Below are positions 1 to 64,000 of a DNA stretch of 64,000 nt, in pieces. The notes below the pieces were generated by a model. That model was not told the DNA's origin. It saw nothing but the letters and a program-made list of their open reading frames with translations, and did no database searches. The stretch is taken from contig NZ_SOAM01000001.1 of assembly GCF_004364555.1 (NCBI RefSeq), forward strand, positions 310,001 to 374,000. The letters run 5' to 3'. Made by a program: the position numbers and the translations under genes. The stretch is from Amnibacterium kyonggiense. Its GTDB lineage: Bacteria; Actinomycetota; Actinomycetes; Actinomycetales; Microbacteriaceae. How positions within the stretch are numbered: position 1 is the first letter of the stretch; each line of letters starts with the position of its first letter.

Positions 1-269
1 CGGTCCGCGAGCGCGACCCACGCCGATCCGGCCGGCTCGCGGACCGCGTCGCCGAGCCCGAGGTCGTCGACGAGGGTCCGCACCACGCCGCCGCGCACGG
101 CGAAGCTCTCCGCCCCGACGTCGACGGTCACGCCGCCGACGTCGAGGGGTCGGATGCGCCCGCCGAGCCGGTCGGACGCCTCGAGCAGCACGACGTCGTC
201 GCCGTGGATCGCGAGGCGCCGGGCCGCGACGAGCCCGGCGACGCCGCCCCCGATGACGACGGTGCGCAT
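1..269 (-). CDS. hemG: HemG/HemY protoporphyrinogen (coproporphyrinogen) oxidase, N-terminal part only
   Basis: This is an FAD-dependent oxidase of late haem synthesis, which in actinobacteria usually oxidises coproporphyrinogen III. Only the first 89 codons are in the window; the gene continues past the left edge. The protein opens with MRTVVIGGGVAGLVAARRL, a GxGxxG dinucleotide-binding loop, followed by LLEASDRLGGRI, the second FAD contact typical of this amine-oxidase fold. The ATG shares its A with the stop codon of hemE (TGATG), so the two genes are translationally coupled and lie in haem-pathway order. The family assignment comes from the FAD fold plus the neighbour; the catalytic domain is outside the window. 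Confidence 0.85.
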   Translation of the reverse strand, partial: MRTVVIGGGVAGLVAARRLAIHGDDVVLLEASDRLGGRIRPLDVGGVTVDVGAESFAVRGGVVRTLVDDLGLGDAVREPAGSAWVALAD

Positions 270-1288
270 CAGCGGCGGTGGGCCCAGTCGACGATGCGCG
301 TGAGCACGCCCGGATCGGTCTCCGGCGGCACCCCGTGCCCGAGGTTCAGCACGTGCGCGGGCGCGGCGCGACCCGCCTCGACGACCTGCTCGAGGTGCCG
401 CTCGAGCACGGGCCACGGGGCGGCGAGCAGCGCGGGGTCGATGTTCCCCTGCACGGGCGTCGTGCCGCCGAGCAGCGCGGAGGCCGCGTCGAGCGGGATG
501 CGGTGGTCGACGCCGACGACGTCCGCCCCCGCATCGCGCATGGCCGCGAGCAGCAGGGCCGTCCCGGTGCCGAAGTGGACCTTCGGCACGCCGTCGACCG
601 CGGCGAGCGCGGCCGCGGAGGCCGGCAGCGCGCCGGCGCGGTAGTCCGCCTCGGAAAGCCCGCCCGCCCAGGAGTCGAACAGCTGCACGGCGCGGGCGCC
701 GGCTCGGACCTGCGCGGCGAGGAAGGCGCCGGAGAGGCGGGCGAGGAAGTCCGTCAGCGTCCGCCACGCCTCCGGGTCCGCGTGCATGAGGGTCCTGGCG
801 CGCAGCTGATCCTTCGAGGGACCGCCCTCGACGACGTAGGAGGCGAGGGTGAAGGGAGCGCCGGCGAAGCCGATGAGCGGCACGTCGCCCAGCTCGGCGA
901 CCGTGCGCGCGACGGCCTCCTCGATCGGCGCGAGCGCGTCGTCGGGCAGGTCGTGGGCGACGAGGTCGGCGAGGTCGGCGGCGTCCCGCACCGGGCGGCC
1001 GAACACGGGGCCGCGGCCGGGGGCGATCTCGACGTCGACCCCGGCGAGCTTCAGCGGGACGACGATGTCGCTGAAGAAGATCGCGGCGTCGACGCCGTGG
1101 CGCCGGACCGGCTGCAGCGTGATCTCGGCGGCGAGCTCGGGGGTCAGACAGGCGTCGAGCATCGCGGTGCCGGCGCGCGTCGCCTTGTACTCGGGCAGCG
1201 AGCGGCCGGCCTGGCGCATGAACCAGACGGGCAGGCGCTCGGATCGGACGCCGCGGTAGGCCTGGAGGAGCGGGGAATCGGCGGGCAC
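269..1288 (-). CDS. hemE: Uroporphyrinogen decarboxylase
   Basis: HemE removes four acetate carboxyls from uroporphyrinogen III to give coproporphyrinogen III in the cytoplasm. The 339-residue product matches the usual family length of about 350. The diagnostic N-terminal FMRQAGRSLPEY substrate-loop motif is present, as are GFAGAPFTLASYVVEGG and QLFDSWAGGLS in the middle and VLNLGHGVPPET near the C-terminus. I chose the GTG at 1288 because it begins the conserved block about 20 residues before MRQAGR and has CAGGAT upstream; the reading frame stays open far upstream but has no homology there. It is divergent from hemA, with about 100 bp between the starts, and coupled to hemG. Confidence 0.95.
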   Translation of the reverse strand: MPADSPLLQAYRGVRSERLPVWFMRQAGRSLPEYKATRAGTAMLDACLTPELAAEITLQPVRRHGVDAAIFFSDIVVPLKLAGVDVEIAPGRGPVFGRPVRDAADLADLVAHDLPDDALAPIEEAVARTVAELGDVPLIGFAGAPFTLASYVVEGGPSKDQLRARTLMHADPEAWRTLTDFLARLSGAFLAAQVRAGARAVQLFDSWAGGLSEADYRAGALPASAAALAAVDGVPKVHFGTGTALLLAAMRDAGADVVGVDHRIPLDAASALLGGTTPVQGNIDPALLAAPWPVLERHLEQVVEAGRAAPAHVLNLGHGVPPETDPGVLTRIVDWAHRR

Positions 1289-1376
1289 GGACCGGCATCC
1301 TGCCAGGGGCGCCCGCGGACCGTGCACATCACCTGACCCTCGTCGGCCCGGCGCCCGGCCCGGATTCGACGACTGG

Positions 1377-1382
1377 TAGAAT
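1377..1382 (+). promoter_or_regulatory. Candidate -10 box of hemA (leaderless)
   Basis: The hexamer TAGAAT ends 8 nt before the hemA GTG, so transcription should begin at or next to the start codon. There is no Shine-Dalgarno sequence and no clear -35 box. The same spacing recurs at several other genes in the window. Confidence 0.5.
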
Positions 1383-1390
1383 CGCCCGCC

Positions 1391-2662
1391 GTGCTGACCG
1401 CTCTGACCGCCGACTACCGCACGGCGGGGTTCGAGGTCCTCGAGCGGCTCGCGACCGTGTCCCCCGAGACCTTCGCGCGATTCGTCGGCGCCCATCGGGG
1501 CGTGCGCGGCGGCGTGCTGCTGGCGACCTGCAACCGCTTCGAGGCCTACCTCGACGTCGCCGACGAGGCGGAGGTCGACGGGCTGCTCGACTTCGCCGCC
1601 GCGGAGGCGGGCGTCGACGCGGCCGCGGTCGCCGACGCCGCCGCCCGCCGCACCGGGTCCGACCTCGCCGGACACCTCTTCGCGGTGTCGAGCGGCCTCG
1701 AGTCCCTCGTCGTCGGGGAGGCGGAGATCGCCGGTCAGGTGTCCCGCGCGCTCGAGGCGGCGCGCGGGCTCGGCACGACGACGCCCGACCTCGAGCGCCT
1801 CTTCCAGCGCGCCTCCCGCACCTCCAGCGCCGTCCAGCAGCGCACGCGGGTCGGCAGCGCGGGCCGCAGCATCGTCCGGCTCGCCCTCGACCTCGCGGGC
1901 AGCCGCGTGACGGACTGGGCGACGACCCGGGTGCTGCTCATCGGCACCGGCACGTACGCCCGGGCGACGCTCGCCGCCCTGCGCGACCGCGGGGTGCACG
2001 AGATCGCCGTGTACTCGCCGAGCGGCCGCGCCCTGAAGTTCGCGCAGCGGGAGGGCGTCGTCGCCGTGACCCGCACGGATCTGCCGCACCGCCTCGCCCT
2101 CGCGGACATCGTCATCTCGTGCAGCATCGCGACGACCCCGATCCTCGACGCGGAGAAGCTGCGCCGGGCCCGCTCGGTCGTGGCCGAGCCTGCCCGCCAG
2201 CTCGTCGTCGACCTCGGCATGCCCCGGAACATCGAGCCGGACGTCGCGGGCCTGCAGGACGTCGACCTGCTCGACCTCGAGACGATCGGCAAGCACGCCC
2301 CGCTGCCCGAGCTGCAGGCGACCGACGACGCGCTCGCCCTCATCGCGGAGGCGGTCGCCGAGTACGGCGCCGACCAGCGCGCGACCGCGGCGACCCCGGC
2401 GGTCGTCGCCTACCGCGCCCACGTGTTCGAGCTGGTCGATCAGGAGATCGAGCGCCTCCGCCGGAAGGGCGAGGCGACGGAGGCCGTGGAGCGCGCGATG
2501 CGCCACCTGGCGGGCGTGCTCGTGCACACGCCGTCCGCCCGCGCCCGCGAGCTCGCCGCCGCGGGCGAGGCGCAGCGCTTCGCGGACGCCGTCGAGACCC
2601 TGCACGGGCTCAGCACGTCGCCGGCGAGCGACGAGCAGCCCGGCACGGTTCTCGCCGGCTGA
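1391..2662 (+). CDS. hemA: Glutamyl-tRNA reductase
   Basis: HemA reduces glutamyl-tRNA(Glu) with NADPH to glutamate-1-semialdehyde, the first committed step of the C5 haem route. The 423-residue protein has the catalytic LATCNRFE motif with Cys47, the core GLESLVVGEAEI block, an NADPH-binding region around LLIGTGTYARATLAAL, and DLGMPRNIEPDV. The C-terminal helical dimerisation domain is complete (IERLRRKGEA). The start is a GTG directly after a TAGAAT box, so it is probably translated without a leader. It is divergent from hemE-hemG, which places entry and late steps of the pathway on one regulatory interval. Confidence 0.96.
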   Translation: MLTALTADYRTAGFEVLERLATVSPETFARFVGAHRGVRGGVLLATCNRFEAYLDVADEAEVDGLLDFAAAEAGVDAAAVADAAARRTGSDLAGHLFAVSSGLESLVVGEAEIAGQVSRALEAARGLGTTTPDLERLFQRASRTSSAVQQRTRVGSAGRSIVRLALDLAGSRVTDWATTRVLLIGTGTYARATLAALRDRGVHEIAVYSPSGRALKFAQREGVVAVTRTDLPHRLALADIVISCSIATTPILDAEKLRRARSVVAEPARQLVVDLGMPRNIEPDVAGLQDVDLLDLETIGKHAPLPELQATDDALALIAEAVAEYGADQRATAATPAVVAYRAHVFELVDQEIERLRRKGEATEAVERAMRHLAGVLVHTPSARARELAAAGEAQRFADAVETLHGLSTSPASDEQPGTVLAG

Positions 2663-2668
2663 CGCCGC

Positions 2669-2959
2669 TCAGTCCTGCGGCGGTCGCCAGCCGATCGCGC
2701 GGACGCCGAGGTGGATGCTGCCGACGAGCAGCGCGATCACCGCGAGGACGCCGCTCAACGCGAAGCACCCTCCGCCGCCCGTCGGCGTCTGCTGCAGTCC
2801 CGCACCGATGAAGAGCAGCAGCACCGTCAGCGTGCCCGCCGAGGCCCAGATGATCCCGAGCGCGGCGTCGTACGGGTTCCGGACCCGCCGGACGACGCCG
2901 TCGACCTGCAGCGCCGGAGGGACCGCGCGGAACCCGGTCTCCGGGTCGAATGTGCTCAT
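2669..2959 (-). CDS. Small two-helix membrane protein, function unknown
   Basis: This is a 96-residue protein beginning MSTFDPETGFRAV. It has a soluble N-terminus of about 30 residues, a hydrophobic segment at roughly 34-55 (ALGIIWASAGTLTVLLLF), a glycine-rich turn (PTGGGG) and a second segment at roughly 66-88. I do not recognise the family. The ATG at 2959 is chosen because the frame above it reads as arginine- and serine-rich non-coding sequence. It converges with hemA, with only 6 bp between stop codons. Confidence 0.6.
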   Translation of the reverse strand: MSTFDPETGFRAVPPALQVDGVVRRVRNPYDAALGIIWASAGTLTVLLLFIGAGLQQTPTGGGGCFALSGVLAVIALLVGSIHLGVRAIGWRPPQD

Positions 2960-3073
2960 CGCTGGATGCTGGCAGAGGAATGCGCCGCAGCGCACCCTCG
3001 GATTCGCGGAATGCGCTCTCGAGGATCTCCCAAGACACGTGCGAGAACCCGTAACCTCCGCGTAACTTCCGCG

Positions 3074-3079
3074 TATCAT
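3074..3079 (+). promoter_or_regulatory. Candidate -10 box, leaderless start at 3087
   Basis: TATCAT lies 7 nt before the GTG at 3087, with no ribosome-binding site between them. Confidence 0.45.
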
Positions 3080-3086
3080 CCGCACC

Positions 3087-3389
3087 GTGGCGTACCGAGT
3101 CGTGATCCCGCGCAGCATCCCGTTCGGCGAGTCGAACCGGGTGCAGCAGGCGGTGTGGAAGCGCGGCTACAGCACGCGCATCGCGGGCCGCGACGCCGCA
3201 CAGCCGGACCAGGTCGTGGTCGAGTTCCTCCGCATGGTCGACGAGCTGCCCGAGCCGGGCGACGTCCCGGCGCTGGAGCAGGACCTCGAGCGGCTCCTCT
3301 CGAGCAGCCGCATCGATGCGCCGTTCATGGGCCGCGGCGGCTGGGTCGAGACGGTGCAGAACCGCCCGGCCCGCAAGCGCATCGCCTGA
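3087..3389 (+). CDS. Hypothetical 100-residue protein
   Basis: This small soluble basic protein begins with a GTG (MAYRVVIPRSIPFGESNRVQ) and ends in NRPARKRIA. It has no membrane segment, signal peptide or motif that I recognise. The case for a real gene is the leaderless-type TATCAT box 7 nt upstream, residue use unlike the overlapping frames (mixed charged and hydrophobic rather than Arg/Ala runs) and a 115-bp gap on the left. It is followed by a large intergenic palindrome. Confidence 0.5.
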   Translation: MAYRVVIPRSIPFGESNRVQQAVWKRGYSTRIAGRDAAQPDQVVVEFLRMVDELPEPGDVPALEQDLERLLSSSRIDAPFMGRGGWVETVQNRPARKRIA

Positions 3390-3411
3390 GAGCACATCAG
3401 CAGGAGTCCAC

Positions 3412-3476
3412 GAGCACGACGGCAGGAACGATGCGCTTCAGCAGGAACCCCGGGCCGCCTGCTTCCTGCTGAAGCG
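3412..3476. repeat. Intergenic nested palindrome, CAGCAGGAA family, copy 1
   Basis: Perfect 14-nt arms CGCTTCAGCAGGAA (3434-3447) and TTCCTGCTGAAGCG (3463-3476) flank a GC-rich loop. The left flank GAGCACGACGGCAGGAACG aligns with the flank of the copy at 10161-10247. The rest of the 3390-3554 gap holds a TCGGAGGACCTCCCC-type dyad and no gene. It may act as a terminator for the rightward gene, or for both strands. Confidence 0.6.
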
Positions 3477-3554
3477 TCTGCTTCTTGCTGACGGACTCCC
3501 CCGTCGGAGGACCTCCCCGTCGGCGGAGCAGCCCGTGGGCGAACCCGCGCCGGT

Positions 3555-4463
3555 TCAGCAGACGTACTCGAGGATCCCGATCCCGATCGTGCGCATGGCC
3601 TGCAGCACCGCGAGGCGCCGCGTGTGCAGACGGTCCTCGAACTCGATCGTGACCGTGTAGGCGACGGAGGCGCGCGGTCCGCGCAGCACCCCGGCCTCGC
3701 TCCGCACCCCGGGGGCCGACCCCGTCTTGTTCAGCAGGCTGAGCCCGTGATCGCTGCGCACGTGCGACAGCGGGTCGAGCGCGAACGCGGAGGCGACGAG
3801 GGACAGGTCGGCGTTCAGCGCGAGCCAGTCGGACACGCGGGAGGACACCGCCCGGCTGACGGCCTCGCCCCGCGCGATCCGCGCGAACAGCGTCGTCAGC
3901 TCCGCGGCCGAGCCGACCGAGAGCTGCGGGGCGTCGTCCGGGCCCCGCCGGTCGCGGACCCGGTCGAGCAGCGCGGTGCGCCGGAGGCCGAGCGAGTCGG
4001 CCCGCGCGCGCACGGCGTCCAGCCCCACCGCGCGGAGCAGCACGTTCGTCGCCAGGTTGTCGCTCGTCGCCGCGACGAGGGCCGCGAGGTCGGTCAGCGG
4101 CAGGCTCGGCGCGTGCAGGTACTGCCAGACGCCGGCCTCCGCGACGAGGTCCTCCGGCGTCCGGTCGAGCAGGTCGAAGCGGGTGTTCACCTGCTCCTCG
4201 AGCCGCGCGGCGATCTCGAGCAGCAGGAGGACCTTGCCGACGCTCGCCGTCGGGAGCACGACGTGGTCGTCGACCGAGAACAGGGCCTTGCCCGACAGCA
4301 GGTCGATCACCCGCGCGGACACCTGCGCGCCGTCGAGCGCCAGGTGCGCGAGCGCGGTGAAGCCGTCGGTGAAGTCCGCGCGCACCGCCTCGCCCCGGTG
4401 CCGGGCGTTCTCCTCGCCGCTCCGCGACCGCGTCCGCCTGGACTCGGCCGGAGCGGCGGTCAC
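3555..4463 (-). CDS. Class A beta-lactamase-family serine hydrolase
   Basis: This 302-residue protein has the three signatures of the class A beta-lactamase/DD-peptidase fold: S74-V-G-K77 (SxxK nucleophile motif, in LPTASVGK), S134-D-N136 (in ATSDNLATN) and K-T-G in [10 protein letters not shown] near the C-terminus. Its molecular role could be beta-lactam hydrolysis or another serine hydrolysis. The N-terminus ([17 protein letters not shown]) is charged, with no visible signal peptide or Tat motif, which is unusual for an antibiotic-inactivating enzyme. The GTG start overlaps the stop codon of the upstream M13 peptidase gene (GTGA), so the two are probably co-expressed. Resistance activity cannot be inferred. 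Confidence 0.8.
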
Positions 4464-6427
4464 CAGATCGTGACCCTGCTCTTCGGATCCAGCCACAGGG
4501 CATCCGTCTCGGTGAGGTCGAACGCCGCTGCGAACTCGTCCAGGTTCTTCACGATCTGGTTGCAGCGGAACTCCGGCGGGGAGTGCGGGTCGATGGTGAG
4601 CAGGCGCTTCGCCTCCGCCTCGCGCCGCTTCTCCCGCCAGACCGTCGCCCAGGCGATGAAGAAGCGCTGCGCGCCGGTCAGCCCGTCGATCACGGGCGGC
4701 TCCGCGCCCTCGAGCGAGAGGACGTAGGCCTTCCACGCGATCGTGAGGCCGCCGAGGTCGCCGATGTTCTCGCCGATGGTGAGCGCGCCGTTGACGTGGT
4801 CGGTGAGCCCCAGGGGCACGAGCGCGTCGTACTGCGCGATCAGCGCCTTCGTCCGCTCCTCGAACGCGGAGCGGTCCGCCTCCGTCCACCAGTTCTCGAG
4901 CCGACCGTCGCCGTCGAACTGCGAGCCCTGGTCGTCGAACCCGTGACCGATCTCGTGCCCGATCACCGCGCCGATGCCGCCGTAGTTCGCGGCGTCGTCC
5001 CGGTCGGGGCCGAAGAACGGCTCCTGGAGGATCGCAGCGGGGAACACGATCTCGTTCATGCCCGGGTTGTAGTACGCGTTCACCGTCTGCGGCGTCATGA
5101 ACCACTCGTCGCGGTCGACCGGCTTCCCGATCTTCCCGAGCTCGCGGTCGAACTCGAAGGCGCTCGACGCCTGCACGTTGCCGACCAGGTCGTCCGCGGA
5201 CACCTCGAGCCGGGAGTAGTCCCGCCAGACGGCCGGGTACCCGATCTTCGGGGTGAACTTCCCGAGCTTCTCGAGCGCGCGGGCGCGGGTCTCGTCGCTC
5301 ATCCAGTCGAGGGAGGAGATCGAGTCCCGGTACGCCGCGACGAGGTTCGCGACGAGCACGTCCATCCGCACCTTCGCGATCGGCGGGAAGTGCTCCTCCA
5401 CGTAGAGCTTGCCGACCGCCTCGCCCATGGCGCCCTCGGCGAGCGCGACGCCGCGCTTCCAGCGGGCCCGCAGCTCCTGCGCCCCGGTGAGCGCGGTGCC
5501 CGTGAACGCGAACTGCGCGTCGACGAACGCGGAGGAGAGGTAGGGCGCCAGCGGGCGGATCACGCGGATCGCCAGCCAGTCGCGCCACGCCTCGAGGCGG
5601 TCGTGCGTGAGCAGCGCGAGCACGCCGGAGACGAAGCTCGGCTCGCGGACGACGACCGTGTCGAGCGCGCCGATCGGGGCGTCGAGGCCGGCCGCCCAGG
5701 CGTCGAGCAGCGCGCCCCGCTCGCCGGCGGACGCGACGAGGTCGGCCCAGGAGGTCGGGTTGTAGGTCGCCTGCACGTCGCGGGTCGCGACCGCGTCCCA
5801 GTGGGTCGCCGCGATCTCGGTCTCGAGCGCGAGCACGCGGTCCGCGCGCTCCTCGGCGGCGTCCTGCCCCGCGAGGGAGAACATGCTCGTGAGGAAGGTC
5901 CGGTACGCGTCGCGATGGGACGCGAAGTCGTCCTCCCGGTAGTAGCGCTCGTCCGGCAGGCCGAGGCCGCCCTGCTCGAAGAAGACGAGGTACCGCCCGG
6001 GATCGCCGGGGTCGTTGTCGACGAAGAGGCGGAACAGACTGCCGCCGCCGCGGCGCTCGAGGGTGCCGAGCACGGCCAGGACGGTGGCGACGGAGTCGGC
6101 CGCGGCGACCAGGCCGAGCGGCTCGGCGAGGGGCGCGGCGCCGAGCGCCTCGACCCGGGCCTCGTCCATGAAGGAGGAGTAGAGGTCGCCGATCTTGCGG
6201 GCCTCGGTGCCGGGCTCCGCCTGCTGGGCGCGCTCGACGATGGCGCGGACCGCGACCTCCGCGTCGTCCACGAGGTCGAGGAACGCCCCGGACCGGGCGC
6301 GATCGGCGGGGATCTCCGCCGTCGCGAGCCATTCGCCGTTGACGGCGCGGTACAGGTCGTCCTGGATGCGCGGGGGGACCACCGCGCCGGGCTGCCCGGA
6401 GGCGCTCGAAGGGTCGGGTTGGGCCAC
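4460..6427 (-). CDS. M13 (neprilysin/PepO-family) zinc metallopeptidase
   Basis: This is a 655-residue endopeptidase for oligopeptides. The zinc site is H491-E-I-G-H495 with the third ligand in E553-N-I-G-D557, and the substrate-binding [16 protein letters not shown] block lies at 450-465. The N-terminal half (to about 430) is the M13 N-domain. There is no signal peptide or membrane anchor, as in cytoplasmic bacterial PepO proteins. The start is a GTG with a TAGACT box ending 6 nt upstream, another leaderless configuration. It overlaps the following beta-lactamase-fold gene by 4 bp and is divergent from the EamA transporter. Confidence 0.93.
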
Positions 6428-6433
6428 GGGTGG

Positions 6434-6439
6434 AGTCTA
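6434..6439 (-). promoter_or_regulatory. Candidate -10 box of the M13 peptidase operon
   Basis: TAGACT on the minus strand ends 6 nt before the GTG at 6427. There is no Shine-Dalgarno sequence. Confidence 0.45.
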
Positions 6440-6533
6440 GGAGCGCTCGTCCCCCGTGGGCGGGACGGCTCGCGCGGTTCGGCCGCCTCACGGCCGGACC
6501 GCGGGCGTCGGTGCCCGCTGCCAGGATCGTCCG

Positions 6534-7415
6534 GTGCGCCGCCGCGGGATCCTGCTGTTCGCGGGCCTCGGCATCGCCTGGGGCATCCCCTACCTGCTGA
6601 TCAAGATCGCGGTGCAGGAGGTCGATCCGGCGGTCGTCGTGCTCGGGCGCAGCGCCATCGGCGCGCTCGTGCTCCTCCCCGTCGTCGTCGCCCGCCGGCA
6701 GGTGCTGCCCGTGCTCCGGCGCTGGCGCCCGCTGCTCGCCTACACGGCGGCGGAGATCGTCGTGCCGTGGTTCTTCCTGACGTCGGCCGAGCAGCGCCTC
6801 CCGAGCTCGCTCGCCGGGCTGCTGCTCGCGGCGGTGCCGCTCGTGGGGGTCGCCGTCGCGGCGCTCTCCGGCCGCCCCGAGGTGATGAGCCGCGTCAACT
6901 GGCTCGGCGTCCTGGCCGGCATGCTCGGCGTCGCGGCCCTCGTCGGGCTCGACGTGGGCGGCTCGGACGTGCTCGGCCTCCTCCAGATGGTGATCGTCGT
7001 GGTCGGCTACGCGATCGGCCCGGTGATCCTCGCGCGGCGCATGTCCGACCTGCCCGGCACGGGCGTGGTCGCGCTGTCGCTCGCCATCACCGCGCTCGTC
7101 TACGTCCCGCTCGTGCCGCTGCTCGGCTCGTGGCCGACCGCGATCCCGTCCGGCGCTGCGATCGCGTCGATCGTCACCCTCGGCGTCGTCTGCAGCGCGG
7201 TCGGCTTCCTGCTCATGTTCGCGCTGATCGCGGAGGTCGGGCCGGTGCGGGTCACGATGATCACCTACGTGAACCCCGCGGTGGCGGTGGCCGCCGGCGC
7301 GCTCGTGCTGCACGAGCAGGTCACCGTCTGGACGCTCGTCGGCTTCGTGCTGGTGCTCACGGGCTCGTACCTGGTGAGCCGCAGGCGGCAGGTGGCGCAG
7401 GTCGCCGCCACGTAG
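6534..7415 (+). CDS. EamA/DMT-family transporter
   Basis: This 293-residue integral membrane protein has about ten hydrophobic segments in two EamA repeats (roughly 1-140 and 150-290). It begins [20 protein letters not shown], the usual first helix with an AWG turn. Conserved second-repeat features are [21 protein letters not shown] and the closing helix [16 protein letters not shown]. Substrates of such exporters range from amino acids to drugs, and nothing here fixes the substrate. I chose the GTG at 6534 over upstream alternatives because CCAGGAT lies 7 nt before it and the upstream residues are polar and arginine-rich. NucS follows 11 bp later. Confidence 0.88.
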
Positions 7416-7418
7416 GCT
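7413..7418 (+). promoter_or_regulatory. Candidate -10 box of nucS
   Basis: TAGGCT overlaps the stop codon of the EamA gene and ends 8 nt before the nucS GTG. This suggests nucS has its own leaderless promoter as well as any read-through. Confidence 0.45.
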
Positions 7419-7426
7419 CTCGGCCC

Positions 7427-8122
7427 GTGCGACTCGTGGTGGCGGAGTGCTCGGTCGACTACGCGGGCCGGCTGTCGGCCCATCTCGACCCGGCGCGCAG
7501 GGTGCTCATGCTGAAGGCCGACGGCAGCGTGCTCGTGCACGCGGACGGCGGCTCCTACAAGCCCCTGAACTGGATGAGCCCGCCGTGCTCCCTCGCGGTC
7601 GAGGAGCCGGACGAGGACGTCGCCGCGACCGGCGTCCGCGAGGTCTGGCGCGTCACGCACGGGAAGACGGGCGACGTGCTCGTCATCCGGATCCACGAGC
7701 TGATCGTCGACGAGCAGGTCGAGCTCGGGATCGATCCGGGACTCGTGAAGGACGGCGTCGAGGCGGACCTGCAGCGGCTGCTCGCCGAGCAGATCGAGCT
7801 GCTCGGCGACGGCCACTCCCTCGTCCGGCGCGAGTACATGACGGCGATCGGCCCCGTCGACATCCTCGCCCGCGACGCGGGCGGGGTGTCCGTCGCGGTC
7901 GAGATCAAGCGGCGCGGTGACATCGACGGCGTCGAGCAGCTGACCCGCTACCTCGAGCTGATGAACCGCGACCCGCACCTCGCGCCGGTCTCCGGCGTCT
8001 TCGCGGCGCAGGAGATCAAGCCGCAGGCGCGCACCCTCGCGGAGGATCGCGGCATCCGCTGCCTCGTCCTCGACTACGACGCGATGCGAGGCGTCGAGGT
8101 CGGCCCCGCCCGCCTCTTCTGA
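7427..8122 (+). CDS. nucS: Mismatch-specific endonuclease NucS (EndoMS)
   Basis: NucS cleaves both strands at mismatches and provides the non-canonical mismatch repair of actinobacteria and archaea that lack MutS/MutL. The 231-residue protein has the N-terminal DNA-binding domain ([24 protein letters not shown]) and the RecB-like nuclease core D145-I-L... with E159-I-K161 (AVEIKRRGD) and QLTRYL (Q171, Y175). The expected C-terminal [17 protein letters not shown] block is present. The end VGPARLF is consistent with the beta-clamp-interacting tail of the family. The start is a GTG; the frame is open far upstream but non-coding. Function is inferred from family membership. Confidence 0.94.
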
Positions 8123-8167
8123 GTTCATTGCGAGCGCGACTCGTCTCCGATCCTCGACGCGCGACGC

Positions 8168-8190
8168 ACCGGGATCTCCGGATCGGTGGT
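8168..8190. repeat. Degenerate half copy of the GATACGGAGA palindrome family
   Basis: The minus strand reads ACCACCGATCCGGAGATCCC, close to the arm at 12540-12558 (about 17 of 20 positions). I see no matching second arm. The 8123-8282 gap otherwise holds only the ribosome-binding region (AAAGGCGGCG) of the next gene. Confidence 0.4.
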
Positions 8191-8282
8191 CCGCGGGCGA
8201 CACGCGCTCATGGCGGATCCACAGCCGTCCGGGCCGCTGCGGTGCTGGGCTGACGCGCAGCTCCACCAGAAAGGCGGCGACG

Positions 8283-10154
8283 ATGCCGATTCCCTCTGCC
8301 CTGCGCTCGCGTCCACGACGCGGGCTCCTCGCCCTCCTCGGGGCCGCGACGCTCGTGACCGGCGTCCTCGCAGCCGCGCCGGCGGCCGGCGCGGCCCCGA
8401 CCGCGCGGCCCGGCCAGCCGGACCTCGGCCCGAACACCGTCGTGCTCTCCCCCGACATGCCGCAGGCGGAGGTGCAGGCGAAGCTCGACGCGATCGCCGC
8501 CGACCGCGTGCCCGACCAGTTCGGCCCCGGTCGCGTCGCCGTCCTGTTCCTCCCCGGCACCTACGGCTCGGCGGCGGACCCGCTGAACTTCCAGCTCGGC
8601 TACGGCGAGGAGGTCGCCGGGCTCGGGAAGTCGCCGTCCGACGTCGTGATCAACGGCACGGCGAACGTCTACAACCAGTGCGCGGGCGATCCCGGCGGCA
8701 ACGTCTCGGACGGCTGCGTGGCGCTCAACAACTTCTGGCGCTCGCTCTCGAACCTCACGATCAACCCGATGGGCGGTGAGGGCTGCCACGCGAACACGGA
8801 GTTCTGGGCCGTGTCACAGGCGGCGCCGATGCGCCGGGTGCAGGTCAACGGCCCCACGACGCTCATGGACTACTGCACGAACCCGTCCTACGCGAGCGGC
8901 GGGTTCATCGCCGACTCCGCCCTGGGAGCCGTGACCAACGGCTCCCAGCAGCAGTGGCTGACGCGCAACAGCAGCGTCGCGAGCTGGTCGAACGGCGTCT
9001 GGAACCAGGTCTTCTCCGGCGTGCAGGGCGCTCCTGCCGAGACGTTCCCCGCCGACGGCCACGCGGTCGCCGACGGCCCGAACCCGTACACGGTCGTCGA
9101 CCGCACCCCGGTCAGCCGCGAGAAGCCGTTCCTCTACGTGGACGACCGCGGCGCCTGGAAGGTCTTCGTCCCCGCAGCGCGGACGAGCACGACCGGCACG
9201 AGCTGGTCGACCGGGTCGGAGGCGGGCCGTTCGCTCCCGCTGTCGCGGTTCCGGATCGTGCAGCCGGGCGACAGCGCGGCGAGCATCCAGCGGTCGCTGC
9301 GGAGGGGGCAGGACCTGCTCGTCACGCCGGGCGTGTACGGCATCGACCGCTCGCTCACGGTGACGCGCCCGAACACGGTGGTCCTCGGGCTCGGCTTCGC
9401 GACGCTGACCGCCGAGCGCGGCGCCGTGCCGATCCGGGTCGCCGGCGTCCCGGGCGTCGACCTCGCGGGGCTGATCGTCGACGCGGGTGCGACGAACTCC
9501 CCCGCGCTCGTCGAGGTCGGCGCCCGCCGCGGGGCGGGCGGCTCCGCGAGGAACCCGATCGCCCTCCAGGACGTCTTCTTCCGGATCGGCGGCCCGCACG
9601 CCGGGCGGGCGACGACGAGCCTGGTCGTGAACAGCGACCACGTCGTCCTCGACGACATCTGGGCCTGGCGGGCCGACCACGGCACCGGCGTGGGCTGGAC
9701 GCAGAACACGGCGCGGAACGGCGTCGTCGTGAACGGGGACGACGTCACCGCGACCGGCCTCTTCGTCGAGCATTACCAGCAGTACAACGCGATCTGGAAC
9801 GGCGAGCGGGGGCGCACGATCTTCTTCCAGAACGAGCTGCCCTACGACGCGCCCAGCCAGGCGGCCTGGCGGCACGGCTCCGTGAACGGGTACGCGGCCT
9901 ACACGGTCGCGGACTCCGTGCGGTGGAACCGGGTCGACGGCGCGGGCTCGTACATCTACACGAACGTCGTCCCGACGCTGCACGCCTCCCGCGCCTTCGA
10001 GGTCCCGCGGCGGCCCGGCGTGCAGCTGCGGCACCTCGTGACCGTCAGCCTGAACGACGCGGGGACGATCGACCACGTCGTGAACGGCACCGGGGAGGCG
10101 GCGGTGCCGAAGACGGGCGGCAGCGACGTCGTCTTCCTGAACCGCTACCCCTGA
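8283..10154 (+). CDS. Secreted beta-helix (pectate-lyase-like fold) protein
   Basis: This is a 623-residue exported protein. Residues 1-40 are a Sec signal: basic MPIPSALRSRPRRG, hydrophobic LLALLGAATLVTGVLAA, then an AGAAP-type cleavage site. The mature part has repeated short strands with stacked V, N and G residues (DVVINGTANVYN, LSNLTINPMGGEGC, GVVVNGDDVTATGLFVEHYQ) typical of right-handed parallel beta-helices. It also carries LFLPGTYGSAADP, like the PGTY entry strand of pectate-lyase/GH55-like proteins. Similar actinobacterial proteins are often labelled adenylyl cyclase; I see no cyclase motif. A polysaccharide substrate is plausible but unproven. It stands alone, flanked by palindromes. 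Confidence 0.7.
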   Translation: MPIPSALRSRPRRGLLALLGAATLVTGVLAAAPAAGAAPTARPGQPDLGPNTVVLSPDMPQAEVQAKLDAIAADRVPDQFGPGRVAVLFLPGTYGSAADPLNFQLGYGEEVAGLGKSPSDVVINGTANVYNQCAGDPGGNVSDGCVALNNFWRSLSNLTINPMGGEGCHANTEFWAVSQAAPMRRVQVNGPTTLMDYCTNPSYASGGFIADSALGAVTNGSQQQWLTRNSSVASWSNGVWNQVFSGVQGAPAETFPADGHAVADGPNPYTVVDRTPVSREKPFLYVDDRGAWKVFVPAARTSTTGTSWSTGSEAGRSLPLSRFRIVQPGDSAASIQRSLRRGQDLLVTPGVYGIDRSLTVTRPNTVVLGLGFATLTAERGAVPIRVAGVPGVDLAGLIVDAGATNSPALVEVGARRGAGGSARNPIALQDVFFRIGGPHAGRATTSLVVNSDHVVLDDIWAWRADHGTGVGWTQNTARNGVVVNGDDVTATGLFVEHYQQYNAIWNGERGRTIFFQNELPYDAPSQAAWRHGSVNGYAAYTVADSVRWNRVDGAGSYIYTNVVPTLHASRAFEVPRRPGVQLRHLVTVSLNDAGTIDHVVNGTGEAAVPKTGGSDVVFLNRYP

Positions 10155-10160
10155 TCGACC

Positions 10161-10247
10161 GAGCACGATCGCAGGAACGGATCGCTGCAGCAGGAATCCG
10201 GGCGCCCCGGGTTCCTGCTGCAGCGCCTGGTTCCTGCTGTCGTGCTC
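10161..10247. repeat. Intergenic nested palindrome, CAGCAGGAA family, copy 2 (best preserved)
   Basis: Three nested perfect arm pairs form an 87-bp structure: GAGCACGA (10161-10168) with 10240-10247, GCAGGAAC (10171-10178) with 10230-10237, and CGCTGCAGCAGGAA (10183-10196) with 10212-10225. It begins 6 bp after the stop codon of the beta-helix gene. It aligns with copy 1 at 3412-3476 in the left arm. Confidence 0.75.
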
Positions 10248-10323
10248 CGGAGTCCCTGCCGTCGCGCTCCGGCCCGATCTGGGGCGCGACCGCGCTCCGG
10301 TCGAGCCGCCAGGATGGGCCCTG

Positions 10324-10995
10324 ATGTCCGAGCCCTTCACCGTGATCCTGGTCGACCTCGACGGCACCGTCATGGACTCCGCCCTCGGGATCACGCGGAG
10401 CCTCGCCGTCGCGCTCGAGGAGCTCGGCCTGCCGGTGCCGCCGCCGGCGCGCATGGTCGAGTTCGTGGGACCGCCGATCCTCGACGGCCTCCGGGACGTC
10501 GCGGGTCTCGAGCCCGCGGACGCCGCCAGGACGCTCGAGCGCTACCGCGAGCGCTACCGGCGGCTCGGCGCCTTCGAGGCGGAGCCGTACGCGGGGATCC
10601 GGGAGGCGCTCGAGCGCCTCCGCGAGCTGGCGCCGCTCGCCATCGCGACGTCGAAACCGGAGGGCATCGCGACCCGGATCCTCGAGCACTTCGCCTTCGC
10701 ACCGCTCTTCACCGTGATCGCGGGCGCCTCCGACGACGAGACGCGCAGCACGAAGGCCGACGTGATCACGCGCGCCCTCGAGCTGCTGGTCGAGCGCGGC
10801 GTCGACGTGTCGCGCCCGGTGATGATCGGCGACCGCATCCACGACGTGGAGGGCGCCGCCGCGCACGGCATCCCGACCGTCGTCGCCGGCTGGGGCTACG
10901 GCGCGCCCGAGGAGGCGGCCGGCGCCGTGGCCATCGCCGACGCGCCCGCGGACCTGCCCGCGATCGTGGCCGCGGGCGCCCCGGAACCGGTCTGA
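10324..10995 (+). CDS. HAD-superfamily phosphatase, phosphoglycolate phosphatase-like
   Basis: This 223-residue cytoplasmic hydrolase has HAD motif I D11-L-D13-G-T (VILVDLDGTVMDS), motif II with AIATSKPEG, and motif IV VMIGDRIHDVEGA. The helical cap (about 20-90) is of the Gph/PGP class C1. The likely reaction is phosphate-monoester hydrolysis, such as 2-phosphoglycolate or a sugar phosphate; the specificity is not readable. It precedes zwf by 59 bp on the same strand. Confidence 0.88.
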   Translation: MSEPFTVILVDLDGTVMDSALGITRSLAVALEELGLPVPPPARMVEFVGPPILDGLRDVAGLEPADAARTLERYRERYRRLGAFEAEPYAGIREALERLRELAPLAIATSKPEGIATRILEHFAFAPLFTVIAGASDDETRSTKADVITRALELLVERGVDVSRPVMIGDRIHDVEGAAAHGIPTVVAGWGYGAPEEAAGAVAIADAPADLPAIVAAGAPEPV

Positions 10996-11054
10996 CGGGC
11001 GCTCGGCAGTCCGCGCTCAGCGCTCCTCGTCCAGGAAGGGACCAGAATCTTCAC

Positions 11055-12530
11055 ATGACCCTCACGCAGGCGGAGCGGCAGTACCAGAAGGCCGCGCAGT
11101 CGACGGCACCGCACGTCGTGGTCCTCTTCGGAGCGGCCGGCGACCTCGCGAAGCGCAAGCTCCTCCCGGGGATGGCGAACCTCGTGCTGTCCTCCCTCGC
11201 GCCGGACATCGAGATCGTGGGCACCTCGCTGGAGGACCTCGACGACGACACCTACCGCGAGCAGGCGAAGGCGGCGCTCGACGAGTTCGACCGCCGGCAC
11301 CTCACCGACGACGAGTGGAAGCACTTCGCGGAGAAGCTCCACTACGTGCCGAGCAAGGCCGGTCCGAAGGCGCTCGCGCAGGCGGTCGCCGCTGCGGCGG
11401 GTCGGCTGGGCCCGTCCGCCCGGCGCATCCACTACCTGTCGGTGCCGCCGAAGGCCGCCCTCGCAGCGGTCGAGACGATCCGCGACGCCGGCCTGGTCGA
11501 GGGCTCGCGGATCATCATGGAGAAGCCGTTCGGCACCGATCTGGCGAGCGCCGTCGAGCTGAACCGGCGCCTCCACGAGACCTTCGCCGAGAACCAGATC
11601 TTCCGGATCGACCACTTCCTCGGCAAGGAGCCGGCGCAGAACATCCTCGCGATCCGGTTCGGCAACGGCCTCTTCGAGCCCATCTGGAACCGCAACTTCA
11701 TCCAGCAGATCCAGATCGACGTGCCGGAGACGCTCGGGCTCGAGCAGCGCGCCACGTTCTACGAGGCGACCGGCGCGTACCGCGACATGGTCGTGACGCA
11801 CCTGTTCCAGATCCTCGCGTTCGTCGCGATGGAGGCCCCGACCGCGCTGGAGCCGAAGGCCATCAGCGAGGAGAAGAACAAGGTCTTCAACTCGATGAAG
11901 CCGATCGACCCCGAGTCGGTCGTCCGCGGCCAGTACGTCGGATACAAGGACATCCCGGGCGTCTCGCCGGAGAGCGAGACGGAGACCTTCGTCGCGCTGA
12001 AGTGCGAGATCGACAACTGGCGCTGGGCCGGCGTCCCCTTCTACCTCCGCACGGGGAAGAAGCTCGCGGAGGGCCAGCGCATCGTCTCGATCGCCTTCAA
12101 GGAGCCGCCGCAGTCGATGTTCCCGGCCGGTTCCGGCATCGGCGCGAAGGGGCCGGACCACCTGACGTTCGACCTCGCGGACGCGTCGAAGATGTCCCTG
12201 TCGTTCTACGGCAAGCGGCCCGGGCCGGGCATGCGCCTCGACAAGATGTCGATGCAGTTCGCGATGCAGGACACCGCGAACGCCGGGGAGGTCCTCGAGG
12301 CCTACGAGCGCCTGATCCTCGACGCGATGCGCGGCGACCACACGCTGTTCACCTCCGCCGCGGGCATCGAGCGCCTGTGGGAGGTCAGCCAGCCGCTGCT
12401 GGACGACCCGCCCCCCGTGCGCCCGTACGCGGTGGGGAGCTGGGGTCCGAACGCGATCCACCAGCTGATCGCCCCGTACGCCTGGCGCCTCCCCTTCGAG
12501 CGCGTCTGGCGCGAGTCCCACCACTCGTAG
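11055..12530 (+). CDS. zwf: Glucose-6-phosphate 1-dehydrogenase
   Basis: Zwf oxidises glucose-6-phosphate to 6-phosphogluconolactone with NADP+, the entry to the oxidative pentose phosphate pathway. The 491-residue protein shows the coenzyme loop GAAGDLAKRKLLPG near residue 30 and the substrate/catalytic signature R184-I-D-H-F-L-G-K-E192. Other marks are IMEKPFGTDLASA, FYEATGAYRDMV and YLRTGKKL. The length is normal. The GGAAGGG upstream is somewhat distant (about 16 nt). The partner enzyme gnd lies about 30 kb away beside recF rather than in an operon with zwf. A strong palindrome follows the stop codon. Confidence 0.97.
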   Translation: MTLTQAERQYQKAAQSTAPHVVVLFGAAGDLAKRKLLPGMANLVLSSLAPDIEIVGTSLEDLDDDTYREQAKAALDEFDRRHLTDDEWKHFAEKLHYVPSKAGPKALAQAVAAAAGRLGPSARRIHYLSVPPKAALAAVETIRDAGLVEGSRIIMEKPFGTDLASAVELNRRLHETFAENQIFRIDHFLGKEPAQNILAIRFGNGLFEPIWNRNFIQQIQIDVPETLGLEQRATFYEATGAYRDMVVTHLFQILAFVAMEAPTALEPKAISEEKNKVFNSMKPIDPESVVRGQYVGYKDIPGVSPESETETFVALKCEIDNWRWAGVPFYLRTGKKLAEGQRIVSIAFKEPPQSMFPAGSGIGAKGPDHLTFDLADASKMSLSFYGKRPGPGMRLDKMSMQFAMQDTANAGEVLEAYERLILDAMRGDHTLFTSAAGIERLWEVSQPLLDDPPPVRPYAVGSWGPNAIHQLIAPYAWRLPFERVWRESHHS

Positions 12531-12539
12531 TCGTCCGGT

Positions 12540-12592
12540 TCACCGATACGGAGATCCGGGAGGCTCTGCGCCTCGGATCTCCGTATCGGTGA
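12540..12592. repeat. Intergenic palindrome, GATACGGAGA family, copy A
   Basis: Perfect 19-nt arms lie at 12540-12558 (TCACCGATACGGAGATCCG) and 12574-12592. An inner partial stem (GAGGC/GCCTC) closes the loop. It starts 10 bp after the zwf stop. The left arm region matches copy B at 37989-38010 at 20 of 22 positions. There is no T-tract, so if it terminates transcription the stem alone must do it. Confidence 0.75.
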
Positions 12593-12630
12593 CACGCGAC
12601 CGAGGACCTCCCGATCGGGGGATCCGCACC

Positions 12631-12636
12631 TAGCGT
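12631..12636 (+). promoter_or_regulatory. Candidate -10 box of the 12644 kinase gene
   Basis: TAGCGT ends 7 nt before the GTG at 12644 without a Shine-Dalgarno sequence. Confidence 0.45.
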
Positions 12637-12643
12637 CGAGGAC

Positions 12644-13906
12644 GTGCAGGTGATCCCGGTTCTCGGCGGCCGGTACCGGCTCGGTCCCGAGATCGGCTCG
12701 GGCGGCATGGGCGCCGTCCACCGCGCGTGGGACGAGCGGTTCGACCGCGAGGTCGCGATCAAGATCCTGCGGGCCGGTTCGGACGCCGTCGAGCGCGAGC
12801 GCCTTCGGCGCGAGGCCCAGTACCTCGCGCGGCTCGACCACCCGAACCTCGTCGCCGTGCTCGACGCAGGCTCGGACGAGCTGCGGAAGCGCGAGGCCGT
12901 CTGGTTCGCGATGGAGCTCGTCGACGGGCCCGACCTGCGCACCGTCGTCCGGCAGGACGGCCCGCAGACCGGCGCCGTCGTGCGCCGCGTGCTGGCCGGG
13001 CTGCTCGCCGCGCTCGACGCGCTCCACACGGCGGGCGTGGTGCACCGCGACCTCAAGCCGGCCAACGTCCTCCTCACCGCCGAGCCCGCCACGGGCCGGT
13101 GGGACGTGAAGCTCGTCGACCTCGGCATCGCCCAGCACATCCGGACCGACCACCTCACCTCGACGGGCCAGATCGTCGGCACGGCCGCGTACCTGAGCCC
13201 CGAGCAGGTGAGCGGCCAGCCGATCGGCGCCGCGACGGACGTGTACGCCCTCGGCCTCGTCGCGATCGAGGCGCTCACGGCCCGCATCGCGTTCCCCGGC
13301 GCCCCCGCGGAGTCGGCCGTCGCCCGCCTGGTGCGCGCACCGGAGCTGCCGGCGGACATCGGTCCCTCCTGGCGCGCGGTGCTCACCGCGATGACGGCGC
13401 TCGACCCGGCGCACCGGCCCACCGTGGCGGTGCTGCGCGAGATGGTCGAGCGGCTGCCGGACGACGTGCTCGACCCCACCGCCGTGGAGACGCCGACGGC
13501 GCTGCTCACCGCCCTCCACGAGGCTCCCTCCCTGGCGACCGCGGTCCTCCCGCGGTCCGGCGCCCGCGCCGCCCGGGCGCGGAAGCCCCGGCGCCACCTG
13601 CTCGTCGCCGCCTTCCTCGTCCTGATCCTCGCCGCTGCCGGCGGATGGGTCGCAGCGCTGTCCGGCGGTCCCGCACCGACCGCGGCGGCGGTCGTCGAGC
13701 ACACGCCCTCGGCGGCCGCGACGACCCCGAAGCCGGCGCCGACGGTCACGGTCACCGCGGCTGCCGCGGTGCCGATCCCGACCGCGACCACCCCGTCCGC
13801 AGCTCCGCCGGTGCCGTCGGTCGCGAAGGACTCCCGGGACCGCGTCCGCAAGGCGTGGGAGCGCCGCATCCGCGATCTGCTCGACCACCAGCGCCCTCAC
13901 CACTGA
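12644..13906 (+). CDS. Membrane-anchored Ser/Thr protein kinase (orphan)
   Basis: This is a 420-residue Hanks-type kinase. The kinase domain spans about 10-270, with glycine loop IGSGGMGAVH, ATP-binding K40 (EVAIKIL), the catalytic loop H134-R-D-L-K-P-A-N and the APE-like LSPEQ. The metal-binding DFG is D159-L-G here (VDLGIA). A single transmembrane segment at about 318-339 is followed by an extracellular tail of about 80 residues rich in Pro, Ala and Thr (TTPKPAPTVTVT), ending in a basic helix (VRKAWERRIRDLL). There are no PASTA repeats, so its signal must differ from that of PknB. It is outside the main kinase cluster. The start is a GTG with a leaderless -10. Confidence 0.9.
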   Translation: MQVIPVLGGRYRLGPEIGSGGMGAVHRAWDERFDREVAIKILRAGSDAVERERLRREAQYLARLDHPNLVAVLDAGSDELRKREAVWFAMELVDGPDLRTVVRQDGPQTGAVVRRVLAGLLAALDALHTAGVVHRDLKPANVLLTAEPATGRWDVKLVDLGIAQHIRTDHLTSTGQIVGTAAYLSPEQVSGQPIGAATDVYALGLVAIEALTARIAFPGAPAESAVARLVRAPELPADIGPSWRAVLTAMTALDPAHRPTVAVLREMVERLPDDVLDPTAVETPTALLTALHEAPSLATAVLPRSGARAARARKPRRHLLVAAFLVLILAAAGGWVAALSGGPAPTAAAVVEHTPSAAATTPKPAPTVTVTAAAAVPIPTATTPSAAPPVPSVAKDSRDRVRKAWERRIRDLLDHQRPHH

Positions 13907-13935
13907 CGCGCAGGCGCCCCCGAGGGGGCGCGTCC

Positions 13936-13941
13936 TAGGGT
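13936..13941 (+). promoter_or_regulatory. Candidate -10 box of the DUF2945 gene
   Basis: TAGGGT ends 7 nt before the ATG at 13949. Confidence 0.45.
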
Positions 13942-13948
13942 CACGGCC

Positions 13949-14158
13949 ATGGCTGATGACCTCAAGAAGGGCGACCACGTGTCGTGGAAGTCGCACGGTG
14001 GAGAAGCGGAGGGCGAGGTCGAGAAGAAGATCACGTCCGAGACCGACGCGGGCGGTCGGCACGTGAAGGCGTCGAAGGACGACCCGCAGTACCTCGTGAA
14101 GAGCGAGAAGTCCGGCGGCGAGGCCGTCCACAAGCCCGACGCCCTGCAGAAGGACTGA
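13949..14158 (+). CDS. DUF2945 family (hypervirulence-associated TUDOR-type) small protein
   Basis: This 69-residue, very hydrophilic protein matches the short DUF2945 pattern: KKGDHVSWKSHGGEAEGEV at the start, then KITSET, GRHVKASKDDPQYLVKSEKSGG and a closing HKPDALQK. The family folds as a small SH3/Tudor-like barrel; its biochemical role is unknown in bacteria. A TAGGGT box lies 7 nt before the ATG. It is a single gene, followed by a long hairpin. Confidence 0.85.
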   Translation: MADDLKKGDHVSWKSHGGEAEGEVEKKITSETDAGGRHVKASKDDPQYLVKSEKSGGEAVHKPDALQKD

Positions 14159-14196
14159 CGGTCCTGCGGCCGCTGGCCGCGCCCCACCCGCACCGG

Positions 14197-14261
14197 TCCT
14201 TCGCGTCGCGATCTGTGCCGCGCGCATCGTTCAGGTGCGGCACGAATCGCGACGCGAAGGA
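14197..14261. repeat. Long intergenic hairpin after the DUF2945 gene
   Basis: Arms TCCTTCGCGTCGCGAT (14197-14212) and 14246-14261 pair perfectly over 16 nt. An inner GTGCCGC (14215-14221)/GCGGCAC (14237-14243) stem extends it across a small bulge. It starts 39 bp after the stop codon. Its sequence is unrelated to the two palindrome families. It is a terminator candidate, although no T-run follows. Confidence 0.6.
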
Positions 14262-14329
14262 GTGCGACGGCGGGGCCGCCGGCGATCAAGGAGTCGCGGA
14301 GCCTGGCCGATCTGCATCATGATCAGGGC

Positions 14330-14551
14330 GTGAGCTTCAACGCGCGCCTCCGGGCCCTGGTCGGCATCCGACCCGGCAGCGCGGTGTCCTCCAGCCTGCG
14401 GAACGCCGCGCAGATCGACGTCTACGGCGTCGTGCGGCGGCCCGGCCCCTTCGACCTGCCGCCGGAGGAGCCGGTCGAGCTCGCCGATCCGGTGCCGTGG
14501 GAGCTGCAGGACGGCCACGGCGCGGTCGCGGACTGGGTCAACGAGCGCTGA
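14330..14551 (+). CDS. Hypothetical 73-residue protein
   Basis: This short soluble protein starts with a GTG (MSFNARLRALVGIRPGSAV) and is acidic toward the C-terminus (PPEEPVELADPVPWELQDG). I recognise no domain. Support for coding is moderate: the composition is balanced and a well-formed bidirectional terminator stands 18 bp after its stop. No clear ribosome-binding site is visible. Confidence 0.45.
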   Translation: MSFNARLRALVGIRPGSAVSSSLRNAAQIDVYGVVRRPGPFDLPPEEPVELADPVPWELQDGHGAVADWVNER

Positions 14552-14569
14552 TCCGAGCCGGACGAACAC

Positions 14570-14601
14570 GGAAGGCCCCCGGCGGACGCCGGGGGCCTTC
14601 C
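14570..14601. terminator. Bidirectional hairpin terminator
   Basis: Perfect 14-nt arms GGAAGGCCCCCGGC (14570-14583) and 14588-14601 flank a 4-nt loop. It separates the rightward 73-residue gene from the leftward tRNA-Leu and ends 5 bp from the tRNA 3' end. Confidence 0.8.
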
Positions 14602-14606
14602 GTTCG

Positions 14607-14690
14607 TGCGCGAGGGGGGAGTTGAACCCCCACGCCCTTTCGGGCACACGGACCTGAACCGTGCGCGTCTGCCTATTCCGCCACTCGCGC
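14607..14690 (-). tRNA. tRNA-Leu (anticodon CAG)
   Basis: The minus strand folds as a class II tRNA. The acceptor GCGCGAG pairs with CTCGCGC, the anticodon stem CACGG/CCGTG holds the loop TTCAGGT (anticodon CAG), the long variable arm is TGCCCGAAAGGGCG, and the T arm is GGGGGTTCAACTCCCCC. Length is 84 nt; CCA is not encoded. Confidence 0.95.
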
Positions 14691-14881
14691 GTGCGCGGCG
14701 CCGGTGGGCGCCGAAGGCCCGGAAAGGCTAGCACGACGCCGCTGCCCGCTCCGGGTGCACGGATCGCCGATCCTCCGGCGCGCGCGGGGCGGTGACCCCC
14801 CTCCGAACCCCCCGCGTTACCCTGGGCCATTCGCGGGCGGGCCCTCCGTGCGCAGACACGATCACGGAACGGTTCCCGCAG

Positions 14882-15553
14882 GTGGGCATTCTCGACAGCT
14901 TCGAGCGAGGTCTGGAGCGCGCGGTCAACGGCGCGTTCGCCCGGACGTTCCGCTCCGGGCTGGCCCCCGTGGAGATCACGGCGGCCCTCCGCAAGGAGCT
15001 CGACACCCACGCGTCGCCGGTCGCGCGCGACCGCGTCCTCGTGCCGAACCGCTTCGTCGTCCGCATGAACCCCGAGGACCACGCCGCGATGACGGCCCTC
15101 GGCGACGGGCTGATGGACGAGCTGACGGGGCTGCTCGTCGAGCACGCGACCCGGCAGGGCTACCAGATGGTGTCGCCGCCGGTGATCTCGCTCGAGGCCG
15201 ACCCGTCGATCACGCTCGGCCTGCTCGACGTGCGCTCCTCGTCCGAGAAGGTCGAGGTCGCCTGGCAGCCGACGGTCGAGATCGACGGGCAGCGGCACGC
15301 ACTGGGCGAGCGCACGGTCATCGGACGCGGCTCGGAGGCGGACATCACCGTCGACGACCCCGGCATCAGCCGCCGCCACCTCGAGATCGTCTGGGACGGC
15401 CGGCGCGCGGAGGCGCGCGACCTCGGCTCCACGAACGGCTCCACGCTGAACGGCGCCCGGTTGACGCACGCCGCGCTGCCGAACGAGTCCGTGATCCAGA
15501 TCGGCCGCACGCACATCGTGTTCCGCGTCGTCGCGCGCGCGAAGGAGCGGTGA
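14882..15553 (+). CDS. fhaA: FhaA: DUF3662 plus FHA domain protein
   Basis: FhaA is a phosphothreonine-binding regulator of peptidoglycan synthesis and the first gene of the kinase/cell-wall operon. Residues 1-115 form the DUF3662 domain (GILDSFERGLERAVNGAF, APVEITAALRKELD). The C-terminal FHA domain has IGRGSEADITVDDPGISRRH and DLGSTNGSTLNG, with the phosphothreonine-reading Arg and Ser. At 223 residues it is much shorter than mycobacterial FhaA because the long proline/glutamine linker is almost absent. I chose the GTG at 14882 since the family begins GILDSFERG. The fhaB gene follows after 1 bp. Confidence 0.9.
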   Translation: MGILDSFERGLERAVNGAFARTFRSGLAPVEITAALRKELDTHASPVARDRVLVPNRFVVRMNPEDHAAMTALGDGLMDELTGLLVEHATRQGYQMVSPPVISLEADPSITLGLLDVRSSSEKVEVAWQPTVEIDGQRHALGERTVIGRGSEADITVDDPGISRRHLEIVWDGRRAEARDLGSTNGSTLNGARLTHAALPNESVIQIGRTHIVFRVVARAKER

Positions 15554-15554
15554 G

Positions 15555-16073
15555 ATGAGCGAGCTCACCCTCCTGGTCCTGCGGGTCGCGTTCCTCCTGC
15601 TGCTCTGGGTCTTCGTCTTCGCGGTCGTCTACTCGCTCCGGAGCGACCTGTTCGGCGGCCGCGTCCGTCGGGTCCCCGAGGGCGCCGCGCCGCCGGCACC
15701 CGCACCGGCGAGCACGCCGCCCGCCGTGCAGTCGCTGCCGTCCCCGCCGACGCCGGGCGGCGGCGCCCGGGTGCACCAGGGCCCCGCCTCGGTGCTCGTG
15801 ATCACGTCCGGCGGCAAGGCCGGCCTGGAGATCCCGCTCGGCACCGAGCCGCTCATGATCGGCCGGGCCAGCGACGCCGGGCTGCAGATCCGCGACGACT
15901 ACACGTCGACGCACCACGCCCGCCTGCTGCTGTGGGGCTCCGACTGGGTGATCCAGGACCTCGACTCCACCAACGGCACGTTCGTCGACGGCGCCCGCAT
16001 CGACTCCCCCACCCAGGTGCCCGTCGGGGTGTCGGTGAAGGTGGGCGCGACCACGTTCGAGCTCCGTGGCTGA
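15555..16073 (+). CDS. fhaB: FhaB (FipA): membrane-anchored FHA protein
   Basis: This 172-residue protein has an N-terminal transmembrane helix at about 5-27 (LLVLRVAFLLLLWVFVFAVV), a proline-rich linker (about 43-70) and a C-terminal FHA domain: MIGRASDAGLQIRDDYTSTHHA and DLDSTNGTFVDG. Mycobacterial relatives are phosphorylated by the PknA/PknB kinases encoded downstream and connect to divisome proteins. It sits 1 bp after fhaA and overlaps pstP by 8 bp, so expression is tightly coupled. Confidence 0.92.
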   Translation: MSELTLLVLRVAFLLLLWVFVFAVVYSLRSDLFGGRVRRVPEGAAPPAPAPASTPPAVQSLPSPPTPGGGARVHQGPASVLVITSGGKAGLEIPLGTEPLMIGRASDAGLQIRDDYTSTHHARLLLWGSDWVIQDLDSTNGTFVDGARIDSPTQVPVGVSVKVGATTFELRG

Positions 16074-17322
16074 CCGGGTGGCGACGATCACGACGGGCGC
16101 GGCCGTCAGCCACGTCGGCCGGGTGCGCACGCAGAACCAGGACTCCGGCTACGCGGGCGGGTCCCTGTTCGTGGTGGCGGACGGCATGGGCGGCCACGCA
16201 GGCGGCGACATCGCGTCGGCGATCGCGGTGCGGCGCATCGCGGAGACCGACCGGCTCGACTTCGCGACGCCGCAGGAGGCGGAGTTCGCGCTGCAGTCGG
16301 CGATGATCGCCGCGAACCAGGACATCAGCGCCGCGGTCGAGGACCGACCGGAGCTCACCGGGATGGGCACGACCGTGAGCGCGCTCGTGCGCGTCGGGGA
16401 CGTGATCGCCACCGCCCACATCGGGGACTCGCGGATCTACCTCCTCCGCGACGGCGAGCTGTCGCAGATCACGAACGACCACACGTTCGTCCAGCGCCTC
16501 GTCGAGACGGGCCGCATCACGCCCGAGGAGGCGGCGGTCCACCCGCGGCGCAGCGTGCTCATGCGGGTGCTCGGCGACATCGACCAGTCGCCCGAGATCG
16601 ACACCGCCATCCTCGGCACGGTGCCGGGCGACCGCTGGATGCTCTGCTCCGACGGCCTCACCAGCTACGTGCCGCTCGAGCGCGTGCTCGTCGCCATGGC
16701 CGGCGCCGGCACGGCGGCGGAGGCCGCGGAGGCCCTCGTGGGCGAGGCGCTCGAGCACGGCGCCCCCGACAACGTGACGGCGATCGTCGTCGACATCGAC
16801 CGGCCGGGCAGCGGCCCCGCCGCGCCGCAGCTCGTCGGTTCGGCGTCGAGCGGCCTCGACCCCGAACTGGCCGCCTCCGGTCGCGCGCACAACCGCCTCC
16901 CCGCGCTGCTGCTCCACCCGATCCGCACCGCGACGCCGGAGGCGAGCTTCCAGCCGGAGTCGGAGGACTACCTCGACGCGCTCATCAAGGAGGACCGACG
17001 GCGCCTCTGGCGGCGGCGCCTCACGTGGCTCGCCGCGACCGCGCTCATCGTCGCCGCGCTCGTCGGGGCCGCCTTCCTCGGCTACCGGTACACGCAGACG
17101 CGGTACTACGTGGGCTTCGCGGGGCAGGACGTCGCGATCTACCAGGGCGTGCAGGGGACGATCGGCCCGATCAAGCTGAGCCACGTCGTGCGGGTGACGG
17201 ACATCACGCGCAGCGACCTCAGCGCATTCACGCGGTCCCAGATCGCCGAGACGATCTCCACGTCGTCGCTGGCCGACGCGGAGACGGTCGTCGAGAACGC
17301 GAGGACCGACAGCGGTGGTTGA
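16066..17322 (+). CDS. pstP: PP2C-type Ser/Thr phosphatase
   Basis: PstP dephosphorylates PknA/PknB and their substrates. The 418-residue protein has a cytosolic PP2C domain (about 8-245). Metal-binding aspartates lie in RTQNQDSG, VVAD39-GMGGH, HIGDSRIYLLR, LCSDGLTSY and APDNVTAIVVD. A transmembrane helix follows at roughly 325-345 (LTWLAATALIVAALVGAAFL), then an external domain of about 70 residues (QDVAIYQGVQGTIGP). The domain order matches mycobacterial PstP. The start is a GTG that overlaps fhaB by 8 bp; the gene overlaps rodA by 8 bp. Confidence 0.95.
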   Translation: MADRVATITTGAAVSHVGRVRTQNQDSGYAGGSLFVVADGMGGHAGGDIASAIAVRRIAETDRLDFATPQEAEFALQSAMIAANQDISAAVEDRPELTGMGTTVSALVRVGDVIATAHIGDSRIYLLRDGELSQITNDHTFVQRLVETGRITPEEAAVHPRRSVLMRVLGDIDQSPEIDTAILGTVPGDRWMLCSDGLTSYVPLERVLVAMAGAGTAAEAAEALVGEALEHGAPDNVTAIVVDIDRPGSGPAAPQLVGSASSGLDPELAASGRAHNRLPALLLHPIRTATPEASFQPESEDYLDALIKEDRRRLWRRRLTWLAATALIVAALVGAAFLGYRYTQTRYYVGFAGQDVAIYQGVQGTIGPIKLSHVVRVTDITRSDLSAFTRSQIAETISTSSLADAETVVENARTDSGG

Positions 17323-18700
17323 CGCGACGACGACGCTGTCGCGTCCGGAGGTCGACCGGGCGCCGGTCGTGCGGCCGTCGACCCGGCTCCGCAACATCGA
17401 GCTCGGCCTGCTGCTCCTCGCCCTCGCGGTCTCCGCGGCGGCGATCGTGCTCGTGCAGCTCGGCGCGCTCGGGAAGATCGACCTCGACGTCGTCAAGCTC
17501 GCGGGCGGCGTCGGTGCGCTGGCGGTCGCGCTGCACGTCGTGCTGCGGATCGTCGCGCGGGACGCCGACCCGTTCATCCTCCCGATCGCCACCACCGTGA
17601 ACGGCCTCGGCATCGCGGAGATCTACCGGATCGACCTCAGCCCCACCGGCGTCGCCAAGCACTGGGACTACGGGTCGAACCAGATCGTGTGGACCGCGCT
17701 CGGGATCGGCGCGGCGATCGTCGTGCTGTTCGCCATCCGCAACCACCGGATGCTGCAGCGGTACACGTACATCGCGATGCTCGCGTCGATCGTGCTGCTG
17801 ATCCTGCCGCTGGTGCCGGGGCTCCGCCTCAGCGGTGCCGCGGCCTACGTCTGGGTCAGCGTCGGCCCCCTCAACTTCCAGCCCGGCGAGATCGCGAAGA
17901 TCACCCTCGCGATCTTCTTCGCGGGCTTCCTCGTCGCGCGCCGAGACTCCCTGGCGATGGTCGGGAGGAAGGTCCTGTTCGTCCAGCTGCCGCGCGCCCG
18001 CGACCTCGGGCCGATCCTCGTGGTCTGGGTGCTCGCCCTCGGCGTCATCGTCGGCGAGCACGACCTCGGCACCGGTCTGCTGCTGTTCGGGATGTTCGTC
18101 GCGATGCTCTACGTCGCCACGGGCCGGACCAGCTGGATCGTCCTCGGCCTCGTCCTCGCCGCCGGGGGCGCCTACGCCGCGACGCAGATCCTCAGCTACG
18201 TCCAGGGCCGCATCACGAACTGGCTCCACGCCTTCGACGGCACCCTGTACGAGGACCAGGGCGGCAGCTACCAGGTCGTGAACGGCGTCTTCGGCCTCGC
18301 GCACGGCGGCCTGTTCGGCACGGGGCTCGGCCAGGGCCGCCCCGACATCACGCCGGCGGCGAACAGCGACTTCATCATCGCGTCGCTCGGCGAGGAGCTC
18401 GGTCTCGTCGGGGTCTTCGCCATCCTCTGCCTCTACCTCCTCTTCGTCTCCCGCGGCTTCCGGATCGGCTTCTCCGGGCCGGACGACTTCGGGAAGCTCC
18501 TCGCGGTCGGTCTCGCGTTCGTCTTCGCCCTCCAGGTCTTCATCGTGGTCGGCGGCGTGATGCGGGTGATCCCGGAGACGGGCCTGACGACGCCCTTCCT
18601 CGCCGCCGGCGGCTCGTCGCTCGTGGCGAACTGGATGATCGCGGCCCTGCTGCTGCGCATCTCCGACACGATCCGCAGCGGCCCGAGGACGGTGATCTGA
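17315..18700 (+). CDS. rodA: RodA/FtsW-family peptidoglycan glycosyltransferase
   Basis: This 461-residue SEDS polymerase has about 12 hydrophobic helices and joins lipid II into glycan strands with its partner transpeptidase PbpA. Family marks include RLSGAAAYVWVSVGPLNFQP, LGVIVGEHDLGTGLL (the SEDS catalytic Asp region), FGLAHGGLFGTGLGQG, and NSDFIIASLGEELGLVG before the last helices. In this cluster the family member next to pbpA is conventionally called RodA. The start is a GTG overlapping pstP, with pbpA 1 bp downstream. Confidence 0.93.
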   Translation: MVDATTTLSRPEVDRAPVVRPSTRLRNIELGLLLLALAVSAAAIVLVQLGALGKIDLDVVKLAGGVGALAVALHVVLRIVARDADPFILPIATTVNGLGIAEIYRIDLSPTGVAKHWDYGSNQIVWTALGIGAAIVVLFAIRNHRMLQRYTYIAMLASIVLLILPLVPGLRLSGAAAYVWVSVGPLNFQPGEIAKITLAIFFAGFLVARRDSLAMVGRKVLFVQLPRARDLGPILVVWVLALGVIVGEHDLGTGLLLFGMFVAMLYVATGRTSWIVLGLVLAAGGAYAATQILSYVQGRITNWLHAFDGTLYEDQGGSYQVVNGVFGLAHGGLFGTGLGQGRPDITPAANSDFIIASLGEELGLVGVFAILCLYLLFVSRGFRIGFSGPDDFGKLLAVGLAFVFALQVFIVVGGVMRVIPETGLTTPFLAAGGSSLVANWMIAALLLRISDTIRSGPRTVI

Positions 18701-18701
18701 C

Positions 18702-20156
18702 GTGAACCGGGAGCTGAAGCGCATCAGCGCGCTCGTGCTGGTGATGTTCACCGCGTTGTTCGTGGCGTCGTCGATCATCCAGGTGTTCCAGACCGACAAC
18801 CTCGACGCCGACCCCCGGAACCAGCGGGCGCGCGCCGACCAGTACTCGATCGAGCGCGGGCAGATCCTCACCGCCGACGGCAAGCCGATCGTCACCTCCG
18901 TGAAGTCCGGCGACACCTACCAGTTCGACCGGAAGTACAAGGACGGCAAGCTGTACGCCGCCGTCACCGGCTACTACAACCCGATCGGTGCGCCGACCGG
19001 CATCGAGGGCGCCGAGAACGCGCAGCTCGCCGGCACGTCCTCGGACCAGGTGCTCGACCGGCTGCAGAACATCGTCACCGGGCAGACGCCGAAGGGCGCC
19101 TCCGTGCAGCTGACGATCCAGCCGAAGGTGCAGCAGGCCGCCTACGACGCGCTCGGGTCCCTCCGCGGCGCCGTCGTGGCGATCCAGCCGAAGACCGGCA
19201 AGGTGCTCGCGATGGTGTCGAAGCCCTCGTACGACCCGAACCTCATCGCGGACCACACGAACGGCATCGCCTCGTACGAGTCCCTCTCGAAGCGGTCGCC
19301 GAACCCGCTCGTGAACCGCGCGATCGCCGGGAACCTCAACCCGCCCGGGTCGACCTTCAAGCTGATCACCTCGTCCGCGGCCCTCGAGAGCGGGAAGTAC
19401 ACCTCGAACTCGAGCTTCCCCAACCCGCCGGCGTACACGCTGCCGGGCACGAGCACGACGATCCACAACGCGGACGGCGAGTACTGCGGCGCGTCGAAGA
19501 AGGCGTCGATCTTCACCGCGGTGAAGCTCTCCTGCAACATCCCGATCGCGCAGCTCGGGGCCAAGCTGGGCTCCACGGCGCTCCGGACCCAGGCCGAGAA
19601 GTTCGGCTTCGACCGGCCGCTCTCCATCCCCCTCACGGTCACGCCGAGCATCTACCCGCCGAGCGACCTCAACAGCGCCGAGACGGCCCAGACGGCCTTC
19701 GGTCAGTTCGACGTCAAGGCCACGCCGATGCAGATGGCGATGGTCGCGGCGGCCATCGGGAACAGTGGGGTCGAGATGAAGCCCAACCTCGTCGAGAAGG
19801 TCGTGTCGCCCTCGCTCGCGAGCTCGCAGGCGTTCAGCCCGGCCGTGCTCGGGAACCCCATCAGCGCGAAGACGGCGAGCGAGGTGAAGGCGATGATGGT
19901 CGCTTCTGTGGCCAGCGGTGCGGCGACCAATGCAAGAATCGACGGGGTCACGGTCGCGGGGAAGACGGGGACGGCCCAGAACGGTGCGGAGGATCCGTAC
20001 ACGCTCTGGTTCACCGGGTTCGCTCCCGCGGACGACCCGCAGGTGGCGGTGGCCGTGGTGATCGAGAACGGTGGGGGTCTTGGTCAGTCGGGGTTCGGCA
20101 ACCAGCTGGCCGCTCCGATCGCCAAGCAGGTCATGGAGGCGGTGCTGAACGGATGA
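18702..20156 (+). CDS. pbpA: Class B penicillin-binding protein PbpA
   Basis: This 484-residue monofunctional transpeptidase cross-links the glycan made by RodA. It has a short cytoplasmic start, a membrane anchor at about 9-28 ([19 protein letters not shown]), an N-terminal dimerisation domain including [12 protein letters not shown], and the transpeptidase domain. The penicillin-binding motifs are S217-T-F-K220 (PPGSTFK), S277-C-N279 and K421-T-G-T-A ([11 protein letters not shown]). All catalytic residues are present. It starts with a GTG and couples to pknA through an ATGA overlap. Confidence 0.96.
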
Positions 20157-21976
20157 GACCGGTGTCCGGGCTCACTTTCGGGGGCCGCTACGAGCTCTCC
20201 TCGCGCATCGCCATCGGCGGCATGGGCGAGGTGTGGGAGGCCACCGATCTCGTCATCGGGCGTCCCGTCGCCATCAAGATCCTGAAGGACGAGTACCTCG
20301 GCGACCCCGGGTTCCTCGAGCGGTTCCGCGCGGAGGCGCGCCATGCGGCGCTCGTGAACCACGAGGGGATCGCGAACGTCTACGACTACGGCGAGGAGGA
20401 CGGCTCCGCGTTCCTCGTCATGGAGCTCGTCCCCGGCGAGCCGCTGTCCTCCATCCTCGAGCGCCAGCACACGCTGCCGCCGGACCGCGTGCTCGACGTC
20501 GTCGCGCAGACCGCGATGGCGCTGCACGCCGCGCACGCCGCCGGTCTCGTGCACCGCGACATCAAGCCGGGCAACCTGCTCGTCACCCCCGACGGGCGCG
20601 TGAAGATCACCGACTTCGGCATCGCGCGCATCACGGATCAGGTGCCGCTCACGGCGACCGGCCAGGTCATGGGCACCGTGCAGTACCTGTCGCCCGAGCA
20701 GGCGAGCGGGCAGCCCGCGTCGCCGGCCACCGACATCTACTCCCTCGGCATCGTCGCCTACGAGGCGCTCGCGGGTCATCGCCCGTTCACGGGCGAGTCG
20801 CAGGTCGCGATCGCGATGGCGCAGATCAACGACATCGCGCCGGACCTCCCCCACTCGGTGCCGGAGCCCATCCGCCGGCTCGTGTTCGCGTGCATCGCGA
20901 AGGCGCCGTCCGACCGTCCGACGACCGCGGCGCTCCTCGCGCGCGCCGCCCAGGCCCTCCGCCGCGGCGACGTGCTCGCGGCCGCCTCCGCGGTGCCCGC
21001 CGTCCTCCCCGCCGGCGTCGCCGCGCCCACCATGGCGATGCAGACCGACCAGGCCACGAGCGTGATGCCGTCCCAGTCCCCGGGCTTCGACACCATGCTC
21101 ATGGGCGTGCCGGGCGCCGGTGCGCCCACGGGCGCGACGGCCGCGTACCAGCAGACGCCCGCCGGGCCGCCGACCGTCACGGGTCCCTACGGCACCGGTG
21201 ACGGACCGCGCGACGACGGCCCGCGCAAGCGCAGCGCCTGGACGATCCCGCTGATCGCCCTCATCGTCGTGCTGGCGCTCCTGCTCGGCTGGTTCCTGAT
21301 CTCGAACCTCACCTCGCAGAAGGCGACGCCCGGGAGCAGCAAGCCGGCGTCGAGCGCGAGCAGCTCGGCCCCGTCGAAGTCCGCCTCGGCCTCCGCGTCC
21401 GCGATCTCCCTCGATGCGAGCAAGTACTACGGTCGCCAGTACTCCGCGGTGAAGGCCGACCTCCAGCAGCTCGGCCTGCAGGTCGAGCCGGACGAGCAGG
21501 AGGCGACGAGCAGCGACGTGGCCGGCCAGGTCACGAAGATCTCGCCGCTCGAGACGACCTCCGGCAGCACGGTCACCGTCACCTACTACGGGGCGTCCAC
21601 CACGCCCTCGGCCCCGAAGTCGGCGCCGACAACGGCGAGCAAGACCGTCGCGCCGGGGCAGACGTTCACGGTCAACTGGCCGACCTACAACTGCCCGGCG
21701 GGCTCCGGCGGATCGCTGTCCGGCTACACGCTCCGGGTCGCGGGCGCCGCGGCGGACACCGGCGACACCGCCCTCGACACCGTGCAGAGCGCGCCGGTCA
21801 CCGCGGGCCAGAACCCGGGCACGATCACGATCAGCTACTCCGCGAACTGCGGCGCGGTGGAGACCGCGGGCTACTCCCCGACGCTGCGCGTGACCGTCAA
21901 GGCCCCCGCCTCCGCCTCGACCCCGCCGTCGACGGACCCGAGCCCGACCCCGACCGACACCGCCGCCCAGCAATGA
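20153..21976 (+). CDS. pknA: Ser/Thr kinase (PknA position) with PASTA and extra C-terminal beta-sandwich domain
   Basis: This 607-residue membrane kinase has the kinase domain at about 10-270 (IGGMGEVWE loop, K42 in PVAIKIL, H134-R-D-I-K-P-G-N, D154-F-G, LSPEQ). A long juxtamembrane linker (about 275-360) precedes a transmembrane helix at 363-385 and a Ser/Ala-rich spacer. A single PASTA-like repeat at about 418-480 ends VTVTYYG. An extra domain at about 497-583 has the strand pattern of a small beta-sandwich, with two cysteines (C514, C566) that could form a disulphide. Mycobacterial PknA has no extracellular sensor, so this is a departure. The symbol is assigned by position. Confidence 0.9.
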
Positions 21977-23769
21977 GCACCGACGAGGGCACCCCGACCG
22001 CCGCGCTGACCGGGCCGATCCTGGCCCTCACCGGCGGCGAGCGCCTGCTCGCCGGCCGCTACCGCGTCGAGCAGCACATCGGCCGGGGCGGCATGGCGGA
22101 GGTGCACGTCGGCACCGACACGCGCCTCGGCCGCAAGGTCGCGATCAAGCTGCTGAAGTCCTCCCTCGCGAACGATCCGACGTTTCGGATGCGGTTCCGG
22201 CAGGAGGCGCAGGCCGCCTCGCGGATGACCCACCCGACGATCGTCCGCGTCTTCGACGCCGGCGAGGAGACGGTGCTCGAGTCCGGCGGCGGCGAGGCGC
22301 AGCTGCCGTTCATCGTGATGGAGTTCGTCGACGGCAAGCTGCTGAAGGACCTCATCAAGGACGGCCCGATGACGGCGCAGGAGGCCGGCCACATCGTCGG
22401 CGGCATCCTCACCGCGCTCGAGTACTCCCACCGCGCCGGCGTCGTGCACCGCGACATCAAGCCCGGCAACGTGATGGTCACCCGGTCCGGGCAGATCAAG
22501 GTCATGGACTTCGGCATCGCGCGGGCGATCAGCGACTCCTCCGCGACCGTCGCTCAGACGAGCGTCATCCTCGGCACCGCCCAGTACTTCTCGCCGGAGC
22601 AGGCGAAGGGCGAGACCGTCGACCTCCGCAGCGACCTCTACTCGACGGGCGTCGTGCTCTTCGAGATGCTGACGGGCCGGGCGCCGTTCCGCGGCGACAG
22701 CCCCATCGCGGTCGCGTACCAGCACGTGTCGGAGCGGCCCGAGGTGCCGAGCCGCCTGAACCCGGCCCTCACGGAGGCGATGGATGCCGTCGTCCTCCGC
22801 TCCCTCGAGAAGGACAAGGCGCGCCGCTACCAGTCCGCCGAGGAGTTCCGCGACGACGTCGACGCGGTGCTCGCGGGCCGGACGCCGACCGCGCGCCTTC
22901 CCACGGTCGAGATCCAGCAGGAGCTGTTCGGCGGGGCCGACTCGACGCCGGAGTCGACCGTGCGTCGCCTCGCGTTCGACGACCCCGGCCCCTCGGGCAC
23001 GACGAGCCGGCCGCCCGCCGCGTGGATCTGGGCCGGCGTGGTCGTCGTCGCGGCGATCGTGCTCGCCGTCGCGCTCTGGGTGGTCTCGATCGCGACCGGC
23101 GGGTTCGGCGCGGACAACCGCACCGTGCCGAACGGCCTCGCGGGCGCGACGAGCGCGACCGCCGAGAAGGCGCTGACGAGCCTCGACCTCCGCGCGCTCA
23201 TCCACGAGCAGGCCAGCAGCACGGTGCAGAAGGGCGTCGTGATCCGCGCGACCCCCGGCGCAGGGACGGTGCTCACGAAGGGCGACGCCGTCACCCTCGT
23301 CGTGTCGACGGGTGTGCCGCAGGCCACCGTGCCGAAGCTCGAGGGCCTCTCGCTCGACGCGGCCAAGCAGGCGCTCAGCGAGGCGAAGCTGCAGCTCGGG
23401 GACGTCACGACGGAGCACTCGAAGGACGTGCAGCAGGACGTCGTCATCTCGGCGGCGCAGAAGTCGGGCGCCACGGTCGACGAGGGCACGAAGGTCGACC
23501 TGACGGTCTCCGACGGCAAGGTCGACCTGCCCGACCTCACCGGGCAGACCATCGCGGCTGCGCAGTCGACGCTCACCGGTCTCGGCCTGTCCGCGGACGT
23601 CCAGCAGGCGCAGAACTGCGGGACGCCCGGCGACACGGTGATCTACCAGGGCACGCCCGCCGGGCCGGTGGACCAGGGCTCGCGGATCGTGCTGCAGCAG
23701 TGCTCGGGCAACTCCGTGCCGACCCCGGATCCGACGGACACGGCCACCACGCCGCCGCCCGCCGGTTAG
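21973..23769 (+). CDS. pknB: Ser/Thr kinase PknB with three PASTA repeats
   Basis: This 598-residue transmembrane kinase controls growth and division in response to muropeptides or lipid II. The kinase domain is at about 27-300 ([13 protein letters not shown]59, H159-R-D-I-K-P-G-N, D179-F-G, FSPEQ), with a transmembrane helix at about 350-374. PASTA repeats lie near 383-447, 451-515 and 518-577, each with the TVP(N/K)L-G...A...L and G..V.....G pattern. Mycobacterial PknB has four. It is the last gene of the operon; its TAG stop overlaps the stop codon of the opposing pabA gene. Confidence 0.95.
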
Positions 23770-24401
23770 GAGGCGATGCGGGGGCTCAGGCCCTCGGACA
23801 GCGCCACGGCCTCCTCGTCGCCCACGACGGCGAGCCAGTTCGCGAGCATCCGGTGCCCGCCCTCGGTCATCACCGACTCCGGGTGGAACTGCACGCCGTA
23901 CACGGGTGCGTCCTTGTGCTGCAGCGCCATGATCACGCCGCCCTCCGTGCGCGCGGTGATCTCCAGCTCCGCGGGCACGGTGCCGTCGACGACCGCGAGC
24001 GAGTGGTAGCGGGTGGCCGTGAACACGTCCGGCACGCCCTCGAACAGGGTGCTCTCGGCATGCACGACGCGGGAGGTCTTGCCGTGCATCAGCTCCTCGG
24101 CGTTCGTCACGACGCCGCCGAACGCCTCCGCGATGGCCTGGTGCCCGAGGCAGACCCCGAGCAGCGGGATCCCGGCCTCCACGGCCGCGCGGACGATCGG
24201 GATGGAAACGCCCGCGTCGGCCGGCTTCCCCGGGCCCGGGGACACGAGCACGCCGTCGTAGCCGCGGATCGTCGCGGGGAGGTCCTCCTCGGCGACGACG
24301 TCGTTGCGGACGACGTCCGTCTCGGCGCCCAGCTGACGGAGGTAGCCGTTCAGCGTGTAGACGAAGCTGTCGTAGTTGTCGACGACGAGCACACGGGTCA
24401 T
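23766..24401 (-). CDS. pabA: Glutamine amidotransferase of anthranilate/aminodeoxychorismate synthase
   Basis: This 211-residue class I amidotransferase releases ammonia from glutamine for PabB or TrpE. The motifs are complete: VLVVDNYDSFVYTL at the start, the oxyanion loop SPGPGKP, nucleophile Cys in GVCLGHQAIAEAFGG, and FHPESVMTEGG carrying His and Glu. The isolated position, with no trp or pab partner nearby, prevents a choice between PabA and TrpG. A TAGGAT box ends 7 nt before the ATG at 24401. The last 3 bases overlap those of pknB (TTAG), leaving no room for a terminator between the two. Confidence 0.9.
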   Translation of the reverse strand: MTRVLVVDNYDSFVYTLNGYLRQLGAETDVVRNDVVAEEDLPATIRGYDGVLVSPGPGKPADAGVSIPIVRAAVEAGIPLLGVCLGHQAIAEAFGGVVTNAEELMHGKTSRVVHAESTLFEGVPDVFTATRYHSLAVVDGTVPAELEITARTEGGVIMALQHKDAPVYGVQFHPESVMTEGGHRMLANWLAVVGDEEAVALSEGLSPRIAS

Positions 24402-24408
24402 CCGAGGG

Positions 24409-24414
24409 ATCCTA
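24409..24414 (-). promoter_or_regulatory. Candidate -10 box of pabA
   Basis: TAGGAT on the minus strand ends 7 nt before the ATG at 24401, in the 62-bp gap divergent to crgA. Confidence 0.45.
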
Positions 24415-24450
24415 CGCACCGGCGGTCGGCCCGTCCGTCGGCTCGGCCGG

Positions 24451-24456
24451 TACGCT
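24451..24456 (+). promoter_or_regulatory. Candidate -10 box of crgA
   Basis: TACGCT ends 7 nt before the crgA ATG. Confidence 0.45.
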
Positions 24457-24463
24457 GTCGGCC

Positions 24464-24712
24464 ATGGCCCGAGTGAAGACGTCTCCTGCCCGTCGGGAGG
24501 AACGCCGAGCCGCGGGCGACGGCGCGAACCCCGTGTGGTTCAAGCCCCTCATGTTCGGCTTCATGCTGCTCGGCCTGCTGTGGATCGTCGTGTTCTACAT
24601 CTCGGGCGGCACGCTGCCCATCCCGTTCCCGGCTGACCAGTCGAGCTGGAACATCCTCATCGGATTCGGGATCGCCTTCGTGGGCTTCCTCATGACCCTG
24701 TGGTGGAAGTAG
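24464..24712 (+). CDS. crgA: Cell division protein CrgA
   Basis: CrgA is an actinobacterial membrane protein that recruits or stabilises divisome components, including FtsZ- and FtsI-linked proteins. The 82-residue sequence has the usual basic cytoplasmic start (MARVKTSPARREERRAA), VWFKPLMFGFMLLGLLWIVV as helix 1, the short conserved loop FYISGGTLPIPFP, and helix 2 ending MTLWWK. The length is normal. It is close to pknB and pbpA, as in other actinobacteria. Confidence 0.95.
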   Translation: MARVKTSPARREERRAAGDGANPVWFKPLMFGFMLLGLLWIVVFYISGGTLPIPFPADQSSWNILIGFGIAFVGFLMTLWWK

Positions 24713-24886
24713 CCCGAGCCCTCGGCTCCCGCCCCGACCGGGGGCTTGCGCGCCTGCGCGGAAAGACAGGCCTGTGATTCTCCACATGGTGCAGAAGCCT
24801 GTGGATAACTCCGTGGACTGCCCGTGGATGAAGCGGGGATGAACCGTGGAGGACCGGCCGTCGACGCCTGACGGACGGTCCTCGGA
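24713..24886. promoter_or_regulatory. crgA-rhomboid gap with a DnaA-box cluster
   Basis: A perfect DnaA box, TGTGGATAA, lies at 24800-24808. Several TCCACA/TGTGGA/CGTGGA fragments lie between about 24780 and 24850. No gene is visible. DnaA binding outside oriC is an inference. Confidence 0.45.
24849..24883 (-). terminator. Hairpin after the rhomboid gene
   Basis: Arms GAGGACCG (24849-24856) and CGGTCCTC (24876-24883) stand 4 bp beyond the rhomboid stop on the minus strand. A weak loop and no T-run make it tentative. Confidence 0.45.
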
Positions 24887-25615
24887 TCAGACGACGGCGG
24901 CGGGGACGAGGGCGAGCGCGAGCAGCACCGTGGTGATGCCGACCGCGCCGATCCGCGCCCGCGCATCGCGGCGAGGGCCGCGGTTCGCCACGAACAGCCA
25001 GCCCGTCGCCGCGCCGACGACGAGGCCGCCGACGTGCGCCTGCCACGCGATCCCGCTGACCACGAAGCCCAGCGCGAGGTTGACCGCGATGAGCACGACG
25101 AGCATCCGGACGTCGATCCCGAGCCGCCGCTGCACCACCGCGACCGCGCCGAGCACCGCGAACACCGCGCCGGACGCCCCGTAGACGCCCGTGTTCACCC
25201 CGATGAGTCCGAAGAACGCCGCGTACAGGACGCCGACGGAGCCGCCGAGCGCTCCGATCAGGTAGATCGCCACGAGCCGCGGCGCCCCGATGACGTGCTC
25301 CAGCGGGCGCCCGAACGAGACGAGCGCGATCATGTTGAACGCGATGTGGGTGAGGCCGATGATCGATCCCGGGATCGCGATCGGCTGGTGGATGAGCGCC
25401 GAGGTGAGCATCCGCCAGGGCTCGAAGGGCGCGCCCGTCGACGGCAGCGAGTAGACCGCGGCGTAGAGGAGCGCGTTCTCGAGCACCGGCGCCGTGAGCA
25501 GCTGCACGATGTACGCCGCGACGGTGACGACCGCGATCCAGCCCGTCGCGGTCCGCGGGCGGTACCGCGCGGACCGGCGCCAGACGCGTCGGAGATCGGC
25601 GCGGACGTCGCTCAT
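24887..25615 (-). CDS. Rhomboid-family intramembrane serine protease
   Basis: This 242-residue polytopic protein has about seven hydrophobic segments. The catalytic signature is complete: HIAFN94 (oxyanion Asn), G146-A-S148-G-A (nucleophile Ser) and AH194VGG (catalytic His). A basic cytosolic N-terminus (RRVWRRSARYRPRT) precedes the first helix. It cleaves membrane-embedded substrates, and the substrate is not known. It sits 4 bp downstream of ppiA with an ATG start, so the two form an operon. An active-site change is not apparent. Confidence 0.93.
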   Translation of the reverse strand: MSDVRADLRRVWRRSARYRPRTATGWIAVVTVAAYIVQLLTAPVLENALLYAAVYSLPSTGAPFEPWRMLTSALIHQPIAIPGSIIGLTHIAFNMIALVSFGRPLEHVIGAPRLVAIYLIGALGGSVGVLYAAFFGLIGVNTGVYGASGAVFAVLGAVAVVQRRLGIDVRMLVVLIAVNLALGFVVSGIAWQAHVGGLVVGAATGWLFVANRGPRRDARARIGAVGITTVLLALALVPAAVV

Positions 25616-25619
25616 CGGA

Positions 25620-26162
25620 TCAGGTGAGTCGCTGCACGTCCACGCTCGAGAGCACCTGCTGCTCGAGCGGGCGGTCCGCGCGATCGGTCGGCACGGAGCC
25701 GAGCTTGTCGACGACGTCGCGGGAGGCCTGATCCGCCACCTCGCCGAAGATCGTGTGCGCGCCCTGCAGCCAGGTGGTCGCCCCGGTGGTGATGAAGAAC
25801 TGCGAACCGTTCGTGCCGCGTCCGCCGCGCTTGCCGGCGTTGGCCATCGCGAGGATGTACGGCTTCGTGAAGTCGAGGTCCGGCGCGATCTCGTCGTCGA
25901 ACTCGTAGCCGGGGCCGCCGGTGCCGTTCCCGATCGGGTCGCCGCCCTGGATCATGAAGCCCGGGATGATGCGGTGGAAGACGATGTCCTTGTAGAGCGG
26001 GCCCGACTCCTGCGCTCCGGTCCGCGGGTTGCGCCAGGTCTGCTCGCCCGTCGCGAGGCCGATGAAGTTCTTGACCGTCTTCGGCGCGTGCAGCCCGAAG
26101 AGGTTGACCGTGATGTCGCCCTGGGTGGTGTGGAGGACTGCGGTCGCGGTGACGTCTGCCAT
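25620..26162 (-). CDS. ppiA: Cyclophilin-type peptidyl-prolyl cis-trans isomerase
   Basis: This 180-residue cytoplasmic cyclophilin catalyses proline isomerisation in protein folding. Catalytic and binding residues are in VFHRIIPGFMIQGGDP (Arg in FHRI), MANAGKRGGRGTNGSQFFI and the HTIFGEV block. There is no signal peptide. The ATG start gives MADVTATAVLHTTQGDITV, the normal family start. Together with rhomboid, crgA and the origin genes this is a standard actinobacterial neighbourhood. Confidence 0.95.
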   Translation of the reverse strand: MADVTATAVLHTTQGDITVNLFGLHAPKTVKNFIGLATGEQTWRNPRTGAQESGPLYKDIVFHRIIPGFMIQGGDPIGNGTGGPGYEFDDEIAPDLDFTKPYILAMANAGKRGGRGTNGSQFFITTGATTWLQGAHTIFGEVADQASRDVVDKLGSVPTDRADRPLEQQVLSSVDVQRLT

Positions 26163-26369
26163 GCCGCCAGTCTGGCATCGACCCGAGCGGCGGCCTGCGC
26201 CGCGGACCTCGGCACGAGGGGTCCCCTCAGGCCGGTCGGAGGTCGCTCCCAGCGCACGACCGTCACATCGCGGACTTTCAGGTCGCACGCAGCGCACTCG
26301 ATGGGAGGATGCTCGTACCCGCGTCGACGACACCGTCGGCGCGCACCGACGACGCCGAGGAGCGCAGGG

Positions 26370-27020
26370 ATGGTCTCGCACAAGAAGCAGGTGAAGCGGT
26401 TGAAGAAGGACGCGCAGCGTCTCTGGGACGACCAGCAGGCGCTGTTGACGCGTGCGAACGGCGTCGCGCGCGACGCCTGGCCGCACGCCCAGAAGGCGGC
26501 GAAGGACCTGCTCGACCAGGGCGTGCCCGGCGTCCGCACCGCGGTCGTCGACCGCGCGGAGAAGGTCGCGCCGGTCGTCGGCAAGGCGGGCAAGGCGGCC
26601 GGCGCGTACGCCGCGTCTACCTCGAAGGACGCGCTCAACGGCGTGCTGCTGCCGGCCGTGACGAGCGCCGTCTCCGCCGCCGTCGCGATCGCGGAGGAGG
26701 CGGGCAGTCGGCTCGGGCTCTCCGACGGCGTCGTGAAGCAGGGCGAGAAGGTCACGAAGCGCCTCGACTCGGTGACGAAGTCGGGCCACAAGGCGGGCGT
26801 CAAGGGCGGCGCCAAGCTGCGGGCGGCCGCGAAGGCCGGCGGCAAGGCGGCGAAGCACGCGACCGGCCGCGACAAGGGCATCGGCGCCGGCGGCGTCATC
26901 GGCATCCTGCTCGGCGTCGGCCTGCTGGCGGGCATCGGCTACGCGGTGTGGCAGACGCTCCGCGCCGACGACGACCTCTGGGTGGCCGACGAGGACCCGG
27001 ACACCACGTCCAACAGCTGA
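26370..27020 (+). CDS. Ala/Lys-rich membrane-associated protein of unknown function
   Basis: This 216-residue basic protein starts MVSHKKQVKRLKKDAQRLW and is built mostly of amphipathic helix with repeated Lys/Ala/Gly stretches (AKLRAAAKAGGKAAKHATG). A single C-terminal transmembrane segment (about 173-195, GVIGILLGVGLLAGIGYAV) and a short acidic tail (ADEDPDTTSNS) follow. Relatives are sometimes mislabelled as DNA helicase; no helicase motif is present. A GAGGAG ribosome-binding site lies 8 nt before the ATG. It is divergent from ppiA. Confidence 0.8.
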   Translation: MVSHKKQVKRLKKDAQRLWDDQQALLTRANGVARDAWPHAQKAAKDLLDQGVPGVRTAVVDRAEKVAPVVGKAGKAAGAYAASTSKDALNGVLLPAVTSAVSAAVAIAEEAGSRLGLSDGVVKQGEKVTKRLDSVTKSGHKAGVKGGAKLRAAAKAGGKAAKHATGRDKGIGAGGVIGILLGVGLLAGIGYAVWQTLRADDDLWVADEDPDTTSNS

Positions 27021-27037
27021 GCGGTCCGAACGGCTTC

Positions 27038-27072
27038 GAGGAGGGTCCGGCGCGGTGCGCCGGGCCCTCCTC
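27038..27072. terminator. Bidirectional hairpin between convergent genes
   Basis: Sixteen-nt arms (27038-27053 and 27057-27072, GAGGAGGGTCCGGCGC with one G-T pair) enclose a 3-nt loop. It lies between the convergent 26370 gene and the LysR gene. Confidence 0.75.
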
Positions 27073-27083
27073 CGCGTCCGGGG

Positions 27084-27962
27084 TCAGGCCGCGGCGCGCT
27101 CCAGCGCTGCGCGCAGCGCTGCCACCGCGGGCCGGTCGGCGCCGGACACGCGCGCTGCGGTGAACACCTCCCGCTGCGGCGCGCCCTCCGGCACGATCAT
27201 CCGCCCCGGAGCCCGGCGACCGGACCACACGAGGTCCGGCAGCATCGCCACCGCGTTCCCGGACTCGACGAGTCGCATGTGCACCTCGAGGTCCGCCGAC
27301 TCGTAGCGCACGTCCGGCTCGAACCCGGCGAGCCGGCACTGCTGATCGGCCCAGTGGCGCGACGCCGCACCGCGGGGTTCGAGCACCCAGGCCTCCCCCT
27401 GCGCGTCCGCGAGGGCGCGGACGCCGGAGGCGGCGGGCACCGCCAGTCGCAGCGGGTCGAGCACCAGCGGCCGGTGGTCGAGCCCCTCGTGCCAGGCCGT
27501 CGCGTGCCCCGGGTACTGCTCGGCGACCACGAGGTCGAAGTCCCGCGTCGCCGTCCGCTGCAGCGCGGACTCGGGCTCGTGCTGCACGACCTCCACCCGA
27601 AGCCGCGGGTGTTCCGTCGCCACGACGCTGAGCGTCTGCGGCAGCAGGGCGAGCGCGGCGGACTGGAAGATCGCGAGCCGCACCGTGCCGGCGACGCTGA
27701 CGGTCCGCGCCGCGACCTCCGCCTCCGCGCGCTCGAGCAGGTCGAGCACCTCGCCCGCCCGCGCCGCGAGCGTCTGCGCCTCGGGGGTGAGCACCACCCG
27801 ACGGCCGGACGGCATGAGCAGCGGCACCCCGACCTCGCGCTCGAGCAGCGCCAGCTGCTGCGACACCGTCGACGGGCTGAAGCGCAGCGCGGCGGCGACC
27901 TCGGCGAGCGTGCCGCGGTCCGCGAGCTCCTTCAGCAGGCGCAGGCGCCGCACGTCGTACAT
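27084..27962 (-). CDS. LysR-family transcriptional regulator, probable putA regulator
   Basis: This 292-residue LysR regulator has an N-terminal winged helix (about 1-60: LLKELADRGTLAEVAAAL, FSPSTVSQQLALLEREVG) and a type 2 periplasmic-binding-like effector domain (about 88-285). AAGGGAAG precedes the ATG. It is divergent from putA with an 81-bp shared interval that contains a GTGGTGA-A-TCATCAC dyad, the usual layout for a LysR protein controlling its neighbour. Control of putA by proline or a proline intermediate is inferred from the arrangement, not shown by the sequence. Confidence 0.9.
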   Translation of the reverse strand: MYDVRRLRLLKELADRGTLAEVAAALRFSPSTVSQQLALLEREVGVPLLMPSGRRVVLTPEAQTLAARAGEVLDLLERAEAEVAARTVSVAGTVRLAIFQSAALALLPQTLSVVATEHPRLRVEVVQHEPESALQRTATRDFDLVVAEQYPGHATAWHEGLDHRPLVLDPLRLAVPAASGVRALADAQGEAWVLEPRGAASRHWADQQCRLAGFEPDVRYESADLEVHMRLVESGNAVAMLPDLVWSGRRAPGRMIVPEGAPQREVFTAARVSGADRPAVAALRAALERAAA

Positions 27963-27993
27963 CGCTTCCCTTCGGTTTCGTCGAAGAGTACTC

Positions 27994-28008
27994 GTGGTGA
28001 ATCATCAC
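27994..28008. promoter_or_regulatory. Candidate LysR operator between lysR and putA
   Basis: An imperfect dyad GTGGTGA/TCATCAC (one mismatch) with a central A lies 32 bp upstream of the lysR start and 36 bp upstream of the putA start. A second short dyad, TTCGTCGAA, is nearby. Confidence 0.4.
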
Positions 28009-28043
28009 TGTTCCCGATGCGTCGCTGAGCGGAGAATGCAGCG

Positions 28044-31000
28044 ATGAGCAGCACCGCTGTGGAGACGACCCCGTCCACCGGCCCGGCCTCGTCCATCGAG
28101 CAGGTGGAGGCGCTCGTGCGCCGCTGGCTCACCGCCGCGGCCGCGACCCCCGCCGACCCCGCTGCAGCGCGGCTGGCCGGCGTGCTCCGCGACCCGAGGG
28201 GCCTCGCGTTCACGGTCGGCTTCGTCGACGGCGTCGTGCGGCCGGAGGACCTCCGCGCCGCCGCCCACCGGCTCGCGGTGCTCGCCCCGGACGTGCCGCG
28301 CTTCCTGCCGCTGCCCCTCCGCCTCGCGGTCCGCATCGGCGGCCTCGCCGCCCCGATCCTCCCGTGGGTCGTCGTCCCGATCGCCCGCACCGCACTGCGC
28401 CGGATGGTCGACCACCTCGTGATCGACGCCACGCCCGCCCGGCTCGGTCGCTCCATCGCCCGCATCCGATCGCGTGGCGTGCGACTCAACCTCAACCTGC
28501 TGGGCGAGGCGGTGCTCGGGCAGAAGGAGGCCGACCGCCGGCTCGCCGGGACGCTCGCCCTCATCGAGCGGCCGGACGTGGACTACGTCTCGATCAAGGT
28601 CTCGGCTGCGGTCGCGCCGCACGCGGTGTGGGCGTTCGACGCCGCGGTCGACGACGTGGTCGCCCGCCTCACGCCGCTGTACGAGTCCGCCCGCCGGACC
28701 GGCACCTTCATCAACCTCGACATGGAGGAGTACAAGGACCTCGACCTGACCATCGCGGTCTTCCAGCGCATCCTCGACTCGCCGCGCTTCCTCGACTACC
28801 GCGCCGGCATCGTCCTCCAGGCATACCTCCCGGACGCACTGTCCGCGATGATGCGCCTCCAGGCATGGAGCGCCGCTCGACGGGCCCGCGGGGGCGCAGC
28901 CATCAAGGTGCGGCTCGTGAAGGGCGCGAACCTGCCGATGGAGCGCGTCGAGGCGGCGATCCACGACTGGCCGCTCGCGACCTGGCACGAGAAGGTCGAG
29001 AGCGACACCAACTACAAGCGGGTGCTCGACTGGGCGCTGACGACGGAGCGCACCGACGCGGTGCAGCTCGGCGTCGCCGGGCACAACCTCTTCGACGTCG
29101 CCCACGCCTGGCTGCTCGCCGGCGAGCGCGGCGTCACGGACGCCGTCGAGTTCGAGATGCTGCTCGGGATGGCGACGGGTCAGGCCGAGGCCGTCCGGAA
29201 GGACGTCGGCGGCCTGCTCGTCTATACGCCGGTCGTGCACCCGCGCGAGTTCGACGTGGCCATCGCCTACCTCGTCCGACGCCTCGAGGAGGGCGCGAGC
29301 GAGGACAACTTCATGTCGAGCGTCTTCGACCTCGCCTCGAACGAGCGCCTCTTCGCCCGCGAGCGCGACCGGTTCGCGGCCTCGCTGGCCGCGCTGGACA
29401 CGAGCGTCCCGCCGCCGCACCGCGTGCCGCGCACGACCACGCCCATGCCCCCGGGGGCACCGTTCCGCAACGCGGTCGACACCGACCCGGCCGTGCCCGA
29501 GCACCGTGCCTGGGCGTCCGCGCTGCTCGAGCGCGCCGCGCGGTCGGACGAGGGCGCGCGGACGCTCGCCGAGCACACCGTCACCGACGAACGCGCGCTC
29601 GACGCCGTGCTCGCCTCCACGCAGGAGGCCGGTCGCGCCTGGGGCGCGGTGCCCGCCGCCGAGCGCGCCGCGATCCTCCAGCGGGCCGGTGACGCGATGG
29701 AGGCCGCCCGCGGCCGGCTCGTCGAGGTCATGGTGAGCGAGGCCGCGAAGACGGTCGACCAGGCCGACCCCGAGGTGAGCGAGGCGATCGACTTCGCCCG
29801 GTACTACGCGGCGCGGGCGCTCGAGCTCGAGGCCGTCGACGGCGCCCGGTTCATTCCGGCCGCGCTCACCCTCGTGACGCCGCCGTGGAACTTCCCCGTC
29901 GCCATCCCGGCGGGCGGCGTCCTCGCCGCGCTGGCCGCGGGCAGCGGCGTCGTGCTGAAGCCCGCCGGGCCCGCGAGCCGCTGCGGCGCCGTGCTCGCGG
30001 AGGTCCTCTGGTCGGCGGGCGTCCCCCGCGAGGTGCTCGCGCTCGTGCAGGTCGACGAGGACGGTCTCGGCCGGCGCCTCGTCTCGGACGAGCGCATCGA
30101 CCGGGTCGTGCTCACGGGCGCCTGGGAGACGGCGCGGCTCTTCCGCGACTTCCGCGCCGACCTGCCGGTCCTCGCCGAGACCAGCGGGAAGAACGCGATG
30201 GTCGTCACCCCGTCGGCCGACCTCGACCTCGCGGTGAAGGACCTCGTCGCGAGCGCGTTCGGCCACGCCGGCCAGAAGTGCAGCGCGGCGAGCCTCGCGA
30301 TCCTCGTCGGCCCGGTCGCGAAGTCGAAGCGCTTCCTCGGCCAGCTCGTCGACGCGGTCGGCTCCCTCGAGGTCGGCGCGCCCTGGGTCTCGACCTCGCG
30401 GATGGGTCCGCTCATCGAGCCGGCGAGCGGCAAGCTCCTGGAGGGCCTGGCGGAGCTCGGCCCCGGCGAGCACTGGCTGCTCGAGCCGAAACGGCTCGAC
30501 CGCGAGGGCCGGCTGTGGACGCCGGGCATCCGCACCGGCGTGCGCCGCGGCTCCGCCTTCCACCTGACCGAGTACTTCGGGCCGGTGCTCGGCATCATGG
30601 TCGCCGCCGACCTCGACGAGGCGATCGCCATCCAGAACGAGGTGGCCTACGGGCTGACCGCGGGACTGCAGTCGCTCGAGCCCGCCGAGATCGGCCGCTG
30701 GGTCGACGGCGTGCAGGCCGGCAACCTCTACGTCAACCGCGGCACGACCGGCGCCATCGTCGGTCGTCAGCCGTTCGGCGGCTGGAAGCGCTCCTCCGTC
30801 GGCGCGGGCACGAAGGCGGGCGGCCCGAACTACCTCGTCGGACTCGGCGAGTGGGTGCGTGCCGATGAGACCGCTCCCGTGAGTGCGCGCCTCGACCCGA
30901 CCGTGGCCCGCGTCGTGCGCGCGGCGTCGGCGATCGGGGATGAGGCGCGCGCCTTCGTTTCCGCGGGCGCTGCGAGCGACCAGGCGGCATGGGAGGCGGA

Positions 31001-31448
31001 GTTCGGTGCGACCCACGAGCTCGCCGACCTCGGCGTCGAACGCAACCTCCTCCGCTACCGGACGGTCCCGGTCACGATCCGCGCCGCCGCCGACGCCGAC
31101 CCCGGGGACGTGCTGCGGGTCGTCGCAGCCGCCGTCCGGGCGGGCGCGCCCGTCTCGGTGGTGGCCGAGGAGGCGCTGCCCGCGACGCTCACCGGCCCGC
31201 TCGACGACCTGGGCGTCGCGCACCGTGTGGAGGCCGCACCGGTCCTCGCCGGCCGCGTGCGTCTGATCGGCGGATCGGCCGCCGACCTCCTCCGCGCCGC
31301 CGGCGGCGACCCCGACCTGGCGGTGTGGTCGAACGAGGTGACGACGGCCGGCCGCATCGAGCTGCTGCCGTTCCTCCACGAGCAGTCGGTGAGCATCACC
31401 GCCCACCGCTTCGGCACCCCGACGAACCTGACCGACGACCTCGTCTGA
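28044..31448 (+). CDS. putA: Bifunctional proline dehydrogenase/L-glutamate gamma-semialdehyde dehydrogenase
   Basis: This 1134-residue PutA oxidises proline to glutamate in two steps. The N-terminal FAD-dependent proline dehydrogenase domain (about 130-440) includes LLGEAVLGQKEADRRL, DYVSIKVSA, INLDMEEYKDLDLT, RLVKGANLP and TNYKRVLDW. The aldehyde dehydrogenase domain (about 510-960) has PWNFPVAIPAGG, E712 in LAETSGKNAMVV and nucleophile C746 in GHAGQKCSAAS. There is no ribbon-helix-helix DNA-binding domain, so it cannot autoregulate as enterobacterial PutA does; the divergent LysR gene probably does so. GGAGAA precedes the ATG by 9 nt. Confidence 0.95.
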   Translation: MSSTAVETTPSTGPASSIEQVEALVRRWLTAAAATPADPAAARLAGVLRDPRGLAFTVGFVDGVVRPEDLRAAAHRLAVLAPDVPRFLPLPLRLAVRIGGLAAPILPWVVVPIARTALRRMVDHLVIDATPARLGRSIARIRSRGVRLNLNLLGEAVLGQKEADRRLAGTLALIERPDVDYVSIKVSAAVAPHAVWAFDAAVDDVVARLTPLYESARRTGTFINLDMEEYKDLDLTIAVFQRILDSPRFLDYRAGIVLQAYLPDALSAMMRLQAWSAARRARGGAAIKVRLVKGANLPMERVEAAIHDWPLATWHEKVESDTNYKRVLDWALTTERTDAVQLGVAGHNLFDVAHAWLLAGERGVTDAVEFEMLLGMATGQAEAVRKDVGGLLVYTPVVHPREFDVAIAYLVRRLEEGASEDNFMSSVFDLASNERLFARERDRFAASLAALDTSVPPPHRVPRTTTPMPPGAPFRNAVDTDPAVPEHRAWASALLERAARSDEGARTLAEHTVTDERALDAVLASTQEAGRAWGAVPAAERAAILQRAGDAMEAARGRLVEVMVSEAAKTVDQADPEVSEAIDFARYYAARALELEAVDGARFIPAALTLVTPPWNFPVAIPAGGVLAALAAGSGVVLKPAGPASRCGAVLAEVLWSAGVPREVLALVQVDEDGLGRRLVSDERIDRVVLTGAWETARLFRDFRADLPVLAETSGKNAMVVTPSADLDLAVKDLVASAFGHAGQKCSAASLAILVGPVAKSKRFLGQLVDAVGSLEVGAPWVSTSRMGPLIEPASGKLLEGLAELGPGEHWLLEPKRLDREGRLWTPGIRTGVRRGSAFHLTEYFGPVLGIMVAADLDEAIAIQNEVAYGLTAGLQSLEPAEIGRWVDGVQAGNLYVNRGTTGAIVGRQPFGGWKRSSVGAGTKAGGPNYLVGLGEWVRADETAPVSARLDPTVARVVRAASAIGDEARAFVSAGAASDQAAWEAEFGATHELADLGVERNLLRYRTVPVTIRAAADADPGDVLRVVAAAVRAGAPVSVVAEEALPATLTGPLDDLGVAHRVEAAPVLAGRVRLIGGSAADLLRAAGGDPDLAVWSNEVTTAGRIELLPFLHEQSVSITAHRFGTPTNLTDDLV

Positions 31449-31449
31449 T

Positions 31450-31573
31450 CCGCGGATCCGGATTCCTCCCACGGATCCGGAGATCCGCGGCGACACCCCG
31501 CGTTCCGTGCGCCCGCGGCGGCGTGTCGGGCGGGATCTCCGGATCCGCGAGTGGTTCCGGGAGACGGAGATCC
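31450..31573. repeat. Complex palindrome, GATACGGAGA family, copy C
   Basis: Immediately after the putA stop, CGGATCCGGAGATCC (31472-31486) pairs with 31533-31547. CGACAC (31491-31496) pairs with GTGTCG (31523-31528), and CCGCGGATC/GATCCGCGG form a smaller alternative hairpin. A further half copy, resembling GGTTCACCGATACGGAGATCC at 17 of 21 positions, lies at 31553-31573. Confidence 0.55.
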
Positions 31574-31638
31574 TCAGGTGCATTCCAGGTCCGAGGACAG
31601 AATTCCCCCTATCGCACCCGGCCGATAAGGGGATCTCG

Positions 31639-32187
31639 TTGCCCGATTCGCTCCTCCAGCTTCCCGTTGCGACGCCGACGGGCCTCCGCACCAGATGGCG
31701 CGACCGCCGTCGCCTCCAGCGCATCGATCGGCTGGGGGCCAGGCTCGCCCGCCTCGACGCGGTCGGCGACCTCCTCGACCGCACCCGGGCGCGCCTCGCC
31801 GCCGGCTGGGTGCAGGACGCCTGGTTCACGACCATCGACGAGCAGGGCGTCCGGCTGCACGTCGGCACCCTCCGGGCGCACGACGGCGAGCGCAGCGAGC
31901 GGGCCTGCCTGGTCGCTGCGGTCGCGATCGAGGCCCTGCCCGGCAGCATCACCGGGCCGGTGGGCCAGCGCGCGGTCGGCACGATGTGGAACGTGCTGCA
32001 CGGCGGTGTCCCCGCCGGCGACTGGAGCACGCCGCCCGGCGTGACCGCGGCACGCGCGTACGACCTCGTCCGGTGGAACGACGCCGCGGACCGCCGCCAC
32101 GACGACGTGCTCGCCCTCGTCGACGCGTCCCGGTCGTCCGTCGGCCGGTCCGCGGAGTCGCTGCGCTCGGAGCTCGCCGGCGCCTGA
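31639..32187 (+). CDS. DUF6197-like protein
   Basis: This 182-residue soluble protein has the pattern I associate with DUF6197: ARLAAGWVQDAWF, then ERACLVAAVAIEAL and the closing ARAYDLVRWNDAADRRHDDVLALVD. Function is unknown. I chose the TTG at 31639 because AAGGGGAT lies 7 nt upstream and the conserved part follows; earlier in-frame starts would run through the putA-downstream palindrome. It converges with the signal-peptidase gene, 6 bp apart. Confidence 0.65.
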   Translation: MPDSLLQLPVATPTGLRTRWRDRRRLQRIDRLGARLARLDAVGDLLDRTRARLAAGWVQDAWFTTIDEQGVRLHVGTLRAHDGERSERACLVAAVAIEALPGSITGPVGQRAVGTMWNVLHGGVPAGDWSTPPGVTAARAYDLVRWNDAADRRHDDVLALVDASRSSVGRSAESLRSELAGA

Positions 32188-32193
32188 CGCGCC

Positions 32194-33621
32194 TCAGTGC
32201 CCGCGCGCGAGGATCGGCGTGGGATCGACGACCGCGCCGTAGACCTGCGTCTCGTCGAGCATGCCCTGGAACTGCTGACGCGATGTCGCTCCCGTCCACT
32301 TGGACGACGTGACGGCGTCGTATCCGAAGCGCCAGTAGCCGCTGTAGGCGTTCAGGACCGCCACGGTGAGCGGCGGCGTGGGTGTCGAGACGGACGAGCC
32401 GTCGACCGTCAACGTGCACCCGTCGCGGTAGCTGAACGAGGCCACCGCCAGATGCCAGCCGTTGTCCGCATACCCGGTGGGCTTCGCGCTCGTGCAGAAG
32501 ATCGGGTTCCCGAGCAGGCCGGCGACCGACGTGGTCGTCGCGCCGAACGCGAGGTTGCCGTCCGCCTGCATGAAGAGCACGCGATCGATCTGCGTCGAAG
32601 GGGACGGGCTGGCGACCGAGCTGGACCCGCCGAAGTCCGCGAGCACGCCGCCGGGGTTCGCCGTCTTGAACCACGTGGCGACGGTGACCGTCCCCGGGTA
32701 GGAGCGCGACGTCTTCTCGACGATCAGGCCCTTGCTCGTGCCGCTCGACATGCCGACCTGCGCTGCCGGCGTGAACCCGTCGACGCACGTGACCGGCGCC
32801 GCATCGCTGCCGGACGGGGACGTGCCCGCGTCACCCTGACCGCTCAGGTCGGTCACGTCCGAGCCGCTGAGCGTGCCGTAGCCCCAGTAGAGGACGGGGC
32901 CGGCGCCGAGGTTCGTCGGCGTGCGGTCCGCGCAGGTCGTGCCCCAGGTGTTCCCCGACACGCTCGACACGGCCGAGTACGCCGCGCGGGCCGGCGCAGG
33001 AGATCCCGCAGCGACGGCACCCGCCGGGAGCACGAGGATCGCGACCCCGAGCGCAGTCGCACGATGCGCTCCCGGGAGCCGGACGCCGCGATGGCGGCGC
33101 CGCGACCGGTCCTCCGGGTCCTCGAGCAGCCGTCCGAGCCGCACGCCGGCGAGCAGCAGCGCGACCACCCCGCCGCCGACGAGCAGCGGGACCGGCTGAT
33201 CCGTCCGGACCCAGTAGTTCGGCAGCCCTGCGAAGGGGATGCGCAGGAACGCAGCACCGTGCACCGCGCCGGACCCGACCGTGGTCGAGTCCGCGGCATC
33301 GTTCGCGTCCCCCTTGGTCACCAGCTCACCGTCCGACCGCACTCGGACGAGCCGGTGCATCCGGAGCGCGCCCGCGCGATCCGGATCGTCGAACAGCAGC
33401 ACCTGCCCGTCCGAGAGCTGCCCGGCGTCGACCGGGCGGACGACGACGGCGTCGCCGACCTCCAGACGCGGCGTCATGGAGCCGGACATGACGGTCGTCG
33501 TCTGGAAGCCGACGAGATTCGGGAGCACGCCCCAGAGGAGCAGGGCGACGATCGTCGAGAGCGTCGAGCGGCAGACGACCGTGACGATCGCGACCGTCCA
33601 CGCCGCGCCCCGCGGGAGCAC
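32194..33621 (-). CDS. SipW-type signal peptidase I fused to a substrate-like LamG domain protein
   Basis: This is a 475-residue product. Residues 1-170 are an S26B (ER/SipW-type) signal peptidase: a membrane helix at about 8-30, nucleophile S48 in VMSGSMTP, catalytic His in R-M-H89-R, conserved VTKGDANDAADS (101-112), and a second helix at about 145-160. Residues 171-186 are a basic loop. Residues 187-213 look like a signal peptide (ALGVAILVLPAGAVAAG, then PARA) followed by AYSAVSSVSGNTW, the same kind of sequence that follows the signal in the TasA-like neighbour. A concanavalin/LamG-like beta-sandwich fills about 255-475 (VTVATWFKT, NGWHLAVASFSYRDGCTLTVDG, GMLDETQVYG). The GTG at 33621 is the likely start; a GTG at 33693 overlaps the upstream gene. 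Confidence 0.8.
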   Translation of the reverse strand: MLPRGAAWTVAIVTVVCRSTLSTIVALLLWGVLPNLVGFQTTTVMSGSMTPRLEVGDAVVVRPVDAGQLSDGQVLLFDDPDRAGALRMHRLVRVRSDGELVTKGDANDAADSTTVGSGAVHGAAFLRIPFAGLPNYWVRTDQPVPLLVGGGVVALLLAGVRLGRLLEDPEDRSRRRHRGVRLPGAHRATALGVAILVLPAGAVAAGSPAPARAAYSAVSSVSGNTWGTTCADRTPTNLGAGPVLYWGYGTLSGSDVTDLSGQGDAGTSPSGSDAAPVTCVDGFTPAAQVGMSSGTSKGLIVEKTSRSYPGTVTVATWFKTANPGGVLADFGGSSSVASPSPSTQIDRVLFMQADGNLAFGATTTSVAGLLGNPIFCTSAKPTGYADNGWHLAVASFSYRDGCTLTVDGSSVSTPTPPLTVAVLNAYSGYWRFGYDAVTSSKWTGATSRQQFQGMLDETQVYGAVVDPTPILARGH

Positions 33622-33671
33622 GGGCTGCTCGTCCCGGCGGTGCGCCGGGACGCGGCGCCGGAACGAGCGGA

Positions 33672-34271
33672 CTAGCTGCCCTGCGTTTCCCACGTGAAGG
33701 TCGCGGCGGCGGTGGAGCTCATCGGCGTCGTGGAGTCGTAGTTCCAGGTGAACTGGAACTGCTTCGTCTCGGCGGTGGTGCTGGCGGCCTGGGGAGCCCA
33801 CGTCGTCACGATGCCCGAGGCGTAATCGGTGTGCGCCGATCCGCCCGTCACCAGGTTCGCAAGGCTGCCGGTGTAGACCGTGCTGGCTGCCGTGAAGCCC
33901 GAGCAGGTCGACGCGTTCGTCGAACCCGACCCCATCTTCACGACCAGGTTGATGTGCTGACCGAGCGAGTTCGAGTCGCTGAAGCCGGTCGCGTAGAAGC
34001 GGACCGTGCTGGCGAGGGTGCCGTCCGACGTGACCGTCACGCACTTCGTACCGGTGGCGTTCATCTGCTGATTCGTGCCCGTGAACATCGCGGTTCCGAT
34101 GTCGTTCGTCAGGTGCACCGATCCCGTGTTCCACGAGTTTGCCGACACCGAGGTCGGGCTGCTGAAGGCCGAGTACGAGGCGGCCATCACGCCGCTGCCC
34201 GTTCCGACGATCGCGACACCGGCCGCGATCAGGCCGGAGAGCCGCCCGATGCGGCGAGTCATCTTCAGCAT
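33672..34271 (-). CDS. TasA/CalY-like SipW-dependent secreted protein
   Basis: This 199-residue exported protein has a basic start (MLKMTRRIGR), a hydrophobic segment (about 11-30) and the cleavage-type sequence SGVMAASYSAFSSPTSV that marks SipW-processed proteins. SANSWNTGSVHLTND follows, then a beta-rich body with two Cys. Bacillus relatives form matrix fibres; here only the substrate class can be stated. GGGGGAAGC lies just before the ATG. The SipW-type peptidase gene follows 50 bp downstream, as in Bacillus tasA/sipW clusters but in the opposite order. Confidence 0.8.
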   Translation of the reverse strand: MLKMTRRIGRLSGLIAAGVAIVGTGSGVMAASYSAFSSPTSVSANSWNTGSVHLTNDIGTAMFTGTNQQMNATGTKCVTVTSDGTLASTVRFYATGFSDSNSLGQHINLVVKMGSGSTNASTCSGFTAASTVYTGSLANLVTGGSAHTDYASGIVTTWAPQAASTTAETKQFQFTWNYDSTTPMSSTAAATFTWETQGS

Positions 34272-34635
34272 TGCTTCCCCCGAGAACGTCCGTGCCACCG
34301 GCCACCCCTCGCGGCCTGCGTGCATGGACGATGGCAGGCGGGACGACGCGAGGACACGGTGGAACCGCGACTTGCACGAATTGACGCGTGCCCCCCGCGC
34401 TGATGCGCGTGGCGACCCCCCATACTTCGCACTCGCGTCCCCCGGAGGGGCGGCACCTGTTCGGGAGGGGGCGGGAGCACGCGGAGCGGCGCGCCGTGCC
34501 GTCGAGGAGCGGCCCGAGGAGGGCCGGCGGCGTGCTCATCAGCACGAAGCCCCCTCGACCGAAGCCGTCGACCGGGCGAGCGTGCAGCGAGCCGGTGCGG
34601 CACGCTGCACGGCAGCGGCGCAGCCGTCGGCACGG
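34272..34635. other. Gap between tRNA-Ala and the TasA-like gene
   Basis: I see no credible gene here. A 9-nt hairpin, CGTGCAGCG (34581-34589)/CGCTGCACG (34603-34611), stands 25 bp past the tRNA-Ala 3' end and may terminate it. The promoter of the TasA-like gene must lie here but is not obvious. Confidence 0.4.
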
Positions 34636-34708
34636 TGGAGACTAGGGGACTCGAACCCCTGACCCCCTGCTTGCAAAGCAGGTGCTCTACCAACTGAGCT
34701 AAGCCCCC
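34636..34708 (-). tRNA. tRNA-Ala (anticodon TGC)
   Basis: The minus strand gives a 73-nt cloverleaf: acceptor GGGGGCT, D arm GCTCAGTTGGTAGAGC, anticodon stem CTGCT/AGCAG with TGC, and T arm CAGGGGTTCGAATCCCCTA. CCA is not encoded. Confidence 0.95.
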
Positions 34709-34871
34709 GAAGGGAAGACCGGGACGAGCCTACGCGACCGGCGCGCGACGTCGTCGTCCCAGGGGCCTGAGCAGGCGGACCGAGCCGGCGCACGCCGCAG
34801 CGACGCTGCAGGGGACCTGAGGTGCGACGCCGTCAGCCGAGCGGGCCGTTCAGGCCCGCCGGTACGGCACC

Positions 34872-34899
34872 GTCTTGGATCCGCTTGCGGATCCAAGAC
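34872..34899 (-). terminator. Perfect hairpin between tRNA-Ile and tRNA-Ala
   Basis: Thirteen-nt arms GTCTTGGATCCGC (34872-34884) and GCGGATCCAAGAC (34887-34899) enclose a TT loop, 12 bp past the tRNA-Ile 3' end. The 11-mer GGATCCAAGAC recurs in the palindrome at 54754-54861. Confidence 0.65.
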
Positions 34900-34910
34900 C
34901 ATGAATGCAG

Positions 34911-34984
34911 TGGGGCTACCAGGACTTGAACCTGGGACCTCTTCGTTATCAGCGAAGCGCTCTAACCGCCTGAGCTATAGCCCC
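34911..34984 (-). tRNA. tRNA-Ile (anticodon GAT)
   Basis: The minus strand gives a 74-nt cloverleaf: acceptor GGGGCTA/TAGCCCC, D arm GCTCAGGCGGTTAGAGC, anticodon stem CTTCG/CGAAG with GAT, and T arm CCAGGTTCAAGTCCTGG. CCA is not encoded. tRNA-Ile and tRNA-Ala next to gyrA are common in actinobacteria. Confidence 0.95.
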
Positions 34985-35443
34985 GTGGGTGGTGCTCTCG
35001 GAGCACCGTGGCCCGAAGGCCGCAGACGAGCCTATCAGCCCGTTCAGCCGTTCTTGAATCCGACGAGGATCCCGCCCGTGATCCGGACCGACAGGTTGTA
35101 GAGCACGCAGGCGATCGCGCCGAGGACGGTGCCGACGACGACGTTCAGCGCGGCGATGACGAGCGTGAAGCCCATCACCTGCGCGAACGAGACGACGTTG
35201 CTGACCGTCAGGCTGTCCTGCCCGGACACGTCCTTCAGGAGCGTCGAGATCTGGTCGAAGACGCCGGTGGAGGCGAGCACCGTCCAGATCAGCAGCACGG
35301 CCACGAAGATCACGACCCCGACCGCGGCGGCGATCAGGAACGAGAACTTCACGGCCGACCAGAAGTCGATGTAGACGAGCTTCAGGCGGACCTGCTTCGT
35401 CTGAGCCTGCTTCGGCGTCTTCTCGGACAACTTGTCCGCCACG

Positions 35444-37951
<2,508 letters not shown>

Positions 37952-37988
37952 GTGGAGTCCTATCGGTGGTGCTCAGGCGCCCCGTCCG

Positions 37989-38036
37989 GTTCACGGATAC
38001 GGAGACCCGGCGGGCCGGGTCTCCGTATCCGTGAAC
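37989..38036. repeat. Intergenic palindrome, GATACGGAGA family, copy B
   Basis: Perfect 22-nt arms lie at 37989-38010 (core TTCACGGATACGGAGACCC) and 38015-38036 with a 4-nt loop, 9 bp after the gyrB stop on the minus strand. The arm matches copy A after zwf at 20 of 22 positions. Confidence 0.75.
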
Positions 38037-38045
38037 TGGACGGGG

Positions 38046-40196
<2,151 letters not shown>

Positions 40197-40213
40197 TCAT
40201 CGGTAACCGTCCG

Positions 40214-40219
40214 AGTCTA
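40214..40219 (-). promoter_or_regulatory. Candidate -10 box of gyrB
   Basis: TAGACT on the minus strand lies 32 bp upstream of the gyrB GTG, leaving a short leader with GGGAG. Unlike most boxes in this window it is not leaderless. The rest of the 40182-40380 gap holds no gene that I can see. Confidence 0.45.
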
Positions 40220-40380
40220 CCGTGCGAGAGGGGCGTCGAGGGCCGAGAACGCGCTTCTGCGGCCTCAGAATCGGCGCGGGTACCGAATCACCCGTCCGGA
40301 TCCGCGACACGCGCCCGTCCACGGCCTCACGCCGGATTGCGCGCCGTTTGCGGCGGAGGCTGAAGTCGCCTCCGCCGGCG

Positions 40381-40878
40381 TCATCCGTAGGTGTCCCTCG
40401 GACCGCGCCCCTGGACGGTCCTCGGACCGTGGTTCCAGCTGGGGGTGTTCGGGCCCAGGAAGCGCAGCGAATCGACGCCCGCGTCCGGGAAGTCGCGGGC
40501 GATGCGCTCGCTGATCTGGGAACGCATCAGCGACAGCTGCGTCGCCCAGGCGGTCGAGTCGCACCGGATGAGCAGCACGCCGTCCGCGTACCCCTCGACG
40601 GTCGCGTGCTTCGCCGTCTCCGCGCCCGCGATGGAGCGCCAGGCCGCCGCGAGGTCCGTGCGGGCGAGCGGCGTCCGCCAGCCCAGCTGGTCCGTGACGC
40701 CGTCGAGGACGGAGGAGACGGAGAGCGGGTCGCGCCCCTTCGCGAAGGGGGTGCTGCCGGGCCGCTGCTCCAGCACGCGGCGTCGCGACCGCGGCGCGCC
40801 GAACACGGTGCGCAGCCGGGCCCAGACCCGCTGCGCCTCGGGGAGCGCGCGGTCGTCGTGCTGGTCGGCCGGGGTCAT
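40381..40878 (-). CDS. dciA: DUF721/DciA-type helicase loader
   Basis: This 165-residue DUF721 protein is the probable replicative-helicase loading factor of bacteria without DnaC. The conserved core is at about 75-150: TDLAAAWRSIAGAETAKHA, DGVLLIRCDSTAWATQLSLM, and RIARDFPDAGVDSLRFLGPN. The N-terminal 70 residues are polar. The ATG overlaps the recF stop (ATGA), a conserved coupling near oriC. Loading function is inferred from the family. Confidence 0.88.
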   Translation of the reverse strand: MTPADQHDDRALPEAQRVWARLRTVFGAPRSRRRVLEQRPGSTPFAKGRDPLSVSSVLDGVTDQLGWRTPLARTDLAAAWRSIAGAETAKHATVEGYADGVLLIRCDSTAWATQLSLMRSQISERIARDFPDAGVDSLRFLGPNTPSWNHGPRTVQGRGPRDTYG

Positions 40879-42026
40879 CCGAGCGAGTCTGCCGGATCCC
40901 CGGCGGCCGGCCCGGCCGCCTCCGGCTCCCCGTCCACGACGTGTCCGGCGCGGATCCGCGTCACCCGACCGGCGAGCGCCGGCGGGATGTCCGCCTCCAC
41001 CGCGGCCGTGACGATGACCTGCTCGTAGCGCGCCACCCGGTCCGCGAGCCGGATGCGGCGCCACTCGTCGAGCTCGGCGAACACGTCGTCGAGGATCACG
41101 ATGGGATCGCCGGTCTGCAGCGCGTGCCGGAGCAGCTCGACGGCGCCGAGCCGAAGGGCGAGGGCGAGCGACCACGACTCGCCGTGACTCGCGTAGCCGC
41201 GCGCCGGCAGCCCGTTCACGGTGAGCAGCACCTCGTCCCGGTGGGGGCCGACGAGGGTGATGCCCCGCTCGATCTCGCGTCGGCGGACGCGGGCGAGCGC
41301 GGCGGTGAAGCGCTCGACCGTGGTGCCCTCCGCCGCCTCCTCGTCGATCGTGCGCTGCGCCTCGATCGCGACGCGCTGATCGGCGCCCGCGACGACCGCG
41401 TACTGCTCGGCGACGAGGGGCTCGAGCGCCGCGAGCAGCTCCGTCCGCGCATCGAGGAGGTCGGTGCCCGTCGCGACGAGGCGCTCGTCCCAGACGGCGA
41501 GCGACTCCGTGTCGACCATCCCGCGGCTGCCCCGCAGCAGGCCGTTGCGCTGCCGGAGCGCCTTCTCGTAGTCCGAGACCGTGCCCGCGAGGCGCGGGGT
41601 GCGCTGCACGAGCAGCTCGTCGACGAACCGGCGGCGGGCCGACGGCTCGCCCCGCACGAGCGCGAGGTCCTCCGGGGCGAACAGGACGCTCGACACGTTC
41701 CGCGTGATCTCCCGCGGGCGCACGGCCGAGCGGTTCAGCTGCGCCCGGTTCGCCCCCACCTTGTTGATGAGGACCTCCGCGAGCACCTCCCGGTCCGCGC
41801 TCGACACGGTGGCGCGGATCACGGCGGACTCGGCGCCGGCGCGGACCAGCGCCGCGTCGCCCGAGACCCGGTGCGACCCGAGGGTCGTCAGGAAGCCGAT
41901 CGCCTCGACGAGGTTCGTCTTGCCCTGACCGTTGCTGCCCGCGAGCACGTTCGCGCCGGGCTCGAAGACGACGTCGGCCGTCTCGTAGTTGCGCCAGTCG
42001 GTGAGGCTGAGTCGGTTGATGCGCAT
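40875..42026 (-). CDS. recF: DNA replication and repair protein RecF
   Basis: RecF is an SMC-like ATPase acting with RecO and RecR at gaps behind stalled forks. The 383-residue protein begins MRINRLSLTDWRNYETADV. It has the Walker A motif G30-S-N-G-Q-G-K-T37, an ABC-type GRPREITRN-like arch region, VGPHRDEVLLTVNGLPAR, the signature ASHGESWSLALALRLG, and Walker B DPIVILDDVFAELDEWR. I chose the ATG at 42026 from the family start; upstream residues are arginine-rich. It is coupled to dciA by 4 bp. Confidence 0.96.
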   Translation of the reverse strand: MRINRLSLTDWRNYETADVVFEPGANVLAGSNGQGKTNLVEAIGFLTTLGSHRVSGDAALVRAGAESAVIRATVSSADREVLAEVLINKVGANRAQLNRSAVRPREITRNVSSVLFAPEDLALVRGEPSARRRFVDELLVQRTPRLAGTVSDYEKALRQRNGLLRGSRGMVDTESLAVWDERLVATGTDLLDARTELLAALEPLVAEQYAVVAGADQRVAIEAQRTIDEEAAEGTTVERFTAALARVRRREIERGITLVGPHRDEVLLTVNGLPARGYASHGESWSLALALRLGAVELLRHALQTGDPIVILDDVFAELDEWRRIRLADRVARYEQVIVTAAVEADIPPALAGRVTRIRAGHVVDGEPEAAGPAAGDPADSLG

Positions 42027-42047
42027 GGTGCGGCGGTGGCGTCCATC

Positions 42048-42081
42048 GATGCGGAGGTCCGTCGGGCCGGACCTCCGCATC
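42048..42081. repeat. Intergenic palindrome, GATACGGAGA family, copy D
   Basis: Perfect 14-nt arms GATGCGGAGGTCCG (42048-42061) and 42068-42081 enclose a 6-nt loop, 15 bp after the gnd stop on the minus strand. The core differs from copies A and B by paired changes, so the stem is preserved. Confidence 0.65.
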
Positions 42082-42096
42082 CGCGGACTGCGACGA

Positions 42097-43017
42097 TCAG
42101 CGCTTGGTCGGGTGCTGCTGCTGGGCGGACTCGACCTCGGCCGCCTTGACCGCGTGGCCGCCGAACTGGTTGCGGAGCGCGGCGACGGCCTGCATCGCGG
42201 GCGACTGCTCCTGGCGCGAGACGAAGCGGGCGAAGATCGACGCGCTGATCGCGGGCATCGGCACCGCGTGGTCGATCGCCTCCTCGAGCGTCCAGCGGCC
42301 CTCGCCGGAGTCGTCGACGTACCCGTCGATGTCGCGGAAGTCCGGATCCTGCTCGAGCGCGCGCACCATCAGCTCGAGCAGCCAGGAGCGGACCACCGTG
42401 CCGCGCTGCCACGCCTTGAAGGTGCCGGTCACGTCGATGCCACGGTCCGACGCGTGGAGCAGCTCGTAGCCCTCGGCGTACGCCTGCATGATCGCGTACT
42501 CGATCCCGTTGTGGACCATCTTCGTGTAGTGGCCGGCGCCGACCGGGCCCGCGTGCACGAAGCCCTCGTCGCGGGGGCCCTCCGGGCGCAGCGCGTCGAA
42601 GACCGGCATGACCCGCTCGACCTGGTCGTCGCTGCCGCCGACCATGAGGCCGTAGCCGTTCTCGAGACCCCAGACGCCGCCGGAGACGCCGACGTCCATG
42701 AAGGAGATGCCCTTGGGGTCGAGCTGCTTCGCGTGTTTCTCGTCCTCCGTGAAGCGCGAGTTGCCGCCGTCGATGATCAGGTCGCCCTCCTCGAGGACCT
42801 GCTCGAGCTGGTCGATGACCGACTGGGTGATCCTCCCGGCCGGCACCATCACCCACACCACGCGCGGTGCGGGCAGGGCCGCTGCGAGGGCCGCGTAGTC
42901 CGGGACGTCGCTGACATCCGGGTTGGTGTCGTAGCCGACGACGTCGATGCCGCTCTTCTTGAGCCGGGCACGCATGTTGTTGCCCATCTTGCCCAGGCCG
43001 ACGAGACCGATCTTCAT
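42097..43017 (-). CDS. gnd: 6-phosphogluconate dehydrogenase, short GndA-type
   Basis: This enzyme oxidatively decarboxylates 6-phosphogluconate to ribulose-5-phosphate. The 306-residue protein is the short bacterial form. It has the coenzyme loop GLVGLGKMGNNM, DGGNSRFTEDE, DVGVSGGVWGLENGYGLMVGG, and the catalytic KMVHNGIEYAIMQAYAEG (Lys and Asn). The C-terminal helical part ends FGGHAVKAAEVESAQQ. Its location between recF and dnaN is typical of actinobacteria, although the pathway partner zwf is about 30 kb away. Confidence 0.95.
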   Translation of the reverse strand: MKIGLVGLGKMGNNMRARLKKSGIDVVGYDTNPDVSDVPDYAALAAALPAPRVVWVMVPAGRITQSVIDQLEQVLEEGDLIIDGGNSRFTEDEKHAKQLDPKGISFMDVGVSGGVWGLENGYGLMVGGSDDQVERVMPVFDALRPEGPRDEGFVHAGPVGAGHYTKMVHNGIEYAIMQAYAEGYELLHASDRGIDVTGTFKAWQRGTVVRSWLLELMVRALEQDPDFRDIDGYVDDSGEGRWTLEEAIDHAVPMPAISASIFARFVSRQEQSPAMQAVAALRNQFGGHAVKAAEVESAQQQHPTKR

Positions 43018-43065
43018 GCTGGTGTCCTCACGTCCGAGATGCTTGCGGTGCCGGGCCGCGGCGGA

Positions 43066-44205
43066 TCAGCGCAGCAGCAGGTTGGGCTGCAGCAGGTAGC
43101 GGAACTCCTCGCTGCTCGCGTCGTCCTTCGACTTCTGCCCGCTGATGAGCACGGGACCCGGCTTGTTGGGGTTCTCCGTCTTCGTGAACGAGATTCGCAC
43201 GAAGTCCGTGTGGACACCCGAGAGCCCGTCCAGCAGGAACTGCGGCTTCAGCGAGACGACGATGTCGTCGCCGACGAGCACCGCGTCGAGCTGCTCGGAG
43301 GCCTGGGCCTGCTCGGAGCCGGCGGCCTCGAGCGTCAGGCCCTCGGATGAGAAGGAGTAGCGGAGCGCGGCCTCGCGCTCGAGCACCAGCTGCACGCGCC
43401 GCGTCGCCTCGACGAGCTCGGCGGTCCCGATCACCGCGTAGTGCTCGGTGGTGTCGGGGAAGAGGCGCTTCACGGGCGGGAAGTTGCCCTTGATGAGCAG
43501 GGAGGTGACGGTGCGGCGGTCGGAGGCGAACGCGATGAGCTCGCGGTCGCCGCCGCGCGTGATGCCGATGCTGACGTCGCCGCTGCCGGCGAAGGTCCGG
43601 CCGACCTCCTGCAGCGTCCGCGCCGGGACGAGCGCGCTCACGGGCTCGTCCCCGCCGCCGTTCCACGGCAGCTCGCGCACGGCGACCCGGTAGCGGTCCG
43701 TCGCGGTGAGGGAGATCGAGCCGGCCGTCGCCTCGAGCTGCACGCCCGTGATGACGGGCGTCACGTCGTCGCGCGACGCGGCGACCACGACCTGCGCGAT
43801 GGCGCCCGAGAAGGTTCCGGCCGGGACGACTCCCGTGGACTCGCCGATCGCCGGGAGGCTCGGGTACTCGGCCACAGGCATGGAGAGCAGCGTGAACTTC
43901 GCGCTCCCGGCCGTGACGAGCACGCGGTTGTCCTGCGTCGAGACCTCGACGGGGAGGCCGGGCAGGCGGTTCGCGATGTCGGCGAGCAGACGGCCGGAGA
44001 CGAGCACGCGGCCCGGCTCCTCGACCTGCGCGTCGATGCGCACCCGAGCGCTGACCTCGTAGTCGAAGGACGACAGGGAGAGGCCGTCGTCGGTGGTCTC
44101 GATCAGCACGCCCGAGAGGATCGGCAGCGTCGTGCGCTGCGGCAGCAGACGGACGGCGAACGAGACGGCGTCGCTGAAGACGTCCCGGTTCGCGTGGAAT
44201 CGCAC
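43066..44205 (-). CDS. dnaN: DNA polymerase III beta subunit (sliding clamp)
   Basis: DnaN is the ring clamp that tethers polymerase III and other DNA enzymes. The 379-residue protein has three clamp folds: MRFHANRDVFSDAVSFAVR at the start, TLPILSGVLIETTDDGLSL, SLTATDRYRVAVRELPW in the centre, and the C-terminal YLLQPNLLLR. The length is normal. It lies next to the dnaA-side origin gap and shares its orientation with dnaA, recF and gyrBA. Confidence 0.97.
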   Translation of the reverse strand: MRFHANRDVFSDAVSFAVRLLPQRTTLPILSGVLIETTDDGLSLSSFDYEVSARVRIDAQVEEPGRVLVSGRLLADIANRLPGLPVEVSTQDNRVLVTAGSAKFTLLSMPVAEYPSLPAIGESTGVVPAGTFSGAIAQVVVAASRDDVTPVITGVQLEATAGSISLTATDRYRVAVRELPWNGGGDEPVSALVPARTLQEVGRTFAGSGDVSIGITRGGDRELIAFASDRRTVTSLLIKGNFPPVKRLFPDTTEHYAVIGTAELVEATRRVQLVLEREAALRYSFSSEGLTLEAAGSEQAQASEQLDAVLVGDDIVVSLKPQFLLDGLSGVHTDFVRISFTKTENPNKPGPVLISGQKSKDDASSEEFRYLLQPNLLLR

Positions 44206-44406
44206 CGTCGCACTCCTTGGTTCATCGCAGGCCCCGGATCGTTCCGGGCGACTCCATCGGTCAGGTCGCTGAGCATGCTAGCGGGTGACCGCAGCAGCCC
44301 CTCCCGGCCCTGGACCCCGGACGGGGGCCGCAGTCCACAGCGCGGAATCGAGTGGAGGAGAGAAGGAGAAGAGAAGGACAACCACACTCTTAACAGGTGT
44401 GCACAC

Positions 44407-44415
44407 TGTGGATAA
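44407..44415 (-). promoter_or_regulatory. DnaA box
   Basis: TGTGGATAA is a perfect complement of TTATCCACA and lies inside the putative oriC. Confidence 0.75.
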
Positions 44416-44575
44416 CTCGGTGGAACCGGCCTGGCGAGCGGGAACTACAGGCCTGTCAGATGTCGAAAGCGTGCGGACGGACGGCGGAGACCGTCGCCCC
44501 TCCATGTTGACGTCCCCGACCCGACTCCACATCGCCCCAGGGGGAGGGGGCCTCGGACGGGGGTCCTGGACGGAG

Positions 44576-44584
44576 TTATCCACA
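44576..44584 (+). promoter_or_regulatory. DnaA box
   Basis: TTATCCACA is a perfect match inside the putative oriC. Confidence 0.75.
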
Positions 44585-44830
44585 TCTCCCTCACATGGGG
44601 GTGGATTCCCGCCCCACCCGTGGCAAACCGCCTGATCCGACGCCGATGTGCCTTCGCCGGCCGCTGTCGGACCCCTCCTGTACGTGCTCCTCGGAGTGGG
44701 GGCGACGCCGGTCCGCTCGCGGGGCCTCCCGCTGCAACTTCGACGGTGCGCACCGCCCGATCTGCAGCGGATGGCCCCTTTTGGGTGCGCCGGTGCTCCG
44801 TCGAAGGAGGGACGGGCCGTGGGACGGGGG

Positions 44831-46255
44831 TCAGCGCCGGAAGCGCTGCTCCTGCTTGATGCGGCTCGTCAGCTCCGTGACCTGGTTGTAGATCGAGCGG
44901 CGCTCCTTCATGAGCTCGCTGATCTTCTTGTTCGCGTACATCACCGTCGTGTGGTCGCGGCCGCCGAAGAGCTGGCCGATCTTCGGCAGCGACAGGCTCG
45001 TCAGCTCCCGGCAGAGGTACATCGCGATCTGACGGGCGGAGGCGATCTGCTGCGACCGGCTCGAGCCGAAGAGGTCGTCCGTCGACAGCTTGAAGTAGGA
45101 CGCGACCGCCTCGATGATGTCGCCCGGCGCGATGATGTTGTCCTCGTCGAGCGTGATGAGGTCCTTCAGCACCGTCTGGACGAGGGCCATGTCGACGGGC
45201 GCCCGGGTGAGGCTCGCGAAGGCCGTGACCCGGATCAGGGTGCCCTCGAGCTCGCGGATGTTGCTCGAGACCTTCGAGGCCATGAACTCGAGGATGTCGT
45301 CGGGGACCTGCAGCTGGTCGTTCTGCGCGCGCTTCCGGAGGATCGCGATGCGCGTCTCGAGGTCCGGCGTCTGCACGTCGGTGATGAGGCCCTGCTCGAA
45401 GCGGGACCGCATCCGGTCCTCGAAGCCGGTCAGCTGCCGCGGCGCGAGGTCGGAGGTGATGACCACCTGCTTGTTGTGGTCGTGCAGCGTGTTGAACGTG
45501 TGGAAGAAGGCCTCCTGCGTGGAGTCCTTCCCCGACAGGAACTGGATGTCGTCGATCAGGAGGACGTCGACGTCGCGGTACCGGGCCTGGAACCCCTGCG
45601 TGCGGTTGGTCGCGATCGAGTTGATGAAGTCGTTCGTGAACTCCTCGCTCGACACGTACCGCACCCGGATGCCCGGGTAGAGGCCCATCGAGTAGTGCCC
45701 TATGGAGTGCAGGAGGTGCGTCTTCCCCAGCCCGGAGTCGCCGTAGATGAAGAGCGGGTTGTACGCCTTCGCCGGCGACTCGGCCACCGCGAAGGCGGCC
45801 GCGTGCGCGAACCGGTTGGACGAGCCGATGACGAAGGTCTCGAACGTGTAGCGCTCGTTGAGGCGCGACTCCGTGCCGGGCGTGATCACCGGCGTCTCGG
45901 GCGCCGACTCGATGGGCGCGACGGGCGCGCGGACGGGCGCCGGTGTGGGATCGGGTGCCGGAGGAGGCGGCGAGCTCTCGTACTCCGGGACGATGTCCGG
46001 GTTGACGGTGACCGCGAACGTGTGGATCTCGAACTCGTCCGACAGCCCCGAGACGGCGTCCGCGAGCGGGACGCGCCCGCGCTGCTCGAGCATCGAGCGC
46101 GAGAAGTCGTTCGGCACCTCGAGGTAGAGGACGCCCGCCATCACGCCCTTGGGCTCGACGAGGTTGATGAAGCCGCGCAGCTGGGGGCCGACGCGGGAGT
46201 CGTCGGCGAGCACGGCGCGGATCCGTGTCCACGCTGTGGTGGCGACATCGGCCAT
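44831..46255 (-). CDS. dnaA: Chromosomal replication initiator DnaA
   Basis: DnaA binds oriC boxes and opens the origin. The 474-residue protein has domain I (1-90), a Pro-rich domain II (about 94-128, [19 protein letters not shown]) and the AAA+ domain III with Walker A GDSGLGKT (172-179) and Walker B LLIDDIQF (232-239). Domain IV ends with the DNA-binding helix-turn-helix signature [16 protein letters not shown] chose the ATG at 46255, with GGGGAG upstream, over the longer open frame. The promoter region to the right contains DnaA-box-like dyads, suggesting autoregulation. Confidence 0.97.
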
Positions 46256-46640
46256 CGGCTGCTCCCCTCCCCTCACGTTTTCGGGCGCGTCCAATCGGGG
46301 ACGGACGCGCAGGAGCGCCGTGCCGGAGACCTGTCGCTCCTGTCGGGTGCCGGGAGGACGAGGGCCAACCGTAACGCCCGTCTGATTCCGTCGGCAAGTC
46401 TCCACAGGCGTGTTACCGATGTGTGGAGAAACGCCGACCGGGACCGCACGGGGACGCGCCCAGACCTGGGGACAACGACGAATCACACCTGTGGAATTCG
46501 CCCCTCGTCCGAGGGGCCGGGGACCCGTGGTGTACTGTGTTCCGGTTCGCGGCGCACGTTCCTGGCGCCCCACGACTTCGCGTCTCCCCCGGGCCCGGCC
46601 CGGTGCGGTTCCGGCGCATCCGACCCAAGAGGTGACCTCA
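46256..46640. promoter_or_regulatory. dnaA-rpmH divergent promoter region
   Basis: A dyad TCTCCACA (46399-46406)/TGTGGAGA (46422-46429) resembles two head-to-head DnaA boxes. A further CCTGTGGAAT is near 46490 and a CCCCTC/GAGGGG hairpin lies at 46501-46516. The box TACTGT (46533-46538) is the likely rpmH -10. No gene is seen. DnaA autoregulation here is an inference. Confidence 0.5.
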
Positions 46641-46778
46641 GTGACCAAGCGCACGTTCCAGCCGAACAACCGCCGCCGGGCCAAGGTGCACGGCTTCCGT
46701 CTCCGCATGCGCACCCGCGCCGGCCGCGCGATCCTGTCCGCCCGCCGCGCCAAGGGTCGCACCGAGCTCTCCGCGTAG
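46641..46778 (+). CDS. rpmH: 50S ribosomal protein L34
   Basis: This 45-residue basic protein of the large ribosomal subunit reads [18 protein letters not shown] and ends KGRTELSA, the full family sequence. It starts with a GTG, preceded by AAGAGGTGA. It is the first gene of the rightward origin operon and is separated by 18 bp from rnpA. Confidence 0.97.
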
Positions 46779-46796
46779 GGGCTCGCGCCCTTCCTC

Positions 46797-47135
46797 GTGC
46801 TCGCTCGCGCGAACCGCATCGTGGCGGCGACGGACTACCGTCGCCTCGTCCGCTCCGGCCGCAGGGCCGGAGGCAAGCTGACGCTCGCCTACGGTCGTCG
46901 GTCCGATCCCGATTCGCCGATGCGGATGGGGGTCATCGTGGCGCGCAACGTCGGCAAGGCCGTCGTCCGGAACACCGTCCGACGGCGCATCAAGGCCGTC
47001 GGCTGGTCGCTCGCGCGCGACACGCGTGGTCTCGACGTCGTGGTGCGGGCCCTCCCGTCCGCGGCGTCCGCCGACTTCGCGGACATCGACGCGGAGGTCC
47101 GGCGCCTCGTCGTCCGGCTGCAGGAGCGGTCGTGA
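46797..47135 (+). CDS. rnpA: Ribonuclease P protein component
   Basis: RnpA assists the RNase P RNA in tRNA 5' maturation. The 112-residue protein starts with a GTG ([21 protein letters not shown]). It has the RNA-binding signature [23 protein letters not shown] and the cleft strand [12 protein letters not shown]. The length is normal. It overlaps yidD by 4 bp (GTGA). Confidence 0.95.
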
Positions 47136-47431
47136 AGGTCCTCCTCCTGCTGCCGCGGAACATCGAGATCGCGGTGCTCCGCTTCTACCGCGCCGTGATC
47201 TCGCCCCTCTACGGCGACGTCTGCAGGTACCATCCCTCCTGCTCGCGCTACGCGCTCGAGGCCGTCCAGCAGTCGGGGGCGGTCGTCGGAACCGCCCTCG
47301 CGGTCTGGCGCGTCCTTCGCTGCAACCCGTGGTCACGGGGCGGGGTGGACGACCCGCCCGCACGGCTGAGCACCTCGTACCGCATCACCACGCACGGCTT
47401 CGTTCGGCCGGCAGAGCAGCCCGGAGGCTGA
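47132..47431 (+). CDS. yidD: Membrane protein insertion efficiency factor YidD
   Basis: YidD is a small amphipathic protein that aids YidC-dependent insertion. The 99 residues contain LRFYRAVISPLYGDVCRYHPSCSRYALEAV, read here in two parts as FYRAVISPLYGD and CRYHPSCSRYALEAV. They also contain RVLRCNPWSRGGVDD, which together define the family, with its conserved cysteines. It begins with a GTG overlapping rnpA. The yidC gene follows 4 bp later. Confidence 0.94.
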   Translation: MKVLLLLPRNIEIAVLRFYRAVISPLYGDVCRYHPSCSRYALEAVQQSGAVVGTALAVWRVLRCNPWSRGGVDDPPARLSTSYRITTHGFVRPAEQPGG

Positions 47432-47435
47432 ATCC

Positions 47436-48443
47436 ATGGGCATCGTCGACATCTTCGGCTACGTCCTGTGGCCGTTCAAGTGGGTGATCGAGGCCATCCT
47501 CGTCGGCTTCCACGGCTTCTGGAGCGCGATCGGGCTCGACCCCAACGACGGCCTCACCTGGATCCTCTCGATCCTCGGCCTCGTGATCGTCGTCCGTTCG
47601 GCGCTGATCCCGCTCTTCGTGCGGCAGATCAAGAGCCAGCGCAAGATGCTCGAGCTCGCGCCGCAGCTGAAGAAGATCCAGGAGAAGTACAAGGGCAAGC
47701 GCGACCAGTTCTCCCGCGAGGCGATGAGCCGGGAGACGATGGAGCTCTACCGGCACCACGGCACGAGCCCGTTCTCCTCCTGCCTGCCGCTCGTCGCGCA
47801 GATGCCGATCTTCTTCAGCCTGTTCCAGGTGCTGGAGACCGCGCAGCGCAACCCGAACGCCGGCGGCGTCGGTCTGCTCACGCCCGCCCTCGCGAACTCC
47901 TTCGGCGCCTCGAAGCTCTTCGGCGCCCCGCTGCACGAGACGATCGGCAGCGGCGTCAACGCGCTCGGCAAGGGCGGGACCGCGGGCGACGTGCTCGTCG
48001 TCGTCATCGGCATCTTCATGGTCGCGCTGATGACGATCACGCAGTTCGTCACGCAGCTGCAGATCATGTCGAAGAACGTCTCGCCGGAGACGAAGGCCAG
48101 CCCCATGTACCGGCAGCAGCGCATGCTGCTGTACGTCCTGCCGCTCGTCTTCATCTTCTCGGGCATCGCGTTCCCGCTCGGCGTGATGTTCTACTGGGTC
48201 TTCTCGAACCTCTGGACGATGGGCCAGCAGTTCATCGTGATCCGCAACTCGCCGACGCCCGGCAGCGAGGCCGCCAAGGCCCGCGAGGTGCGGCTGGCGA
48301 AGAAGGCGGAGCGCAAGCGCGAGCGCTCGGGCGAGCCGCTCGAGGCGCCCGTCGTCGAGGCCCCGCATCCGAAGGTCAACACGCAGCGCACCCAGCCGGT
48401 CGGCCGGGCGCGTGCGAAGCGGACGGGAGAACGACGGGCATGA
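47436..48443 (+). CDS. yidC: Membrane protein insertase YidC
   Basis: YidC inserts membrane proteins, alone or with SecYEG. The 335-residue actinobacterial form has about five helices, the conserved cytoplasmic LKKIQEKYKGKRDQFSRE, SPFSSCLPLVAQMPIFFSLF and FPLGVMFYWVFSNLWTMGQQ. The C-terminus (about 275-335) is a basic, Arg/Lys-rich cytosolic tail (KKAERKRERSG, RARAKRTGERRA) likely to touch the ribosome. It couples to jag by an ATGA overlap. Confidence 0.96.
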   Translation: MGIVDIFGYVLWPFKWVIEAILVGFHGFWSAIGLDPNDGLTWILSILGLVIVVRSALIPLFVRQIKSQRKMLELAPQLKKIQEKYKGKRDQFSREAMSRETMELYRHHGTSPFSSCLPLVAQMPIFFSLFQVLETAQRNPNAGGVGLLTPALANSFGASKLFGAPLHETIGSGVNALGKGGTAGDVLVVVIGIFMVALMTITQFVTQLQIMSKNVSPETKASPMYRQQRMLLYVLPLVFIFSGIAFPLGVMFYWVFSNLWTMGQQFIVIRNSPTPGSEAAKAREVRLAKKAERKRERSGEPLEAPVVEAPHPKVNTQRTQPVGRARAKRTGERRA

Positions 48444-48988
48444 CCGTACGAGAGCCGGAGGAGGGCGCGGTCGCGCCCGTCGAGGACGACGTCGTGGGTC
48501 TGCAGGCAGCCCTCGACGGCGCCCGTCGAGCGTCCGAGGAACCGGGTGGTGAGGACGTCGGCGACATCGCAGCGGACTACATCGAGGAGCTCCTCGACAT
48601 CGCGGACCTCGACGGCGACATCGAGATCGAGGACGAGGGCGGCCGGACCACCCTGAAGGTGACGGGCGGCGACCTCCGCCTGCTCTCCGATGCCGACACC
48701 GTCGGTGCGCTGCAGGAGCTGACACGGCTCGCGGTGCAGACCCGCACCGGCGGGTTCGCACGCCTGACGCTCGACATCGGCGGCAGCCGAGACCAGCGCG
48801 CGCGCGAGCTCGCGGCCCTCGTCGAGAGCGCCGTCGCGGCGATCGGCGACGGCGCCGCCGGCGTCCCCCTGGCGCCGATGTCCTCCTACGAGCGCAAGCT
48901 CGTCCACGACCTCGCCGCCGAACGCGGGCTGCAGTCGCACTCCGAGGGCGAGGGCGGCGACCGGCACATCGTGCTGACGCCGGCGTGA
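48440..48988 (+). CDS. jag: Jag/KhpB-family RNA-binding protein (R3H)
   Basis: This 182-residue protein has an acidic N-terminus (about 1-50), a KH-like domain (about 50-115: DYIEELLDIADLDGDIEIE, TLKVTGGDLRLLSD) and a C-terminal R3H domain (about 120-182: MSSYERKLVHDLAAERG). KhpB proteins pair with KhpA to bind RNA and influence cell division. The start ATG overlaps the yidC stop and its stop overlaps rsmG (GTGA), so translation is chained. Confidence 0.9.
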   Translation: MTVREPEEGAVAPVEDDVVGLQAALDGARRASEEPGGEDVGDIAADYIEELLDIADLDGDIEIEDEGGRTTLKVTGGDLRLLSDADTVGALQELTRLAVQTRTGGFARLTLDIGGSRDQRARELAALVESAVAAIGDGAAGVPLAPMSSYERKLVHDLAAERGLQSHSEGEGGDRHIVLTPA

Positions 48989-49641
48989 CCCTGCCCGACG
49001 CAGCAGATCCGGCAGCGCCCGAGGTCGAGTCCGAGCCGGCGGAGGCCGCAACGGTCTTCGGCGACCGGCTGTCCGCGGTCCGGCGGTACGCCGCCGATCT
49101 CGCGGAGCACGGCATCGTGCTCGGCCTCATCGGCCCGCTCGAGCCACCCCGGCTCTGGTCGCGGCACGTCCTGAACAGCGGCCTGCTCGCCCCGTTCCTC
49201 CCCGAAGGGGCGTCGGTCGCCGATGTGGGCAGCGGCGCAGGCCTCCCCGGACTCGTGCTGGCCGCCGCTCGCCCGGATCTCGCGGTGACGCTCATCGAGC
49301 CGATGGAGCGCCGCGTCGCGTGGCTCGAGGTGGAGCGCGCCCGGCTCGGACTCGACAACGTGGTGGTCGAGCGGGTCCGGGCTGAGGACGCCGCGCCCGG
49401 CCGCTTCGACGTCGTCACCGCGCGGGCGGTCGGAGCGCTGACCGGTCTGCTGCCCATCACCGCACGGCTCGCGCGACCGGGCGGGCGTCTCGCCCTCCTG
49501 AAGGGGGCGGCCGTGGAGGCCGAGCTCGCGAAGGCCGAGAACGTCGTGCGGCGCCTCCGGCTCGCGGATGTCCATGTGGAGATCGCGGGACTCGGCATGG
49601 CGTCCCTGGAAACGCGAGTCCTTCTGGCTACTGTGCCCTGA
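48985..49641 (+). CDS. rsmG: 16S rRNA (guanine527-N7)-methyltransferase
   Basis: RsmG (GidB) methylates G527 of 16S rRNA using S-adenosylmethionine. The 218-residue protein has RYAADLAEHGIVLGLIGPLE, the SAM loop VADVGSGAGLPGLVLA, LIEPMERRVAWLE and FDVVTARAVGAL. The start is a GTG in a 4-bp overlap with jag. Loss of this gene causes low-level streptomycin resistance in other bacteria; the copy here is complete. Confidence 0.95.
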   Translation: MTLPDAADPAAPEVESEPAEAATVFGDRLSAVRRYAADLAEHGIVLGLIGPLEPPRLWSRHVLNSGLLAPFLPEGASVADVGSGAGLPGLVLAAARPDLAVTLIEPMERRVAWLEVERARLGLDNVVVERVRAEDAAPGRFDVVTARAVGALTGLLPITARLARPGGRLALLKGAAVEAELAKAENVVRRLRLADVHVEIAGLGMASLETRVLLATVP

Positions 49642-49680
49642 CCCCTGTTCGGGGGACACCGTCCGACATCGAGGATCGAA

Positions 49681-50595
49681 GTGACACCCAGCTCAGCGCT
49701 CGACTCGCGAGGGTCGGGATTCGACGAGTCGACGCCCCTCGCCCGGGAGCTCGCCGACCTCACCGCGCGCCGCGCCCGCCTCAAGGGGAACGCGCTGCCG
49801 CGCCCCCGCACCACCCGCGTCTTCACGGTCGCGAACCAGAAGGGCGGCGTCGGCAAGACGACGACCACGGTCAACCTCGCCGCCGCCCTCGCGAAGTCGG
49901 GGATGCGCGTGCTCGCGATCGACCTCGACCCGCAGGGCAACGCCTCCACGGCGCTCGGCGTCGAGCACCGCCACGACACGATCAGCGTCTACGACGTGAT
50001 CGTCGGCGACGCGCCGCTGTCGGACGTCGTGCAGAAGAGCCCGGAGTTCGACACCCTCTGGTGCGCGCCGGCGACGATCCACCTCGCGGGTGCGGAGATC
50101 GAGCTGGTCTCGCTCGTCGCGCGGGAGCAGCGGCTCCGCACCGCGTTGAACGCGTACCTCCAGTCCGCGGAGGAGCGCTTCGACTACGTCTTCATCGACT
50201 GCCCGCCGTCGATCGGCCTGCTCACCATCAACGCGTTCGTCGCGGCGACCGAGGTGCTGATCCCGATCCAGTGCGAGTACTACGCGCTCGAGGGCCTGTC
50301 GCAGCTGCTGCGGAACGTCGACCTCATCGAGAAGCACCTCAACCCGGCCCTGCGGGTGTCGACGATCCTGCTGACGATGTTCGACGCGCGGACCCGCCTC
50401 GCGAACGACGTCGCCGACGACGTGCGCAAGCACTTCCCGGAGCAGGTGCTCGGCAGCGTCATCCCCCGCGCGGTGCGCATCTCCGAGGCGCCGAGCCACG
50501 GGCAGAGCGTCATCACCTACGACCCGAACTCCCCCGGTGCGCTCTCGTACCTCGAGGCGGCCGGCGAGATCGCGCGTCGCGGGGTCGCGGCATGA
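49681..50595 (+). CDS. parA: Chromosome-partitioning ATPase ParA (Soj)
   Basis: ParA is a deviant-Walker ATPase that moves the origin region with ParB. The 304-residue protein has a short polar extension (1-45), the P-loop K53-G-G-V-G-K-T-T60 (ANQKGGVGKTTT), the DLDPQGNAST switch and YVFIDCPPSIGLLT. C-terminal SVIPRAVRISEAPSHGQSV is conserved. It starts with a GTG and overlaps parB by 4 bp. Confidence 0.96.
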   Translation: MTPSSALDSRGSGFDESTPLARELADLTARRARLKGNALPRPRTTRVFTVANQKGGVGKTTTTVNLAAALAKSGMRVLAIDLDPQGNASTALGVEHRHDTISVYDVIVGDAPLSDVVQKSPEFDTLWCAPATIHLAGAEIELVSLVAREQRLRTALNAYLQSAEERFDYVFIDCPPSIGLLTINAFVAATEVLIPIQCEYYALEGLSQLLRNVDLIEKHLNPALRVSTILLTMFDARTRLANDVADDVRKHFPEQVLGSVIPRAVRISEAPSHGQSVITYDPNSPGALSYLEAAGEIARRGVAA

Positions 50596-51617
50596 CCACG
50601 CCGAAGACCTCCGGCGCCGCGCCCGCGCGCCAGCAGCGGCTCGGCCGGGGCATCGGCGCACTGCTGATGCCCGACGACGACCGGCCGCTCGACCAGACGC
50701 GGCCGTCGGACGTCTACTTCGGGCGGGCGAACGAGCCCGCAGACGACCTGCAGGCCGCGCCCGGGCTCCGGCTCGTCGCGCTGGCCCCGGGCGACATCAG
50801 CCCGAACCCGCAGCAGCCCCGTCGCGAGTTCGACGAGGAGGCGATGGCCGAGCTCGTCGTCTCCGTGCAGGAGAACGGCGTCCTGCAGCCGATCGTCGTC
50901 CGCCCCCTCGCGGAGACGCAGGGCAAGTACGAGCTCGTCATGGGCGAGCGGCGACTGCGGGCGGCCAAGGAGGCCGGCCTCCGCACGATCCCCGCCGTCA
51001 TCAAGCAGGCCGGCGACGACCAGATGCTGCAGGAGGCGCTCCTCGAGAACCTCCACCGCGTGCAGCTGACGCCGCTGGAGGAGGCGAGCGCGTACCAGCA
51101 GCTCATCGAGGACTTCGGCGTCACGCACGAGGAGCTCGGGATGCGGATCGGGCGCAACCGCACCACGATCACGAACACGATCCGCCTGCTGCGCCTGCCA
51201 GAGCACATCCAGCGGAAGGTCGCGTCCGGTGTCATCACGCCAGGGCACGCCCGCGCGGTGCTGTCGGTCGTCGACCCCGAGCTCATGGACCGGCTCGTCG
51301 AGAAGATCGTCACCGAGGACCTCAACGTCCGGCAGTCCGAGGCCGCCGCGATCCGCCTCGCGGGTCCGACGAAGCCGAAGAAGGCGACCGGGCGCCGCCA
51401 TGAGGGGCTCGACCACATCGCGGACAAGCTCGGCTCGCGCTTCGACACCCGCGTGCGCGTCGACCTGAACGCGAAGAGCGGCCGGATCGTCATCGACTTC
51501 GGCTCGGTCGCGGACCTGAACCGCATCCTCGAGGAGATCGGCGAGGAGAAGTGGGAGGAGGGCGAGGCGCGCGAGCGCATGCTCGCCCAGCGCACGGCGG
51601 CCCTCCGCCGCAAGTAG
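50592..51617 (+). CDS. parB: Chromosome-partitioning protein ParB (Spo0J)
   Basis: ParB binds parS sites and forms a CTP-dependent sliding clamp. The 341-residue protein has the N-terminal ParA-contact region (RLGRGIGALLMPDD) and the CTPase/box region with NPQQPRREFDEEAM and GERRLRAAKEAGL. Further on are ALLENLHRVQLTPLEEASAYQ, the helix-turn-helix MRIGRNRTTITNTIRLLRLP and the dimerisation C-terminus. I find no perfect parS (GTTTCACGTGAAAC) within the window. Confidence 0.96.
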   Translation: MTTPKTSGAAPARQQRLGRGIGALLMPDDDRPLDQTRPSDVYFGRANEPADDLQAAPGLRLVALAPGDISPNPQQPRREFDEEAMAELVVSVQENGVLQPIVVRPLAETQGKYELVMGERRLRAAKEAGLRTIPAVIKQAGDDQMLQEALLENLHRVQLTPLEEASAYQQLIEDFGVTHEELGMRIGRNRTTITNTIRLLRLPEHIQRKVASGVITPGHARAVLSVVDPELMDRLVEKIVTEDLNVRQSEAAAIRLAGPTKPKKATGRRHEGLDHIADKLGSRFDTRVRVDLNAKSGRIVIDFGSVADLNRILEEIGEEKWEEGEARERMLAQRTAALRRK

Positions 51618-51651
51618 GTCACCGCCGTCCCGTTTCTGGTCAGATGGGTCG

Positions 51652-52383
51652 ATGGGCCCACGCATCCGGTTCGAGCAGGGGCTGCAGGGCGGCCTGGCCG
51701 TCGCGCGCGGTGCGGGCCTGCTGATCGTCGTCGTCGACGTGCTGTCGTTCTCCACGTGCGTCACCGTCGCTGCCGACCGGGGGATCGAGGTCCTGCCCGC
51801 GCGGTGGCGGGACGGGCGGGCGGAGGAGCTCGCGCTGGAGCACGGCGCGGTCCTCGCCGGTCCGCGCGGCGGTCCCGGCGTGAGCCTGTCCCCCGGCTCG
51901 ATCCGGCGGGCGTCGGGCGTCCGGCGCATCGTCCTCCCCTCGCCGAACGGAGCGACGTTGAGCGCCGAGTTCGCCCGCCGGGGCAGCGTCGTCGCGGGTT
52001 GCCTGCGCAACGCCCGCGCGGTCGGAGCCGCGTGCGCGCGTCATCTCGAGCGCTCGACCACCGCGGAGGTCGTCGTCGTCGCCGCGGGAGAGCGGTGGCA
52101 GGACGATTCGTTGCGTCCGGCGCTCGAGGACGTCTGGGGCGCCGGGGCCGTCCTGGAGGCCGTCGGACGGGAGGACCTCGCGACGCCCGATGCCCTCGCG
52201 GCCGCCGACGCCTTCCGCTCCGGTCTGCGGCGCGGGCTGCCGCTCGCAGACCTGCCGAGCGGGGGCGAGCTGACCGACGCGGGCTTCGCGGAGGACGTCG
52301 CGATCGCCGGTGAGCTGGACGCGAGCACCGCCGTTCCCGTCCTCGTCGACGGCGCCTTCTCCGCCCTGCAGGACGGGAGGTGA
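51652..52383 (+). CDS. ComB-family 2-phosphosulfolactate phosphatase-like protein
   Basis: This 243-residue cytoplasmic protein shows the ComB pattern: LLIVVVDVLSFSTCVTVAADRG, VLAGPRGG, RIVLPSPNGATLSAEFARRG and VVVVAAGERWQDDSLRPALEDVWGAGAV. In methanogens ComB hydrolyses 2-phosphosulfolactate in coenzyme M synthesis, but no other coenzyme M or sulfolactate gene is nearby. It lies 34 bp after parB and converges with ddl, 2 bp apart. The true substrate is not known for actinobacterial members. Confidence 0.82.
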   Translation: MGPRIRFEQGLQGGLAVARGAGLLIVVVDVLSFSTCVTVAADRGIEVLPARWRDGRAEELALEHGAVLAGPRGGPGVSLSPGSIRRASGVRRIVLPSPNGATLSAEFARRGSVVAGCLRNARAVGAACARHLERSTTAEVVVVAAGERWQDDSLRPALEDVWGAGAVLEAVGREDLATPDALAAADAFRSGLRRGLPLADLPSGGELTDAGFAEDVAIAGELDASTAVPVLVDGAFSALQDGR

Positions 52384-52385
52384 GG

Positions 52386-53339
52386 TCAGGCGCCGGCGAG
52401 GGCGCGCTGCGTGATCGCCGCGTAGGCGCTCGACAGGTCCCGGCCCGTCGAGAGCAGGGCCTGCGGCAGCAGGCTCGTCTCCGTCAGCCCCGGCATGACG
52501 TTCGACTCGAGGAACCACGGGCGGCCCTCGCCGTCGATCACGAGGTCGGCCCGCGAGAGGTGCCGGAGGCCCATCGCGCGGTGCGCCACCACGGCGAGGT
52601 CGCCTGCGGCCTCGGCGACCTCCGCGGGCACGCGGGCGGGCGTGTAGAACCGCGTCGCCCCGGCCGTGTAGCGCTCCTCGAAGCCGTAGAAGCCGCTCCG
52701 CGGGACGATCTCGACGGCGGGCAGAGCCTCCGCGCCCTCGTCACCGTCGAGGACGCCGACGGCGACCTCCGTGCCCGTGATCCGTTGCTCGATGAGCGCC
52801 TCGTCCGCGTACGTGAAGGCGTCCATGAGGGCTCGGGGCAGCTGCTGCGCCTCGTCGACCACCGTCACGCCCTGCGCGGAGCCGCCCCGGGCCGGCTTCA
52901 CGACGAGCTGCTCCGACATCGATCCGAGGATCGTGTCGATCGCGCTGCGCGCACCGATCTCGCGGAAGACCTCCCGCGTCAGCGTCACGGAGGCGGGCGT
53001 CGTGCCCCCGGCGTCGGACACGATCCGCTTCGCTGTGGGCTTGTCCCACGCCAGTCGGGCGGCCGGGCCGCGGCTGCCGATGTACGTGAGCCCGGACACG
53101 TCGAGGAGCGCCCGCAGCGAACCGTCCTCACCGCTCGCGCCGTGCAGCGCCGGCCATACGACGTCGGGTCGCTGCTCGAGCAGGGCGGTCAGCAGGCGCG
53201 CGTCGGGTTCGGCCGTGGTCACCGCCCAGCCGAGCCGGGCGAGCGCGTCGACCACGCGCCGGCCCGACCGGAGGGAGACGTCGCGCTCGTGCGAGATGCC
53301 GCCCGACAGCACCACCACGGAAGGGGTCGTTCCGGCCAT
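52386..53339 (-). CDS. ddl: D-alanine--D-alanine ligase
   Basis: Ddl joins two D-alanines for the peptidoglycan stem peptide. The 317-residue ATP-grasp protein has the N-terminal VVVLSGGISHERDVSLRSG, the ATP-grasp core SEQLVVKPARGGSAQGVTVV, and the C-terminal LESNVMPGLTETSLLP for the second D-alanine and metal. The length is slightly short for the family. It shares the minus strand with the aminotransferase 46 bp upstream. Specificity for D-Ala rather than D-lactate cannot be fixed by eye. Confidence 0.85.
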   Translation of the reverse strand: MAGTTPSVVVLSGGISHERDVSLRSGRRVVDALARLGWAVTTAEPDARLLTALLEQRPDVVWPALHGASGEDGSLRALLDVSGLTYIGSRGPAARLAWDKPTAKRIVSDAGGTTPASVTLTREVFREIGARSAIDTILGSMSEQLVVKPARGGSAQGVTVVDEAQQLPRALMDAFTYADEALIEQRITGTEVAVGVLDGDEGAEALPAVEIVPRSGFYGFEERYTAGATRFYTPARVPAEVAEAAGDLAVVAHRAMGLRHLSRADLVIDGEGRPWFLESNVMPGLTETSLLPQALLSTGRDLSSAYAAITQRALAGA

Positions 53340-53385
53340 GAGGTCTCCTCGTCGCTTCGGTGGCGGGTCGGTCGGTGCGGGTCGG

Positions 53386-54705
53386 TCAGCGGAGGTCCGG
53401 CGGCGGAGCGCCGACGGCGCGGTCGTCGCGGCGGGGTGCGAGCGACACGGTGCCGGCGAACGCGCGGACCAGCTCGAGCTCGCCGTTCACCACCGTCGCG
53501 AGCCGCTGGATGCCGACCTCGATGTCCGCGGGCGTCGGGTAGCAGAACGAGAGCCGCATCTCCCTCCCGCCGGAGCCGTCCGCGTAGAACCCGGTGCCGG
53601 GCGTGTAGGCGACCAGCTCGCGGACGGCGCGGGGCAGCATCTGCTTCGAGTGCAGCTCCTCCGGCAGCCCGACCCACACGTAGAACCCGCCGTTCGGCTC
53701 GTTCCAGGTGAGGTTCGGCAGGTACCGGCCGAGCGCGGCGAGCATGGCGTCGCGCCGCTCCCGGTAGACGTCGCGGAACCGGCTGATCTGCGCGCGCCAG
53801 TCCACGGTCTCCAGGTACTCGGAGATGAGGTGGTGGTTGAAGCTCGACGGCGAGAGGATCGCGGACTCGGTGGCGAGCACCAGCTTCTCGCGGATGGCGT
53901 GCGGGGCGACCGCCCAGCCGACGCGGAAGCCGGGGGCGAACGTCTTCGAGAAGGAGCCGAGGTAGACGACGCCCTCGGGGTTCAGCGTCTGCAGCGGCTT
54001 CGGCGGCGCCTCGTCGAACCAGAGGAGCCCGTAGGGGTTGTCCTCCACGATCAGCACGCCGAGCCGCCGGCAGGTCTCCACGATCCGCGGGCGGCGCTCC
54101 GCGGACAGCGTGGTGCCGGCCGGGTTGTGGAAGGTCGGGATCGTGTAGAGGAACTTCACGGTGCGACCGAGCGACCGCTGCTCGAGGATCGCGGCTTCGA
54201 GGACCTCCGGCACCAGGCCGTCCGCGTCCATCGGCAGGTGCACGACCCGCGCCTGGTACGACTTGAAGACGCCGAGCGCGCCGACGTAGCTGGGCCCCTC
54301 GGCGAGGATCACGTCGCCCGGGTCGATGAACAGCTTCGTGACGAGGTCGATCGCCTGCTGCGACCCGGTCGTCGTGACCACGTCGTCCGGGGAGGCGGCG
54401 ATGCCCTCCTCCGCCATCACCTCGACGATGTGCTCGCGGAGCCGCGGCAGCCCCTGACCGGAGCCGTACTGCAGGGCCGCGGGCGCGTCCGTGAGCAGCA
54501 TGCGGTCGATCGCACCGGCGACGAGCTCGCGCGGGATGGCACGCACGTACGGCATGCCGCCGGCGAGGGAGACGACCTCGGGGCGCGAGGCCACGGCGAA
54601 GAGCGCCCTGACCTCGCTGGCGGCCAGGCCGGAAGCTCGCTCGGCGTACGTGGCGAGCCACGGGTCGAGGTCGGTGCCGGTTCCGGTCGGGCGGAGGTCG
54701 CTCAC
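53386..54705 (-). CDS. PLP-dependent aminotransferase (class I/II, 2-aminoadipate/aromatic-like)
   Basis: This 439-residue fold-type I aminotransferase has AALQYGSGQGLPRLREHI, VTTTGSQQAIDLVTKL, FLYTIPTFHNPAGTTLS, VEDNPYGLLWFDEAP and the PLP lysine K254 in LGSFSKTFAPGFRVGW. The C-terminus has FYADGSGGREMRLSFCYP. It lacks the GntR winged helix of MocR regulators, so it acts as an enzyme. Such proteins are often labelled 2-aminoadipate transaminases; the substrate is open. Adjacency to ddl hints at amino-acid supply but is not proof. Confidence 0.88.
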   Translation of the reverse strand: MSDLRPTGTGTDLDPWLATYAERASGLAASEVRALFAVASRPEVVSLAGGMPYVRAIPRELVAGAIDRMLLTDAPAALQYGSGQGLPRLREHIVEVMAEEGIAASPDDVVTTTGSQQAIDLVTKLFIDPGDVILAEGPSYVGALGVFKSYQARVVHLPMDADGLVPEVLEAAILEQRSLGRTVKFLYTIPTFHNPAGTTLSAERRPRIVETCRRLGVLIVEDNPYGLLWFDEAPPKPLQTLNPEGVVYLGSFSKTFAPGFRVGWAVAPHAIREKLVLATESAILSPSSFNHHLISEYLETVDWRAQISRFRDVYRERRDAMLAALGRYLPNLTWNEPNGGFYVWVGLPEELHSKQMLPRAVRELVAYTPGTGFYADGSGGREMRLSFCYPTPADIEVGIQRLATVVNGELELVRAFAGTVSLAPRRDDRAVGAPPPDLR

Positions 54706-54753
54706 GTCAGTGCCTTCTCAGTGCTCCCTCGCGCGCGGTGCGCGCACGAGGCC

Positions 54754-54861
54754 CCAGCAGGACGAATGCACCGGAGGCAGGAGGGATCCAAGACTGGTCT
54801 CGTCCTGCTGGAGTCGATTCGTCCTGCCGGGGTGCTGGCCCCCGCCCGTGGATCCCTCCTG
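54754..54861. repeat. Intergenic nested palindrome, CAGCAGGA family, copy 3 (divergent)
   Basis: CCAGCAGGACGA (54754-54765) pairs with 54800-54811 and, over GCAGGACGAAT, alternatively with 54817-54827. CAGGAGGGATCCA (54778-54790) pairs with 54849-54861. It contains GGATCCAAGAC, also found at 34889-34899. It fills most of the 194-bp gap downstream of trxA on the minus strand, and I see no gene in it. Confidence 0.55.
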
Positions 54862-54899
54862 TCGCGCTGCGACGGGAGGGCCGATCGGATCGGGGGCTG

Positions 54900-55217
54900 T
54901 CAGGCCAGGACGGCAGCGAGGTCGGCCTCGATGGCGGGCTTCGGCTTGGCGCCGATGACCGTCTTCACGACCTCACCGTTCGAGTAGAGCTTCATCGCCG
55001 GGATCGACGTGATCTGGTACTTCATCGCGGTCTCGGGGTTCTCGTCGACGTTCAGCTTGACGATCGAGATCTTGTCCGCGTGCTCCTCGGCGATCTCCAT
55101 GAGCACGGGCCCGACCCGGCGACACGGGCCGCACCAGGCCGCCCAGAAGTCCACCAGCACAGGCTTGTCCGACTTGAGGACTTCCTGCTCGAAAGTCGCA
55201 TCGGTCACTTCGCGCAT
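54900..55217 (-). CDS. trxA: Thioredoxin
   Basis: This 105-residue thiol-disulphide oxidoreductase reduces cytoplasmic proteins with electrons from TrxB. The active site is W28-C29-G-P-C32 in [15 protein letters not shown], with the cis-proline loop [13 protein letters not shown] chose the ATG at 55217 from the family start ([13 protein letters not shown]) and an AGGAG about 11 nt upstream. The reductase gene is 50 bp upstream on the same strand. Confidence 0.96.
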
Positions 55218-55267
55218 GGCGTCGATCACTCCTAGGCGTATGGATGGATGAGGAACGGAGGGGAACT

Positions 55268-56299
55268 CTACGCCCGGCCGACCAGTTCGCCGTCCGGCGT
55301 GAAGGTCGCGCCGGCCGCGGGGGACTCGCCCGGGGCGTTGTCGCCTCGCGCCCGGCCGAGCAGCTCGGCGGGCAGGGCGGCCAGGTAGTGCTCGGCGTCG
55401 AGCGCGGCGACCGTGCCGGAGGCGGCCGCGGTGACGGCCTGGCGGTAGGTCGGGTCGATGACGTCGCCCGCGGCGAAGACGCCGGGGAGGGAGGTCCGGG
55501 AGGACCGGCCGTCGACCTTGATCGTGCCCTCGGGCGTGAGCTCGAGCACGTCCTTCACGAGGTCGGTGCGCGGGTCGTTGCCGATCGCGATGAACACGCC
55601 GTCGACCGGGAGGTGCGTGTCCTCGCCGCCGTTCGTGGATGTGAGCTTCACGCCGTCGACCAGCGAGCCGCCCTGGATCTCCTCGATCCTCGCGTTCCAC
55701 TGGAACTCGATCTTCGGGTCGTCGAACGCGCGCTCCTGCATGATCTTCGAGGCGCGGAGCGAGTCGCCGCGGTGGATCAGGTGGACCTTCGAGGCGAACT
55801 TCGTGAGGAACGTCGCCTCCTCCATCGCGGAGTCGCCGCCGCCGACGACCGCGATCTCCTTCCCGCGGAAGAAGAACCCGTCGCAGGTGGCGCACCACGA
55901 GACGCCGTGGCCGGACAGCCGGTCCTCGCCCTCGACGCCGAGCCTCCGGTACGCGGAGCCGCTCGCGACGATGACCGTCAGCGCCTCGTAGACCTTGTGC
56001 GACCTGCCCTCGCCGACGTGCACGCGCTTGACCTCGCCGTCGAGCTCGACCGCGGTGGCGTCCTCGAGCACGATCTCGGTGCCGAACTTCTCGGCCTGGA
56101 GCCGCATGTTCTCCATGAGGTCGGGGCCCATGATGCCCTCCGGGAAGCCCGGGAAGTTCTCGACCTCGGTCGTGTTGACGAGCTCGCCGCCGGCCTCCAC
56201 CGAGGAGGCGATCAGCAGGGGCTCGAGCTGGGCGCGCGCGGCGTAGATCGCGGCCGTGTACCCCGCAGGGCCTGAACCGATGATGATCACCTGACGCAT
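55268..56299 (-). CDS. trxB: Thioredoxin reductase
   Basis: This 343-residue FAD enzyme passes electrons from NADPH to thioredoxin. The FAD loop is [19 protein letters not shown], the redox pair is C136-A-T-C139 in [11 protein letters not shown], the NADPH loop is [12 protein letters not shown] with HRGDSLRAS, and the end has [22 protein letters not shown]-terminal tail of about 25 residues extends beyond the usual end. The ATG at 56299 has GGAGCGAG upstream. It is coupled functionally to trxA. Confidence 0.96.
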
Positions 56300-56358
56300 G
56301 TCTCGCTCCTTGACGTCCACGGGGGGTCAAACGGTAATCGCCGTGGGCCTATTCCGGG

Positions 56359-57978
56359 TCAGCGACGCAGCCGGGCGCGGACGAATCCGGTCGCGAGCCG
56401 GATCTCCGGCGCCCGCATCAGCGCCAGGACGATCCCGTAGACGACGAGGCAGGTGAGCGCCACGACGACCGCGCCCACGAGGCCGCCGATGCGGGACGCG
56501 ACGGGCCAGCCGTCCGCGAAGCCCCCGAGCGCCCAGAGGAGGAGCAGCCCCGCGCCGAGTGCCGGGAGACCCGCGACGACCAGCCGGCGGAGCGTGCCGA
56601 CCAGGTGCGGATCGAGCAGGGGCCCGAGGCGCCGACGCAGCAGCACGACGGCGACGACGAGCTGCACCGTCCCGCCCACCGAGATCACCGCGGCGATGCC
56701 TGCCGCGGTCCACGCCGGCGGCAGCAGGAAGCAGAGCAGCAGGCCGGGCACCACGACCACGAGCTGGACGATCGTGAAGCGGAACGGCGTCCGGGTGTCC
56801 GACAGGGCGTAGAAGCAGCGCTGGACGACGTAGAGCACGGTGAACGGCAGCAGGCCGAGGACGTAGGCGACGAGGACGGGCGCCACCACGTGCGCCTGCT
56901 GCGCGGTCGTCAGGTACCTGTTGGTCTCGCTGAAGAAGGCCGTGATCGGCAGGGCGACCGCGAGCAGCGCGACCGTGGCGACGCCCATCGCGATCAGGGT
57001 GACGCGGAGCACGGCGCTGAGGTCGTCGCGCACGGCGTCGAGCCGGCCGTCCGCGGCGTGCTCGCTCATCCGCGGGTAGAAGGCGGTCGCGAGCGACACC
57101 GTGATGATCGAGTGCGGGAGCATGAAGAGCAGCCACGCGTTCAGCAGCGCGGTCGACGACGGGTGGAGCGGGCTGCTCGCGGTCGTCGCCACCTGGCTCT
57201 GGAGGAATCCGGCGGCCTGGGTGAGGACGAGCATCGCGAACGTCCACCCCGCGGCCTGCCCGGTCGCGCGCAGGCCGACGCCGCGCCACCGGAAGTCGGG
57301 CCGGTAGTCCAGGCCCGTACGGCGCCACACCAGCGCGAGCACCGCCGCCTGCACGACGAGGCCGAGCGTGGTCCCGCCGGCGAGCAGCGCCGTCTGCTCC
57401 GGCGGCAGCGCAGTGCCCCGGCCGGGATCGACCGTGCCGAACACGGCGAGGAAGAGGCCGAGCACCGCGATCGAGACGACGTTGTTCGCGACCGGCGCCC
57501 ACGTGTAGGCGCCGAACCGCTTCCGGGCGTTCAGCACCTCTCCGAGCACGGCGTACATCCCGAGGAAGAAGATCTGCGGCATCGACCAGTACGCGAACGG
57601 CACCGCGGCGTCGTAGGTCGCTCCGAGCGGGACGGACAGGCGCATCACGAGCGGGGCGGCGATCGTGAGCGCCGCCGTCAGGACGCCGAGCATCACGATC
57701 GCGATGGTCACGAGCTTGTTGACGTAGGCGGCGCCGCCGTCCGCGCCTCGGCTGGCGCGGATCGTCTGGGGCACGAGCACCGCACTCACCAGGCCGCCGC
57801 CGATCAGCGCGTACAGGCTGGTGGGCATCTGGTTCGCGACGGTCAGGGCGTTCCCGACGATGTTCGCCTGCCCGATGAACACGACCGTGAGCACGAAGCT
57901 CCGGACGAACCCGAGCACGCGCGACACGATCGTGCCGGAGGCGAGCAGCGCGCTCGCCCTCCCGAGGCCGGAGCTCAC
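56359..57978 (-). CDS. murJ: Lipid II flippase MurJ
   Basis: This 539-residue polytopic protein of about 14 helices moves lipid II to the outer face of the membrane. Family marks include GTIVSRVLGFVRSFVLTVV, QMPTSLYALIGGGLVSAVLVP, FLGMYAVLGEVLNARKRFG and FYALSDTRTPF. It begins with a GTG overlapping the DUF6049 stop (GTGA). Mycobacterial MurJ carries a C-terminal pseudokinase and extracellular domain; this protein ends after the last helix with a short basic tail (RLRR), so those domains are absent. Confidence 0.93.
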   Translation of the reverse strand: MSSGLGRASALLASGTIVSRVLGFVRSFVLTVVFIGQANIVGNALTVANQMPTSLYALIGGGLVSAVLVPQTIRASRGADGGAAYVNKLVTIAIVMLGVLTAALTIAAPLVMRLSVPLGATYDAAVPFAYWSMPQIFFLGMYAVLGEVLNARKRFGAYTWAPVANNVVSIAVLGLFLAVFGTVDPGRGTALPPEQTALLAGGTTLGLVVQAAVLALVWRRTGLDYRPDFRWRGVGLRATGQAAGWTFAMLVLTQAAGFLQSQVATTASSPLHPSSTALLNAWLLFMLPHSIITVSLATAFYPRMSEHAADGRLDAVRDDLSAVLRVTLIAMGVATVALLAVALPITAFFSETNRYLTTAQQAHVVAPVLVAYVLGLLPFTVLYVVQRCFYALSDTRTPFRFTIVQLVVVVPGLLLCFLLPPAWTAAGIAAVISVGGTVQLVVAVVLLRRRLGPLLDPHLVGTLRRLVVAGLPALGAGLLLLWALGGFADGWPVASRIGGLVGAVVVALTCLVVYGIVLALMRAPEIRLATGFVRARLRR

Positions 57979-60014
57979 GCGGCGGCCGCCCGGGGCTGCC
58001 GGCGCCGCTTCACGTTGCGGTACACCCCGATCGCCAGCAGCACGGCCAGCGCGCCGAGCAGGCCGATCGCGACGATCGTGTCGAAGCCGGCGCGCACCGT
58101 GGCGCCGCGGTTCAACGTGGTGCCGATCGCCGTGCCGTCCGGCGTGGTGAGGCTGAGGGTCAGGTCGGTGCGGCCGTTCCGGATCGACTTGAACGGGAGG
58201 ATGCCCGGCGCGCGGCCCTTCGCCGGCACCGTCACCTGCACCGTCCGGTCCGTGAACTGCACCGCGCCGTTGCTGACGCTGCCGTGGACCACCACCCGCA
58301 CCGGCACGGACAGCGCGTTCGTGACGAAGATCTTGAGGTTCCCGTCGTTGCCGATGAAGTTGAAGTCGGAGCCGTTCGCGAGCGCCACCTCGTCCAGCAG
58401 GCCGTCGAACGCCGTGGTCGCGGCGGTCGCGGCGGTCCGCCAGCCGGCGTCGTCCTGACGCCACGCCGTGGACAGGGTCGCGAGGAGGGCGAGCCGGTTC
58501 GGGGCCGTCACGGTCGCCGCGCCGGCGACGACCGCCTTCCCGAGCTCCTGGACGCCGCGCTCGCCGGCGACGAGGGCCTTCGCCGTCGCGACCTGCGACC
58601 GCTGGACCGTCCCCGCCTTCAGCTGCACGGTCACGGCGTCCGAGGCCGAGCCGAGCCCCGCGAGCGTCGTCGGGCGCACCCAGGGTTCGTCGCCGAGCCG
58701 CCGGAGCACGTCGTCGAGGTGCGGAGCGGTCGTCCCGCGCGCGACCGCCGCGAGCAGCGCGGAGGTCTCCCCGTTCACGGCGGACGTGGCGAGCAGGCCG
58801 CTGAGCTCCGCGAGCGCCGCGTCCGCCGCGACGCCCGTGCCGCCCGCGGTGGCGAGCAGGGACGAGACGGTCGGGTCGGCGACGAGCACGTCCGTCGAGC
58901 CGATCCGGGCGAGGGGGCCGGAGGCGCGGCGGGTGGCGGTGTCGCTCAGGTCGTTCGACGACAGCAGCACCGACGACGATCCGAGGGCCGTGAGGTCGGC
59001 CCCGCTCGTCGTGCCGGGGACGGGCCATGCGACCTCCCGGTCGGACCAGTTCCACTCGGTGAGGTCGGCGGCGGTGCTCGGCGTCGCGGCCGGCGTCGCG
59101 GTCGGTGCCGGCGTGGGGCCGTCGGTCGCGGTGCTCGCGAGCCCCACGCCGGCGAAGCTCGTCGGCTCGAGCGAGGAGGGCGCGCCGGCGGCCCGGGCGA
59201 GCGTCAGGTCCGTGTCCGCGTACGGCAGGCGCAGGAACTCGTTCGGCAGGCCGCGGAGGGTCGACAGGAAGCCGGCGACGTCCGGCGGGGCGGCGTCGCC
59301 CGCGAGCCGGATGGACGCGAGCACCTCCGGGTCCAGCGCGACCGCCGCCTGCGGGTCCGCCTGCGCGGCGCGCAGCGCGATGCCCCACGCGCCGTCCGGG
59401 GAGACCAGCTCCTCCTGCTTCGCCGCGTCGACCACGCCGGTGCCGTTCGGGGGAGCGCCGAGCGGGATCACCGCGGCCAGCCCGACCGAGGCCTTCGACC
59501 CCTGCATGTTGACGATCGCGGACTGGGCGAAGACCTTGGCGGCCCTGCCCGACGGGCCCGCCGCGTACTGCACGTACAGCGTGCGAGCCCCGCTCGGCGC
59601 GGTGAGGATGCCGGAGAGGTCGTCGTACTTCTCGGTGAGGCGGACGGTGGTGGAGTCCCCGGCACCCAGCGCCTTCACCGACGCGTGCGCGCGGAGGAGC
59701 TTCCCCTGGAGCGCCTCGAGCGGAACGGCCGGAGCGATCGACGTCAGGAGGGACGCGGTGCTGGCCGCAGGCGCCGCATCGACCGCCAGGCTCACCAGCC
59801 CGGACGGCAGCGCCGCGGTGCCGGTGTTCGTGACGACGACCGTCACGCCCAGGTCCTTGCCGCTCCGGACCACGCCGCCGCCGTCCGGGGCGACGACGAC
59901 CGAGGCGGGCTCGGTCGCGGCGCGCGCCGACGGCGCGGCGACCGGGGCCGCGGCCAGGCCGACGGTGGCGACGACCGAGGCGAGCAGGGCCGCGAGCACG
60001 CGGCTCGCGGTCAC
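57975..60014 (-). CDS. DUF6049 secreted/membrane-anchored protein
   Basis: This 679-residue envelope protein starts with a GTG and a signal peptide (SRVLAALLASVVATVGLAAA, cleavage near SARA-A). A large external region follows, with beta-rich parts (VVVAPDGGGVVRSGKDLGV, LYVQYAAGPSG) and a C-terminal transmembrane helix (about 645-665) followed by a basic tail (KRRRQPRAAAA). It corresponds to the protein encoded ahead of murJ in mycobacteria (the Rv3909 position). The stop overlaps murJ. A role alongside MurJ in the envelope is inferred only from conserved linkage. Confidence 0.85.
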   Translation of the reverse strand: MTASRVLAALLASVVATVGLAAAPVAAPSARAATEPASVVVAPDGGGVVRSGKDLGVTVVVTNTGTAALPSGLVSLAVDAAPAASTASLLTSIAPAVPLEALQGKLLRAHASVKALGAGDSTTVRLTEKYDDLSGILTAPSGARTLYVQYAAGPSGRAAKVFAQSAIVNMQGSKASVGLAAVIPLGAPPNGTGVVDAAKQEELVSPDGAWGIALRAAQADPQAAVALDPEVLASIRLAGDAAPPDVAGFLSTLRGLPNEFLRLPYADTDLTLARAAGAPSSLEPTSFAGVGLASTATDGPTPAPTATPAATPSTAADLTEWNWSDREVAWPVPGTTSGADLTALGSSSVLLSSNDLSDTATRRASGPLARIGSTDVLVADPTVSSLLATAGGTGVAADAALAELSGLLATSAVNGETSALLAAVARGTTAPHLDDVLRRLGDEPWVRPTTLAGLGSASDAVTVQLKAGTVQRSQVATAKALVAGERGVQELGKAVVAGAATVTAPNRLALLATLSTAWRQDDAGWRTAATAATTAFDGLLDEVALANGSDFNFIGNDGNLKIFVTNALSVPVRVVVHGSVSNGAVQFTDRTVQVTVPAKGRAPGILPFKSIRNGRTDLTLSLTTPDGTAIGTTLNRGATVRAGFDTIVAIGLLGALAVLLAIGVYRNVKRRRQPRAAAA

Positions 60015-60107
60015 CGACCGATGCCGGGCGCGCGCTCGCTGGGCTCCGACATGCGGGCGAGTGTACGGAAGGCGTCCCCCGGCCGGGGGATGCCGCGCCC
60101 ACCTCCA

Positions 60108-60113
60108 TAGGCT
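60108..60113 (+). promoter_or_regulatory. Candidate -10 box of cca
   Basis: TAGGCT ends 6 nt before the cca ATG, in the 105-bp gap divergent to the DUF6049 gene. Confidence 0.45.
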
Positions 60114-60119
60114 GGTCCC

Positions 60120-61550
60120 ATGCACCCCGTGGCCGCCGCCGCGCCGCGGCTGACGGCGCTCGCCGAGCGCGAGTCGGTGCGTCGGGTCGTCGAGGCGTTC
60201 ACCGCCGCGGGCCAGGAGATCGCGCTCGTCGGCGGTCCGGTCCGGGACGCGCTGCTCGACCGCCCGGTGACCGACATCGACCTCACGACCTCCGCGCGGC
60301 CCGACGACTCGGCGGCCGTGCTCCGCCCCGTCGCCTCGGCGATGTGGGACGTCGGCCGGGCGTTCGGCACGGTCGCCGTGCGCGTCGCGGGCGACTCGGT
60401 CGAGGTGACGACCTACCGCCAGGACGCCTATGTGCCGTCCTCCCGGAAGCCGGAGGTCGTGTTCGGCGACACGCTCGACGGCGACCTGCGGCGCCGCGAC
60501 TTCACCGTCAACGCCATCGCGGTCCGTCTGCCGTCGCTCGCCATCGTCGACCCGACCGACGGCATCGCCGCCCTGATGGACCGCCGGCTCACGACGCCCT
60601 CGCCCGCCGTGGAGTCGTTCGACGAGGACCCGCTCCGCATGCTCCGCGCGGCCCGCTTCACCGCGCAGCTCGGGTTCACGCTCGACGACGAGGGGCGCCG
60701 GGCGATGACGGCGCTGGCGCCGCGCATCGAGGTCGTGTCGGCGGAGCGCGTCCGCGAGGAGCTGGTGAAGCTCGTCTCCACCGACCGCCCCGGGGAGGGC
60801 CTCGAGCTGCTCGTCGACACCGGGCTCGCGGACCTGGTGCTGCCGGAGCTGCCCGCGCTCCGCCTGACGAAGGACGGCGAGCACCGGCACAAGGACGTCT
60901 ACCAGCACAGCCTCCAGGTGCTGCAGCAGGCGATCGACCTCGAGCACGAGCGCTTCCCGGGCGCCGCGCCCGACGTCGTGCTGCGGATCGCGGCGCTGCT
61001 GCACGACATCGGGAAGCCGGCGACTCGGCGGTTCGAGGCGGGCGGCGTCGTCACGTTCCACCACCACGACGTGGTCGGGGCGAAGCTGGCGCGGAAGCGG
61101 CTGAAGGCGCTGCGCTTCCCCAACGCCGACATCGACCGGATCGCGAAGCTCATCGAGCTGCACCAGCGCTTCTTCGGCTACGGCGAGGGCGCGTGGACGG
61201 ACTCCGCGGTGCGCCGCTACGTGCGCGACGCCGGCGATCTCCTGCCGCAGCTGCACATCCTCACGCGCGCCGACGTGACGACGCGCAACGAGCGCAAGGC
61301 CCGGCGCCTCGCCGCCGCGTACCAGGACCTCGAGGAGCGCATCGAGCGCCTGCAGGAGCAGGAGGAGCTCGACGCGATCCGACCCGACCTCGACGGCGAG
61401 GCGATCATGCGGATCCTCGGCGTGCGCCCCGGACCCGAGGTGGGTGCTGCCTACCGCTTCCTCCTCGACCTCCGCCTCGAGGAGGGGCCGCTCGGCGAGG
61501 AGGAGGCGGAGCGCCGCCTCCGCGCGTGGCGGGCGGAGCGCTCGGGCTGA
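60120..61550 (+). CDS. cca: CCA tRNA nucleotidyltransferase
   Basis: This enzyme adds or repairs the 3' CCA of tRNAs, which is needed here because the three tRNA genes in the window lack it. The 476-residue protein has the class II nucleotidyltransferase head ([15 protein letters not shown], the metal-binding DIDL pair, [15 protein letters not shown]), [13 protein letters not shown], and an HD domain ([24 protein letters not shown]). The start ATG follows a leaderless-type box. In relatives a NUDIX gene lies between this gene and DUF6049; it is absent here. Confidence 0.94.
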
Positions 61551-61701
61551 CCGGGCCCGCACCGCACCTCCGAGACGGAGCACGCCCCCGCATGGGCTAC
61601 GCTGTTGCGGTTGCCCGGGCGGCGTCAGCATGCCCGGACACGGTTTCACACCCTCCTGCCACGGATCGTCCGTGGCCGTTCAGACCAGAGGAGGTGGGGT
61701 A

Positions 61702-62118
61702 GTGACGCAGAAGTACGAGCTCATGGTCATCCTGGACCCGAGCATCGATGAGCGGACCGTCGCGCCCAGCTTGGACCGGTTCCTGGGTGTCATCCGCAAT
61801 GACGGTGGCACGGTCGACAACGTCGACATCTGGGGCCGACGCCGGCTGGCGTACGAGATCGCGAAGCACACCGAGGGCATCTACGCCGTCGTGCAGCTGA
61901 CCGCGACCAGCGAGACCACGCAGGAGCTCAACCGGCAGCTGGGCCTCTCCGAGGCCGTGCTCCGCACGAAGGTGCTCCGCGCGGACGAGGCGGTCGCGTC
62001 GATCGGCAAGCCGAACGACAACGCCGGCGAGCCGCGCCCCGAGCGCAGCGAGCGTCCGGACCGGGGCGACCGCGGCTCCCGCGGTCCCCGCGCGCCCCGC
62101 CCCGCGACCGCGAGGTAG
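61702..62118 (+). CDS. rpsF: 30S ribosomal protein S6
   Basis: This 138-residue protein binds S18 on the small-subunit platform. [19 protein letters not shown] opens the protein and [19 protein letters not shown] and [10 protein letters not shown] follow, matching S6. A C-terminal tail of about 35 residues is charged and repetitive ([17 protein letters not shown]). The start is a GTG with a strong GAGGAGGTG upstream. It begins the rpsF-ssb-rpsR-rplI operon; a TACGCT box at 61598-61603 may be its -10. Confidence 0.94.
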
Positions 62119-62124
62119 TCGGTC

Positions 62125-62676
62125 GTGGCGGGCGAGACCATCATCACGGTCGTCGGCAACCTGACCGCCGATCCGGAGCTGCGCTACACGCAGAACGGGC
62201 TCGCGGTCGCGAACTTCACGATCGCCTCGACGCCGCGCAGCTTCGACCGCGCGAGCAACGAGTGGAAGGACGGCGAAGCGCTGTTCCTCCGCGCGAGCGT
62301 GTGGCGCGACTTCGCCGAGCACGTCGCCGGCTCGCTGACGAAGGGCTCCCGCGTCATCGCGACCGGGCGCCTCAAGCAGCGCAGCTACCAGGACCGCGAG
62401 GGCCAGAACCGGACCTCGATCGAGCTGGAGGTCGACGAGATCGGCCCGTCGCTCCGGTACGCGACCGCGCAGGTCACGCGCGCCAGCGGTGGTGGCGGCG
62501 GAGGCCGCGGCCAGGTCGGCGGCGGTGGTGGCGGCGGCGGTCGTCCGCAGTCGGCGCCGCAGGACGACCCGTGGGGCGCTCCTTCGGGCGGCGGCACCAG
62601 CGGCGGTGGCAACACCGGTGGCGGCAACGACGGGTGGAGCACCCCCGGCGCCTACGACGACGAGACCCCCTTCTGA
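62125..62676 (+). CDS. ssb: Single-stranded DNA-binding protein
   Basis: This 183-residue SSB has an N-terminal OB fold (about 1-110: [58 protein letters not shown]). A glycine-rich flexible linker (about 118-170) leads to the acidic partner-binding tip DDETPF. It starts with a GTG 6 bp after rpsF, between ribosomal genes as in most bacteria. Confidence 0.96.
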
Positions 62677-62721
62677 GTCCCGTCCCCTCTCAACAACTTC
62701 TTCTGACGTAAGGAAACGAAC

Positions 62722-62979
62722 ATGGCTGGCAAGTCGCGCGGCGACAGCCGCAAGCCCCGGACCAAGGGCGGCAAGCCCGTCGCTCCGGCGAAGCGCATCA
62801 AGGTCGGGGTGATCGACTACAAGGACGTCGCCACCCTGCGCAAGTTCATCTCGGAGCGCGGCAAGATCCGCGCCCGCCGCATCACCGGCGTCTCGGTGCA
62901 GGAGCAGCGGCTCATCGCCCGCGCGGTCAAGAACGCGCGCGAGATGGCGCTGCTCCCCTACTCCGGCTCCGGCCGCTGA
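62722..62979 (+). CDS. rpsR: 30S ribosomal protein S18
   Basis: This 85-residue basic protein forms the S6-S18 pair. The core [39 protein letters not shown] and [14 protein letters not shown] are conserved. It lacks zinc-binding cysteines, as in C-minus forms. It has an ATG start with GTAAGGAAACGAAC upstream. Confidence 0.97.
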
Positions 62980-62994
62980 TCGGGGGCTGATCTC

Positions 62995-63453
62995 ATGGCA
63001 ACCACCAAGCTGATCCTGACGCACGAGGTCTCCGGCCTCGGCAGCGCCGGCGACGTCGTCGAGGTGAAGGGCGGCTACGCCCGCAACTACCTCGTCCCGC
63101 AGGGCTTCGCGACCCCGTGGACCCGCGGCGGCCAGAAGCAGGTCGACCAGATCGCCAAGGCCCGCAAGGCGCGCGCCGCGGCGTCGCTCGAGGAGGCGCA
63201 GGCCACGAAGGCTCGCCTCGAGGCGCAGCCCGTCCGCATCCAGGTCCGCACGGGCCAGGCCGGCCGGCTCTTCGGCTCGGTCTCCACGGCCGACGTCGCC
63301 GACGCGGTGTCGGCCGCGGGCCTCGGCAGCATCGACCGCCGCACGGTCGAGTTCGCCGCACCGGTGCGCTCCACGGGCACGCACGAGGCCACCGTCCGCC
63401 TCCGTGAGGACGTCACCGCGTCCCTCACGCTGGAGGTCGTCGGCAAGCGCTGA
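62995..63453 (+). CDS. rplI: 50S ribosomal protein L9
   Basis: This 152-residue protein has the N-terminal RNA-binding domain ([34 protein letters not shown]), a long connecting helix (about 45-78) and a C-terminal domain ([24 protein letters not shown]). The start is an ATG. A strong hairpin terminates the operon 12 bp after the stop. Confidence 0.97.
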
Positions 63454-63465
63454 CCCGCTCTCCGC

Positions 63466-63504
63466 ACGAACGGCGCCGACCCGGTCAGGGGCGGCGCCGT
63501 TCGT
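63466..63504 (+). terminator. Hairpin terminator after rplI
   Basis: Thirteen-nt perfect arms ACGAACGGCGCCG (63466-63478) and CGGCGCCGTTCGT (63492-63504) end the ribosomal operon. There is no clear T-run after it. Confidence 0.75.
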
Positions 63505-63906
63505 CGTCTCCCGGGGCCTCCACGGCCGCGCGAGCCGTTCCCGATTCGTCGACACGCGTTCATCCGTGCGCTCGGCACCGGACCCCGACACGCCGTCCGC
63601 GTTGTGTGCGGAAAACTCCGCACGAGTTATCCCCAGGACTTCCTGTGCAGTTCTCCGTCCCTGATCAGGGGCGGTTTCAGGCTGGCTTCCAGGGTTCTTC
63701 AGCCCGACTTCTCCACAGGGCTTCCACATGGGTACAACCGGTTCCCGCGCGCGTCGTCCACAAGGCCGTGCACAGGGCCTCGCGTACCTTCTCCCGGATC
63801 CGGCACGCCGCTCTCGGGATGTCCGGGCCCGGTGCTAGACCACGGAGGCGGGCGGGCGGCGGAGCGGCCGACGCGGCGACCGGAGTGAAGGGGGAGACGG
63901 ACCGGC
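63505..63906. promoter_or_regulatory. dnaB upstream region with DnaA-box-like sites
   Basis: No gene is visible in these 400 bp. The section contains a GTGCGGA/TCCGCAC dyad (63606-63612 and 63617-63623) and TTATCCCCA (63627-63635), one mismatch from a DnaA box. Several TCCACA motifs occur near 63713, 63725 and 63758. A GGGGGAG ribosome-binding site precedes dnaB. Confidence 0.45.
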
Positions 63907-64000
63907 ATGTCGATGACGGAGTGGGACACCGCTGCGCCCGAGAGCGGGCCGTGGGACGACCAGGACGGCAGGAGGAAGGAGCGGACGCCTCCGCACAACC
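63907..64000 (+). CDS. dnaB: Replicative DNA helicase DnaB, N-terminal fragment
   Basis: Only the first 31 codons are in the window; the gene continues past the right edge. The product opens MSMTEWDTAAPESG and reaches RTPPHN, the start of the conserved (R)xPPHNxxAEQ helix of DnaB. Position after rplI, as in many bacteria, supports the call. It carries the fork helicase and is probably loaded through the DciA-type protein encoded at 40381. GGGGGAG stands 12 nt before the ATG; a second in-frame ATG lies 6 nt on. Confidence 0.8.
   Translation, partial: MSMTEWDTAAPESGPWDDQDGRRKERTPPHN

What the first reader, a model, noticed from the sequence alone, without database searches (positions are those of the whole stretch)
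32194..33621. SipW-type signal peptidase fused to its own kind of substrate
In one uninterrupted frame, an S26B signal peptidase (Ser48, His89) is followed by a basic loop, a signal-peptide-like hydrophobic segment (residues 187-206), the sequence PARA-AYSAVSSVSGNTW and a LamG-like domain. The neighbouring free secreted protein has SGVMAASYSAFSSPTS and SANSW at its own cleavage region. The simplest reading is an enzyme-substrate polyprotein: the peptidase could cleave itself (or a sibling molecule) after residue 213 or so and release a LamG-type surface or matrix domain. No in-frame start codon suitable for making the second half separately is visible just before the signal segment. Fusion and sequence likeness are seen directly; self-cleavage is inference.
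Basis: partly seen in the sequence, partly recalled or inferred. Interest (0 to 1): 0.8.

Follow-up and report, generated by a model that had tools for sequence, protein, structure and literature searches.

The report
Signal peptidase fused to its substrate
In this actinobacterium and many relatives, an enzyme that trims one special class of secreted proteins is made as a single chain with one of its own likely clients, next to a gene for a biofilm-fibre-like protein, which suggests a one-piece tool that both processes and starts a surface fibre.

Summary
One minus-strand frame (33621-32194) encodes an S26B/SipW-type signal peptidase (Ser48, His89), two membrane helices, a basic loop, a SipW-like internal signal peptide (ARA213|AY) and a LamG domain. 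It is no frame artefact: 103 distinct one-frame fusions, the window's included, were collected (72 LamG, 31 other cargo), all with Ser and His. The P1 alanine A213 is nearly invariant in a variable linker. P2' is aromatic in 95 of 103, which hinders the ordinary enzyme LepB. A homologue of the free neighbour lies upstream of 102 of 103; its model is closest to the TasA fibre, and 49 of 70 homologues match the camelysin/TasA family, the window's copy not. The same genome has an unfused version with overlapping genes. In both systems of this genome the cargo's mature N-terminus resembles its own partner's, as reported for TapA and the TasA donor strand; across the fused set this likeness is modest. 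Best reading: peptidase plus TapA-like fibre initiator in one polyprotein. Cleavage, its agent and the fibre are inferred.

The parts
32194..33621 (-). fusion gene: SipW-type peptidase, internal signal peptide, LamG cargo (475 aa, GTG start inferred)
33514..33612 (-). first helix (residues 4-36), membrane anchor
   Evidence: AlphaFold2 model
33211..33555 (-). S26B catalytic domain (TIGR02228 match, residues 23-137)
33478..33480 (-). catalytic Ser48 codon
   Evidence: Ser in 103 of 103 distinct fusions and 21 of 21 unfused rows
33355..33357 (-). catalytic His89 codon
   Evidence: His in 103 of 103 distinct fusions and 21 of 21 unfused rows
33127..33195 (-). second membrane helix (residues 143-165)
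33004..33063 (-). hydrophobic core of the internal signal peptide (residues 187-206), preceded by a basic loop
   Evidence: net charge of the 12 residues before the core positive in 92 of 103 fusions
32980..32985 (-). predicted cleavage point A213|A214 (P1 Ala, P1' Ala; Y215 at P2')
   Evidence: A213 at least 90% conserved in 55 rows; motif statistics
32938..32982 (-). mature N-terminus of the cargo (residues 214-228), resembling the partner's N-terminus (possible donor strand)
32221..32733 (-). LamG (Laminin_G_3) domain, residues 297-467
   Evidence: PF13385; family profile matches chain 4qvs_A, an S-layer-domain-containing protein, at 4.4e-18; LamG/ConA-type fold matches
33672..34271 (-). 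free secreted partner, TasA/camelysin-like, own SipW-like signal peptide (MAASYSAF); start inferred
   Evidence: homologue upstream of 102 of 103 fusions, the window counted; PF12389 in 49 of 70 rows, not in the window copy; top fold match 8aur TasA fibre

Best explanation
The locus is a two-gene version of a TasA-type fibre operon. Gene 1 makes a TasA/camelysin-like subunit. Gene 2 makes a polyprotein: a SipW-type (Ser-His, S26B) signal peptidase whose chain crosses the membrane twice, returns through a basic cytosolic loop and inserts a third segment, a SipW-like signal peptide, leading a LamG cargo outside. An S26B peptidase, most simply the fused one, cuts after A213. This frees the enzyme in the membrane and exposes a cargo N-terminus resembling that of the free subunit. 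By analogy with TapA, that N-terminus donates the first strand to a TasA-like subunit and so starts or caps a fibre with a LamG adhesin. Shown here: fusion, conservation of catalytic and cleavage residues, the conserved gene pair, N-terminal likeness, TasA-like predicted fold. Inferred: topology, cleavage, its agent, donor-strand insertion, the fibre and adhesion.
For: 103 distinct one-frame fusions (the window's included), Ser and His in 103 of 103, a basic stretch and hydrophobic core after a linker of 7-110 residues. Cleavage motif in 95 of 103 (70 of 72 LamG, 25 of 31 other); the stricter A.A form in 49 of 103, shuffled mean 10.2, maximum 22. A213 is the only nearly invariant column between R172 and C230 in 55 rows. 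Aromatic P2' residues were absent from 143 LepB-cleaved proteins and TasA has Phe there (introduction of PMC10269814). Partner upstream in 102 of 103, the window counted; the exception L171 begins near a contig end. Partner model to TasA fibre 8aur, E 6.3e-5, prob 1.00. Second locus in the same genome with separate partner, SipW and LamG genes, the last two overlapping by 4 bases. Cargo and own-partner N-termini, first four residues left out: mean score 22.7, shuffled 18.2 (maximum of 50 shuffles 19.05), later stretch of the cargo 17.3; 94 pairs. Window's genome: own pairs 36 and 42, swapped pairs 16 and 13; unfused set own pairs 34.2, shuffled 18.4. TapA's N-terminus resembles the TasA donor strand (passages); stop and start of tapA and sipW overlap in B. 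subtilis (passages).
Against: No experiment. Two other S26B-like matches in the genome, so the fused enzyme need not be the one that cuts. The abstract of PMC10269814 lays the TasA block to Trp at P2; here P2 is mostly His, Gly or Ala, so the LepB argument is partial. The window's partner has no Pfam match, and TM-scores to 8aur are only 0.48/0.41. No NCBIfam signal-peptide model matched the internal segment or partners. LamG is not TapA's Ig fold. Within the fused set own pairs beat swapped ones in only 61 of 94, relatedness not controlled, and same-kind pairs (20.5) are little above different-kind ones (18.2, 18.4). Patchy: only 3 of 7 genomes of the genus have the fusion gene, one of them broken. 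8 of 103 lack the motif by my pattern.
Confidence: 0.6

Rival explanations
1. The internal segment is a permanent third membrane helix: the LamG domain stays tethered to the peptidase as a membrane-bound fibre base or as a module that holds substrates or cell-wall sugars near the active site.
For: The segment is hydrophobic enough to be a membrane helix; a fixed anchor would hold a fibre to the cell. TapA is reported to colocalize with the membrane (passages).
Against: A213 and the aromatic P2' are conserved inside a linker of varying length, which a plain anchor does not need; the paralogous LamG protein of the same genome begins with its own start codon and signal peptide.
Confidence: 0.2
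2. The cargo is released, but by another S26B peptidase of the cell; the fusion mainly fixes the ratio of enzyme and minor subunit. (This overlaps with the best explanation, which leaves the agent open.)
For: Two other S26B-like matches in the genome, both under the cut-off; the variable linker sets no fixed cis geometry.
Against: Ser and His kept in 103 of 103 fusions; the gene pair travels together in several families.
Confidence: 0.3
3. Two genes wrongly joined by a sequencing or assembly error, or a cargo translated separately from an internal start.
For: The paralogous locus has overlapping separate genes; a GTG lies 27 codons before the segment.
Against: 103 distinct one-frame sequences, many from related strains; 30 of 103 have no in-frame ATG, GTG or TTG between the end of the peptidase match and the hydrophobic core.
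Confidence: 0.03

Closest known systems
Bacillus subtilis tapA-sipW-tasA operon
   Same: Major TasA-like subunit, SipW-type peptidase and a minor SipW client whose N-terminus resembles the TasA donor strand; in Bacillus the stop and start codons of tapA and sipW overlap (passages).
   Different: Here the peptidase and the minor client are one polypeptide; the client is LamG (or another domain), not TapA's Ig fold; the gene order differs.
Bacillus cereus sipW-calY operon
   Same: SipW with two camelysins in one operon (passages).
   Different: No fusion of the peptidase to a client is mentioned in the passages seen.
S26B signal peptidases (SipW, Sec11, archaeal)
   Same: Ser-His active site, TIGR02228 match, sequence match to Sec11 chains.
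   Different: C-terminal extension with an internal signal peptide and a secreted domain.
Unfused SipW and LamG pair, window genome (L036)
   Same: Partner, SipW and LamG in the same order, SipW-like signal peptide on the LamG protein.
   Different: Separate overlapping genes; the SipW falls outside the fused group in a quick tree.

Membership tests
S26B / SipW-type signal peptidase | Ser-His active site and over the curated TIGR02228 cut-off | tested here: met
   55.6 against 51.85 bits; Ser48 and His89 in 103 of 103 fusions
S26B / SipW-type signal peptidase | Pfam PF10502 (Peptidase_S26) over the gathering score | tested here: not met
   19.9 against 22.9 bits; so not shown to be a member of that wider Pfam family by its own cut-off
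Bacillus SipW equivalog | NF046067 over its cut-off | tested here: not met
   58.7 bits against 190; SipW-like, not that equivalog
S26B / SipW-type signal peptidase | signal peptidase activity | not testable with these tools
   needs an assay
SipW-type signal peptide (internal segment) | basic n-region, hydrophobic core, small residues at P3/P1, aromatic P2' | tested here: met
   the aromatic P2' criterion
SipW-type signal peptide (internal segment) | match to an NCBIfam signal-peptide model | tested here: not met
   no such family among the matches at E up to 10
LamG / ConA-like domain | PF13385 over the gathering score | tested here: met
   28.0 against 27.6 bits; fold matches
TasA/camelysin (free partner) | PF12389 match | tested here: inconclusive
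   window copy none; 49 of 70 rows match at E up to 0.1, best 6.5e-7
TasA/camelysin (free partner) | TasA-like fold | tested here: inconclusive
   top hit 8aur E 6.3e-5, prob 1.00, the only one under 0.001, but TM-scores 0.48/0.41 and rmsd 6.3; no TasA chain in the sequence-profile search
TapA | N-terminus alike to that of its TasA partner | tested here: met
   (clear in the window's genome, modest across the fused set)
TapA | Ig-fold body | tested here: not met
   window cargo is LamG; it may work like TapA, it is not a member

The most novel reading that the evidence does not exclude
A self-processing polyprotein that yields a signal peptidase and the first subunit of a donor-strand fibre in a fixed ratio from one chain, with two such systems (one fused, one not) in one cell kept apart by system-specific donor-strand sequences.
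Probability: 0.4. Interest if true: 0.82.

Novelty: new variant of a known kind. Interest (0 to 1): 0.72.

Why it matters
If true, it would extend TasA-type fibre assembly to actinobacteria, give a natural enzyme-client fusion for studying how ER-type signal peptidases choose clients, and make the question 'how is a Gram-positive donor-strand fibre started' testable with one polypeptide. The cargo slot (LamG or another domain) may change what the fibre end binds.

Tried and rejected
A first genome scan with the single protein found no relative; the profile scan did. The NCBIfam scan of the internal segment and partners gave only unrelated, sub-cut-off names. The PDB profile search with the partner gave weak matches and no TasA chain. 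Toxin binding domains are taken as ordinary ConA-like fold matches. The 'other' cargo stayed unnamed: of three such proteins scanned (L179, L166, L151) none had a convincing Pfam cargo domain. Sequence error and separate initiation were considered and rejected (see rivals). The promoter and terminator scan found nothing. The tree is a quick one, and the program warns that long branches meet at the fused/unfused split; I use it only for 'the fused enzymes group together' and for the fewest changes of cargo label among fusions (3).

Paper searches: SipW with LamG, signal peptidase with LamG and domain architecture and signal peptidase with laminin G and Actinobacteria gave no paper. Searches gave lists, capped (15 of 1,347; 12 of 36; 10 of 1,869; 10 of 16); I saw no such fusion in the titles and abstract openings listed, and those papers were not read except three: PMC10269814 (abstract and introduction), PMC9674648 (12 of 17 passages), PMC10151520 (12 of 22 passages). 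The library is open-licence PubMed Central only.

Rows dropped: L069 and L070 (duplicates), L090 and L136 (broken frame), L161 (55-residue tail) and the 22 two-frame loci; 124 rows remained, of which one search removed 21 more as duplicates (103 left, the window's copy among them). One search used 99 rows: 77 named fusions, the window and 21 unfused (L018 left out). One search left out 8 of 102 pairs for want of a motif, and some cut points there look misplaced (for example L172); one search used 18 of 22 unfused loci. A4 left out L149.

Full report
What is there. The frame is on the minus strand, GTG 33621 (inferred start) to stop 32194. It matches S26B signal peptidases (TIGR02228, 55.6 bits, cut-off 51.85), though not Pfam PF10502 at its own cut-off (19.9 against 22.9), and then Laminin_G_3 (28.0 bits, cut-off 27.6). 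AlphaFold2 with a 55-row alignment (mean pLDDT 80.5, pTM 0.55) gives helices 4-36 and 143-165, a third helix 186-205, a low-confidence stretch 198-229 with the proposed cut after A213, and a beta-rich domain from 244.

It is conserved, but patchy. In the genus, 3 of 7 genomes match the protein, one of them (G004) with a broken frame. The profile of the fusion was run against 398 genomes of the family (only three candidates per genome were scored and the match list was cut, so no prevalence is claimed). Of 72 loci examined (L018, L036, L041-L110; two of them duplicates), SipW and LamG stood in one frame in 32 (L090 broken), SipW was fused to another cargo in 16, and SipW and LamG lay in two frames in 22. 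A profile scan of named genomes kept the best 80 of 133 confirmed loci, from Amnibacterium, Curtobacterium, Frigoribacterium, Arthrobacter, Geodermatophilus, Modestobacter, Nakamurella, Enemella, Flexivirga and others; 78 of these 80 have the peptidase and at least 60 further residues in one frame. Without broken and duplicate rows, 103 distinct fusions remain, the window's included: 72 LamG, 31 other. Ser48, His89 and Asp105 are present in 103 of 103. The window's genus is probably Amnibacterium: contig C1 of its same-genus relative G002 has the length of an Amnibacterium setariae contig.

The internal segment is a SipW-type signal peptide by anatomy. Between the end of the peptidase match and the hydrophobic core lie 7 to 110 residues (median 39), with net positive charge just before the core in 92 of 103; then comes small-x-small, one residue, and F, W or Y (95 of 103; shuffles mean 50.9, maximum 69 of 1000). 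In the 95 matching rows P1 is Ala in 85 and P2' is Phe in 78. In alignment A4 A213 is nearly invariant. The introduction of PMC10269814 reports no aromatic P2' residue among 143 LepB-cleaved proteins, and TasA with Phe at P2' handled by SipW; its abstract lays TasA's resistance to LepB mainly to a Trp at P2, which the fusions do not have as a rule. So the segment looks fit for an S26B enzyme, but resistance to the ordinary enzyme is not proven. The NCBIfam scan did not name it.

The neighbour. A homologue of the free secreted protein stands upstream of 102 of 103 fusions (101 of 102 without the window itself); the exception begins near a contig end. Pfam PF12389 (camelysin/TasA) is matched by 49 of 70 rows at E up to 0.1, not by the window copy. 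The predicted structure of the window copy (pLDDT 77) has the TasA fibre 8aur as best PDB match, E 6.3e-5, probability 1.00, the only match under 0.001, with modest TM-scores of 0.48/0.41.

The separate-gene version. At L036 of the same genome, a partner, a SipW and a LamG gene follow each other; the LamG gene can start at a GTG that overlaps the SipW stop by four bases and carries its own signal peptide. In a quick tree the fused peptidases form one group apart from the 21 unfused ones (long branches warned of).

Likeness of N-termini. Leaving out the first four mature residues, cargo and own-partner N-termini score above shuffled ones (22.7 against 18.2, maximum of 50 shuffles 19.05) and above a later stretch of the cargo (17.3), 94 pairs; against swapped partners, own is higher in 61 of 94. 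Between the two systems: same kind 20.5 (fused) and 30.9 (unfused), different kinds 18.2 and 18.4; unfused own pairs 34.2 against shuffled 18.4; in the window's genome 36 and 42 for own pairs, 16 and 13 for swapped. So the likeness is strong in the unfused set and in this genome, weak on average in the fused set. PMC9674648 (passages) reports that TasA residues 28-38 are the donor strand and that TapA's N-terminus resembles it; PMC10151520 (passages) reports TapA as initiator, with overlapping stop and start codons of tapA and sipW. Hence the reading of the cargo as a TapA-like starter, with LamG as an end domain.

What is not shown. No cleavage, no choice between cis, sibling or another S26B enzyme (two more S26B-like matches in the genome, both under the cut-off), no fibre. 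The most conservative statement is a conserved peptidase-client fusion beside a TasA-like gene.

Noticed in passing
L014 (G059): In a genome of another family of the order, a SipW frame ends and a secreted-protein gene with its own ATG follows directly in the same frame, a possible picture of an unfused state.
   Followed up: partly
L010 1225-2271 and 2522-3166: A SipW frame that ends just after a signal-peptide-like segment, followed by a protein whose sequence looks like the TasA-like partner.
   Followed up: partly
L149 2803-5022; L146 2-2068 and 2317-4383: Modestobacter: one fusion with two LamG stretches, and two fusions in tandem.
   Followed up: no
L136 (record titled Acidobacteria MAG): Contig has the length of G004:C11, which the genome search places in the window's own genus; the record name is probably wrong. 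The fusion frame there is broken.
   Followed up: no
L161: In this Curtobacterium record both the fusion frame and its partner frame are interrupted.
   Followed up: partly
window 34634-34984: The locus lies beside tRNA-Ala and tRNA-Ile genes, also in Amnibacterium setariae.
   Followed up: partly
window 31507-32187 +: Convergent neighbour with a DUF6197 domain.
   Followed up: no
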